64,000 nucleotides of DNA from positions 1 through 64,000 of the forward strand of contig MVBO01000047.1 in assembly GCA_002261195.1 (NCBI GenBank). The letters run 5' to 3'. The DNA comes from Bifiguratus adelaidae. Taxonomy: Eukaryota > Mucoromycota > Endogonomycetes > Endogonales. Both the position numbers and the translations under genes were made by a program. This document shows, piece by piece, positions 1 to 64,000 of this stretch. The notes beneath the pieces were generated by a model that saw only the letters and a program-made list of their open reading frames with translations, was not told the DNA's origin and made no database searches. The stretch's first letter is position 1, and each line of letters opens with the position of its first letter.

Positions 1-1
1 C

Positions 2-886
2 CTTGACAGTCAAAACAGAGTTGCTGACTATCGAAATGGTCCCTGGGGAGCCACTGACGGTTGGGCAATGGATCACGAGCTTGACCTTACGAACAAGCAG
101 CCTGGTGAATACCGCTACAAGTTGTCTACAACCACCACTGAAGGACACTTGTGTGTTTATGAAAGCAGCCCATTCTATCTTGTGGCTGCCAACGCATCGA
201 GCACATCCACAAACGCGACTGGCAATGGATGTAATGGCTTCACCATAACTAACCCAAGCCCTGGCGAAAAGGTTGTGGAAGGCGCCAACAATCAGAATGT
301 AGCATGGGACGTCGGAACCAGCAAGGTCTCTGAAATCACCGACATTGAGATTCTCGACAGCCAAGGCCGCGTTTCTGATTACCGCAAGGGTCAATGGAAT
401 GCTACGGATGGATGGGAGATGGACCATGAGTTGGATTTGACTGGCAAACCAGCCGGTGAATACAGGTACAAGCTCACCGGTACCACCACTGACGGCCAGA
501 CCTGCACCTTTGACAGTGGAGTCTTCAATGTTGCTGCCACAAACACAACGGCACCTGCCAAGAACGACACTGTCGTACAAGGTGCCCAGGCATCGCAAGG
601 CTCTTCTGATCTCTTTGATCAAATGGGTGCCCTTCTATCCAACACCACCTCTCCACAACAAGGTGCTCCAGCTCAAAGCACCCCAACCACATCATCCGAT
701 GACATCTTCAATCAAATTCAACAAGCCCACCATGGAAGTTATGGTTCCAACTCTACGAACGACGACGACAAGTTTAATCGCGTCAAGGATACCCTGAAGG
801 AATATGTACATCCCAGCAGCAATTCGACGGATGAAGCCAGATTTAATGCCTTTGTAGATTCCTTGCGTCAAGCCTTTGGTCACTAG
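2..886 (+). CDS. Secreted repeat protein, 5'-truncated by window edge
   Basis: The reading frame is open from base 2 to TAG at 884-886 and has no start inside the window, so only the C-terminal 294 residues are seen. It contains two copies of a beta-sandwich-like unit with a 351-nt (117-residue) period. Each copy carries a LDSQxRVxDYR stretch, an ATDGWxMDHELDLT stretch and a PGEYRYKL-like strand, and the repeats start at nt 2 and 353. A PSPGEKVVEG...VAWDV segment between them resembles the first strands of Kre9/KNH-type extracellular domains. Many N-x-S/T sites and paired Cys support secretion. The last ~100 residues are low-complexity Ser/Thr/Asn/Gln, ending in helical FNRVKDTL and FNAFVDSL motifs. 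The function is not recognised; a cell-surface or secreted role is inferred. Confidence 0.75.
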   Translation, partial: LDSQNRVADYRNGPWGATDGWAMDHELDLTNKQPGEYRYKLSTTTTEGHLCVYESSPFYLVAANASSTSTNATGNGCNGFTITNPSPGEKVVEGANNQNVAWDVGTSKVSEITDIEILDSQGRVSDYRKGQWNATDGWEMDHELDLTGKPAGEYRYKLTGTTTDGQTCTFDSGVFNVAATNTTAPAKNDTVVQGAQASQGSSDLFDQMGALLSNTTSPQQGAPAQSTPTTSSDDIFNQIQQAHHGSYGSNSTNDDDKFNRVKDTLKEYVHPSSNSTDEARFNAFVDSLRQAFGH

Positions 887-1128
887 TGGATCTCACAACA
901 ATTGCATTTCGTCATTGACAACCTATAAATTTGACTCCCTCACCTAGAGAGGTATGTCTCCTGGGGTTGAACGAACCTTCAGCCTCGATCCAATAATTGA
1001 CAATTTCCATTTTGGGGGTAGCTCAAGCCAACCCCGTCTAAGAATAACCATTTGCATCTCTCACTCTCTCATTCTCTCACTTGCACAAACACACTCTCTC
1101 TCTTTCTTTCTCTTTCATATATTCCACC

Positions 1129-1769
1129 ATGAGATTCTCACTCGTGGCCCTGTCCCTTCTTTCTTCTTGCACGCTTATTCAGGCTCAGGGATGGACACTG
1201 GTCGAATCCTCTGCTCCTGTCCCTACTGCTTCCTCTTCCATGGACGGTAAGTGGGTTCACGACACGGAAGCAGACTCCTGACAGAGCTCAGCTGCACCCT
1301 CTACAGCCTCAGAGTACGTCAATTCCTGGAACGACCACAAACTGCTCTCTGCTCCAGAGCCAGCACAGAACGATAGCAACAACGAGACCTACGTGACCTT
1401 GCACGATCTGGACGCGGATCCTCATCCTGATTGGGCTGATCAATGGTCTCAATTCGATGCTGCGAATGGCAAGAACAGCAGTGATATGGACAAGGCGATC
1501 AAAGAGTTCCCCTCTGAGGTCAGCAAGTTGAAGCAAATGATGGCACAAGGCAGTGGTGCCGAAACCTTGAACCACGAATGGTGAGTGATCTTCTTGCGCA
1601 ATATATCGTCTCATGCCCTATTAGGTCATTGTTCATTCAACACTTGAGCTCAACTTATCCTTCCATCGCTTCCAAATTGTCTACTCTTGAAGATACCTCC
1701 AACCTCTCGACTCCCAGCCAATGGAGCAGTTTCCTAGACGCCCTTGAACACATTGTGGCAACACAATAA
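1129..1769 (+). CDS. Small secreted protein, unknown function
   Basis: Predicted exons are 1129-1246, 1307-1580 and 1625-1769 (537 nt, 178 aa); phases close. Introns use GTAAGT...ACAG and GTGAGT...TTAG. The N-terminus MRFSLVALSLL...IQAQG is a classic signal peptide with cleavage probably after QA. The mature part is acidic and Ser/Asn-rich without Cys-rich motifs, and ends in amphipathic helices (FIQHLSSTYPSIASKL, SSFLDALEHIV). A pyrimidine-rich CTCTCT tract lies just upstream of the ATG, typical of fungal promoters. Downstream of another secreted-protein gene on the same strand. No family recognised; an effector-like or cell-wall protein is only a guess. Confidence 0.7.
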
Positions 1770-1806
1770 ACCATTTGCATTTGTGTCTTTTTCCATCTAC
1801 ATAAAC

Positions 1807-4294
<2,488 letters not shown>

Positions 4295-4348
4295 GGCACG
4301 AGATAACGCAACCGTGGAATTTCCTTTTATGATGGCGCTCAGCACACC

Positions 4349-4417
4349 CAGCATTACAGTCGAGTGCAGAGCCATATAGAAGTTTCAACGCTACACTGTC
4401 ATCTAAAGGACATGCTG
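4349..4417 (-). promoter_or_regulatory. Candidate SECIS element in the 3' UTR of the SELENOU-like gene
   Basis: Read on the minus strand, a stem-loop has every part of a eukaryotic SECIS. Helix I pairs CAGCAT (4417-4412) with ATGCTG (4354-4349), 6 of 6. A 9/4-nt internal loop follows. The quartet is ATGA (4402-4399) opposite GA (4361-4360), giving tandem G.A/A.G. Helix II pairs 4397-4387 with 4373-4363; 10 of 11 positions pair (3 of them G.U). The unpaired AAA (4385-4383) sits on the 5' side of the apical loop, 13 nt after ATGA. It lies 120-190 nt downstream of the stop codon and ~650 nt from the TGA. The pairing was done by hand; no folding program was run. Confidence 0.8.
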
Positions 4418-4537
4418 ATACGCATCATTGTAAGATCGAGTTGGGCAAGAAACCTTTTTCTTCCACGAATGAGTTACAGGTGACTGGAAGCATGGAAACT
4501 TGGGATGAGATAATGATGTCCATGTCATGTTGATGGC

Positions 4538-5285
4538 TTACCTTGTGGATTGAGAGCCTTGATGCTGTTTAACGCCATCCTCCACTTGCTGCAGAGTCTC
4601 ATTGTCAGGATTTTGGACAGGACTAACCGCAAGAACTGCTTTCAAGACTTGAGGAATCGGAGCATAGTCTCCGAACACTTGTTCCTTGTATCCATAGACT
4701 GGATGTTCTGGTTCAGTCGAAGAGACAGCGGGTAGGATGTACATGCCACCCAAAATGCGACCTTCACCCTTGATGTTACCCTTGACACCTCGTTTGAGAT
4801 TTCTGCGAAGGTTGGACCAGAGCTTGGGCTTCAAGAAGGTGCTAGCTCCACCCCAGCGCAACTGACCATTTCCGAGAGCCTTATAAAACCCTCGATCCTC
4901 ATCCAACATCATTTCACCTTTCCAGAAACTCTGTTGAAACTCTTCTTGCCCAAGAGTTTCATGGATAATAGAAACCATTCTTGTCTGGAGTTTCTCTTGA
5001 ATAAGAGGACGCAGACCGGCGAGGATTTGAGCCTCCTCGCGACAGAACTGTCATCCGGGTCGCCGGGCTGAACAAGCATATGTCAATAAGCGAAGACACC
5101 AGCCAGAAAGCGTACGTACTGACGAGCACAAGACAAGGTTTATCTTTCCATAGTTCGTTGGCGGAGATGACTTGCCCAGTGGTTTGGCCACCTTGACCGA
5201 AAGGCTTTAAAGAGATGCTTTTGAGAGCACTATACAACATCGTCACCTTGGGCAGGTGAACGGCGTCCAGTGCTGCCGTGGCCAT
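4538..5285 (-). CDS. SELENOU: Selenoprotein U-like peroxiredoxin-like 2 protein (Sec at in-frame TGA)
   Basis: Two exons, 5120-5285 and 4538-5067 (696 nt, 231 residues counting Sec; FAM213A/PRXL2A is about the same length). Intron GTACGT...TTCAG. Spliced, the frame reads LVLVTRRPG-TGA-QFCREEAQ, with TGA at 5053-5051 as codon 61. Family knowledge: PRXL2/FAM213 proteins have RRPGCxxCREEA here, and fish SelU has selenocysteine in the first position, so this is a U-x-x-C redox motif. After the TGA the family signature continues for 170 residues, including GNIKGEGRILGG and VFGDY near the C-terminus, so the gene is not decayed. No splice choice removes the TGA while keeping phase: the CAG after TGA shifts the frame. 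A SECIS-like hairpin lies in the 3' UTR. Probable thioredoxin-fold redox protein; substrate unknown. Without Sec insertion only 60 residues would be made. Confidence 0.88.
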
Positions 5286-5501
5286 CGTGCGAAAAGAAAA
5301 AGCGAGTCCAAAAATGTCACACTCCCCATTGTTACAAGTATTTCACGTGCAAGCCAATGTTGGCCATCGGGAGATCACAGAAGAGCATTGGGGCATGACC
5401 AAGGCAGAGGATAAAGCGCGACACCTATAGCTGATACACTGCGAATCACGACACTTTACAAAACCTTTTTGAGAGCGAGGTTTACAACATACGGTAAATT
5501 C

Positions 5502-6889
5502 CTATTTGTTTCTCGAGCTAGATCGTGTACCCGTGGAGGCTGGTTTGGATGCACTGGAAGGCTTCGATCCTGAGCTGCTTGGTTCCTTCTTGCCATTGTC
5601 GGTGGCAGCTGGCTTCTTGGCATCACCTTCTGAAGCAGGTTTCTTTGTAACTTTGGACTTCTTGGGTTGCTTCTCCTCGTTCTCTGCCGATACTTCAGGC
5701 TTGCTTTCAGATTTCGGCGGTCGCCCGCGCTTGCTGGAAGGCTTCTTTTCTTCCTTGGCAGCTGGCTCAGATTCTTCTGCCTCAGGTTCTTCCTTCTTTT
5801 CCTTTGAAGCGCGTTTGGAGGCTGGTTTGGCTTTCTTCTCGGCCGGCTCCTGCTCCTCTTCCTTCTCCTTCTTTTCTTGCGTCTTCTTGCTCTTGCTGGC
5901 TGGCTTAGCCTTAGGCTCGGCGGTCTCCGTTGGCTCAGCTTCAGCCTTGGGCTTTCGGCCTTTTCCGGATGTAGGTTTCTTCTTGGCAGACTCTTCCTTG
6001 TCCTCCGTTTCATCCCCCTTTGCTTCTGCTCCATTGATCTTGTCGCCAGCTTCTTCTCCATTTGCCGTTTCTTCCTTTTCCTTCTTTTTCTGTTCCTTCT
6101 TCTCGGCCTTTTTGATTCTGGAAAAGATATTAGTCGATTACTTGATCTCAAACCCTTCACACGTACCTCTCTTGTTCTTCAATCTCCTCCTCGCCCGACA
6201 CTTGGCCCTCCTCTAAAGCCTTCTTGATTCTCTCTTGATCTTCCTCCCTCAAATCCTCAAAGCCTATCAACTCTTCCGTACTGCCAATGTTTTGAATCAC
6301 TTTGGGGGTGGTACATTTCCTATCGACCATCATGAATAGATGATCACAACCTTGCGCATAGGTGCATACCAGTGACGCCATGACATGTTGGTAAACTGAG
6401 GCGTCTCAATCTTTGTTCCAAGACGAAGTTCGCCTTTCTAAGCAAGAGTCAGGCACTGCGCAGCCGACGCGATATGAAATGCCCTTGCCTGAATCTTGCC
6501 TCCTCCTTGACATCGTTCCTTCGGACCTTTACAGCTGGCTCTACCACTCTATCGAGCAACAGGTTAGAACAGGGCATCATTATGAGGTGGGATGTGATGA
6601 TACATACCGGGGCGTACTAGATATCCAATGAACAACGGAACAAGAATGAGCAATCGTTTCCGTCAGTACACGAACAGTCCAAAATGCCACGCGGGGCCCC
6701 CACCCAACGTACGACGCCTGCAAACCACAGTTTTCTACCCACAAAGCTGCACAGCAAAATAAAGAGTGCCTCCCAAACTCGCGTGTAGGACAGTCAAAAA
6801 TACGCGTCCAAGCGCCATGCCGCAAACGTCTTGCCGTGTTGAAGATCGTCAAGCGAAAAAAGATGACTTACCTGTATCTCATACGGCAT
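5502..6889 (-). CDS. PARP-type zinc-finger protein with basic/acidic tail
   Basis: Six exons close in phase: 6872-6889, 6608-6616, 6489-6548, 6370-6437, 6167-6319, 5502-6117 (924 nt, 307 aa). The N-terminal ~90 residues form a zf-PARP domain: MPYEIQ-YAP-SGRASCKGPKERC, KGELRLGT, MSWRHWKC. The finger recognises DNA breaks in PARP1 and DNA ligase III; no ADP-ribosyltransferase domain follows. The rest is a Lys/Glu/Ala/Pro-rich tail with GRPP and GRKP AT-hook-like motifs, so a nuclear chromatin or DNA-repair role is inferred. Exon 2 is a 9-nt microexon encoding Tyr-Ala-Pro, exactly the residues needed between the flanking exons. Intron 3 is a GC-AG intron. Intron 2, at 255 nt between exons 1 and 2, is long for this locus. 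The strong plus-strand ORF over exon 6 is an antisense shadow. Confidence 0.88.
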
Positions 6890-7141
6890 CTTGAACGAGC
6901 AAGGATGGATGTGGAGCGAGAAACGAACGAGTTTAGAAGGAGTGAGCCAAAACCACTACCGAGTCAGCTCTCCCACCCACAAATTTTCTGGATCCCTGTG
7001 AATATCCCACCCTCAACATGACGGTGTGCAATTGACAAGGTCAACGGGAAAGATGTGGACGTGGGCTTTGGTTGATTGGACATTTTATTGTTGTGCACAT
7101 TGACATTACACTTCTACATGTCATCTAGGGAAGGAGGGTAT

Positions 7142-10100
7142 TCAAGTCATCATTCCGTCATAGTTTGCGGTTGGAGGAATCAAATTTACACCTGCGGTCA
7201 CCATATCTCGTCGGAACGCCGCCAAATTTTGTGTGAATCGATCTCGATTGCGGGAAGAGATGCTCATTTCAATATCTTCCATGAGGTTGTTCAAAGCCTT
7301 ATCGTGTCCTGTTAGACAGTGATCGGTGATGTATCTGAAACCCTACCTTGGACAGCAGTTCTCGTCGTTCGGGTAACTGGATGTCTATGATGCTTTGAAA
7401 GTAGCTCATTAGACGCTAAAAAGCAAACGGTAAATGTCGCTAAGCATAAGGTAACAATGCAAAACGTACGTCTTGATTGAGCAGAATCAAAGCCAGCAGC
7501 GGCCTCGATAAGCTCCATTGGATTGCCTTGTCTTCAAACAAGACAGTATTGAACACGGTGCTGAAGAGGAATGGCAGGATATCTGTGTACTGCTTGAAGT
7601 AATTCAAGAGCCAATGGTTCGGATGATTCTTCTTTTCGCTTTGATTGACCACCCAGCAGCAGATATGATCGATTGAGGAACATGCCTCCGAGCAAATACT
7701 GACATCGGAAGATTTGACCCCTTCACTACAAGCGCGCATCAAGTAGAGGAATACATCCGAGTTCAAATCGGGCAAGGCCATCATGTGTTCGTTCGTAAAG
7801 ACGTCCAAAAAGGTAAAGAACGCTTGTGCGAGTTTGGGGAATGCCTGTTACGCAAACCGATTGGTATCTGACTGTAGGGCGCTATGATGTTGCTTACCAG
7901 CATATCCTCGACAGGAATACTAAGCGTCATCCGAAATATAGCTCCCAAGGCTTCTTCCAATGCAGGATCATTGTATAATGCAAACACTCCAAAGTTGACG
8001 TATCGACCTGCAAGAGAGCGCATCATACTCGCGTAACAAACACTTATACCCTTGTATCTGGAAACATATCGAGCAGATGGCTCTACCTCAGGCTGCGATA
8101 GGACGTGCAAAGCTAGCGACATGCTTAGGAACCATCTGGCTTTCAGTACATCTCTACTTACCATAAGTGACTAACACCTTGCTCGTGTCGCGGAACAAGA
8201 GAATGCCGTTCGGGCTGGAGATGTCAAAAGTCAATCGCTGACTTCGACTGTGAATGAATTCCGCCCAGAATTTTAGAATCGTGATGGAGATTGGTTGTGC
8301 TTGGTACGCCTCGAGAGCATTGAAGATAAAAGACACCTTAGAAGGAAAAAACCATTCAAAGAAGAGCATGTAAGTCTTCCGGGACGAGATTGGCCCTATG
8401 AATCCTCGAAGATCACGGAACAAGCCTTGAATGGTACGCTAGCGAACGGACTTGAGATAGTTGCCTCAGCAGCATAAATATATACGTACCATGACCTCCT
8501 CCTGCCGATAACTTGCAACGTTGTCCAAGGTGGCAAGGCGAGCAAAAATGTCGTCAAAAGGTTTAACGAATTCCTCAAACTCCTTCTCTACGGCGTCTTC
8601 ACAGAACAGTATCCTAGAAAGCGCATTGTAATAGATCATCCGCGCTCGTAAATGATTGACACCGTCCAGAAAAGCAAATTGCTTGGAGGTATGATTTTGC
8701 AAAAGGGTGTTTGTCGTGTCGAGTTTTCGCAACTGCTTGACGCTTGAATACCTGTACACTTCATGTCAGCGAGGTACTATGCGTGCACTTCAATATGCCG
8801 TACCCGCTGGCTAGATCATTCAAAAGTCGTAGAGATTTGAGGATGATGGCACTGTTATTACCCCACATACTCAAATTGGACAATCTAGTGCGTTCTGTTA
8901 GCTTTCAGCTTACGGGCCCACTCAACTCACATTTTCTGCATAATCAGCGTCAACATGGTTGACTGATCATTGACACCAACGTTCTCTGATAGCTTAGAAT
9001 ACACCTAGAGGAATGTCATTGAGTATGTCAGTGAATACGATGACCCTTTACTTACAGCTGAAGTCCGTTGAGCACTCTCACCGACATAACTTTTCTTGAA
9101 CTGCTGAAACAAATACAGAAATGCAGAATCCAACTTTTCGCTTCCCCATTGCGTCCCATTGCGACTCGTAAAGACTTCATTGGCGTTCATCAACTGAAGT
9201 GCTTTGGCAGTCAAATCGCCATCCACAGAATCGAGATCCTCCGAGCTCAGATACGCCTGGACGCTTGGTCAGTTGCAAGGCTCCAAATCGCTGTAATGCC
9301 AGTCTTACCGTTCTACCCCCAACAAAAGACCCTATAATGTACACCAACCACGCGAATTTATGTTCGATGATTGCTAGCTGCTGTTTGGCAGCGTCGTCCA
9401 ATCCAGTGCTCCCTACCCTCTGCGTTAGGTCCTAAATGACGGAGATGAGTCGGCACGTATGACATTGAATAGAGAAATCATACCGTATATAGCACAGCCA
9501 GTGGGTCGAACAGGCTTATAATGGTACGACTGGATTCGTCGTATTGGCATCGTGCCACATTTGTGAGCATGTCTAGGCTTTCCACAAGCGCATCTTCATT
9601 CTCCAAGGGGTCTATACAATGCAGTTAGTACACGTCATGTGTACACGCATGCTTCAATTACCGTCTGGTCCTTGTTCCATCGTGGATGGGACCGAATCTA
9701 TCCTTGATTCTGCATAAGCTCGAGTCAGCTAGAATACAACTTCGAGTCAGCTGTTGCGTCCTCTTTGTCCTGTTCACCCACTTGAACGGTAATGGCCTCT
9801 AGTTTTGGTGCCGAGGCTGTACGAGAGTGACTTAAGGAGGACACCATTTTTGACCAAAATGTCAAGAGGTACTGTACGCTATGAGGCGCCCACTGTACAT
9901 CGTGTAAGTTATTTCGAAGACAGTCATCTAGGACAAAGCATACCTGCCATGCGCGAAATCCTTTGATGGTAAAGTCGGCCAAAAGCTGTATCCACTCCTC
10001 ATACTCTTGCTTCTCGGATATCTCTAGCAGTGAATACGTACTTCTGAATCTCGACAACATGCGGCAGAATTCATGATAGTTCTCCGAGTCATGCATTCCT

Positions 10101-11447
10101 GTGGACGCTAGCAAGATTGAGCGAATCTCTTGCATGATGGAAGTGATAAAGATTGATCGTTCTTCCTCGTTGAACAATGAGCGACGCACAGATGCTACTT
10201 GAACAAGGCATTCCATGGCCTATGTACAGCTTGTCAGTCATGCCATGTAGGAGGCTGCTTCTCTGACATGACTCACCCGTGCAGAGTGCGGACTGGGAAA
10301 TTGAGCGTAGGCACTAAAGAGCGCTTTTGTCAAGACACCGTCTTCAAAAACGCGCTTCCATGCACCAGGTACCTAAAAAATACACCGAATACTTAGCAGC
10401 AATACCTTGGAGCATGTAAGCGCATACGAACCTGGATGCTGCCGACATCGTCCCCGCTCTCATCGGGTGTGGTGCCATTAAAATCAAAGGTCAAGCAATT
10501 ACGCAACAAGAGCAACGTGGCTTCCCGTAGCCGACTTTCCTGAGCGGCTATTGTATTTGATGATAAGTGCATTCTTCAAGCGAATGTGCATGAAACTCAC
10601 AATTCTCAAATCCGATTTGTTGACTCAGTAGTTGTCCCAACATTGTTATTCCAGCTTGCAGAATATCAAGTAACTGATCGTCACGAAAAGAGACAGCTAA
10701 GGCGAAGTTGTGAGTCCCAAAATGAATGAAGAAGGTGATAAGCATGCGGATACGTACCTACTTTGCGCTGCCGGGCAAGATTTCTGGGTGGATTAGGCTG
10801 ATAAATCTCTTGAACGAGGGTCGCAAACATTTGAAGACCGACAATCTTATGATCAACCGACGCCTGCAGGAACATTTGAAGCTCCTCTATCGTGTTCCGG
10901 AATTCTATTGAATCGAACCAGCCCAACTTGGTCACAAGCGTAAATAATTGAGAAAGTTGCGCGATGATGAAAGGCTGTAATCCGGGATGCTGACCAGCAT
11001 ATTGAATGATAAAGTTTCCTACAATGTACAAGATATAAGGCATCTGCTTCTACAACTGTAGCAAGAGCAGGCATGCTCCAGTACTGCGAACTTACGTAGA
11101 ACAAGTCGATATTCCGATCCCAAAACTCCAAAATGATCGGCTACGATGCTCTTCATGCGGGATATCGCAAACATCTGGGCATAAGGCGAAGGAGAATTCT
11201 CCAAGAAGACTTGAAGAGAATAGAGTGTTTCCGCCGGTGTGAAGATGTTGACCTCATAGGGGAACCCGTGAGGAGCCGAACCAACCGACTTTTGAGCAGT
11301 CAGCCGTGCTGCAGACGACGAATCGAACCCAGGGAAGGCATATTCGAGTATGTCGGAGGCTTGTTGGCGAGATTGTGCATCTGCAGCGTTGTAATATTGC
11401 TCGGTAAGCTTCTGAAGTGCCTCAAACTTCCGATCGGCCTGATTCAT
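7142..11447 (-). CDS. XPO7: Exportin-7 (RanBP16-type karyopherin)
   Basis: Nineteen exons close in phase: 11096-11447, 10758-11018, 10601-10696, 10432-10547, 10277-10372, 9944-10219, 9782-9892, 9662-9728, 9484-9611, 9309-9431, 9056-9256, 8931-9004, 8804-8884, 8490-8751, 8162-8438, 7898-8112, 7470-7844, 7347-7415, 7142-7297 (3336 nt, 1111 aa; human 1087). Family matches run the whole length, for example LVTKLGWFD, NCLTFDF, VASVRRSLF, NYHEFCR, WLVYIIGSF, SSPNGILLFR, YVNFGVF, NRDRFTQNLAAFRR at the C-terminus. The protein is a HEAT-repeat, RanGTP-dependent transport receptor at the nuclear pore. It is absent from budding yeast. The intron at 9893-9943 is 51 nt with no stop, so it is easily mistaken for coding. 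The start at 11447 is the first ATG after an in-frame stop; a further 5' exon cannot be excluded. Confidence 0.9.
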
Positions 11448-11630
11448 GGCTTGCAACCTTGTAACGATGTTCAAAGACTCTTGCAGGTCAAAGTCGCCTT
11501 GCTATGGGTATTACAACTCTTAAACGGACGGTACAAACAAGTACTAAACCAAAACAACGTAGATGAGACGAAGCAAACCACTCATGGAGTCGCGAGTGCG
11601 CAGCAAACGCGTTGTAGGCAGTAATTTCAA

Positions 11631-12580
11631 TTAGAGCCTACAGTTGAATCTATCGCAGATGGTATTGGCTAAGGCTATGGCTTGTTGTATCTGATTCTCT
11701 GGAGTGCCTACATTCCTTGCACCATGTATATGACTCCGTAGCTGATGTAGATGGTTAGTGAAAGCGTTCGATCACATCCAAGTCATGCAATTATACCTGG
11801 CTAGGAACAGACATTGGTATCAAGGCACAGACAACCGCCAATTCTGTCTCTTGAGGGCCAAGTACAGCAAAATCTGAGAGAATACTGCCGTAGCCGTATT
11901 GCTGAATCATAGGGACCAAGTCTGGACACCATCCATGTATGTTGTCAGTCACTGTGTTTGAATGTCGAGAATATATCTGGTCAAAGAAGGCCTTGCCTCT
12001 TTCAAGGTCTGATTCAAGCTTTTCTTTAGTGTGATTGAGACTGCAAGTAGGAGCATAAGGGGATGAGAACTGGCTGTGTCCAAATCACCGAGGGCGAAAG
12101 CTCCATGGAGCCAATGATGCTTACCGTGCCGGTGATGGTTGTGTCGGCAGTCGAAACTTTAAATCCTCATCCAATGCTTCCATAGCTGCCTTCATGCCAT
12201 TCAAGACCTATAACAGTAAGAGTCAGCCTCAAATAAGCTGTTTAGCAGCGCAAGGACGCTAGGCCCAGAGACGGTCTCTACTCACCCGTGGGAACCCACA
12301 TAAAGGCCAGCTCTTTAGCAAAGCCTCCCGTATCGCAATCACCAGCTTATCATCGTCACCATGCTTTGGCTTTTCCTGTTCAAAATACAACCTGACAAGC
12401 GGTCCAATGGAGTCCGGTCTGTTCGCCGCCGTGAGGACCACGCACTGTTCACTCACACGTCAATAACCGCACATTTGATTCGTCAACACGTACCTGCAAT
12501 ACCAGTCGAAAGTCTCGGCGGATGTCTGGTGCTAATGTTTGACCATACTCGAGCAACTGCTGTGCAGAAGGTGTTCCCAT
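11631..12580 (-). CDS. AhpD/carboxymuconolactone decarboxylase-family protein, possibly peroxisomal
   Basis: Five exons close in phase: 12494-12580, 12286-12444, 12125-12207, 11797-12040, 11631-11741 (684 nt, 227 aa). The fold is recognised from two helical blocks: LTAANRPDSIGPLVRLYFEQ...AIREALLKSWPLCGFPR and ETELAVVCALIP...QLRSHIHGARNVGTPENQIQQAIALANTICDRF, as in fungal CMD-domain proteins. The AhpD CxxC redox pair is missing, so peroxidase-coupling activity like bacterial AhpD is unlikely. The C-terminus is Cys-Arg-Leu, fitting the PTS1 consensus (S/A/C)(K/R/H)(L/M); peroxisomal import is an inference. Its start is 119 bp from the divergent first P450, so the two may share a promoter. Confidence 0.75.
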
Positions 12581-12631
12581 CACGAGGTTGGAGTGTTCAG
12601 ACAGGCGTGATCGGCGTTTCGATCGTTTTGT

Positions 12632-12641
12632 CCATATTTGT
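12632..12641 (+). promoter_or_regulatory. Imperfect CArG-like element before P450 copy 1
   Basis: CCATATTTGT, 9 of 10 to CC(A/T)6GG, lies 59 nt upstream of the ATG at 12700 in the divergent promoter shared with the AhpD-like gene. The other three P450 copies have perfect matches at a similar distance. Confidence 0.35.
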
Positions 12642-12699
12642 AATGACTCTTTACGCGCGCACTCGCTCGGGAACACTTCTCTTTTTCACCGCTCTTGCC

Positions 12700-14830
12700 A
12701 TGTCTTACCTGGGTATGTTGGACGTAGTGACCTTGAAGAGATGTTCTGCCCAACTAGTGGAATTTGCAAGAGGCAGAAAGGGTATTATCGCCGCAGCTGT
12801 AGTTCTCTTATATTTGAGTCGCCTATACGCGAAGATAGCAAAGGTCCCTGAGAGCTTAAGGCACTTAAAGACGGTGAACCGTGCGGCGGATATGTTCAGA
12901 GTGGTTGTGGGCAAGTCCCTTGATCAGAGACGGCGACTTGGGGCTCTAAAGATTGCATCCAGTGGTGACGGAGTGTTTGTGGTAGGTATCGGACAGATAT
13001 TGATGTAGCCACGTACTTAGACGGATCGCGTCCTAAAGACTGGGGAACGGGGAATATTCAACATCGTCATTGCGGAACCGGTTGCGGCAAGAACCCTATT
13101 GACCAAGCCAAGCAAGTACCCACTATCTACCGTATCGCTTGTGTTACTAAGAGCCAAAAGATCTATTTCCAAAGGTAGAGTCTTTCCGAAATAGAGGGAA
13201 GGACAATATTACGGTCAAATGGTTCGGTAGCGGCAGCATTCTCAACTTGAACGGAGACGTGTGGAAAAAGCATCGAAAGATTGCCCAACCAGGTAAGATA
13301 TTGTGTCCTTAGCCGAATCCAAATGTAATTGCTGACGTCGATGGTTTAGCCTTCCACAAATCAATGCCTGTCCTTTTATTCGGCAGACTGACAAAGTTGC
13401 TTTTTAATGAGTTTGAAAGGCACAACAATCATGTTAATGTGGCAACATACATGCAACGGTTCACCTTGGACGCCATTGGCAATGCTGCTTTCGATTATGA
13501 CTTCAAGGTGAGTCACAGAGTACGCAGTAGCACGATGACTGAAGTTCCATTAGTGTATAACGACACCGGATAGCCGAGAGATTCGGGCATACAACGACAT
13601 CATGAGCGCAGTGCTCAGTCCTTTGAATGTTCTAGTACCTGGCCTGGACAAATTTCTGTACAAGTGGTCCAAAAGGCGCCGTGAAGTACATGCTGGGGTC
13701 GATATCTTGAACGGAGTCTTTGCGGACATCATTGCACACAAACGTCGCGTGATTGCGGACCAGAAGGGACAGCATCCGAATGGGTTTGAAGCGGACGAAG
13801 CTGAAAAGGATTTGTTAACTTTGATGCTGGAGGCAAATGAGAAGGAAGCAGAGGGATCTCAGCGACTTACGGACGAAGATCTGAGGGTAAGGACGCGCCA
13901 ATGTGCAGACAATGTGGCTTATTTGGGGATCAGAACGACTTGGTTATTTTCTTTCTTGCTGGACATGGTAAGGAGCGGAATGTGACTCGTGAGCTTTTGC
14001 TGACCTGGACAGTAGATACGACAAGTAACGGTAACTAGTCGCTCCAGCTTAATGTAATGATGTCGTCGCTAACGCCCATTTTGCGTTCCGCCAGCCTTGA
14101 CTTGTGCTCTTTATTATTTAGCCAGATACCCCGTAAGTGTAGAGATGATCCCAGGTCCTTTAGAAGTCAACTTATTCATTGGTGTATAGGAAATGCAAAA
14201 GAGGGCTAGGGAAGAAGGTAGGATTCATTCCGCGACCTCAAACAATGGCTCAAGATTGCCTAGTTCTATGCGTACTTGGCGACGAACCCGAAGATGTCAT
14301 TCCCACTATTCAACAAACCAAGAACTTCCCATACCTCACTCAAATTATCAACGAGACCTTGCGTCTCAATCCTCCTGCCATCGGAACCGCGTCACGTACA
14401 GTGACACATGATACCGAACTCAATGGTTACTTTGTACCAGCCAAATCCGGCATTTATCTCGATCTCTGGACTCTGCACCATAACCCGTTGGTGTGGAATG
14501 ATCCAGAGCGTTTCGACCCGGAACGGTTTGCACCCGGCGGAGAATACGAGTCAAAGGATACCTACGCGTTTTTACCTTTTGGTCATGGTCAACGACAATG
14601 TGTAGGCATGCAATTTTCGCTTGCAGAGCAAAAGGTGCTCCTGCCCATGATGCGTAAGTGCTGCATCTCATGCCTTTCCTTTCACTCATCCTTTTCCGCA
14701 TCCTGCAGTGCGTAAATTCGATTTTCGGCTTGCGGAAAATAGTGTTCACCGCAACGGCCTGAAAATTACGCCGCAAGTGGGAGTTATGGGCATTCGTGAT
14801 ATGTGGATTGATTTCACTCCACGCTATTGA
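12700..14830 (+). CDS. Cytochrome P450, CYP509-like, tandem copy 1 (intact)
   Basis: Eleven exons: 12700-12981, 13039-13111, 13161-13292, 13350-13507, 13554-13886, 13934-13967, 14016-14030, 14095-14132, 14190-14217, 14264-14653, 14709-14830 (1605 nt, 534 aa). The N-terminus has a hydrophobic anchor (GIIAAAVVLLYL). P450 hallmarks: I-helix AGHDTTSN near residue 335, K-helix ETLRLNPP, PERF-type ERFDPERFAPGG, and heme loop FGHGQRQCVG with the axial Cys at about 477. The product is an ER-anchored monooxygenase needing a P450 reductase; substrate unknown. Intron 2 (13112-13160) must be GC-AG (CCAA|GCAAGT): only that donor, at the position homologous to copies 3 and 4, keeps the frame. Exon 7 is 15 nt. 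Same-strand copies follow at 15, 18.5 and 21 kb. Confidence 0.88.
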
Positions 14831-14889
14831 CCAAATTCGACGGAAATCGGACAAATAGTATAACCCGTACAAATGAAGTTGAATTATTT

Positions 14890-14899
14890 CCTAATTTGG
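14890..14899 (+). promoter_or_regulatory. CArG box before P450 copy 2
   Basis: CCTAATTTGG, a perfect CC(A/T)6GG match, lies 74 nt upstream of the ATG at 14973. Such elements bind MADS-box factors (Mcm1/RlmA/SRF type) in other fungi and animals. Confidence 0.5.
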
Positions 14900-14972
14900 A
14901 TCCCTTGTTGGGTCGAGAAGAAAAGTATAAGGGGATCAGTTGTCGGGTGCCCTTGCCCATTTTGCACTCACT

Positions 14973-17066
14973 ATGGCTTCTCAATTCACTACTACTATGA
15001 ATATGGTAGCGTCCAAACTTCTTCAGCTTGATTTAACCTCAAATGCCTGGGCGCATCAATTGCTGCCTCGCTTGCAGTCACGCAGGGGAGCTGTGTGCGG
15101 TGTCTTAGGCGCGGTGGTGATCTATCAACTCTTGTCTGTTCTTCTTGCTGCACCTGGACAGTTCAAGGCAATCAACCGTGGGAAAGAGTTCGCGTTGATT
15201 CTTACAGGCGTATCGGGTCCCGAACGTAGACGGAAAGAGGTTATACCGCTGCTTGCTAAAGGCGAACCTGCCTATTTTGTAAGTTGTTTTGTTGGTTATC
15301 GTTTGGCTCGGTATTCATTTGCAAGTAGTCTTCTGAGCGGGGTGTCTACACGCTATATGTGGCAGAGCCAAAGATGGCCAGGACCATATTGATGAGGACA
15401 GGTAAGGCGACTTGATGTGGCATTCCTTCGGCGCTAACCGTGTCTATCCTGTGATAGGTACGTTTCCTCATGATATGCTCGGTGCCATGCCCAAAGGAAG
15501 CATTTTTGATAAACTGGTGGGTACTCCGAGCATTGTAAACTCGAATGGACACATTTGGAAAACGCACCGCAAGATAGCAAGTCCAGGTATGCTTCCGGTA
15601 AAACGTTTATCCTGAATCGTGGTTTCTCACCCTTGTAGCCTTCCGCAAGTCTATGCCTCTTCAACTATTCGGAAAAGCAACATTGGAGCTTTTTGAAGAG
15701 TTTAAAAAGGCCAATTACAAGGTGGATTCTTCAGATTACATGGAACGCTTTACTCTGGATGTCATTGGCCGAGCCGCTTTCGATATGACTTTGGTGCCAT
15801 TCGTTATGCAGAGAATGAAGGAGTCAAAGCGTACAAGAATGTGATGATGACGGTGTTTAACGCAATCAATCTTGCTACCGCCAAATTCGACCCCTTGTTG
15901 TACCGCCTTTCGGCAAAGAGACGGCAGGCACATGCTGATCTTGACACCTTCCTCTCAACTATCGATGATGTGATTGCCAAGAAGCGCGCGACTTTGAGCT
16001 CAGATATAGCACGTTCGGATGAAGAAGATGCAGAAAAGGATCTTCTGACCATGATTCTCGAAGCCAATAATGACGAGGGCGATGATGGGCAAAAATTGAC
16101 TGACGAGGAAGTGAAGGTGTGTGTCTTCCTTAACGTGCGAATGAATAGCTCATGGCTCATACATGATATCCGCAGTCGAACATTATTACATTCTTTGTCG
16201 CTGGTCATGGTAAGCAACGCATTTGATCAGTTCAACTCCGGTCATAAAATTAATGCTTCTCGCTTTTCAGAAACAACAAGCAACGGTAAGCCTACAATAG
16301 CATGCTTTCTTCGCAAAAGCTGACATTTTCAAGCCTTGAACTTTGCAATGTATCACCTTTCGCAAAATCCTGTAAGTGTGCTTAAGGCTTTGACAAGACC
16401 TGGTCTAAATTGCATCCCACGGGCAGGATATTCAAGACAAAGCAAGAGCAGAAGATGAGTGGATACTCATAAACAACGCCAGAAAGTGCACTCAACTGGC
16501 TCGCAGCTATTGCCATCATGGGCGACGAACCTCGCGATATCATCCCTACGAATGAGCAACTACAAAAGCTGCGTTATATCAATCAGAACATTCAAGAAGT
16601 TCTTCGCTTGGATCCGTCAGCGCTGGCCACGACCAGTCGCGAAACGTTGGAAGACACAGAAGTAGGCGGGCGTGTTATCACCAAAGGTACCAAGGTTACA
16701 CTGGATGTGTGGTCTCTACATCACAATCCTTGCGTATGGGAGGACCCCGAGCGTTTCAACCCTGACCGCTTTGCGCCTGAAGGTGAATTTGAGAAATTGG
16801 ACAATTTCGCATACCTACCTTTCAGTCATGGATCACGTCAATGCATTGGCATGAACTTTTCTCTCGCCGAGCAACGCGTCTTTCTCCTCATGTTTTGTAA
16901 GTGGTGGGTGACATGCCCAGCTATGCGCGCTCACATGTCTATAGTGCGCAAGTTTGAGGTCAAGCTTGCACCCAACAATATCCACAAGGATGGATTGATC
17001 TATAACGACAAGTTACTAGCGAATGGTTGTGATCATATGCTAATCGAGCTAAAGCCACGCTACTAG
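14973..17066 (+). pseudogene. Cytochrome P450, tandem copy 2, frameshifted with mutated splice donor
   Basis: Homologous exons: 14973-15278, 15329-15401, 15458-15586, 15639-16116, 16176-16209, 16271-16285, 16334-16371, 16427-16454, 16507-16896, 16945-17066. Two lesions are seen. Near 15784 the conserved A-F-D-Y-D-F stretch reads GCTTTCGA-TATGAC, one T short of GATTAT, and the codon phase shifts there. At 16454 the exon that ends GAA-G|GT in copy 1 is followed by ATGAGT instead of GTGAGT, so the +1 donor base is lost. The rest is well kept: AGHE-TTSN-type I-helix, heme loop FSHGSRQCIG, and C-terminus LKPRY. The intron that other copies have after the DYDF stretch is absent here. Either a young pseudogene or, for the 1-nt lesion, a sequencing error; the donor change argues for real decay. 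Confidence 0.75.
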
Positions 17067-17095
17067 ATGAAATCCACTCATGTAAAATTGCTAGC

Positions 17096-17382
17096 TCAAC
17101 AAAACTGCTTGTAAGAGCGTATGCTTCTTCTCTGAACGAATGCCTTTGCGTCTTGTGGAAGAATATCCATGGCCGCCGGACGAAGACACGCCAGAATGTA
17201 ACTGAAGCCTTCCTCTCGTCGTGTCAGACATGCGAGCGCCACCAATGATGGACTTACGATAGCAGAGCGACGTAATGTTCCCTATATTGTGTTGAGTTAG
17301 TCTTTCGAGCTGATGAGTGAAATTAGACCACTTAACATACCCAGTCATCAGTTGTAGACCACGCCAATGTATGGTTTATTTT
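17096..17382 (-). CDS. Possible small gene or gene remnant, 5' end unresolved
   Basis: Three minus-strand segments join in phase across good splice sites: a segment ending at 17341 (before GTATGT), 17258-17281 (24 nt), and 17096-17212, which ends in TGA. The joined peptide includes LAWSTTDDW-GTLRRSAI-EGFSYILACLRPAAMD and ends KQFC. No start codon is found in frame upstream of 17382, so the 5' exon is missing or the gene is a remnant. It is convergent with P450 copy 2, the stops being 30 nt apart. No family recognised. Confidence 0.3.
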
Positions 17383-17759
17383 CCCATTATCCTCGCGTCT
17401 GCCTCTTTATTCTCCCCTGAAAATCTGCGACATCCTAAATAACATCAGCTCGACAGTTCCATTAGAAGCATATCTCAACGTGAAGCTTGCTTAGCAAAAT
17501 TCGCACGAATGGAGGGATCTGTCCCGGACAATTGCCCCCGCAGATACAATTATCAATGATCGGGGTTTTTGCTGTGATGATGTCCACAATGCAGACTTGG
17601 AGGTCTACGCATGCGGCGTTATGCTTTCTCCGAACTTTTCCAAATTACGCAGCATCTCGGAGGCCTTGCTTTCGCGGGCGCAGAGGTATAAAGTTGGTCC
17701 GCTTCATTCACTTAAGGCTGCCCCGTGGAAACGTTAAAGGCTTACTTACCCAGTTTGGA

Positions 17760-18084
17760 GTTGGTTCGATGGAATAGCCGCATTCTGTCAATATGGTTGC
17801 AAATAACTTGCTGAACAAGTGCGCGACGCAAAGGACTTGTTCTTGTGCTTGTTGGATACCTCGTTGCATATAGACCCTATTTAGGCTATTGTTACAATAT
17901 CGCCTTCGTTGAAGCATTTGAAGGCGACGAATAACCTTAAGGAAATTCAATACATCCTGCAGGCAACGTCTCCAGATGTTCGCAAGCGATTGATAATCCT
18001 GCTGCTAATGGATTGATGATAAAGCCGCCAGTAGGTGTTTTGAGTACCAATACTCTCATACTTGACTTAATGCCAGTATCGTAG
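17760..18084 (+). pseudogene. P450 relic with large internal deletion (fifth copy)
   Basis: About 240 nt match the 5' part of P450 copy 3: a GTATGGTTG-like start, CAAGTGCG(C/G)GA, TTGAAGCAT(C/T)TGAAGGCGACGAA and GATGTTCGCAAGCGA. At about 18005-18010 the match jumps directly to the very 3' end of a P450: AATGGATTG as in copy 4, then GGTGTTTTGAGT...CTTGACTTAA as in copy 3, closing with TAG at 18082-18084. The whole catalytic middle, including I-helix and heme loop, is gone. In-frame stops interrupt the 5' part, so no product is expected. It records at least one further duplication in the array. Confidence 0.75.
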
Positions 18085-18366
18085 GTGCCACTTTGCCATG
18101 TCATCGACAACAATTACTATGACTTTAATCCACTCTTGGTCAATCTCGTTAACAGGTTCTCAAGCCTGAGATGCAAGTCAATGTCAAGTACTTCAGTTGT
18201 CCAAGAAAGATGTCTCTAATAGGAAGCATATGCACATTTGCTTCGATCTACAAAGCCCTCTATTGAGGCAATCGTAAGCCTCACACGTGCACCCTCCAGG
18301 GATGCCAACATCAAGTATGTTCCCGGTAAGCCGGAAACACGGCTTTATTCTTTCTCCGCATATTTT
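18085..18366. other. Intergenic spacer upstream of P450 copy 3
   Basis: About 280 nt between the P450 relic and the CArG box of copy 3. No convincing reading frame, tRNA or repeat was seen on either strand. Confidence 0.5.
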
Positions 18367-18376
18367 CCAAATTAGG
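18367..18376 (+). promoter_or_regulatory. CArG box before P450 copy 3
   Basis: CCAAATTAGG, a perfect CC(A/T)6GG match, lies 97 nt upstream of the ATG at 18473. Confidence 0.5.
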
Positions 18377-18472
18377 CAATTATGATCCCATCGATGCATT
18401 GTCTGGGGCCGGTGCGCGGACTTGCAGAAGAGGTTATATAGTGTCTGCTCTGTTGACGAGGGAAGCTACATC

Positions 18473-20556
18473 ATGGAAGGGGTAAAGTTTTCTTTGGCTC
18501 GACTGAATGCTCGCAATTTGCAAGTATGGTTGCGGAATTTTGTTCAACAAGTGCGGGAACGCAAAGGATTTGTTCTTCTGCTGCTGGGATACCTTGTGGT
18601 ATATCGACTGTATTCAGCGATCGTTACAGTACCGTCTTCGTTGAAGCATCTGAAGGCGACGAACAGGATTAAGGACTATCAGTACATGTTACAGGGTAAG
18701 CCTGCGGACGTTCGCAAGCGACTGAGCGCTCTGCCGGTCCTGAGGCAAACTGGGTCCGGCGTATTTCTGGTAGGACTGAAGGGTTGTCTTTCTTTGAAAG
18801 ATAACTTGTTGACATAATTGTGTAGTCTGGAGATAGAGGCGTATGGACAGTAGCAGTTGCCGAACCAAAGGCAGCGCGTACTTTGCTGATGAAGACAAGT
18901 AAGAGCCATTTGATGCAAGTTTGCACAGTAGTGACCTGCGTTCACCGGAGTAGGCATCTTCCCAAAGACAATCTTTGCTAATCGTCCCAGAGGTGATATT
19001 ATCGAGAAATGGTTGGGGAAGGATAACATTGTCAACTCAAATGGAGATACATGGAAGAAACATCGCAAGCCTGCCAATCCAGGTGGATAACCTTTACCTA
19101 GTGACTCGGAACGGTACTAAGCTTTGAGGCACAGCTTTCCATAAGGCAATGCCGATCAACTTATTTGGGCGCCTGACGAAGACCTTCTTTAAGCAAGTCG
19201 AGCTGGAGAATAACCGCGTACATGTAAACAAGATCATGCAACGATTTACTTTGGATGCCATTGGTAATGGTGCCTTTGACTTTGACTTTCAGGTGGGTTG
19301 CCAACTTTGGCGTTGGGTACGACGGAAACTTCCACATCAATCGTAGGCATTGGAAAAGCCGGATAGCAAGGAGATTCGGGCTTACAACAACGTCATGCAC
19401 ATCATCTTTGACCCTCTCAATTTTGTAATTCCTTGGCTGGACGCATTCCTCTCAAAGGTCTCACGAGCACGTCGGGATGTACATGATCAAGTAGACCTAC
19501 TCAACGACGTTTTAGCAAAAATGATCGCCAAGAAGAAGCAGTCAATGAAAGAAGGCAATGGTGCCGGTATCGCTGATGAGGACAAGGATCTGCTGACGAT
19601 GATGTTGGTGGCCAATCATGAAGAAGTCGATGGGTCTAAAAGATTAACAGACGCCCAGTTACGGGTAGGTCGCAGATGTGTACCAAAGCCTTTGTTGAGC
19701 TGGTTGAGTACAGAGCGATTTGGCGATCTTTTTCGTTGCAGGACATGGTAAGTTATTTGGTTCATGACATTTGACATTAAATCTTCTAAACCCTTTGCTT
19801 TTCGGTTAGATACAACTAGCAATGGTGGGCTTTGGACGCGGAAAAGATAGCAGGTCACTCATTCATTTTTAGCCTTGACCTTCGCTCTCTATCACCTTGC
19901 TGTCAACCCAGGGGTCCAGCATAAGGCTCGTGAGGAGTGTAAGTAGGGCAATGTCTTGAAGCGAAATGGATCTTGAGCTGATTCACACCTTTGTAGGCAT
20001 TCGAGTGCTTGGTGATACTCCGCAAGACATCGTACCAACCGCAGAGCAAATCAAAGAGCTCACATATACCTCCCAAATTATTCAAGAGACTTTGCGATTG
20101 AATCCGCCTGCTCAGGGGACAAGCCAACGTTTGGTAGCCGAAGACACTGAATTAGGCGGATACTTCATACCCAAGGGCTCTATGGCTGCTTTGGACATTT
20201 GGAGTCTTCATCACAATCCTAACGTGTGGGATGATCCTGAAACGTGGAACCCGGATCGCTTTGCACCGGGTGGAGAGTACGAAAGCAAGGATTCCTACTC
20301 CTGGCTACCCTTTGGACACGGACAACGACAATGCATTGGCATGCAATTTTCACTTGCTGAGCAGCGAGTGTTTCTGTCAATGCTGCGTAAGTATTATACT
20401 TGACGCATTTTAGCTTTTACTGACTAGCTTGCAGTACGCAAGTATGAAATAAGTCTCCCTGCAGATAGTATCCATGCCAAGGGACTGGTAATCACGCCTC
20501 AATTTGGTGTCTTGAGTGCGGATAACCTGATAGTTGACTTAAAGCCACGATACTGA
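18473..20556 (+). CDS. Cytochrome P450, CYP509-like, tandem copy 3 (intact)
   Basis: Ten exons close in phase: 18473-18769, 18826-18898, 18954-19082, 19135-19292, 19347-19664, 19714-19747, 19810-19824, 19873-19938, 19997-20386, 20435-20556 (1602 nt, 533 aa). Features: N-terminal membrane anchor (GFVLLLLGYLVVY), Pro-poor hinge, I-helix VAGHDTTSN, ETLRLNPP K-helix, FGHGQRQCIG heme loop, and C-terminal LKPRY. ER monooxygenase, substrate unknown. It lacks the intron that copies 1 and 2 have after the xNP stretch (14133-14189 and 16372-16426), grouping it with copy 4. All introns are GT-AG. Of the array this copy looks the most normal. Confidence 0.9.
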
Positions 20557-20592
20557 GTGTTTTGAAACGTACATGTCCACCCAATATGAAGT

Positions 20593-20883
20593 TCATGCGG
20601 CTTTAATCAGTTCCACGACGATTGCCTGCAAAGTGGTTAGATCATATGCTGTCTGAGTGTCAGTCAAGCACCGCCAGTGGACAACATCGGTCAAGCCAAA
20701 CAGAATCTCGAAAAGCAATGAACATGTCTGTAAGAGTTGGGTATGCCAATCAGCTAAAGATGCGTTTCCTTGTCGGTCTTGCAGTTTTTCAATGAAGAGG
20801 TAATTGGACTTGAGGGGAATGTCATAGGATCGAATGGACCGCCGGGACAGTAGCGACAATCATTCTCGTATCGCATCCTCCAT
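20593..20883 (-). CDS. Hypothetical ORF with an in-frame TGA near its start
   Basis: An uninterrupted minus-strand frame of 88 codons ends at TGA 20595-20593. It starts RRSIRSYDIPLKSNYLF and continues with a Leu-rich helical part (LLQTCSLLFEILFGLTDVVHW). No ATG lies inside. The nearest in-frame ATG, at 20883, is separated from it by TGA at 20862-20860, giving MEDAIRE-TGA-LSLLSRRS. Possible readings are an unrecognised first exon, a decayed gene, or chance. No SECIS-like structure was noticed nearby. Convergent with P450 copy 3. No family recognised. Confidence 0.3.
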
Positions 20884-21041
20884 TCCGTTGACTCATGCTT
20901 GCTGTTGGTCATAGTTATATTGCGTTAGGTGCCGTATTCATGGTTCGTGTAAACACTCAAGCTCGATAATGCATTTTTCATGCTGTCGCGCTCGGATCAC
21001 ATGATCGGAAGCCAGGAAATTTGGATTCCCCGAGATTTTAT

Positions 21042-21051
21042 CCAAATTTGG
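21042..21051 (+). promoter_or_regulatory. CArG box before P450 copy 4
   Basis: CCAAATTTGG, a perfect palindromic CC(A/T)6GG match, lies 84 nt upstream of the ATG at 21135. Confidence 0.5.
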
Positions 21052-21134
21052 CATTCCTTTCTCCGCGCATGTTACGCTTTGTAAAACAATAAAACGGCGC
21101 CTCTCTGTGCCTCTTTATGCGCGTTTTACACAAC

Positions 21135-23216
21135 ATGGAGGCTTTAAAGATCCAATTGGCAAACTTGGATACGCAGACTTTATCGGTATGGTTACAGCAT
21201 TTTACTGAACAAGTGCGCGCACGCAAAGGCGTGGTAGCTGCGGTTGTTGGATTTATGATGGTACATCAACTCTATTCGGCGATAGCTTCGGTACCTTTAT
21301 CATTGAGGCATGTCAAGGCGACGAACAGGGTCAGAGAATATCGCTACATGATACAGGGAAAATCGGTTGATGTTCGCAGGCGCCTACTCACTGTGCCTCT
21401 AATGAAGCAAACGGGTGTCGGAGTGTATTTGGTAGGTCCGGGAACAGCTAACGTTCAATGAATGATGTACTCATGAGAAACGCGTATAGTCTGGTGATAG
21501 AGGTGCATGGACAGTCATGGTGGCCGAACCGAAGGCCGCGCGTACATTGCTCATGAAGACAAGTAAGGGCATGTGGATACTCCAGAGCAGCATACTCATC
21601 CAAAATGACTCGCAGGCATTTTTTCCAAAGACGGCGCTCGCAAAGCGACCTGATGGTGAGCTTTTCTACAAATTTGCCGGTAGAAAGAACATTGTCAATT
21701 CTAATGGAGATGAATGGAAGAAACATCGCAAACCGGCTAATCCAGGTAACGCTGGTGGTGTTTATATGACATTAGTTCTCATTGATCCGTAGCTTTTCAT
21801 AAGTCTATGCCCATCAGTTTGTTTGAACGGTTAACCAAAGTGTTCTTCAAGCACGCTGCGCTCCAGAACAACCACGTTAACTTGAACGAGTTAATGCAAC
21901 GGTTTACATTGGATGCAATTGGCAATGGTGCCTTTGACTTTGACTTCCAGGTAGGACGCCACCATTTCGCGTTGTGCACAAGTCTCATGCGAGACGTAGG
22001 CTATGGAGAACCCGGAGGGTTTGGAACTTCAGGCATACAACAAAGTCATGCACACCATATTCTCTCCGATCAACTCTATCTTCCCCTGGCTTGATACCTT
22101 TCTCTTCAAGGTTTCGAAAGGCCGTCGTGAGATGCACAAGCAAGCGGCTCTCCTTAATAATCTGATGCAACGAATGATTACCAAGAAGAAACAGACGATT
22201 CAAGCAGCTCATATTGCTAGTGTAGACGATGAAGAGAAGGATCTCTTGATGATGATGTTGGAAGCCAATCAAGAAGAGGTCGATCCGTCCAAACGATTGA
22301 CCGACGCAGATTTACGAGTAGGTTGCAAATATGTTCTGAGAGCCTGTTTCCATTGATCTGACATACGCATAGAATGATTTGGTCGTTTTCTTTGTCGCTG
22401 GTCATGGTAAGTCAATTGTATTGGAGATGTTATAATGCTCATACCAGTTCTCCCACTTTCAGACACCACCAGTAACGGTAGGCATTGCGGAAAGGAACAT
22501 GACTAGATACTCATCATCTTCTTCAGCCTTGACCTACGCTCTTTATCATCTCGCCGTCAATCCGGATGTTCAGCAAAGAGCTCGTGAGGAGTGTGAGTAG
22601 AGCGATGCCCTTTGCATGGAATGGAACTCGAGCTGATCCATGCCTTTTCAGGCATCCGCGTGCTTGGTGACGCTCCAGAGGATATCGTCCCCGATGCAGA
22701 GCAAATCAAACACCTCACATATATCTCCCAAATCATTCAAGAGACTTTGCGAACGGAACCTCCTGCCTCAGGCGCCAGTCAACATATAGACGCTGACGAC
22801 GCCGAATTAGGCGGATACTTCATTCCCAAGGGAACAATGGTCGGTTTGGATATCTGGGGTCTCCATCACAATCCTAATGTATGGGATGATCCCGAAACGT
22901 GGAACCCTGATCGCTTTGCACCTGGTGGCGAGTATGATAGCAAGGACTCTTACTCTTGGCTACCGTTTGGACACGGACAGCGATAGTGCCTTGGTATGCA
23001 ATTCTCTCTCGCCGAACAACGCGTCTTCTTGTCCATGATGCGTAAGTAGAACAGTCATAGCGACGTGTTTGCATGTCGTTGACTTCTATTTTAGTTCGCA
23101 AATACGAGATTTATCTTCCTGCCCACAGTATCCATGCGAATGGATTGGTCATGTCGTCTAAAGTCGGTATCATGACACCCAAAGATGTAATACTAGACCT
23201 TAAGTCTAGATATTGA
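21135..23216 (+). pseudogene. Cytochrome P450, tandem copy 4, frameshift plus nonsense before heme Cys
   Basis: Homologous exons: 21135-21431, 21490-21562, 21616-21745, 21793-21950, 22000-22317, 22373-22406, 22463-22477, 22527-22592, 22652-23041, 23095-23216. Every exon has the same length as in copy 3 except exon 3, which is 130 nt instead of 129. A run of six T at 21619-21624, where five would keep the FPK frame, is the likely insertion. In exon 9 the heme loop reads GHGQR-TAG-C: the Gln codon CAA of copies 1 and 3 is TAG at 22984-22986, directly before the axial Cys. Truncated product would be inactive. The downstream sequence is still well conserved, so inactivation is recent. Confidence 0.8.
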
Positions 23217-23402
23217 GGTCATTGCCGCGCTGAATCTGGTTCAATCTCCTGAAATATAGCAATTGTCGTTGAAAAGATCACAAGGTAATCTCAGTGTCAT
23301 GCCATCGCCTGTCCGACGGGTGGCCACGCTTCATGGGTGTAGTTGTAGACATGTATAAAACGTTCGTGTTGATGTACATTGCCCTAACGCGTTAAACTCC
23401 AT

Positions 23403-23742
23403 CATACGGCCGAAGACACCCCCTGCGAAGCCTTTGCTAGCTCCTCCCTGTCATGCTGTCAGACATGCAACCAACATTGACTGTTGACTTACTTGAGTTG
23501 TAGAGAAAAGTCGTCCTCCACGTCGTCATCGTCCCAATCGTTCTCCCAGGCCTCAGCTTCTTGTGGATCTTCCTCTGAAGTGCCCCAATCTAACCACGGT
23601 AAGATTGTGGCAAAATGACAATCAACTCACCTTCAGCCTCAAATTCCTCAAACTCGTCGTCTTCCTCCAGAGCACCAAGTTGTGGTTGCGTGGCCTTGCC
23701 ATCTTCATTGCCTGTAATTGTTGCTGTTGTTGTTTCTGCCAT
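23403..23742 (-). CDS. SEM1: 26S proteasome / TREX-2 subunit Sem1 (Dss1)
   Basis: Exons 23631-23742, 23493-23589 and 23403-23448 (255 nt, 84 aa). Signature acidic motifs are present: LGALEEDDEFEEF, AEDWG, and ENDWDDDDVEDDFSLQL, as in Dss1/Sem1, followed by a short Lys-containing tail (EELAK). Dss1 is a mostly disordered subunit shared by the 19S lid, TREX-2 mRNA export complex and BRCA2. The final acceptor is CATGACAG|GG, which restores the usual QLxxEL ending; the earlier CAG would end after MTGRS. The start is only 32 bp from the proposed MRM1 start on the other strand. Confidence 0.92.
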
Positions 23743-23774
23743 GGTACACGCAATTGGAATACAGCTATTTTGCA

Positions 23775-24835
23775 ATGAAGGCAAGTTGATGTAAAGGCGG
23801 CGGACTCCCAGCTTAACGCGAGTTTAGGAGTTTGTCTATGGATTGGATGCAGTCTTGCTGGCATTGAAAGCTCAACGACGCTCACTCTATCGACTGCATG
23901 CACTATCAACCACACCTGCTAGGTAAGCATGGATAAAGAGAGGCATTGGGTTGATAGGTCGGTAGGAGCGATGTTTTACAGACGGCCAAAGAGCATGGCG
24001 TTCCGGTAGCATTTACCGACAAGGGTGAACTCAACAATATGAGCGGGAATAGGCCGCATCAGGTAAGTGTAGGTCTTCTTGTGGCGTACTTGCGGTTGAC
24101 AGACGTTTTTAGGGTGTTGTTTTGGAAGCTTCGCCGCTCAAAACGGTCGAGTTGAGTCATTTGAGCTTCGTAGACAGCGAGGGTCGGTAAGTAATCGCAC
24201 GTAACCCTCATCCGTCATTGCTGATCTCATGCAGTTATACGTTGGAGGGCATTGGAGAGTCGCGTCAGTCTACAAAACCTCTCTGGCTCGCCATGGATCA
24301 GATCCAAGATCCACATGTAAGGGTCTGACCTATTCTGACCGAGCGCTCATGTACTATAGAACCTTGGATCCATCCTGCGAACAAGTTACTTTCTAGGCAT
24401 CGATGGCGTCATTGTCTCGAGTAAGAATAGCGCTCCCTTGTCTCCCACCGTGTCCAAGGTCTCGGCCGGTGCCATGGAATTGATGCCGGTCTACAGCGCC
24501 AAGAACCTGGTTAACTTTTTATCCGTAAGCCTCACCCTCATCCCTTTCTCTCATCTCAAGCTCATCCATAGGCATCCAAAGAAGCAGGCTGGAGCATTAT
24601 TGGTGCCTCTGCACTCTCCAGTCCCTCCAAAGGCATCATCCATGTCGATAAGGAACACCATCCCATTCCATTCCCCACTCACGCTCGAATTCTCGTCGTA
24701 GGCAATGAAGGCAAAGGCCTACGTACCCATATCCACAGACTCTGCACATCTATAGCTAGTATACAAGGAAATCCCATCATAAACTCTCTCAACGTTGGCG
24801 TCGCAACAGCCATTCTGCTGCAGGCGATCCATTAA
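23775..24835 (+). CDS. MRM1: SpoU-family rRNA 2'-O-ribose methyltransferase, mitochondrial Mrm1-like
   Basis: Exons 23828-23922, 23966-24062, 24113-24186, 24235-24316, 24360-24524, 24572-24835 close in phase. The N-terminal YGLDAVLLALKAQRRSLYRL is the SpoU substrate-binding part. Catalytic motifs: DQIQDPHNLGSILRT (motif 1), VVGNEGKGLR (motif 2) and SLNVGVATAILL (motif 3), which form the SPOUT trefoil knot binding S-adenosylmethionine. Mrm1 methylates a conserved guanosine of the mitochondrial large rRNA. The 5' end is uncertain: an ATG-AAG mini-exon (23775-23780) followed by a GC-type donor gives an open frame of 260 aa, but a mitochondrial presequence is not evident, and another first exon is possible. 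PHO85 begins 43 nt after the stop. Confidence 0.85.
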
Positions 24836-24877
24836 TAAGGGGTGTACTTTCTTTGTCTTGTCAGTTGCCTTTGCAAC

Positions 24878-25807
24878 ATGTCGTTGCCTACAAGCCCCGA
24901 TCAAAAGTACATGCGGTTGGAGAAGTTGGGGGAGGGGACCTACGCCACCGTATACAAGGGTAAATCACGTCTCACGGGTGAGATTGTCGCTCTTAAGGAG
25001 ATTCATCTTGACTCCGAAGAGGGTGCTCCAAGCACGGCCATTCGAGAGATTTCACTCATGAAGGAGCTAAAGCATCAAAACATTGTTCACCTACACGACG
25101 TTATACACACAGAGAACAAGCTCATGCTTGTGTTTGAATACATGGACAGAGACGACCTGAAGCGATACATGGAAGTCGAAGGGCGCAACAATCATGGCGC
25201 TCTACAGCCCGCCGTGATCAAAAACTTTATGTATCAGCTTCTCAAAGGCATTGCTTACTGTCACGACAACCGTGTGCTTCATCGCGACTTGAAACCTCAA
25301 AACCTCCTTATCAACAAACGCGGCGAGCTCAAGCTGGGCGATTTCGGATTGGCTCGCGCCTTTGGTATACCCGTCAACACCTTCTCCAACGAAGTCGTCA
25401 CATTATGGTATCGTGCACCCGACGTGCTTTTGGGCTCACGATCCTACTCTACATCGATTGACATCTGGTCTGCAGGGTGTATCATGGCTGAGATGTACAC
25501 CGGCAGACCTCTCTTTCCGGGCAGCAACAATGAAGATCAGCTCTTGAAGATCTTTCGCGTCATGGGTACCCCCAACGAACATACTTGGCCCGGTGTCAGT
25601 TCGTTCAGTGAGTATAAGAGTACCTTTCCTCAATATGCGCCTACAAATCTATCTCAATTTTTGACCATGATTGATCAAATGGGCATGGATTTGCTCAATC
25701 GCATGTTGCAATATCAGCCTCACTTGCGTATCTCTGCTAAAGATGCACTCGGACATGTTTGGTTCAATGAATGTCGCATGTGGAATGAGCGTGGACAATA
25801 TCAGTAA
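24878..25807 (+). CDS. PHO85: Cyclin-dependent kinase Pho85/CDK5 type
   Basis: Single exon, 309 aa. Kinase motifs: [11 protein letters not shown] glycine loop, VALKEI lysine, cyclin-binding PSTAIRE helix, [10 protein letters not shown] catalytic loop, [10 protein letters not shown] and [12 protein letters not shown]. The [13 protein letters not shown] activation loop with Ser rather than the Thr of Cdk1 fits the Pho85/CDK5 group, which acts with Pcl cyclins in phosphate, glycogen and cell-polarity control. It is one of the few intronless genes here and sits 43 nt after MRM1, so the two may be transcribed with overlapping UTRs. The ATG at 24878 gives the usual short N-terminus. Confidence 0.95.
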
Positions 25808-25890
25808 CGTGTATGCTTCTCTCTCTCTCTCTTTGTATAGATCTCTCACATCCAGGGAAAATAAAAAAAAGCCATGTTTGATAAATGACT

Positions 25891-28778
25891 TTACACCACG
25901 GCTCTCCTTTGTACAACCAGCTGACGAATTTTTTGGATGCGGTCGGACTCCATTTTCCTGTAGGATTCCTTATCTTCATAACGTGCTCGCTCAAATCGCG
26001 CCATCATTACACTTTGCTCCAGCAAGTCCACATGCGCCTAAATAATGACATTGTCAAAAAAGGTATCATGGTGGGCAGAAATACCTAAGAAAGGATGACT
26101 TACCTGGTTCTGCTCATCGTCTCGTCGCTGCCGGGCTGCTTCCCGCATGGTCTGTATACGCTTCTCTTCCTGTTCCCGTTTCTCCCGCTCTATCCGCTCC
26201 ATTTCCAATCGTCTGGCTTCCTCTTGCCTGGCCAATTCACTGTAATGAATATGCATCATTAGCCATTTCCTTAATGCTGGTCCATCATAACGTACACTTT
26301 CTTGGCATCCGTTTCGGCCCTCACTCTTTCCATTTCTTGCTGAATCAATCGGTCCTTTTCGCGTTTGGCATTGGCTTCCCTTTGGAATTTCTCCCATTCA
26401 GCATCGGGCTTTGGAGACGAAGACCCGCTTTTGGGGGTAGACTTGGCTTGCGTATCTGCTAACGCTGCCCAAACGGCTTCATTCTTCACCTCTACAGATG
26501 CCTACGAAATGTCAATGGACCGTCGTGCTGGTGCTCTCCTACCTTTTTGGCGGCGAGCCCATTAGGCTGTTTTTGTAACGGTACCCAATTTTTGGTCGGT
26601 TTGATGGGCGCCTTGTTTTGGGAGAGGCCTAGCCCAATTCCAAGTGCGGGAGCTGCAGTGACGTGCGGTTTCGCTGGTATGGTGGGTGCTTTTGGCGATG
26701 GAGTTGCTTGGGCAGCCTGCCCAGGGCCGTTCCGCAACTCCTTCCCTGAAGTTGTCTAGCGTGCCAACATGAGCAAGTTCTATACACGGTAAAACTACCT
26801 TACCTTTCGCGCTCGGCTTTCTTCATATTCAGAGTCTATGCAAGCATGTCATTTAAATTGTGTCACACAAGTGACGCATACCGCATCCATCAAGCACTAC
26901 TTGCCTGAATCCTGTGATGCAATGACGTGCGCCATCGTACGGCGTGGTACTACTTGATCCTTGTCCACGACAACTGGTTCATCTAGACAGACTTAGGCAA
27001 TGGGTGCAGACGTCGCGTCGCACTTACATGTGACATCTTCACTTGACTGCCGTTGATGAGGTCGGGCCACGATAGGCCTTTGACCCAATTGCTCAGCCAC
27101 GTAATCATCAATTTGCCAGAGCAGGGAGGTAGACAACTTTTCCATGTCGAGTTCAATTTCGCCTGTTTCACCATCCTCTTGAACTTCCTTTTGTACCATT
27201 TCTGCGATGGCCGTTTGCTGCCTCTCGTTGAGCTCGCCAATCCTGGTTGCCAGTTGTAGCCTATGGTGCGTACTATAGTCACTCAATGTGTCCCGCCGCC
27301 GGCGACTTGATGCGGTAGTGACATAGCGAGACAATCGTCCGTGGTATTCGTCTGCGGGTATCGATTGGCGTTGATGACGGTGCTTTTCAGTATCAAAATC
27401 AGAGTATTGAGCATCATGAGCGAATGTATCATGCGAGTCATCGTGATGTCGGTGCTTGTGCTTTTTTGCCTTTTTCCGCTTCTTGAGCGATTTGAGATAC
27501 TCCAAACTCTTTTCCATCTGTGCCAATTGAGCTTCCAAAGCCTTGACTTTTGGATCGTCATCGTCGTCGTCATCATCTACAATAGCATGTTAGGATAGGC
27601 AATTACCTTTGGCATTGAGCACAAGTACCTTCTGAAGGCTCATCCTCCTCTTCAGCGTATGAGATTGGTTTCCTCTTGCGTGATTCTGCATCCGCTGAGC
27701 TAGCTTCCCTTTCGCCGTTTAAATAGATCTCGTTCTGCATACTACTTGTGGATGTGGTTCCTTCCGAGGTGGCCTTCTTCAACAGCTTATCGAAAACCTT
27801 CTCACTTTGCTTTCCCATGTCATAGACAGGATCTCCCGGTTGATTAAATGTATAACAGTTATTGAAGATAAGTCGCATGTCGGCTACAAACTCATCGAGG
27901 TTTCGGTATTTTCCTTTCGCTAACTTCTTGTTCACTGTCGAAACGTCCATGGGATGTTTGATAATGTCGGGATATTCGGGAATGTTGAGGGCTTGCCAGT
28001 CGACAGGGACAAGGAAAGGTGCAACGTAGTCTAGGTGTTTTGGTTTCTGTAATTCGGTGATGATATGCTTGCACTTTGACATAAAGTCATTGCTGGAAGT
28101 TGGTTTTGAAGGAGTGCTAGTGTGAGGCGCTGCTGCAGGTCGAGGTGTGTCTGCCGATGCTGAACTTCGCCGCGGTTCTGGTGGAGTCGTTACCTGCGTG
28201 GGTTCACGCTTTGGTCGTTCCCAGAGTGCCAGTTCGGATAACTCTCTAGACATGGTCATATTCGGCTACCAGACGACGTGAGCTGAGCGTTTCATGGCTG
28301 TCAAAGACCTACCTTTGATGCATCCGTAGGCATCCGCTCCATCCCTTTCAAATAAGTCTTTTTGAGATTGGAAGCCATCACTCCAATCGCGCTTCCCACG
28401 CCATTGAACTTCCAGCAGTTGTCAAACATGAGCTCCATGTCTTTTGTAAAGTCTCGCACGTTGAGATACTGTGCATTAGTGAGCTTGTGTTCAATGGTCG
28501 AGAGGTCCATGGGATGCTCAATGACTTCAAAATAGGTCGGAATCCCCAGCGCTACTGGGTCTACAGGTACCAAGAACGGACCCACGTTGGCGTTCCTCTT
28601 CATGTTTCGTATAATCGCTTGACATTGCTTGTACTGCTGTGGCAGCATCGGCCTTTCGAACACATCCCCCTGTCCGTCGTCCTGTGCGCAATTATGCGTC
28701 AATGTTCGTCATCGTTCCCATAAACACTCTGTCGCCATCAACGCCATCGCTTACCTGCCCAGGGTCCACAGCGGCCAT
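25891..28778 (-). CDS. BDF1: BET-family double-bromodomain protein (Bdf1-like)
   Basis: Ten exons close in phase: 28755-28778, 28313-28681, 27629-28265, 27028-27576, 26905-26982, 26804-26835, 26543-26755, 26296-26501, 26104-26239, 25891-26037 (2391 nt, 796 aa). Bromodomain 1 (~24-125): FLVPVDPVALGIPTYFEVIEHPMDL...NCWKFNG. Bromodomain 2 (~187-290): FLVPVDWQALNIPEYPDIIKHPMD...NCYTFNQ. Lys/His-rich and coiled stretches precede a NET domain (~430-500: LNERQQTAIAEMV...ELDMEKL...LWQIDDYV). The C-terminus is a long charged coiled coil (ARQEEARRLEMERIEREK). It reads acetylated histones, mainly H4, in TFIID-linked transcription. Intron 5 is GC-AG (TCAG|GCAAGT). The ATG at 28778 is chosen because it leads an in-phase 24-nt first exon. 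Confidence 0.92.
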
Positions 28779-28836
28779 CGGCTTCTCTCCACCAAGTGAG
28801 CGTAGGTCGATCAGAACGTTGACGGGATGAGTGACA

Positions 28837-28844
28837 TCACGTGA
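28837..28844. promoter_or_regulatory. TCACGTGA palindrome in BDF1/CCCH divergent promoter
   Basis: A perfect E-box palindrome lies 59 nt upstream of the BDF1 start, in the 242-bp region shared with the divergent zinc-finger gene. bHLH factors such as Cbf1 bind this sequence in yeasts. Confidence 0.4.
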
Positions 28845-29020
28845 CTCTAGAGAAGTGTTGTGCGCAGTTGTTGTCTCACTTTCAATCACTCCTTTGGCGC
28901 ACTGATTCTCTATATCTACAGGCTCGCACGACTAGTCATTGACATATTGACGTGTTCTCGACGGCCCTTGAGCATCGACAAGAAAAACGAACGCGCGCGC
29001 ACAACACTTCCTGTTGAACA

Positions 29021-30431
29021 ATGGACAAACGCCTTGTCGCTGGAGTGGTGGCTGTGGTTGGATTGGGTGCGGCTGTCTATGTCCTACGATCTAGCCGCTC
29101 TGAAGGTAAGGAAAAAGACATTGATCAACGTAACTGTGGCGTATACTGACTGATCTGATCTAGACAATAAGGATCGGCCAAACACATCAGTACACAAGGT
29201 AGAGACCTCTACACAACCGTCGGAAGCCGAGACGCAGCAAGATACAAACACTCAGCTTTCGACTGAGGATGATCGGACAGTGGGGACTCGCACGCCAGAC
29301 ATCAACCATGCCGAGCTGCCTCATACTAATCAAGAAGCGCCCACTGACGTAGGGAGTGCGCCGGCGGAGGCCATTGAAGGCCCGACAACCACCGTGATCG
29401 AATCTGGGGACCAACAAAAAGAAGCTCAGTCGCCAGTAGCTCAAGTCGTAGAAGATGTCAAGATTGAGCCTGCGGTCGATATAGTAAACGAGGATCAGGA
29501 AGCACTAGAAGCCGAATGTGTAACATCAGAGACTGTACTGGAAGAGCAACCAATGCCATCGCAAACGACAGAATTGGAAGTATCAGAGGATCCAATAGGT
29601 AAGCCCAGTCCAACACGCTCTTTTGATCATGGAAGGTCCTCATGTCATCAAATTCAAGCCGGATCTGATCTCTTGGATGACAAGAGCAACATCGTTGAAC
29701 CAGATGTAACGCGTGAAGAGGAGGTGGGTATTTTCTTTCTCGTCAGAAGTTGCTTACAAATATGCGTGCAGCAACTCCTTGCACCTTCAAACGCTACCAA
29801 TGGCCAAACACATGCTCAAGATGTCGATATCTCAACGTCATCATGCATTGTAGCTGAGGCAGGTGAAAACCATGAGCTCTCGGAGCAGGAAAAAAATGAA
29901 GTCGCCAAGGATCCCTCTGATATCGCCGCTATTCGAGAAGGTATGGCTATACGCTGCTTTTGTTATATATGCGAGGCTAACCTATTTCAGGTGCAGCTCA
30001 ATCCGATCTCAACTGGAAAGCGGCAGAGTTTGTGCCTTCCTTTATTACTGAACCCCTGAAGAATGGATCAACGGCTACCGCATCATCGGACGACGACACC
30101 ACATTTGTACAACAACCTACTTCACGTAAGTCTTGCCTCATCGAGTCAATATGTTAGAACATTGCACTCATGGCATGATTCAGATACAACTAAAAAGATC
30201 CGTTGCCGATTCTGGCCTCGTTGCACCAACAAGAATTGCAAGTTTGTCCACCCCAAGCATCCCTGTCGCAACGATGGACATTGTCAGTTTGGAGACAAGT
30301 GTATTTACTATCATTCCACGGATCCAGTGCCCAGTAATGATGGTGTCATTCGACCCCGTCGAAAAGGATCCCGTCAACATCTGAATCAGGATCGTCATGT
30401 TAAAACTCATGATGCTGTATTCGAATCATGA
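29021..30431 (+). CDS. Membrane-anchored PAM2-motif, Nab2-type CCCH zinc-finger protein
   Basis: Exons 29021-29105, 29164-29598, 29659-29723, 29772-29940, 29991-30125, 30184-30431 (1137 nt, 378 aa; phases close). Residues 4-22 are a single hydrophobic N-terminal anchor (VAGVVAVVGLGAAVYVL) followed by basic residues. A long acidic, disordered part follows. Residues 256-269 read SDLNWKAAEFVPSF, fitting the PAM2 consensus (LNxxAxEFxP) that binds the MLLE domain of poly(A)-binding protein. Two fingers follow: C304-x5-C310-x4-C315-x3-H319 and C324-x5-C330-x5-C336-x3-H340, the Nab2/ZC3H14 type that binds poly(A). The tail is basic. Inferred role: holding polyadenylated mRNA at an organelle membrane. 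Introns 29599-29658 and 29724-29771 have lengths divisible by three and no stop, so they could be retained. I know no named family with this combination. Confidence 0.8.
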
Positions 30432-30472
30432 GGGTTCGCACAGAATATATAGATTGACTTGTAACATTTGCA

Positions 30473-31716
30473 TCATTCATCTGTGGTTCTGGAGCGTTGT
30501 AGTTTAGGTTGTGCAATATCCCATGGGCCATGAATCTCACTATGGAGGGATAAGTATATGTCTCGCATGCGACATCATTGGAGTATACTTACTTTTTGTA
30601 TTGTTGAACCCAAATGAGCCAAAAAGGGCACACAAAGGTGATGAAGGCAATACCGAGAATATAAATGGACATGATAGCTTTGGAAATACTGGCGAAAAAG
30701 AAGGCGGCTAGACAAAACAAGGCAAATGATAAGGCCAAATTGATGCCAGAACTTTTGGTCTGCAAGAATAGTGAGTCTATGAGAACATGCTTGCAGAATG
30801 GCTCTCACCTTGAGATGACGCCGGAAGATGGGAAAGAGAGCAAACCATTCGACGGCAAAGGACATTAGGCCAAATACAGACAGGTTTGTATCGAGTCGCG
30901 ATGCCAGTAACACGGACGCGAAAATGGCCGCATTCGTCGACAAGGACCCAGGGAAACTAGACAGATGTGAGTTATTGCATTCAGAGAGTCCAAACTACCT
31001 ACCGTATACTCTCAGCTCCGCCTGATCCGTAATCGTGCAAGAGAAGATTGGCCAAAAAGAGGATCACTGTCACGGCCCAGATGGTATCACTGCTGGTATC
31101 TTTTGTCAATGTCCGTAAGATGGGACTGAGACCAAGTAGTGTCGTGAAAAGCAAGATGGCGCCTTTCAGCGTGCGTTGCCCTAAAGGTGTTCCATGTCAA
31201 CGCTCGCATTCTTGTCCTATATTTCCTCAATGGTCTCACTGTCTCACTGACGTCGTGATTTGATAGTGCTCCTTGGTGTAGCCTTGAGTTCTCGTATCCT
31301 AAACGTCTTTTTGGCAGAATCATCTTGCCAGACCTCGTATAATACGTAGCCCGTGACGGTAAAGAGGCTTCCCACCGCAATAAGACGCTCTGCAGGCAAC
31401 CGGTCGTCGTAAAGATTGATGAAGATGGCGATGAATATGATGATGGAGGATAGGTGCTGGGATATGATGGTTGACTCGCGAACTACCGTCCAATAATCGT
31501 AGCTTCGTACGTTGGCTGTCCGCACACACAAGGTTAGCACGCCTTTGAAGTCAACAAGGTGTGTTCCATACCATTCTTTTGCAACTCTTCTAGAAAAGTC
31601 TCATCAACGTAGTTGTCGGGATAGTCTTGTTTAACATAGAGAAGCCGCTGCCAAGGCGGGTGAGATGGAGTCACTGAGCGCCCGACGTCGTTGTTTGGGC
31701 TAAACATCATAGCCAT
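30473..31716 (-). CDS. GPI2: GPI-GlcNAc transferase subunit Gpi2 / PIG-C
   Basis: Exons 31572-31716, 31252-31515, 31003-31180, 30809-30956, 30593-30759, 30473-30539 (969 nt, 322 aa). PIG-C signatures: [28 protein letters not shown] near the start and a C-terminal HGPWD after eight or so hydrophobic helices (for example [36 protein letters not shown]). Gpi2 is part of the ER enzyme that starts GPI-anchor synthesis by adding GlcNAc to phosphatidylinositol. The ATG at 31716 (MAMMFSP) is the likely start; the frame extends further upstream without support. The gene is convergent with the zinc-finger gene, with only 41 bp between the stops. Confidence 0.93.
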
Positions 31717-31802
31717 GGACAACACATTTCCACTCAAAGGCTGAGCGCGACAACCAGTGTAGAAACAATGGAATATAGTATAATACATGGTGTTCTACAT
31801 AC

Positions 31803-34800
31803 TTAAGTCTTTTTGCTTCTGTCGTTTTTAAATGAAGACTCTCTAGCTGGCATCATTGGCCTTGCTAGGTCAAAGATGGAAGCAAAGCCGCCCTCGCTTC
31901 CGGGACTCGCGTAATTCCCGCCGACACCATCACTCGAAGGGAAGGTATCCTCAGTGAGAAGGGATGCAGTGCTGGCTGTTGTACTTCTTGTCATAGAACC
32001 GCTACCGTCGCTTGGTGAAAAGTCATAACCGGTGAAGCCGGGTGTTGTCATGTCTGTCGAAGGCGTGACCTCTTCAGCCTCTTGATTGTCAACATATTCA
32101 AGGTAGCTTGTCATCCAAGGATGTTGCATCAATTCGTGGGCGGAAGGTCGTTTGGAGGGATCTCGGATGAAACATTGCTTCAGAAAATCGAGACCGACCT
32201 CGGATATCTGCGTTGGATCAGGCAACGGCGGGTCACTTTGAACGACATGGAACATAATGGTAAATTGGTTGTCCAACTGAGCCCATGGTCGTCGGCCAGT
32301 TGCCATTTCGGTGATACAGCAACCCATAGACCAGATATCCATAGCACCTTTCCTGCCTTTGCCGGAGCCTTTGATCACTTCTGGAGCCTACATTGCAGGG
32401 CGTAAGGAATAGAATCATCTTCATCGCAACATCACCTACCATGTACATGGCTGTGCCCGTCAGACTGTTCCTATTGGTTCCACCCATCGTATTCCGTACT
32501 GTTCGCTGACCGTTCTGTAAAATCTTTGCAGCGCCAAAGTCCACAAATTTTAGGGTGCCATTGTGATCCAAAAGAATGTCTAATGCGGAATGAGCACATT
32601 GGATATCTCAGGCATTCGCCACTTACTGTCAGGTTTCACGTCTCGATGAACCACGTTATTGTCATGCAAGTAGGCCAAACCTTGCAGCATCTGGTAGGTG
32701 TACGCTTGTATGTAAAGCTCATCTGTAATCCGACCGCTTTTCTGTAACAGCTTGCCCAGGGATCCGTATTCACAATACTCCATGAAGATCCAGACTTTGT
32801 CGCGGTGTACCTCGATACCATAATATTCGACAATGTTCTCGTGATGAAGCATCTCCATGACTTTCATCTCTTCCTTGATACTTTTGTGTAGTGACGAAAG
32901 CGTAGCCGAATCTTGGAAAGGAATGGCTTTGGCAGCCATAATTTCGTTCGTCTCCAGATTGGTTGCCTTGTAGACAGCTCCAAATGTGCCAGAGCCAATA
33001 CATGGTCCGGGTTGCCATCTGAAGGACATATTGGATGAACTGGGCGCGAGGAAGACAAGAGAACGATCTTCCGGTCGATCATCTGTCAGGACTTGACCGA
33101 CGAGCTTTTGAGCTTTCTCCCATGTATAACGTCGCTGATCGATAGCAGCGAGGGTTTTGACCCATTCGTCTCTGACAAACATGTTTACATTCTGCTCGCC
33201 ACCAGTGCTGCTCATGGTAATGTCCAGCTGCCGTTCAAGATTTGCCGCCATCATCATCTGCTTCTCCTTTTCGGCCGTCAATGCTTCATGCTTCGATCTT
33301 GCACCAAGGACGTCGAAATGAGCAATAAGCAGTGCGATACACGAAGCGACTTTGCTTTGCAGTGTCGTAAACTCATCCTCTGATAGGAAGAGAATGTTGT
33401 TTGCTCTGGTGATCGCCATGGCAAATTCGAGCGCTGCGACAGTCCATCGGAAAGTCTTTCGGTCCGTTGGAACGCAATCGTCGCAGATAAAGCTGAGCCA
33501 ATCAATGGCTAAGCGTACCAACTGCATCTCGACCTCTTTGCGCATAACGTCCTCTAGAGCTCTTGATATACGTAAAGCGAAATCACTTGCGAATGTGAAG
33601 CACTCTTCAATGATATCTTGATGGCCGCCTTCGCTCAGGATCTCTCGAACGGTGTTTACACTATTGATGGAAAGATTGGCTAGGCGTAACACAGTCTTCT
33701 TGATCTTGTTTATCTCGCGGTTGATGATGGGAATATTAGGTCGCGTTTCATGCACCAAGTCTATAAGGTTGTTTCCCACTTTGTTGATAAAGGTTTGGCG
33801 GGCCATTGGTAAGGTATTGGCATAGCGTGCGATCAGTCGGATCCGGTTTAGGGGGATATCTGGCTTGAAGAATTCAATATCGACATTGACCACTTCTCCG
33901 GTCCACGTAAACGCTTCTTCTGGTGACATGATGAGAATGTACTGATCCGCTACAATTGAGGAGGTGGCACTGTCGATATCTCTCAAGAAGCAAGACCTGA
34001 CAAGTTCCTGAATCGCCTTGTCCTTGCCAAGAAGGCCAGCTGACGCGATGATGTAAAGTCCTTGGGACTGATATTTTTCAGTGTAAACGAGGAAATGATC
34101 TGAATGGACCAGAGCATCGACGAGATTTGGGAACGTATTTTCCTTGAACGAATACTCTGCCACATTCTCAATCTGGGTCATGAGGATCCTAAGCCGTTGT
34201 GAGATGCCTGTGGAGAACATCCAAACGCTCTTACCTGGCAAATCGCATCATTTTTCTCGCCCTTAGACGAAAATTTTGTAAAGTTCTAGAGTACCAACGT
34301 CCTAATCCACCTTCGGGCGAATCAGGCGCCGAATCTAAATAGGATATAAACAATTTTGTCACACGCTTCAACAATCCATCTGTCAGCGCACTGTAACGTA
34401 ATACCTGGCCGTTAGTCCCAGCTTAGGTCATATTCGTCCGATATACCTGAAACTTTTGGCCGTCTCCAAGTCGCCAAATTTAACATCGAAACAGATGGTC
34501 TTCACGAAGTCCCATTGTTGTTCCAGGAACTCAGCTTCGCGAAAGGTTGACTTGGGCTCCGATTTGAGCTTGTACCACATCAAGCGGATATAGTAAACCA
34601 ACGAGCGCAGCAAGACCTGATCGTATGACTCGCTGATATACTTGGGTAAATTCCAACCGTGCGCCGGCTCCGCCAAGGCTTCGTATTGTACTTTCACCGA
34701 TATGGCAAGCTTGAGCAAACCCTTGAAGTCTTCCATCATTTGGTCAATGACGAGACCCGATGGATCGCGCACATTTTTAACGTAAGCTAAACGGAACTTG

Positions 34801-36641
34801 AGAACTTCTTCGACAATCGACGTGGGGAAAATGACGAGTTGCTTAAGTTGATCTCGGAAAGGAGGAAGGCCCAGCTCCGTAAAGATCTCTGCATTCTCGA
34901 TCATTGTTTCCTTGGCCTTGCGTAATAGATTGTATAGCGTACGTAGTGTTCGCCGCTCGAATGTTTCGCTCAAAGTTGATTCTTTGAGTAATCGCTCAAT
35001 GAAGGATATGTTTTCGACATCATCAGGCGTATCGCTTGCGCGCACGATTTGAAGATCCTCACTGCCTGTCCAGTCTTTCAAAATCTTGAACTGCATTTGC
35101 AATGATCGCGTAATGGTTCCCCATGCATTGATTGCACCCATTTTGGCTTGAAATTCAGGCGAGCCATATCGTGGATGAGCTTCCGCCATTGCGGCGCGCG
35201 TTCGATATAATGATTCGATTCGGTCAACTTCCTTCAATAGTTGCGCGACCTGCTGCAACGCGGTCCCTTGACCTTCCACCACCTTGAAATCCATGACCTT
35301 GTCTAAAACACCGCTCACTTGAGTTCTAGCTTGCTCCACACCTTTGGCTTCTTGTAGCTCCGTTCGCGCGCGTAGAATGGCTCGTACCGCCAACCATGTC
35401 TTCTCCAGCAACTCTTTGTCATGAGGATCACGCATCGTCGAGCTAGTGAGTTTCTTCTTTTCGGATTTGAGAACCTCTCCAGTCAATACAGACGAAAGCA
35501 TCTGCTGCCATTCAAGACGTTCGTGCAGAATATTGTTATCTGCGAGTTGCTTTTCGATTGCTTCACTGCAAAGATCATCGAAAGACCTTGTAATGGCCGC
35601 TCTATGTGCACTATGGGTCAAGGATTGCCATTGAGCGTTCTGCCTCTTTTTCTTCCAGGAAGATTGCCCGGAATGATTGTTCTGGCGATTCCGATGATGA
35701 GACCGAGATTTCTTGTTTTGTTCCTTGGGAGCATTCCGTGTGGCTAATTTGGAAAGGGAAGGATTGGCACATTTTGCTTGATTATCTGAACCGGAGCTTT
35801 CCTGCTGTTCATTGACGACCTGTGTTGGTTTTACTACGTTGTCTCGCTCCTCGTCGCTTTCAGACTCTGTAGAGAAACCCTGAAACGGATTCTGACCAGC
35901 ATGTTCCGGAAATTCATAGGCATCCGGAAAGTTCATGTCCAGGAAAGGACTGTGTTCGACATCTGAAAAGTCGTCCAACTTGGTATCAAAATCATCGAGA
36001 AAGTCTCGCGCTCGCGACCGAAAACTCTTTGCGTTGCTTCTAGAGGAAGTTCGATTCTTTCGCGTCGACATACTAACATCTTGCCCCTCTGCACGAACAA
36101 GAGAAGGACGTTGATGACTTGTTGAAGCTCGAATATGCGAAGTGATGGTTGGTATGGATGGATCTTGACCATTTTTGTATCCAAGTGGAATGGAGGAAGG
36201 TGATAGCGTCTCTGAGTTGGGTATAGGAGAGGGAGAATGGACTATTGAGGGTCGACGAGATGTCCCAACACTATTTCGATGCGTAGTCGGAGTAATGCCT
36301 GGGTTTGGCGACACCGTTGGGGTACCATCCGTCTCTAATACACCTGAATCTGCACGATCCAAGCGGTCATTCAGAGAGATATCCGGTGAGCGGCTGACGT
36401 CGTCTATGATAGCTTGCAGAGGCTTCTCTTGTGCTTCCAGGGCGATATCATTGGTTGAATCTGCGTTGCTGGAACTTTCAGCCACGGTTTCCTCAGGCTG
36501 TGCGGTTGTATCAGCGGTGGCCGTGTCAGGTTCTGTTGAGGTTTCGTCCCCGAGCTCTGTCTTGCCATCGCCAAGAGCATCCGTTTCCTCTGGTGTATAC
36601 TGGTCTTCCCATTGGAGCTTGCGTTGCGCTTTGCTCGTCAT
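31803..36641 (-). CDS. SSK2: MAP kinase kinase kinase Ssk2/Ssk22 type (HOG pathway)
   Basis: Exons 34447-36641, 34235-34390, 32627-34188, 32440-32579, 31803-32387 (4638 nt, 1545 aa). A ~430-residue disordered Ser/Thr/Glu-rich N-terminus precedes the Ssk2-specific helical region (ARTELQEAKGVEQAR...; AHPRYGSPEF). The kinase domain is at about residues 1165-1440: GSGTFGAVYKA, AAKAI, HRDVKPDN, DFGAAKIL, GTAMYMAPEV. The closing ~100 residues are Ser/Thr-rich. Ssk2 kinases activate Pbs2 in the osmotic-stress HOG cascade after derepression by Ssk1. The ATG at 36641 (MTSKAQRKL) is the first in frame after the preceding gene; the frame stays open upstream without another ATG. Confidence 0.92.
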
Positions 36642-36839
36642 GTCCGCTGGCTTTCCTACAACTTGTTCGCCAATATGACAAGTCGTAGTCTGCTCTTGGA
36701 TCCCAGAGCTTGCGCCAAGTCCTACGAGTCCAAAGCACGATGGCAACCCAATCAATTGTTTAGGGTGGGTAACAAAGCAAAGGATCCTGCACCTGACAGC
36801 GGGCGGTCTCTAGAGGAATGATTGCCATGTCTAGACGTA

Positions 36840-37563
36840 TTATTCTTCGGTTTGCATATGTACAGGGTCTGGTCGATGCACTTTGTAGTTTTCCGTTTCA
36901 TCAATGATAAACGGAGCATCTCTTTTCTGCGGTATAACGGGTTGATCTGTGTCTTCATCTTCTGCAGCTGCGATATCGTCGTCTTCCTCCAATTCATCCA
37001 CCTCTGCACCCTCCTCTTTGTCTTTCATGCCTTCGGCTTCTTCGTTCATGTTAGGATCCTTGCCTGTCGCTTTTGCTGCCGCTTTTGCCCGTTGATTATT
37101 TCGCTTCTGCTTTTGTGCTTCACGATAGGCTGCATGCAAGTCAGCAACAAGCGTCGAATCAGCATATCACATACCGTCAAATATAGACTGCAGATCTTGG
37201 AAAGCGGCTTGATCTACGTCCATGGCTTTGAAGCTGGCAAAGATATGTTCGGCCGTCACCGTCTTGTGATTATCTTCCTTGGAGACATCATTTGCCCTAC
37301 AACAACGAGTTAGCTTTTGTGCGACAATCAGTAATTCAACAGCCATACGTTGAGGCTATGTAATTGATAAAGACCGTGGAGGCTTTGCAAATGGCCAACC
37401 TAGCGTCCTTTTGTATCAAAACACCTTCTGGTAGCTACAAGTGGGCCATTGTCAGCAACGTGCAAAGCAGTAAACCTTTCATTTCAATGCATACCGCTTG
37501 CTTAATGATACGCGTCACAATAGCCTTCGGTAGCTCCACGTCCTCAATGGAGTTGGTTGCCAT
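36840..37563 (-). CDS. DPB4: DNA polymerase epsilon subunit Dpb4 / CHRAC17 histone-fold protein
   Basis: Exons 37495-37563, 37349-37434, 37175-37296, 36840-37129 (567 nt, 188 aa). The histone fold covers residues ~5-100: ELPKAIVTRIIKQA, LPEGVLIQKDARLAICKASTVFINYIAS, and HKTVTAEHIFASFKAMD. This is followed by AYREAQKQK and an acidic tail (EEDDDIAAAEDED). In yeast Dpb4 pairs with Dpb3 in polymerase epsilon and with Dls1 in the ISW2/CHRAC remodeller. The C-terminal acidic extension is longer than in human POLE3. The start is 159 bp from the divergent SUMO gene. Confidence 0.93.
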
Positions 37564-37614
37564 GTCGTCCAGAAGCAACAAAACACGAAAACGCGCCTTG
37601 ACCGAGTTTAAGCT

Positions 37615-37646
37615 CACGTGACCTTCATTTAATTTTGATGACGTCA
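37615..37646. promoter_or_regulatory. CACGTG and TGACGTCA sites in DPB4/SMT3 divergent promoter
   Basis: CACGTG (37615-37620, within TCACGTGAC) and the perfect CRE palindrome TGACGTCA (37639-37646) lie in the 159-bp region between the two starts. bHLH and bZIP (CREB/ATF type) factors recognise these sites; any regulation is an inference. Confidence 0.45.
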
Positions 37647-37722
37647 CGTAGCTTGCCTGGAGCCAAGGTCAGCGGTTCGCATCGAGGCGTCGTCTGCTGC
37701 TTCTAAGGGACGCGCATTAGCC

Positions 37723-38211
37723 ATGTCTGACTCGGAAAAGCCAGTGGAAAAGAAAGAGGAAGGCGGACAGCACATTAATCTCAAGGTGGTTGGAAGTGTA
37801 AGTTATTTGGGGAGTAACAGGCTGCATAGATTCGCAATCTCCGTGAGCCAGGCATCGGGGGCGGGGATGCCTTGTTGCGTCGTTGAGACTGTCTATAGCA
37901 TGTCGGACAATGACACGATACTCATTTTCGGCATTTGCAGGATCATAACGAGGTGTTCTTCAAGATCAAACGCACCACTCAGTTGAAGAAGCTCATGGAT
38001 GCCTACTGCGAGCGACAAGGAAAGGCCACCAGCTCTGTGCGCTTTCTCTATGACGGTCAACGCATTCAACCTACCAATACACCCAATGATGTAAGTTTGC
38101 TTGATGATCGGACGAACAAGGACTAAAGGTGCCTCGTTGCAGTTGGAGATGGAAGACGGTGACTCGATCGATGTCATGGTCGAGCAGATTGGCGGTGCTA
38201 TACACATGTAG
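37723..38211 (+). CDS. SMT3: SUMO (Smt3)
   Basis: Exons 37723-37797, 37941-38090, 38143-38211 (294 nt, 97 aa). Ubiquitin-like fold with SUMO motifs: [62 protein letters not shown]. The diglycine is followed by four residues (AIHM) that Ulp1-type proteases must remove before conjugation. SUMO modifies nuclear and septin proteins. The N-terminal acidic/Lys tail is typical. The first intron is 143 nt, longer than most here. Confidence 0.97.
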
Positions 38212-38378
38212 TTTTACATTCAATGGTAGTGGCCATGCAGAAGGACATGCCATTCCTCAATGTCACTGCTCGTCTTGGCCAAGGAGATTCGTAAGGAAAC
38301 ATACGTACACATCATTGTGCGCCGTGTATATACATTATACGAGGAATATTGCCATGTCGGCGCATTGCTTCCAATCCT

Positions 38379-39191
38379 CTAGTCGCGCTTCCTGTGTCTG
38401 GTACGCGGCGACGAAGTTGCTGCCTTTTCCAACTTCGCAACCTTGGCCTTGGCTTTAGTCCCGACTTTCTTCGCCTTAGCCTTGGCACTAGAGTAATAGA
38501 GAACTTGTCCAGCAAGGATGGCATTGAACAAGGCACCCAAGGACGTTCCACTGAGCATCAAAGGATCGTCCAATTCTGTCGCGGTCGTAAAGACACGCGC
38601 AAGACTACCAAACAGATAGTTCATGACGGCAAAGGCTGACAATTGACCCGTGCTGCCGTTCGTGTAGTTGGTCATGATTTGCGGAATCTTTGACGCGATA
38701 TTCAGCGGAATTGTTCCGGCGAACAATGACGCGAGAGCCGTGGGATTGACCAATTGAGGAGACATGAGCATATAGCCGATAGCAAGTATGGCACCTAAAG
38801 CGCCAACACCACCCACAGTTTGCTTGGAGAAGGCGAAAATCAACAAGGTGATGATGATGTTTTGCGTAGTGAGGAAGAGCATTTCTCCCCAGGTCGAGAA
38901 TGGGTTTCCGGCACGGGCATTGTAAGCCAGATTGATGACGTTTGCGACGACTTCAAGCAAGTAGGAACTAAGACTTAGACCTTGCGTACTTCGGTTCTTG
39001 AGAATAGTGATGATTTGAGGAATCTTGACAATCGACCCTCCTGTTATGATGGCGATACCCAGACCTTTTGACAAGGCCAACTTGAGACATGCTTGGTCAC
39101 CCAAGTTCAAATCTTCCACAAGAGTGGTATAACACTCTGGGCCGATTATGCCTACAATGGGATCAGCGAGTGCTTTAGGAAGTTGTACCAT
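38379..39191 (-). CDS. MPU1: MPDU1-like PQ-loop membrane protein (dolichol-sugar utilisation)
   Basis: Single exon, 270 aa. Two PQ-loop motifs (KIPQIITIL and KIPQIMTNY), about seven hydrophobic helices, and the MPDU1 signatures KGLGIAIITGGSIVK, STQGLSLSSYLLEV and GSLARVFTTATELDDPL. MPDU1 is needed for use of dolichol-phosphate mannose and glucose on the lumenal side of the ER in glycan and GPI synthesis. The C-terminus is Lys/Ala-rich and ends RKRD. The ATG at 39191 gives MVQLPKAL; an upstream in-frame leader has no ATG. Confidence 0.92.
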   Translation of the reverse strand: MVQLPKALADPIVGIIGPECYTTLVEDLNLGDQACLKLALSKGLGIAIITGGSIVKIPQIITILKNRSTQGLSLSSYLLEVVANVINLAYNARAGNPFSTWGEMLFLTTQNIIITLLIFAFSKQTVGGVGALGAILAIGYMLMSPQLVNPTALASLFAGTIPLNIASKIPQIMTNYTNGSTGQLSAFAVMNYLFGSLARVFTTATELDDPLMLSGTSLGALFNAILAGQVLYYSSAKAKAKKVGTKAKAKVAKLEKAATSSPRTRHRKRD

Positions 39192-39349
39192 GGCGAAAGG
39201 AGAGAGAGAAAGCAAAGGCGTATGGCCAAAGCCGGTCTGACAACGTGGAATTTCCTTTTATGGATTGCGCGCTGTTCGACATTTTACGCGTTTCTCTAAC
39301 GATGCACTTTTACATTCATCCTGTAAGAGATAGAGAGGGAGGTCGTCAT

Positions 39350-40191
39350 CTAGTGCTTGGAGTACTCTGGATGCTCAACATCGAACAGACGGTTAAGTGT
39401 AGCCACATGCCCTTCCAAAGCAGTCAACCAAGCATTCATTTTTGTCACCGTCTCGTCATTGCTGCCGCCCAACTTCTCGTAAAAGTCCTTTCGGTATGGG
39501 CATGCCTTCATGGCCATCTATAATACCGTGTAAGTGCGATACTACACGTTGAATAATACCCCTCGTCAAGTGATACACGGGCCCGCACTTACAGAAAAAA
39601 TGGGTCGGACCATCATGGAGTGAAACTTTCTAAGGGTGTTGGTGTAAGCATTGGTGAAGGATGCAGACAATTCTTCACTGGGATTGTCCACATTGCGCCG
39701 CAATGCCTGAGAAGTAAAGTCGAGACCTCTGCAAGCGATCATGTAAGCCAACTGTAAGCAAAAGTAAACAGATGCTTACCGGTTCAACCAAAGAAGACCT
39801 TCGGTGGCGGTTCTCTTCTTTTCGCCAACTTCATTGGCGCAGAGATTCTGAAGAGTATCATTGGCCGTGGGATTGGAAAGGTAACGCTCCCTGATTTTCT
39901 AGTCCATCCTGAGCTTCATGACCGAATCAAAGCATCCAAACATACCTTGACATTGCCATTCATGTCATTCTGGACCACAGAGAAGGCAGATGAGCCCAAG
40001 AGATCTAACCGCATGTGAGTCAGGAACACTTGTGTTACACGCCATTGGCCATTCTCCATCAGATGCGGGCGTCACTTACCAAAGAGTTTAATGAGACCTT
40101 CCGTAGCCTCCAAGAACTGAGGCGTGTCAATGCCAGCAGGAGTCACTGTAACATCAGCGTAAGAACGAGAGATGGTATCAAAGTAAGTCAT
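39350..40191 (-). CDS. Glycolipid transfer protein (GLTP/HET-C2 family)
   Basis: Exons 40080-40191, 39946-40004, 39780-39898, 39593-39728, 39350-39517 (594 nt, 197 aa). All-helical GLTP fold with headgroup-site residues: DMNGNVKK (Asp and Asn), EGLLWLNRGL (Trp) and the C-terminal HxxMVRPIF stretch (His). It moves glycosylceramides between membranes or senses them in the cytosol; HET-C2 of Podospora is a relative. Length matches the family (~200 aa). All five exons have canonical GT-AG borders. Confidence 0.93.
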
Positions 40192-40233
40192 GACGAGAAA
40201 GAGCAAGGAAAGGTGCCAATTTAGGCAAGACAC

Positions 40234-41690
40234 ATGTTTGCAACTGTTCGAGCTTGGCGACAGCCTACTTGGTTTATCACGCGCTCTTTGGCGGTGGCGG
40301 GTAAAACGTTGCCTGAAAAGGTTCAGGTGGAGTTATTGTGCAAGCCGCGTCGTAGGTTACAAGGTTGACCGGAACGACAAAAGGACTCACTGCGTATAGA
40401 AGGCAAAGACCCAGAAACACCATGCCTATCACCCAGCAAAGACAGGATACGCACGCGGGATATCATACAACCACAAAATGCTACCTATGCGTGAGTAGGT
40501 TAGATGTCTAAGGGCGTTTTACTCATGGCATCAAAGCGGCAACTTTATCTTGAATTGGGTGGAACCACCTCGCAATGTCTTAATCGTCAAGAAACCACAT
40601 GATCCAAAAACGGACAAAGCGCTGACAGATATCGCAGGGTATGGATGATGGTGGATGCTGGTCAATGTAGAGGAGAGCTCATCATGACGGCTTTTTCAGC
40701 TGGCTACATCAGAAGTATCCCCAAATGAACATTATCATCGAGCCAACAGAAGCAGAACGATTTGGGAAGGAACTGCCCTTTGTCCATGTTCTCTCGTCAA
40801 GTAAGAAGATGTCATTGACCTGATGGATCGACTTGTTCATACGTTAGGCTCTAGAGGCCGAATACAGCCGAGTCGTTGATTTCGTGGTAACGCTAGGAGG
40901 AGACGGCACGATACTGCACGTCTCCAGTCTCTTTCCCAAGGCAGCTCCGCCGGTGGTTTCTTTTTCTCTGGGTACTCTGGGGTTCCTCATGCCTTTTCGT
41001 AAGTGAATGCCCTTGTGGATGCCTGCACGATCGCTAAGTGCCTTAACTGCAGATATCAGCCATTTCAAGCATGCCCTCGAGGACGTCATCCGAGGCGGCG
41101 TTTCCTTGCTGCTACGTATGCGCTTGGCATGCTCCTTGTATGATCGAACAGACGCAAGAAAGGTCATTAAAGGTGCGGAACAAGGGGAATTCCAGGTCAT
41201 GAACGAGGCAGTCCTCCATCGGGGCCGCTATCCTCACCTCACAGCGATTGAGTGCTTTGTGGATGGACAATTTCTGACGGATGCCGTTGCAGACGGATTG
41301 ATTGTTGCGACTCCCACTGGTTCCACGGCTTATTCGTTGAGTGCAGGAGGTCCCATTACCCATCCATCCGTCCAGACACTGCTCCTTACGCCCATTTGTC
41401 CGCGATCACTTTCTTTTCGATCCGTATTACTACCTCCGGCGTCGACCTTACGATTTCGCATTGGTGAGCCCAGTCGGAGCGCAGTCGAAGTGTCGCTCGA
41501 TGGACGCGTATTGGACATGCTGGATCGAGGGGATTACGTGAAAATTTGCATGTCAAAGTATCCCATGCCATGCGTCAATAGGGTCGATGAAGGTGTGGAT
41601 TGGAGCAGGGATATCAACGACCTATTGAAATGGAATCAAAACTTTGAAGCCAAAAGTCTATTGCGCCATGGCTATGTAGATGTAGACTAA
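40234..41690 (+). CDS. POS5: NAD(H) kinase, probably mitochondrial (Pos5-like)
   Basis: Exons 40234-40300, 40400-40490, 40537-40638, 40700-40800, 40855-40998, 41053-41690 (1143 nt, 380 aa). Catalytic motifs: LGGDGT in VTLGGDGTILH, NEAVLHRG, and the diphosphate-binding ATPTGSTAYSLSAGG. The enzyme phosphorylates NAD(H) to make NADP(H). The N-terminus MFATVRAWRQPTWFITR is Arg-rich with no acidic residue, as in a mitochondrial presequence. The first donor is uncertain: either GTAAAA after 40300 or a weaker GTTGAC after 40363 keeps phase, changing about 21 residues; a GTT donor is used in the acyltransferase gene at 60025, so the second is possible. Confidence 0.92.
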
Positions 41691-41756
41691 TCATATATTG
41701 GTATCATAAAATATTGCTTTATGGCGAGCGATTCTAATAGGGGGTATAAGATGCAA

Positions 41757-44700
41757 TCATGCCTCATCCTCATCCAAGAGGCTCTTTAGAGTCCGGACAT
41801 TGGCAAGAGTGGTCCTCGCTTTCTGCACAGCAACAACTCTTTCTGCATCCTCCGGAAGACCGAGCCAGGTTGGCGGTTCACGTTCTGGCAGTTTCGAAAC
41901 CCACGATGCGAATTGATCCAGCTTGGTCGCTTCAGGTGCTGTCACTGGATGGTGACCCTGGCCATCTTCGACCAGAGCAAAATCAACATCATAACTGCGT
42001 GGTGTGAACAGTCGATCCACGAAGCTATTGAGGATACCTTGATCTTGATCCTCGTCAATTCTGCCTCCATATATACTGGCCTTGAGCATTGTCCGAATTG
42101 CGTCCCAAGGAATTTTTTCCGGGGAGATGTTTGAGCGTTCGCCGGCAGCGTTGGCTAACCATACGTCGATCGTGGCTAACGCGCAATCCCAATCGGAATC
42201 GTTGAATTCATAGACCTTTGTCCATCCCAAAGGCACATATCGCAGACGTTCTTGGATCACCGAATGTAGCCACGCCAATAGGAAATAGAGCCTTGACCGC
42301 TCAACAGGTGCACGCGCGGAAGAATCAGTATTGATGCTTTTAAGCGAATCCTGCATGTTCGCCCTAATTCCCGGTGGTGGCTCAAACATAAGTACGCGTG
42401 ACAGACGTAGAAGATTGCTCGGCACCTTGGGATTGGTTTCCATGGTCAAAAATAGCCGGAATTCGCTATGCGGTTTCATTCCATGAAGTCTCTTCTCGAG
42501 TTGACCCAGCCAGGCGGAGGAATAGTGGACATTTTTGAGGAGGACCCAAGTTCCACTTTTGCTCGCTGTCGCAATTGCTTGGTCTCCAAGGGCTAAACCT
42601 TCTGCAGAACCCATGGCGACGGACGTGCATGTCTTGTTCAGCTCCTTGACTAGGTTATCCACTCGATAGCTTGCATCGTATCCAGGAGCCGAACACAATA
42701 CAATTGGTGTTGCGGCAGAGGTCTCCTTCAAGACAACATTCGCCAAATCCAATATGGACATGTCGTACAGATCGGCACCTAGGACCTTATTGACCCAAAG
42801 AGAAAGAGAAGCCGCCAACCGATCCGGTCGGAAGCTCCTGACCAGATTTGCATTGCGCACAGCGATAACGGTGGGGTTGTCGATACCTAGAGTACGGATA
42901 TCAACAACACGAAAGTCAAACATGGAAGTGAAAATGACTTACCATCAGCGTCCAGGGCTGGAAGATTGTACTTTTCCGCGTTGTGAGTTGTGAGGAATTC
43001 CATCCACTCTGAATCATGCTCCTTAACATAAGAAAAAATGTTGCCATATCCTGAAAGGCGAGATATAAGCTCCAACCGTTGTGTTTCTTCAGAACTGGCA
43101 CCCTCGTTATCGCGTGCAAACTTGCTTCGAGGAAGTGCCGGTGTTGATATCTCGTGATCGTCCAACAGTCTATCGTAATCAACTTCCAGTTGTGGGTCAC
43201 CGCGTAATTTGATGCGAGCGAGTAGCATCGCAAACATTATGTGGTCGTCGTGAAGGAGAGTAAGTGTTGTCCGCTGATAGGTTGTAAGGAAGAGATCAGA
43301 AAGGATAACCTGCAATCTGGCCTCGGAATCCTGGACATCTTTCAAATGCGGATTGTCGAGCAAGACTTTGTTGAAGATGGAATTGAAGAAGTCGAGGGAA
43401 AATTGATAAAAGTGATGGATGCTATCCAACTGCTCGAGTAAGAAGAAAATTGAACTGCATGCTCTGGCAAGCGGAGTATAGATTGCAGTTGTTTGCTCGA
43501 CTTTCTGCACTATACTGTCGGTATCTTCCATCTTGACGGTGACTTCCGCTGCCTCGCGTTTGAGACGTTCGAGAGTCTCGATCACTTTATCGTCATCAAG
43601 GATATTGCCCTTGGACTCATTCAATGCATTGAGCAAGGACTTCTCCAAGTGTCGTAGCTTGAGACGGAATTCTCCCTGCATCTTCATGAGAACAGTTCTT
43701 TGATGATCAATGTCTGGACGTTCGGCCTTCAGGACCTTGTCGAGGCATTGACTTTGCAAGCTGCTTCTTGTCACTGTGAAGTTGACAAATGTAACTCTGC
43801 TGCATACATCTGGTGCAAAGATAACTGTAGGGTCTCGCGTCGTCAAGAACAAGTTGAACGAGGGCGAGAAATCGATGTCCTGGTTTCCAAGTCGAATAAG
43901 TACGCGACCTCCTGTGCGTCTAAGTTCCTTATTTAGAACCGCATTGAGAATGGGGTCAAGATGTTCGACGTCCTGTATAAGAATTGGATTGCCAAAACGG
44001 AGCGCAGATTCCAAATTCTTGAGGAAGGCATCGTCCAAGAAACTTGTGATCGTTAGCTTCCGTTCCTTGAATTGATTCACTAGATACGTGGTGGCTTGAC
44101 CAGAGGGATCAATGATCAATGGATACCTGTTGAATCGGCTAAGCATTACTGCATTCTCCACACAAAGGTCATCCGCTGGGAGAGCATTGTTTTGCCACAG
44201 CAGACGCTCATCAGCAGTGGAGAGGTAATCTGTAAGCGACAACTCCGGTTTGAATTGAATTCCGGCCCGTCCCAGATGCTCCATCCATTTGCTAACGAGC
44301 TCGCTTCGATAATGCTGATCAAAGTAGCCTGCGTACCCGAGGAAAGCGGCTGAAATGAGCACATCGCCAACAATAGTGCCCATGTGTTTCTCAAACGTCT
44401 GGCTCGTCTCTTCCCAACGCTCTTTTTCGGAAGACAGATCATTGATCAGCTGCAGACTCCGTTCAACCTTGGTCTTGACTCTTTCCATTTCCGTCTTGAT
44501 GGCCTGAGTTTCACTGATGAGCACCGCATATTCGTCCTTATATCTTGCGATACTGGCTTCCAGCTCATTTAGCGTGACATCGAGATCCGCGGCCTTTTGT
44601 CTCGTCACCTCCGCACTTGAACTGAGCTGATCAACTTCCTGGCGAAGTGGTCCGACCTTGTCGAGAATCTCAGAGAAGTGAACTTGCGCAATCACCCACT

Positions 44701-47700
44701 TGCAAAGCGGCCCACAAGCCTTACTGGCCCGATTGACGATTTCGTATTCGAAGCTAGGATTGCTTAGATAAACGCGCTTCATTTGCTCTCGCAACTGGCG
44801 TGACATCTGTTTCTCCGTGTCGTAATTGATGATGCTAGCAATAAAATCATCTCGTCGGAGAATGCTTTGCACAGTCTTCCATCCGTCTATCTTGTGACCT
44901 AGTAGCGTGCATACTGATTCCATGGCCAACTTGACCGCCTCAGGCGGGTTGCCCATAGACCTTACTTCAGTAAGATGCTGCTTCTTGATATTTCTGACAC
45001 TATTTTGTGCCTCGGCAACCGCAGGTTCAGCGTTGGCGAGATCTTTCAGAACAATGGATCTTCTCTCCTCAATTTCTTTGTTTTGCTGTTCGAGATTTGC
45101 TTGAAATTCTAACGACGCTGCACGTTTCTGTTCTGCTTCTTGCTGATCAGCCACCATTTTCTTGAGCTTCTCATTCGCTTCTGAATTTTTCGCCTCCAAT
45201 TGAGTCTTCTTGACAGCCAAACTGTTGCGAAGTTCTTCAACCTTCACGACGGTAGAGTTGAGTTTGTCTAAGCCGATATTCAAGTGACGTTGCTGCTCCT
45301 CGAGATCTTCGCGCTTCTCATTAAATAATCGAACATAATGGTTGATGAAGTCAAGATAATGTCGAGGAGTAACAAAGCTTTTCGGGCGGTTGCGCGCCGT
45401 CAGTTTGGCGTTGACCTCGCGAAGGGATTGGTGTACGAAGACAAATGCATCAACGACTGCGTCACGATGAGGGAGAGGCATTTCCAAAGCTTTGTAAGCA
45501 AGTGGATAGTCTTGTGGACAACCGTACGAAGGTTGATCCAAATCTAAGCCTGCAGTAAATTCCTTGCCTACTTGGAAGAATGCTTGATCGGACCAATCTC
45601 CAAGCCAATCGAGCACGCAGCGATTGAACAAAGCAGGTGACGTAGCCGCACGAGACGTCAACCCCTCAGCAGGCGGATTCATTGTGAAAACGACATGCAA
45701 GTTGCGCATAACCTGCTGAGTGAACCACTTGTAGAGTTCATCATTCGAATCCAGCATAACACCATCGCGCTGGGCGCCCTCTTTGCACTGTGTCATCAGT
45801 GTCGCATATTCGTCGCCTTCGAAGAGCCCCGGAACTTCTGCATTCGCCAGCAGAGTGTTCATACGTTCCAGGAAACCAGAGTCTAGCACGTTGGATTCAT
45901 CCATGATGAAGCAAATCTTCTCACCCTTGCATCCCGCACGTCTCAGTACCGTACGCAAATCCTCATCGAAATCTGCTGCAGTGTATTTGTTATGTACCTT
46001 GATCTGGTACACGCTGAGTCCGTTCATCCAAGCAACGAATCGCGATAGGGTCGTTTTGCCAGCTCCACTGACTCCAATCAGCAACAAATGACCTTGTGGT
46101 TGTCGGAAAACTCGGTCGATACGAAGAACATGATCGAGAACGTCGTTGAACAACACCAGCTGAACGTCCAATTCTTCTTCGTAGAAAACCTTGAGACGAG
46201 CCTTGGCGTAATCGCGAAGAATCTCCCTATCCACTGGCACGTAATTCTTTGACAACCAATTTGAAAATAGAATTGGTCGTGCAAGCGCCTCTTGGTGGTT
46301 GATGGTGGGGAAGTGTTGCTGAGCGATCGAATCTACTAATTCATCCGTCCAGCGCCGCTCTTCTTCTGTTACAAGCCGATCTTGGAACAACCGGAGAGCT
46401 TCGTGAGCCCATACTCTGACCAAGCCTTCAACTGAGAGCATTTCTAAAGGTCGAATAGCTTCGAAAATACCTCTCACCCATCTCGTGAGTTCTCTTGGAG
46501 AATAAACATAATGCGCTTGAGTTTCAACTGTGAAATGTGCTTGTGAGGCGAGATAAAATTCGACCATGGCTTCCGTGAGAGGTTCCGCATATCCACGTAA
46601 CGGGGGCACGACTTTGAGCAAAGCGCGATTGAAGGTCGAATAAATTTGCGTTAGGGACGTCCTGCCTGGGTAGTCAACCATCACTAAAGGCGCTTGGCGA
46701 AGAAATCTGTGACTTAGAGGAACTCGTCCGGGATCAGTTGGCGGGTTGCAAGCGCCGACAAATTGTATTCGCTCCAACCTCACCCACGACTTGTCGGACG
46801 TTCTCCAAAATCCATTGTTTTCCACCAATTGCCGCATGAAAGAAATGACTCTTTGTGTCCCGTATTTGTCAGTGGCCGGCAAGTTGATTTCGTCGCAAAA
46901 CAAAACTAGCCAACGACCGATCATGGTAGGTGCCAGAATCACTCCGTTAGGAGTCCGTCGGTACTCGCAGTAATGCTCGAATGTCTTGAGAATCAGCTCT
47001 GGCGAAGTCGCAGAGGAAAAGTTGAGGCCCACCACTTCCATGTCTGGTAACTTTCGTAAGGCACTGAATAGCGTCATGGTCTTTCCTGAACCAGGTGGCC
47101 CGCACAATATGATTGGCTTGTGTTCTGACAGCCAGGAATACAGTACTTCCTCGTGGCGCACCGTATCAACCGTAGGAATAATCATGTCTGCATCCGCGAC
47201 CTTGTGAGTATCAATCTCAACCGAAGGTACTTTGTTTTGCCATGGAACCCATTCGCAATTGCTAATTGCTACGTCGTAGTCAATAATCGATCCTTGGCTT
47301 GGGAGATCGATGCTTGTAATGTTGCGAATAAATTCACCGAGCTCCTCTCGAAATTGCAGTCTCGCATCCCCAGTAAAACTCCACACCAGTGAGAACAACA
47401 ACCGCTTCGATACGTATTGTTCTAGATGATCATTGGGCATTGGAAAGTCAGGATGCTGAGCGTTGTACTCCAGAACATTGCGGACTGTCTTATTTAGTAA
47501 TGAAAACAATGTGCTAAGAGCGCGCATCCGAGTGAAGTCCATAATGTGCTCCATTGATTCAGCTCGCTGCAACACCTTATATGTCAAACAGTTGTCGCCA
47601 GTCATGTAGGGCGTCAGAACGGTGGCAATCGCACGTTGCACGCGAAGATTTGGCGAGTCGCTGGGGTCTGCAGTGTCTTTAGATCGCATTGGCAATTCGT

Positions 47701-50700
47701 CGTCTATATCGACATCTGTCATGGCGACTGCCTTGATGTTACTGAGATAATTTTCCAACAACATGCGCACTTCCACAACATCGGAACTGAACCAGACCAT
47801 GCCACATCTTGACACAGTAGCGAGGGTGGCATACTTAAGTGTATCGACTTCAAACATGATGCGCACATTTGGGGGAAGATTTAGCCGTTCACCATTTGGC
47901 AATGTTAGAAGTTTGTTGTCGTCGAGCACACTACCTAGAGCTCAGCATCCTGTGAAGACAGATAGCAAGTGAGCTTACCTGTTCAGGTTTTCCACCCATT
48001 CAGGGTCGACATCACCGTCAAAAACAATCCAATGACGTTTTGTGCTCTCGCCGCGGACGTTGTCAATGATTTTTCGAAGCGTGTGGGTAAACAGTCCGTC
48101 GGTCCATTCACGGGTGGTAGGATCGAGCGTACCATATAATGCCTCCTTTGATATCGCCTTGGGATCGATACTGTACGAAACTCCTTCGACGCCTTCGACT
48201 TTTTCCAGAGCTTTCAATAGTATCTTCCAGGCCGACGATTTACCTGAACCGGACGGTCCCACCATCATCAAGCCGTGATGAATGTTCTGTATTTGGTACA
48301 GTTGAATGACTTTGTCCATCCAGACATTGTCATACGCAAAATGTTGTTCCTCGCAGATTGTTCGAAGAGCGTCTCTTAGATCCTTCAGTTCCAGCGGGAC
48401 GTATTCGACTCCGGGGAACACCTCCGTGAGAAGCTGATTCAAGATTGGGATATCTTCTGCTACCAGTTTGGGTACCAACGTTTCTTGCACACTTTGAATT
48501 AAGATCTGATCTTCCGTTATATCGGCGATGTTGGTCTCTTGATTGGCGTCCGCATTGTCGCTCGCTTGCTTGAGTGCGCTTACAATACGGTCTCGCTTCA
48601 GATTACCCGCACTCAACAATACACTTTTTAGAGCTCGAAGACCGAAATCGTAATGAGACTGTGGCGACAACTTCTCTGCACACATGTTGAAGAATGGCAC
48701 AACTTTCGAAGCGAGCAAGTCACCGGTCCGGAATCCTTGAGAGTAAAGAACCACTTGAGCGATGAGTTGACGGTCGGGCTTCGTCATTGCGATGCTTCTG
48801 AAGAGCTTCTTCAAGTTGTCGGGCAAGTTGGATCGACCAGCATATCCAGGATTCATGGTAATAAATATACCGGTATCAGCATTTAAGCGAATTTGCTTGC
48901 CGAGCAATTCGATCTCATGGTTTGCCTTGCCGACTCCCGTTCGGAGTCCCACTTGTATAGTCTGCACCTGCTGCGATACGGCAGAGAGAATTCGTTCCTC
49001 CAAACGGTTGAACTCATCGAAGCATCCCCAGGCGCCAACTTGGCATAAACCAACAAAGATTCGTCCCATGGCTTTGAAGTCAAAAGTTTCATCGCAACAG
49101 AATACGAGCACAAAGCGGCCAAGTTGTACGCCAAGAGCTTTCACGGATTCAGTTTTACCAGTACCCGCAGGGCCAAAGGGTGATCCACCAAGACGATTTT
49201 CCAAAGCATGTGTGAGTGTTAAGTAGCAACGGTCTGTAAGCGGCGTTTGCACGATGCGATCAGGAATGCCAAGGTACTCAAAGCCGTAGAGGAACGAGGC
49301 ATTGCCCATCCTGATTTGCAAGCGTTCCTCTAGGGTTTCGGCCATTGTGAAATAGAACCGCATCTGCGATAGCCACGTGAAACTGTGCAAGATCACGCTA
49401 CCAGTCCCGGGTAAGGCAGCAAGAACATTTCTCTCGTGGACCAGCTCTGTGATCAAGTGCTCGCATTTTTTTCGCATGATCGGTGTTAATTCGGTGAGTA
49501 CAGCATCAGCCAAGATTGCGAGCTGTTCTTCCACGAGTCGAATTATGTTCGCAAGTTGATTCGCATTCGTATCTTGTTTCGTAAGACCCATTTCAGTGAA
49601 ATGTGTCCAGGCGGCTTGGACTGTGAGAACGACAAGCTGTGCGGGATGCTTGTCCATCCAAGCAAGATAAGCGTCTTTATCCAGCTTCGTTTCGTTGAAT
49701 ATGGTATTCAATTCCGCAACGGCTTCCGTAAGTAATTGCGCCAGCGTTCGCTTCATTTCTCGCTCGACTAGTGACAACCAATCGTTCACCTTGGGGTGGT
49801 CGATGATTGAGAATTGATTCTTGAACAACACAATTTCGCCCTCCCGTGAGGATATACCAGTAATAAATATACCATCGTCGTCCAGTAAGATATTTGCAAT
49901 TCCAGCAAACATCTTTTTGAAATGTTTCTGGATACGAGGTATCTCTTTGCTATTACCAATGATCTCCAGCAGATCCTCGTCACCGACGAAGTAGAACCGG
50001 GGAAATGCCGCTCTTTCTCGTTCGAGGTATTCTCCTAGTGCCTTCTGAATTTTGCTGAGCAGATCTGCTAGTCTCTCCAATGACTTTTGAACATTGGGAA
50101 TCGCCATTACGTCAAGAATAAAAGGAGACTTGTACACTTTCTTCATGACCGCTAGGAACTCGGAATTGATGTTTTGGAACCTCGACGTTTCCACCGGTAA
50201 AAGGTGCTTGATGTCCGTGTTGCCACTGAATATGCCCTCCAGGTAGACCCACTGGCGTTGTACGTCAATCCATACGTCGAAGAGGACATGCATTCGGTTA
50301 AGCTTGTCTTCCCAAGATGATGCATCCTCCTCAAACACCTTGTAGTATGGCGAAAGTCTCATTGCCGTCAAAGAGTTGATGTTCTCTCCACATTTTTGGA
50401 AGAGGTCATCCCAGTTCTTAATCAAACGACACTTGTTCTGATAGTTGGTGAGCTCAAGCACGTAATTTGTCCATGTGTCCTTGACTTGACGAAGAAATTC
50501 TTCCAGAGCCATTTCGCCTTGAGCTTGAATTACTACATCTTTGACAATCTGTTCGTTGCGTTTCAGATCGATATCCCAAAGATGTCCGACCGTCATTTCC
50601 GAGAAGGTGAAACGTCCGTCAACTCGCAATCCTTTGAGCAACTGCTTCCAATGACGTTCTCTCAAGGCATCAGATTTGAGGTCGGTCAGGAGGGTGTTCA

Positions 50701-53700
50701 CTTTGACATAATCTCGCAAAGTATTCTGAACGTGTTCGAATGCTGCATATGACCGCATACGGTTGGGCATTTCCTTCGTGCTGGCTAGCAGTCCATCCAA
50801 GCTCTGACGTATTTTCCGCGGAACGACGATAGACCATAATGTATCGCGCAGATCATTGATGTTCTCCCAAATGCCGGAGAGGGCTGTCCATACCGACTTG
50901 AGGTCCCGCAGTTCTTCCAATAGCGGCTCGAGGTTTCGGTCTTGTGTCGTTTCGAGGTCTAACGCTTCCTTGGCTCGACTGAGCATGTCGTGGCTCTGTT
51001 TAAGTCGCTCCACCCGACCTTCAAAAACATTTAAGGTATTAATAGCATTATCCGGCTTGACATCGCCTTGAACTGGCTTTGTCTTCTCCCACTCGGCGGA
51101 CAGTTCCCTGATTTTGCTTTCTATAAGCTTGTCCTCGGCAAGGATCTTGAGCTGAAGGCCAGCGATTTGCTCTTGAATAGCATTGTTCTTGCGATTGAGA
51201 ATTTCATTGAAGGCACTCCATTCGCCGTTGATGTGGTCGAAATACATCCAGTCCTGTGGAAACTGATATCGTTGACGCTCCAGTACTTTTTGCCCTTGAC
51301 CAAACAATTCAACCTCTACCGTCCACTTCTCCATTTTGCGCTTCAGATCTTGAACAAAGGTGATAATGGCCACAGCTTCAGCTGTCGAATTGCTATCAAG
51401 ACTTTGTTGCTCCAGTTCAAGTCGGCTTTTGGAAATGGCAGAGTGAAAGTCGCGCATAGAGGTGCCAAGTAGTCCCCCAAAGCGATTCAGGATCTCGCGT
51501 TGCCATTGATCGTACTTTGCGTTCACCTTGGATTGCACCTGCTCGTAGTCTATCACAATTGGTCCAAAAGATTGTTCGGTTTCCGAATTGTCAAACGTGC
51601 TGCGAGCCTTCTTGATCTCAGCCAAGATTTGCTGCCACTTGGCCAAGTCTTCACCGAGTATGTTGAAGACTTGCGTAGCCTCGAGATCCCACAATGACTG
51701 ATACCGTAACCAAATATTCACGTACTTGCTGACCTCCTGAACCTTGTCCTCGAGCATCGTGTATACATTCCGCAAGTTGACGTCCTCAACATGCGTTAGG
51801 AGCGAGGCAAAAGTAGGGATGTCTTGTTCTATAACGTCCACCCTGAGACCATCCTCATATCGAGAGCTTTTGATGCGTGGAAGGTGGCAGACGATTGCTA
51901 GCCATGAGTGAAGTTGTCGGTACCATTCGGCACGCGCGTGCTCGATCGGTGGATCTAGGAACATGATCTGATCTTTGATGCGAATCTCGTGAACGACGGG
52001 TTTAAGTTCGACTTCGAGAAGCTTTGCGTTCAATATATCTTTGTCGTCCTTGCCTCGATTATCCGAGCGCCGCTTGCGCTTCGCATTGGAACGAGTCTCC
52101 TTTTGTGCGTCCTCAACGTTGCCGGCAAAGGCTTGCGCCCACGCATCGATTGCGGACTGAAGACGATCAAGGAGACACTCTTCTATACGCTGGTCCACTG
52201 TAGCAGACCATTGCTCGAGATTGGAATAACCTTCGAGATTCAACTTGTCAACGATTCTTTGTATGCTTTCCAAGTGTTCGGTAAAGCTCTCTTTGCTGTA
52301 TGGACAGGTTTGAAGATCCTCCAAGATTGTGCCTATCTCTGCTGAATAGCCAATTAAAGCGTCGACCTTATCTTGGAATATGGAAACTACGCTTGCAAAT
52401 TCGCGCACAAACATGACATGTCTGTTCTCTCGCGCATCCAGGTTCTGATCCGAGAAATAGGAGGCATATCGATTATGCGAGTCATAGGCGTTGACGAAGT
52501 AATCCCACCGCAGATTCATGCCCTTGTTGATCATCGTTTGCACATCGTTCCTACAGTCTGCGACAAGCATCGCGATATCCCTGTGCTGATTGACACGATG
52601 TAGTGTCTGAGAGAAAGAGCGAACAGCATCCATGAGACTGACAGCGTAGGGATAAACGCGCTTCGCATCTTTGGCGACGTTGACGATGGTATGCGGTACT
52701 TGAAACCCAAGCCAAACGAGGTTTCGGACCTCTTTGAACAACGTGATGATTTGACCATCGAAGTTGACGCCCAATTGCAATGCTCCACCTTGCGCACGAT
52801 TTTTGGTAATCTCAAATAGTCGTCCGGAAACTGACAGATCCTTCTTTGCAATGTCCTGTAGCCAATTTTCGTAAATTTGGCGCGTGTCGAGCTTCTTGCG
52901 GAAACTGTTGGATTCAGCTTGGAGCTTTTGACCTTCCGAATATAGCTCCCAACCTTTGCCAAGGACGTCCTCGACCCGTTTCATGTATAGGTTCAATTGG
53001 CGTTCGATTTGTCGAGCCCAAATGATTGCACCGGAAATAGGTGGAATGTCGCGAAGTTGAGACATGTGATATGCTTCCGAATTCCGATATTGCTGCTTGA
53101 ACTTTTCGTGCAGCTTCCGAATGTCCTCTTTGACGCTATCGATGAGTTGCGTCTGGTATTCTTGGATAGCCCCGCGAATCTGCGAGAGTGTCAATTAAAG
53201 AAAGTGGAAGCAATAACAGAGAGCCGCCGTACCTTGGGACGCACAAAAAGCGCGTTGAATTTCGAGAACACACGAAACATTTCGCTCGCATTTCTTGCAG
53301 TTCCAAGACGATCGCGTAAGCGAGCAATGATTTGATTCTCTACGCGCGCAACACGGTCGTTGTAGTTGGCTTCCTTATCAACCCAGATTTCCGTGCCTTC
53401 CGGAGACACATCCAAAACGTCGATATCCTTCATGATACTATATGCAGCCTTGACTTCTTCGACAGCATTAACATCGCTGACGCTGAGCATCTCTTCTTCG
53501 TTCGCGACCTCAGAACCGTTCACAATGTGAGCTTTGGTGCCTTTTGGAGCGCTCATGACCTTCACAATAGTCTGGTATAATTGCTCGTGTTGCTTTCTGA
53601 ATGCCCGAACGAAGAGTATGCGTTCCTGAAGCTTGGCGTGCGCTGGTTTGATCTTGATAGGCAGAAACTTCTCAGATCTCTTTCGCGTCACTTCGCGTGC

Positions 53701-55274
53701 AACATTAGTGAATTCTTTGAGCTGCTCGTCCCAGGTGCGGAACACTTCCTCAGCTCCAGCTGCTGCGCTCTCAAAGTCATTGTACTCCATATACATCAGT
53801 CGACGATTACCCATGACCTTGAGCATTTGCTCATTAAGGTCACGAGAGATGGCTTCCACCAATGGAAGCGCTCGCCGAATCGGATATGGCGACAGACGCA
53901 GCTTTTTGTTGAGGTGACTGAAAATGAGCAGAATTGATTCACGCAGTTTCTCGAGGTCAGTGGCAGACAAAAGCTCGTTCAGGGGAAAGTCTCGCATGAG
54001 TTGATTGTACTTGTGAACTGTATAGGATGTAGGTGAGAAATAACTGTCCTGAGTGTGGTGGATTCCCTTTACCTTTCTCGTTTGCTTCTTTCAAGCCGGT
54101 ATCGGCAATGAAACTGACAGTGGCATGAAATCGTTTCGCATGCCTCAAGATATCCATCGTGAGCACTAAATCCATGCGTCAGTGATAACGTTGTTCACCA
54201 TTGCACTGTTCTGCTATCGTACCGATGCTATCCGACCTCAATTGTTCGTCAATCTGCTCCAAGGCTTTTTCCATGGACAGCCAAAAGTTGATCTCTTGCG
54301 TAGCTGTGCCACTTGCGGGATCGCGACTAAGTTTGGTCACCTTCTGAATTTCTTTTACCCAGGATTTAACATCGTTCTGAAGGCGATTCAACAATCCGGA
54401 GTCGGTAAGCAGAGCAGGATCGATATCATCCACAGTGGCGCGTCGACCTTCGGCCTGGCACTATTGATTGTTCGCACGTTAGTAATTATCGCACAGCATG
54501 CTAACTGCATTAGCCTCACCTTATCGACGGCTCGTTGGACAACAGGATGGATCGTCAGAGCAACATCTGGAATTTCCACATTCTGTTGCAGATGTAACAA
54601 GGATAGTTCGAGCTCTGCAATTTTCCGCTTCGCCATTGGTATCCCCATCTTGTTATCCTCTGTCTTTCCCTTCTGCACGTCCACATTCTTAATTGCTTTC
54701 GAACCGATATAAGCTTCAAAGTAAGGTGAGACTGCCAAGTGAATATAGCTATGTAATGCCTCATAGGGCGACGAGACACCGCCTTCATTAGCTCCAGCGA
54801 GTCCAGGTAGATTGATAAATTGTAGTTGATATTGTAAGGGACGAGACGGGTCCAAGGTAGGGGAACGTTTGATAAGCACAAGAGATCCAACATGTTGTGG
54901 AGTGAAGGATAGTTCTTGCGATACCGAATAACTGTATGCCTCCGTCGCTGCGTTTGCATCATCTATTCGAGTCATGGTCAGTTATTTTCTGCAGTCTCGT
55001 GGCCATCTTGAGCCTTACCAGCAGCACCGTCGTCAAGCGTAAACGCCTCCTTGATCACGTAAAGGACAGGTGCTGACGCATCGTTAGCGAACCGTTTACA
55101 CGTCTCTGTGGTATCTTCAGTAAATAGAGTGGCTGCCAAATCCTCCAAAGACGCGCCGAACACCAAGGGTAATAAGTCTCGCAGGTAGAGCTCGAGCTTC
55201 CTTGGGTCGAAGGATCCCAAAAGATCCGGTGTCGGGGACGGTGACTGCACCGACAACGGTGCTTCAACCTCCAT
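41757..55274 (-). CDS. DYN1: Cytoplasmic dynein 1 heavy chain
   Basis: Eight exons close in phase: 55019-55274, 54520-54962, 54223-54460, 54073-54165, 53233-54017, 47979-53179, 42943-47930, 41757-42886 (13134 nt, 4377 aa, matching N. crassa ro-1 size). Order: tail with [18 protein letters not shown] and [23 protein letters not shown]; linker; AAA1 P-loop [10 protein letters not shown] (~1940), AAA2 GPSGSGKSS (~2247), AAA3 GPPGSGKT (~2618), AAA4 GVSGAGKT (~2960); the coiled-coil stalk; AAA5-6 and C-terminal domain. Minus-end microtubule motor for nuclei and vesicles, partnered by dynactin. Two exons exceed 4.9 kb, unlike the intron-dense neighbours. The N-terminal exon splices over an in-frame stop by GTAAGG...AATAG (54963-55018). 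Confidence 0.96.
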
Positions 55275-55619
55275 GACCTTTCTTCGTATAGTCCCAAGAT
55301 ATATGCTAGGTATTCCTAGGCTAAAGGTGCATATAGGATGGAGAACCTACAGATGGCAACCTCACGCGCCTAATCGCCTTTTCGCCCTGAAGCAATTTGC
55401 TGTTTTCCTTTTTCGTCGATTTTATGAGACTGGCTTGTGTACAGTGTAGAAGGGACAAGAATATGACCTTTATGAGCATCGTATGTATGTAAATTGCGGT
55501 ATCTGATCAGGACGCGTATAACAACATATTGAGGAACCGACCTCAGGATTCTCTACTTGATATTACACATAATCTTTCCGGGGAAAGTTGGATAATGAGG
55601 TCAGATGCTTTGCAATCGT
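55275..55619. other. Intergenic: dynein promoter and sterol reductase 3' UTR
   Basis: 345 nt between the DYN1 start and the stop of the delta7-sterol reductase. It holds AT-rich, pyrimidine-rich stretches but no reading frame, tRNA or repeat that I can support. Confidence 0.6.
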
Positions 55620-57174
55620 CTAGTAGACGTATGGAAGCAACTTGTAGGGAACAAGTCTACCATATTCTTCCCAATATTTTCCGTACTTGCCTCTACACCG
55701 AGCATCATCTCGTTGAATGCGGTGTAGCAAGAGAATCGTCATGAAAATGGCGTAGAAGTGGGGTAGGAGATGACCAAATCCACAAGACCAGCACATGGCT
55801 GTGGACAGGAGGAGATCGCCTACGTAATTGAAGTGCCGGGAAAGACCCCAGAAGCCAGATGCGAGCAAGAGAGAGCGATGCGTCTTGCCATCAGATGTCT
55901 CGTATTCTGTGCGGATGACGCGAGCCGGTTTGCCCCAGATCTTGCACTTTCCATCGCTACGTCTGCACAGGTCCTTTTGGTTGTTGACAGTCCGAAAGAT
56001 CCAGTAGCCAGACATGCCCATGACAGCAACTAGAGTAAAATAGGGCCAGGACAAGTCAATGGGATTGCGGACCAAATAGTGAGATTGGAGCGTGTACATA
56101 AAGGGAAGCCAGACGCTATCTCCCCATGCCAAGTAGAAGCCAAAGTGATCGTGCGCAATGTCTGAGGGCCAAAAAGTCAGTTTCCAGATTTAGAAAGTAG
56201 AATTCTGGGTGCGACCGCGCACTGCCCAAACAGTCACAGGCATGTGCTGGATCGGGCCCAGAAACAACGAAGCCAACTCACCAATAGTGCGCAAGTACCA
56301 ATCTTCGTTGTAGAAGAAGTCAATGACGTAGACAGCATGCAAGACGTTGACGAGGATCATAGAATTGGTAATGTAGCCGATTTGTTGGTATTGGGCCGCT
56401 GCAAAGGACAAGTCGATCAACGTCCATGCCACAATGCCAGGTCGGCCATTGTGAAATAGTTTGAAATCGAACATCTTGCCGAACCGTGGGTTCATTTCGA
56501 TGCCCATAAGCATATCGTAAATCCATGATCCTGAAAATTTGCGATCTTCAGGGTGAGATGGGAATAGATACGCTTTGACAAAGGCGAAAAAGGTCAAGGC
56601 GTAACCATAAATGTTGGCGACGACCAAAAGGGCGCCCCAGTGGTTGTGAACAATGGCGGAATCCCAGAGGCCAAGGTAGTAGAAGCCGATAAACCAGGAG
56701 ATGTGCGAAACAGCCCAGGCTAGCAGTCCGTTAACCTGAAAGGGAAGGTGGTCAATGACGATGGGCTTAACAAATCCGCCTATATGACTGTGATTTGATC
56801 GGGGAAAAATACTAGTGCCATCGACATGTTTCCGACCTCGCGCCGGCAACAACGTCAGCACACGTAGCTACCCGAGTGTCCGCGCAAACCCGAATACACA
56901 CCTTATAGGGCAAAAGATATCCTGCCGGCGTTCGTTGCCCATAACCGATCTTGGCTGGCAGAAGCATGTAAAGTACAGCTTGGAATCCCAACCAAAGGAA
57001 CCAAATCTTGAAGCCGTCAAAGGTGGCATACGGCATCTTTGAGGCCAATAGTGTAGATATCGGTATACCGGCGCTATTCGCTTTGAAAGCGTCTTGTATA
57101 GGCAGCCAAAGGTCGCACTGATAGTATGTACAGGCAGACCAGAAATAGAGGCAGATGCATGGACAGCATGTCAT
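55620..57174 (-). CDS. Delta7-sterol reductase (DHCR7 family, ERG4/ERG24 superfamily)
   Basis: Exons 56902-57174, 56282-56735, 55620-56161 from the first in-frame ATG (423 codons). DHCR7 signatures: [100 protein letters not shown] and the C-terminal PYKLLPYVY. Multi-pass ER enzyme that uses NADPH to reduce the C7-C8 double bond of sterols. The 5' end is unresolved: the frame is open above 57174 with further family-like residues (FWCLVDITRSTVIVSAL) but no ATG; an MERLGEEIE first exon near 57380 has a good donor but does not splice in phase by any acceptor I found. Ergosterol-making fungi usually lack this enzyme. Confidence 0.88.
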
Positions 57175-57249
57175 TATCAATGCGGATACAATGACGGTTG
57201 ACCGAGTTATGTCTACGAGGCACCAAAAGTAAGTATTCGGAACGGCATA

Positions 57250-58279
57250 GCGCAGTCAAGCCATCGCAAAGGCTACTCATAGTCTCAACAATGGTTGCTT
57301 TTGACAAGAGCAGACTTTCAATGACTCATCTCAACCCCAAAAGGCTTGCGCCCTGTCTCCGACACTTACCTCTATCTCTTCCCCAAGTCTTTCCATTCTG
57401 TGAGGTCAGGCTGGTTTTTTGAGGTTTTGTTATCGTCATTCCTTTTTGTATAGCCATGTATATAGTTGAAGCGTATAGAGATTACACTTGTCTATAGGTG
57501 TCAAGCGAGAAAAGAGGAATAAGAAGCTTAAAAAGATGCGGGGTGTTCGAGAGCCGCATTCAGATTTATGTCTTGGCTTGCGCCCAAATTAGGCACTCAT
57601 TCATTTCATTCATTGACGCACCAATTGAACGTGGCTCAGGTGCGGGTTTGACCCAAAATGGTATTACCAGCGGGCAGTGATCACCGAGTAATGCAAATGT
57701 CGTCCACAGCATCATGACTTGGCATAGGCATCGGGAACCTTGCGAGCTCATCTCCAATTCTAGTGTTTGGATCAACTCCATCCACTCAAAATGACACTCA
57801 AGATCCACCCATATGCCCAGAGGCCGCAAGTCACACAAGGTCGCACGCCTATGGCACGGGTGCTGGTTGCAGTCGCACTAAGGAGTTCAAACGCAGGTTT
57901 ACCTGGATCTCGGGCGTTCGATGCCCTTACCCTAACCTAGCCCTTCATCTGGGAAGGGGGCCGGGGGCAGAAGGGTCGGACGTGCGCACCCTGTGGTACA
58001 TGTCAGACATCACACAGCCTCTCCCTTGAATCTTGAAAAACTCGAACGTCCGTTATCTAAGGCAGTGCAGTATAGCCGATGAATTCCTTGGCATTGGGCC
58101 TAAAAAGAAGTCTGAATCTGGCCTTTGCCTATTGTAGCCCTCGCGCTTACTTGCCAGGGTCACATGACTGCAAGAATTTTCGACTTCCCACTCTGTGACA
58201 CTTTACCGGAGACAAGGCACGCAAACGGTATACTTTAAGAAAGTTGTACATAAGAGGGTATCGACCGGTTTCGGGACAA
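57250..58279. other. Intergenic region, no supported gene
   Basis: About 1 kb between the sterol reductase 5' end and the acyltransferase stop. The proximal part (57250-57430) may contain the missing first exon of the reductase. The rest has scattered ORFs under 100 codons, a short ATTC-rich stretch near 57600, and a GTTCGAT loop near 57930 flanked by GGGC/GCCC that resembles a tRNA T-arm but has no acceptor or anticodon arm. Nothing further can be supported. Confidence 0.5.
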
Positions 58280-60244
58280 TTACTTCTCGAGTAGTTGTAA
58301 AAGCCACTTTCCTCTTTCTCCATTAATACCTCCCTCGTCGCCCATGATCTGCAATTCCTCCGCGAGCTGGATCTGGTAAAGTTGCCTTTCTTGCACTAAT
58401 TTCCGTACCTCGAAACGGTCACCGAGAATGGCGTGGTATATACGCCAGCTACTCACGAGGGTTTTAAACATATCGTACCGTGAATCTAAAAGCGCCATAT
58501 GATACCATGCAAACGTAGGTATGAAAACGCATGACATGAAGAAACCGGGCACGGTGAAACCGGTGGCCTTCCATCCGTATCGAAATAACAATCCGTAGAG
58601 TATTGGCGCCATAGCTGCCGTCATGACTACTTTATCTTGCGCAATTGATTCTGGATATTTTTCAAAGTATTCGGACAACTTGCCCATCGCGTAAATTGGT
58701 AAATGAAAAATCAGGCCGGGTAGAAAGAGAGGCAGATTAAACAGGAATTTGGCAGCCTCGCCAAGAAACCGCAAAAAAGCCCTCGGACCGGTGAGCTTTT
58801 TGTGCTGTAGATGCTGAATATCTGTATGCGTGAGGCGTAGTTCATAAAGAGTCTGGGTAAATTTGAGCAAATTGGTTTTGAGCTGGCGTAAATTCGGCCG
58901 ATCTTGGCAACGCTGCGCTGAAAATAGATCGGCCAAACTAAAGGCATTCATGAGTTAGCGTCAGAATATCCAAGTTCATCACCTACGTCTGCGTTGCCTT
59001 TACGAAGAATTTGTTTGGTAATGAGCCTTTACGATCAAACAATAGCCTTCGGGCCACCGACGCTGCTTCAAAAGTTTCTCTGAGAGAAGAGATGAGTAAA
59101 AAGTTCATCGAATGTCATCTTGACAGGCAACGTACTTGTCGTCAGCGTTAATGGTCATGTCTAACAACGCTTTTTCGACTCTGGCAGTCAGGGCCTTCAC
59201 AGTGCCTTTAGGATCCTTCTCAAACTGCTCTCGAGACGATTCGTATATACGTATAGGTGAACCATATCTGAAAAGCGGATCAGACAAGCTTCGAAACAAA
59301 AATCCGTAAAGCTCACACTCACTCTACAATAGCGTCACTTCTCCACTTTGTCTTGTCCGTATAGGTGATGCCTACAGGCACAATTGTAACACGCGGTTCG
59401 CCATTCTTGTGCTGATTATGGTCTTTGTCAAAATTCTTGGATGCATTGGCAGCCTCTCGATAACGCAGTGTGGTGTTGCATGTATCTTCTCCATCTGGTT
59501 TCCTTTGCTCTGTGTGGCCACCGATCGCCATGTCTTCATAGTCCTCGGAAAGACTTCGCTCGTTCATCGTCATTGTTTCCAATTCCGGAGACTTTTGGAA
59601 CGATGGTCGACTTTCAGCATGGTGAGCAAATTCGTACGCAGCCCACGCTAAACCATCTTTTAGTGGTAAAAGATGCGGTTCAGTATATGACGTTCCTATA
59701 GACAATCAATATCCTGCCGTGCGGTTGCACCAATACTCACCTTCCGGAAACAATGCGACCACTCCACCCCGTTGAAGCACCTCAAATGTACTTTGGAACA
59801 ATGCTGCATTCTGTTTCGTTTTTGTGTCCACTGGGACAACGCCTGCAGATCGGAAAATCCAACCAAGTACGGGTACGTCAAAGAACTTTTTCATGGCCCA
59901 AAAGTGTGGGATGCGTCGATGTGGAAAGGTAACAATGAGCATTCCAGGATCGAGGACCTGAACAAGAGGATAAGGTGACGGTCAGCCGATACATGTCACC
60001 TTAAGCAGGCGTACTATGCACCAACCATGTTTTGATGTGTTCCAGCTCTAACATCACAAGCAGTCAGTATTCTGTGTACCTGGGCGCTGCTTCAAATAAC
60101 TTACACAAGCAACGGACCGCTCTTGGGAATATCTTCGTTGAAAATAACGGTGACTTCGCGAAAATATACCTTCACCGCCCTCTGAGCAAAAGCCCTCAGG
60201 AAGGCAAACATGTTGCCTTCCCCATGAGGCCTGTGTTCTGTCAT
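58280..60244 (-). CDS. Glycerol-3-phosphate/dihydroxyacetone-phosphate O-acyltransferase-like (Gpt2/Sct1 group)
   Basis: Seven exons close in phase: 60105-60244, 60026-60047, 59741-59957, 59323-59695, 59136-59267, 58987-59079, 58280-58937 (1635 nt, 544 aa). PlsC motifs: block I HQNMVLD (H-x5-D as in the Sct1/Gpt2 group), block II in GVVPVDTK, block III FPEGTSYTEP, block IV IVPVGITY. Two C-terminal hydrophobic regions (FNLPLFLPGLIFHLPIY; VMTAAMAPILYGLLF) would anchor it in the ER. It acylates glycerol-3-phosphate or DHAP in the first step of phospholipid and triacylglycerol synthesis. Exon 2 is 22 nt with an unusual GTTGGT donor. An acidic, poorly conserved loop lies between blocks III and IV. 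Confidence 0.88.
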
Positions 60245-60305
60245 GGTGTTTAAAGAAAGGCACCTTGCAATGATGTCTGAATTTGTGACAGCGAAAAGGT
60301 CATAG

Positions 60306-60326
60306 TCACGTGAATGACTTCACGTG
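60306..60326. promoter_or_regulatory. Paired TCACGTG sites upstream of MTHFR gene
   Basis: TCACGTGA (60306-60313) and TCACGTG (60320-60326) are 14 bp apart, in the 147-bp region between the divergent acyltransferase and MTHFR starts, 66-86 nt before the MTHFR ATG. An AT-rich CATATAAAT follows at 60334-60342. TCACGTG is the Cbf1-Met4 recognition site of yeast MET genes; here the role is inferred. Confidence 0.55.
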
Positions 60327-60391
60327 GTTAATTCATATAAATTTCCACTTTTGGTCGATCTCTTCCATCTCTTCGTTGTCTTGTCCTTGCC

Positions 60392-62481
60392 ATGAAGATT
60401 ACGGAGAAGCTTCAGGATGGCAGGAAAAAGGGAGTTTTCGGGTATTCTTTCGAGTTCTTTCCACCCAAGACAGAACAAGGGTTGCAGAACTTGCACGATC
60501 GGATAGGTCGCATGGCGCAAATGGAACCCGCTTTTGTATCATTTACTTGGGGAGCTGGTGGATCAACTTCAGAAACGACCATGGAATTGGCTGCGGCAGC
60601 GCAGAGCATTTGGGGATTGGAGACTTTGATGCATTTGACGTGCACCAACATGGATAAAGAGCGCATTGACGAAGCGCTTCGGGTAGGCAGATCGACTCGC
60701 TAAACAGGCGTTTAGATGTACTCATTTCGAACTCGTTCTAGGATGCAAAAGCCGCCGGAATTCAGAACATTTTGGCACTTCGAGGCGATCCACCGAGAGG
60801 ACAAGAATACTGGTCACCTTGCGACACGGGATTCTGTCATGCCATTGATCTTGTGAAATACATTCGGAAGGAGTATGGAGACTACTTTTGCATCGCTGTG
60901 GCCGGTTACCCAGATGGTCATCCTGATTTCGGGCGATATGAAAATGGAGCACAAGATGACAGAACCGAGCTGGTTCATTTGAAAGAGAAGGTTGACGCCG
61001 GTGCTGACTTTATCATCACGCAGCTCTTTTATGATGTTGAGCAATTTGTCGCCTGGGAACGACAGTGTCGCGAAATAGGTGGGTGTTGATAAATGCTAAC
61101 TATCCGGCTTTTCTCACGATGCATGCGTAGGAATTACCGTACCCATATTGCCTGGCATTATGCCCATTCACAGTTACCAAGGCTTTCGACGAGTGTGCAA
61201 CTTGTGTCAGACAAAATTGCCTGCGATACTTATCAACGAGTTGGAAGCGCGAAGGGTGAGCTCACGGCTGGATGTGAACGAGTCTGTGCGGTGACTGACA
61301 ACCTTAGGTAGCACGACGATCAAAAAGTGAAGGAATACGGCATTGAATTCACCACGAGAATGATATCCGAACTTCATATGCAGGGATACAAACATTTCCA
61401 CTTTTCGACCTTGAATCTCGAGAAGTCAGTGCGATTGGTTTTGGCTCAACTTGACGTGTTACCGGAAAATGAACATCAATCGGCGCGGTTAAATGGCACA
61501 AAGACTGCAATTTTGAGCGCCGCCAAGGACACTCCAGCATCGCAATTGGCTCGAGTGGCTATAGAGAAATCCTTGGGAAGATCAGAGACATGGGATGAGT
61601 TTCCTAATGGACGCTGGGGAGACTCGAGGTCACCAGGTATGCACCCAGTAATCGCGCACACGCATCTCTGTAGCTAATGGTTGTGCATTTTACAGCCTTT
61701 GGCGACACTACTTATGGAGTACATATGCAAGTCTCGGTAAGTTGATCACTCTTCGAGGGTAAGCGGCCCGAACTAAGTCACGATTAGCCCGCAGAAGCTT
61801 TGAGACTTTGGTCCACTCCTACTTCGGAGAGTGATATTACACAGCTCTTCATCGCTTATATCACTGGGAAACTACCACTTTTACCCTGGTGTGACGAGGC
61901 TTTGCAGACAGAAACGCAGGCTATTACAGATCAGTTGGTCGAGATCAATCGGAAAGGATATTGGACCGTGGGATCTCAACCAGCAGTCAATGGCATGAAA
62001 AGTGACGATCCCGTGTTCGGATGGGGTCCGCAAGGTGGATATGTGTATCAAAAAGCCTTTCTTGAATTCTTTGTTATGCCGGATGCTCTGCCAGATTTGA
62101 TGGACCGCATCATGTCCAATCCATATGTCACCTATTTTGCAGCCAACCGAAAGGTATGTCATTGCGCTGGTTTTGTTGCAACTACTTAATGATATATTTT
62201 AGGGCGATTTTCTGACAAACATGAAGGATGAATCCCACAATGCAGTAACATGGGGGGTGTTCCCAGGACAAGAGATTGTGCAACCGACGATCATCGAGCG
62301 CAAAAGCTTCGAGACTTGGCAACAAGAAGCATTCCAGCTCTGGACAGAGTGGGAACAACTGCAGCCACCCAATAGCCCATCCCAGCAATTGCTCAGACAC
62401 ATTGGCGACCATTGCTGGTTACTCAACGTCGTGCACAACGACTTTCAAAATGCAGATGGTATTTTCAGTGTCGTCTGTTGA
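60392..62481 (+). CDS. MET13: Methylenetetrahydrofolate reductase
   Basis: Seven exons close in phase: 60392-60682, 60742-61078, 61131-61255, 61312-61636, 61696-61736, 61788-62153, 62203-62481 (1764 nt, 587 aa). The N-terminal TIM barrel has [25 protein letters not shown]-type [31 protein letters not shown] and PGIMPI, which bind FAD and folate. The C-terminal half is the eukaryotic regulatory extension ([44 protein letters not shown]) that binds S-adenosylmethionine. It makes 5-methyl-THF for methionine synthesis. Two TCACGTG sites in the promoter fit sulfur-amino-acid control. MET12 and MET13 paralogues cannot be told apart with certainty. Confidence 0.95.
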
Positions 62482-62600
62482 ACGAGCGGCCCATTCCCGA
62501 TATATGTAAAACATCATACCAATGTACTTTAGGCCTACATAGAATCATAAAGACACTAAAATGTGTTTAAAATGGTGATAATTACACGTTTATCGCACTC

Positions 62601-64000
62601 CTAAGGCGTTTGCAATTGCAACCGGACATGAATTGTTCCTGAACCATTGGGTGTCAATGGAATATCACTCTCATAGCTCGTTGAGTTTGTCAAATGGTCC
62701 CAGATGTTGATCTTGGCCACACCGATATCATCGTCTCCACCAAACGTGTTGTGATCTCTGACATCGAACTCAATGGGGGCTTGATCAGGCGTGACATGCA
62801 CAGTGAAGGTCTCGTTCCTGGGATGGTCCATGAGCTTATGGTTCGAATCTGCTGTAGCAAAGCTTACCATTCGGGCGATAATGTCTTCTTGATGGTTTTG
62901 GTCTTGTGCAAATTCTTTGATCCTGATTTCACCTTGACGAGAGGATCGCTGGTACCACCCTTGTCCATAGCCGTGAGTCCTTGAGCTGAAACGATGGTAA
63001 TGGCCAGTGTGCCAGCACGTGGAGCGCCTGCAGCATTCACCGGCGCAGCAAGTCCAGGGTTAGAGGAGGTGGATTGACTGGGCGTTGGATTGGGATTCTT
63101 TTCAGGTTGGACTTGACCCATAGCATTGATGGGGTTACCCGAAGAATCGACGGCGATCGTCTGCTGAGTAGGATCTTGAACTGCGGCTCCTCCATTCAGA
63201 TCCTTGCTAGGGCTCCTGCGCAGGTGGAATCCGGACGTTAGTGCACCGCCACCGGCCTTCAGACCGGAACCGAGCAGATGGGCTCCACCGCCGACAGCCT
63301 TCGCACCGACGCCAACACCAGCACCAACACCTTTAGCACCCAGATGCAAACCCTCGCCGGCTACATGAAACCCAGCGCCGACACCTTTAGCACCGAGAGC
63401 TAAACCTTCTCCTGCCAAATGAGCGCTCTCTCCGACAATAGCTTTGCCTGCGCCGAAACCGGCACCGATCACGGCACCTGGAGCGCCAGCCAAGGCTCCG
63501 CCAATACTCGTTCCTTCCTTCTTCCTTGCCAGTAACTCTGGTTTCCACATGAAGCGAAGTTTGATACGCCCAGCTGGTTCACCACCTCGTGTCAGTGCAA
63601 ACTCCTTTTCTAATGACTGAAACGAAATCACATTGTCGCCTTCAAGAGGTATGATTGTCTCGCCCAAATCATCCGGATGGCTGACTTGATCCCAGTCGTA
63701 CACACGTGCGATGAACTTGGCCTTGGTTCTTGAAGGAACAGGAACCGTAAATGGCGGTTCTTTGAAGACGGGGTTCAACGTCTTTTTGTAGACCTCGGAC
63801 TTGTGGACCCTTTGACCGTTCAAAGAGAAGGTGACAAATGGATCGCTCTTGCCATTACGGTCTGCCGCAAGCAAATCGCTCGCAGAGATCATGGTCACGG
63901 TAAGCTGTCCTTGATTTTCCATACTATCGGCAGGGTCCAATTGGAATCGTATGACAGGTGTGTACTTGAAGCTGAGGCGGATGCGGCCGGGATATTTTCC
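62601..64000 (-). CDS. Tricalbin-like C2-domain protein, 5' part outside window
   Basis: Exons 62601-62817 and 62868 to the window edge; the frame is open to 64000 (GKYPGRIRLSFKYTPV), so the N-terminus with the expected SMP and first C2 domains is missing. The visible part has a C2 domain (LTVTMISASDLLAADRNGKSDP...), a Gly/Ala/His-rich linker with near-identical units (LAGEGLALGAKGVGAGFHV, VAGEGLHLGAKGVGAGV) and a last C2 (AITIVSAQGLTAMDKGGTSDP) split by the intron. Tricalbins tether ER to plasma membrane and move lipids, with C2 domains binding phospholipids with Ca2+. The 62818-62867 intron interrupts SPE-W-NETF. The glycine-rich linker is longer than I know from yeast tricalbins. Confidence 0.88.

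Follow-up and report, generated by a model that had tools for sequence, protein, structure and literature searches.

The window, by which we mean the whole 64,000-nucleotide stretch of Bifiguratus adelaidae DNA analyzed here (contig C226 of an 18.63-Mb assembly of 286 contigs), carries on its minus strand a gene of the PRXL2 (SELENOU) family, for which two exons separated by a GT-AG intron were predicted. The coordinates of the gene, of its neighbor, and of the related features found elsewhere in the assembly are given in Table 1. The spliced gene reads ...NELWKDKPCLVLVTRRPG-TGA-QFCREEAQILAGLRPL..., i.e., LVLVTRRPG-TGA-QFCREEA around the TGA codon, and, should the mRNA be spliced as drawn, the frame past this codon stays open for about 170 codons until a TAA is reached. 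A previous reading of this DNA from its letters (the sequence-only reading) had proposed RRPG-TGA-QFCREEA in the spliced gene, and this was confirmed, with the TGA at positions 5053-5051 of the minus strand. A possible second intron was also noticed at the 3' end from the sequence only; its removal would change the C-terminus of the protein from ...STR to ...QSTSHL, with the stop codon at 4476-4474. This SHL ending would resemble the peroxisomal targeting signal PTS1.

Table 1. Positions of the PRXL2 gene and associated features in the window, and of the TGA codons of two companion genes in other contigs
Feature	Position	Strand	Remarks
PRXL2/SELENOU exon 1	5120..5285	-	MATAALDAV...CLVLV and first base of the next codon; aligned with 10 relatives
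Intron, 52 nt, GTACGT...TTCAG	5068..5119	-	Predicted from sequence
PRXL2/SELENOU exon 2	4538..5067	-	T-RRPG-U-QFCREEA...STR, TAA 4540-4538; PF13911 on the downstream part
In-frame TGA, proposed Sec codon of U-x-x-C	5051..5053	-	Cys column in 10/10 relatives
TGT, second Cys of the U-x-x-C motif	5042..5044	-	Invariant Cys in 11/11 alignment rows
Possible second intron, GTAAGC...TTCCAG, 58 nt	4484..4541	-	Read from sequence
SECIS candidate	4322..4435	-	Long helix I, AUGA 4402-4399, helix II 4397-4363, 3' quartet CGAC 4362-4359
SECIS candidate, unpaired AAAC	4385-4382	-	After a further 13 nt
Snf1/AMPK-alpha-like kinase start codon, downstream neighbor	4292..4294	-	3' limit of the intergenic stretch
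Selenophosphate synthetase TGA	L022:1427-1429 (C2:23726)		TGA at its own Sec site
GPX4-like TGA	C33:33110-33108 (L034/L036)	-	Codon starts directly after a 45-nt intron

The AhpC-TSA_2 domain (PF13911) was recognized in the gene with an E value of 1.3e-13 and 51.7 bits, above the gathering cut-off of 27, and an exon-by-exon search of the assembly, which could miss a broken-up copy, gave no second match to this domain. When 5.8 billion proteins were searched with a query that had Cys typed at the TGA, ten relatives were found, with identities of 39-48% over the matched part; nine of these are named proteins from Mortierellaceae-type and Dimargaritales-type fungi. The alignment of the 11 proteins contained 25 invariant columns, including RRPG and FCREE, and all ten relatives had Cys in the TGA column. 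The in-frame TGA was aligned with the Cys of the homologs and flanked by conserved residues on both sides, as in a selenoprotein gene. The proposal that both flanks and some 170 downstream residues are conserved was borne out by this alignment. The redox motif [CU]-x-x-C was found as RRPG-TGA-QFC in our gene and as RRPGC[QP]FC in the ten relatives, and the nearest solved structures were those of prostamide/prostaglandin F synthase, with an alignment that spans this motif. Fish selenoprotein U is the selenocysteine (Sec) form.

The assembly contained tRNA-Sec, PSTK, SepSecS, SPS, eEFSec, and an SBP2-like protein. A lack of such machinery was the main condition under which the sequence-only reading would have fallen, and the search for these genes did not refute it. 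The tRNA-Sec scored 67.1 bits, where the cut-off is 47, and the anticodon UCA was read from the alignment; the same model passed its cut-off in five of 14 control genomes. SepSecS was represented by four exon matches on contig C31, with an E value of 1.3e-108 to solved SepSecS. The joined exon pieces of PSTK, on C146, gave an E value of 3.7e-25 to the eukaryotic PSTK family and had L-seryl-tRNA(Sec) kinases as best solved matches; the pieces stayed under the curated whole-protein cut-off and also passed that of the Pfam family KTI12, a relative of PSTK. The matches to the SelB and SelD families, like those to PSTK, fell under curated cut-offs, and this was expected because they involve exon pieces or bacterial models. 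The eEFSec gene on C249 showed an E value of 3e-63 to solved eEFSec, with the domains euk_SelB_III and eEFSec_4th over their cut-offs, and it encodes the B. adelaidae protein BZG36_03023 (P0013), of which 549/549 residues map exactly. Among the 22 TIGR00475 matches, those ruled out as eEFSec candidates were, by labels assigned by eye, IF2-like (L007), eRF3 (L008), eIF2-gamma (L009), mitochondrial EF-Tu (L010), Hbs1-like (L011), and a GTPBP-like GTPase (L020); matches L012-L014 lay outside this separate look, and the true eEFSec gene was the one on C249. Proteins annotated as eEFSec-like were also seen in Endogone sp. FLAS-F59071, Jimgerdemannia flammicorona, and Polychytrium aggregatum (P0014, P0015, and P0119), pointing to possible further Sec-using fungi.

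The RNA-binding domain of the SBP2-like protein, on C233, had an E value of 6.3e-13 to solved SBP2. It was observed that this L7Ae domain shares one open frame with ankyrin repeats (L031, match at 43107 of C233, positions 1580-3019 of the locus), with E values of 5.3e-27 for Ank_2 and 1.3e-5 for L7Ae. For the two homologs found (P0011 and P0012), the L7Ae domain alone was listed, and a literature search for a paper joining SECIS binding protein, ankyrin, and fungi found none. No paper came up either when the literature was searched for fungal selenoproteins together with SECIS.

Two other genes of the assembly carried a TGA at a Sec site. The spliced SPS gene on C2 reads LKG-TGA-GCKVPQAELLKML, i.e., LKG-U-GCKVPQ, and in the alignment with the solved selenide, water dikinase 1, the TGA falls on the Thr of LKGTGCKVPQ. 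The GPX4-like gene on C33 reads NVASK, the 45-nt intron, and TGA-GLTPLNYKQ (NVASK-U-GLT); among solved chains, its product matched a designed protein best, with an E value of 4.1e-53, and a phospholipid hydroperoxide glutathione peroxidase was matched at 4.8e-47. Other candidates were discarded as TGA genes: the second GPX gene (C228) encodes Cys, with the codon split as TG|C, Rdx (C273) reads CTGC and is a Cys form, and both MsrA genes read GCFW. Among the 11 TIGR01438 matches, the three that were looked at had no Sec motif at their ends. Each of the three TGA genes had a predicted intron less than 15 nt away from its Sec codon, lying 14 nt before it in PRXL2, directly before it in GPX, and 10 nt after it in SPS.

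Between the PRXL2 stop codon and the start codon of the neighboring kinase, we found a SECIS candidate with AUGA, AA, and NGAN elements and helices I and II, of which helix II had ten pairs, and 27 pairs were counted outside the core (helix I and extensions). It was first seen by eye, and a scan with a SECIS-like rule was performed afterwards. The scan gave 29 sites in the window (128 kb of strand, both strands included), and the candidate ranked ninth among them by helix II energy alone and first by the energy of helices I and II, the helix I term having been added after the candidate was seen. In 536,798 bases of strand from other loci, overlaps not removed from this count of bases, 89 sites were found, and four of these were better than that of PRXL2. 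Taken at face value, arithmetic from these counts gives about 0.002 expected sites as good as the PRXL2 candidate per 243-nt stretch, a figure that flatters it because the score was fixed with the candidate already known. Folded without constraints, 4435-4322 reached a minimum energy of -35.9 kcal/mol, compared with -31.6 kcal/mol for the SECIS fold, and the two folds differ in the core. No Rfam model matched a SECIS in any of the three elements, i.e., those of PRXL2, SPS, and GPX.

A core of the form AUGAC-N12-AAA was present 3' of the stop codon in the three TGA genes. In the window, this pattern occurred five times per 128 kb of strand, the PRXL2 site included, which corresponds to about 0.01 expected in 260 nt. 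In SPS, AUGAC-N12-AAAC begins 26 nt past the stop codon and forms a ten-pair stem. In GPX, which was recognized as a TGA gene after the core had already been fixed as a search pattern, AUGAC-N12-AAA begins about 77 nt past the stop codon; its stem is weak, and no site of the GPX 3' region passed the SECIS stem rule, even with looser limits. The base following the GPX core also differs (AAAU), and the site was thus outside the ATGACN12AAAC search, which relies on AAAC. This search gave 179 sites in the genome, compared with 161 for the reversed control, and so no clear enrichment in bulk; of the 50 of the 179 sites that were examined, three had a SECIS-like stem, with ten pairs in the SPS site only. 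We consider it probable that 4435-4322 is the SECIS element of PRXL2. Since the candidate ends 28 nt before the kinase start codon, the 3' UTR would have to reach nearly that far.

Recoding would be superfluous if splicing took out the TGA. Here the sequence-only reading, which held that every splice alternative skipping the TGA breaks phase, was mistaken: of the single-intron GT-AG choices in the tested stretch, 72 gave an open frame lacking the TGA, five of them with the exon start at 5047. The choice closest to a normal product joins the donor at 5123 to this exon start (...CLVL-FCREEA). However, RRPG, identical in the 11 aligned proteins, was kept in none of the 72, and for this reason such products are unlikely to be a working PRXL2 protein. 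By general splicing rules, moreover, the TTCAG acceptor that ends at 5068, being nearer, would be expected to take precedence over the AG at 5049-5048, and the donor at 5119, GTACGT, fits the usual GTANGT better. Splicing that renders recoding needless is therefore very improbable.

If the true or ancestral codon were Cys, with the TGA due to an error of sequencing or to a nonsense mutation that arose recently, the gene would be either normal or a young pseudogene; this would fit with the Cys of the relatives and with the single base that separates TGA from TGT or TGC. Yet this explanation leaves unaccounted for two unrelated genes of the same genome with a TGA exactly at their Sec sites, the Sec machinery genes, the open and conserved remainder of the frame, and the SECIS candidate 3' of the gene, and we consider it very unlikely. 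The UGA could likewise work as a functional or leaky stop, with a short truncated product and read-through by a near-cognate tRNA instead of Sec insertion; the codons ahead of the UGA are open, and UGA followed by C is, in general, a weak stop context. Conservation nevertheless extends over the roughly 170 codons past the UGA, the residue replaced is the redox Cys, and the Sec genes are in place, so that this reading has next to no probability.

Recoding of the UGA as Sec is the explanation that we favor, and the stop codon in the PRXL2 redox gene of B. adelaidae is almost certainly read in this manner. The proposal of a fungal selenoprotein at the PRXL2 Sec position was supported by the Sec machinery, the two additional TGA genes, and the SECIS candidate. 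On sequence grounds, we are highly confident that the UGA at 5053-5051 would be decoded in the cell through eEFSec, Sec-tRNA(UCA), SBP2, and the SECIS candidate at 4435-4322. The steps, borrowed from the known eukaryotic pathway, would be as follows: PSTK would phosphorylate the Ser-tRNA-Sec, SepSecS would then convert the phosphorylated form using the selenophosphate made by SPS2, eEFSec would bring the resulting Sec-tRNA(UCA) to the UGA, and SBP2, bound to the SECIS in a 3' UTR extending to 4322, would recruit eEFSec and its Sec-tRNA(UCA). The product would have a U-x-x-C redox center where its relatives have C-x-x-C, and with such a center PRXL2 would most likely be a selenol-based thiol-disulfide or peroxide reductase. 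A more tentative idea, which we regard as rather doubtful, is that Bifiguratus has its own form of Sec insertion, with an SBP2 whose SECIS-binding domain continues unbroken into C-terminal ankyrin repeats and a SECIS core of fixed register (AUGAC-N12-AAA) that is common to the three TGA genes examined and has no Rfam match.

Fungi were long held to be devoid of Sec, and the few lineages that use it are informative about the timing and the cause of its loss in the kingdom. In five papers (PMC10386755, PMC12611240, PMC10778597, PMC7435645, and PMC8807479), the use of Sec in fungi is credited to Mariotti et al. 2019 (doi 10.1038/s41564-018-0354-9); two of them put the Sec-using early-branching fungi at nine species (PMC10778597 and PMC10386755), and in one, seven of these nine belong to Harpellales (PMC10386755). 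That fungal Sec is known only from a small number of early-branching species, as the sequence-only reading remarked, is in line with this literature. The B. adelaidae PRXL2 is thus almost certainly a real selenoprotein and not the first in fungi, since Sec in early-branching members of the kingdom was reported in 2019, and a genome-wide selenoprotein scan would be expected to find the SELENOU gene. Reportedly, B. adelaidae was among the nine Sec-using fungi of Mariotti et al. 2019, and their work is said to have left the fungal SECIS unsettled. What may be new is the description of the SECIS and the ankyrin-fused SBP2. The single spacing register over three TGA genes provides a testable fungal SECIS model, and the Sec form of PRXL2, set against Cys in the nearest relatives found, would allow a tractable comparison of Sec with Cys in a fungus whose genome is small.

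When compared with known systems, the gene showed a weak similarity to the NCBIfam family SelL_rel_redox (NF040769), with an E value of 1.7e-07 and 31.1 bits, far under the cut-off of 120 bits, and it was not counted as a member. With the selenoproteins that Mariotti et al. 2019 described in fungi, it would share the use of Sec in an early-branching fungus; most of those selenoproteins reportedly have no consensus SECIS elements, whereas the PRXL2 candidate has a type I layout. With SELENOU/PRXL2 (FAM213; PF13911), it has in common the same domain and the same position of the redox motif, but the ten closest proteins found have Cys there, and the codon of B. adelaidae is TGA.
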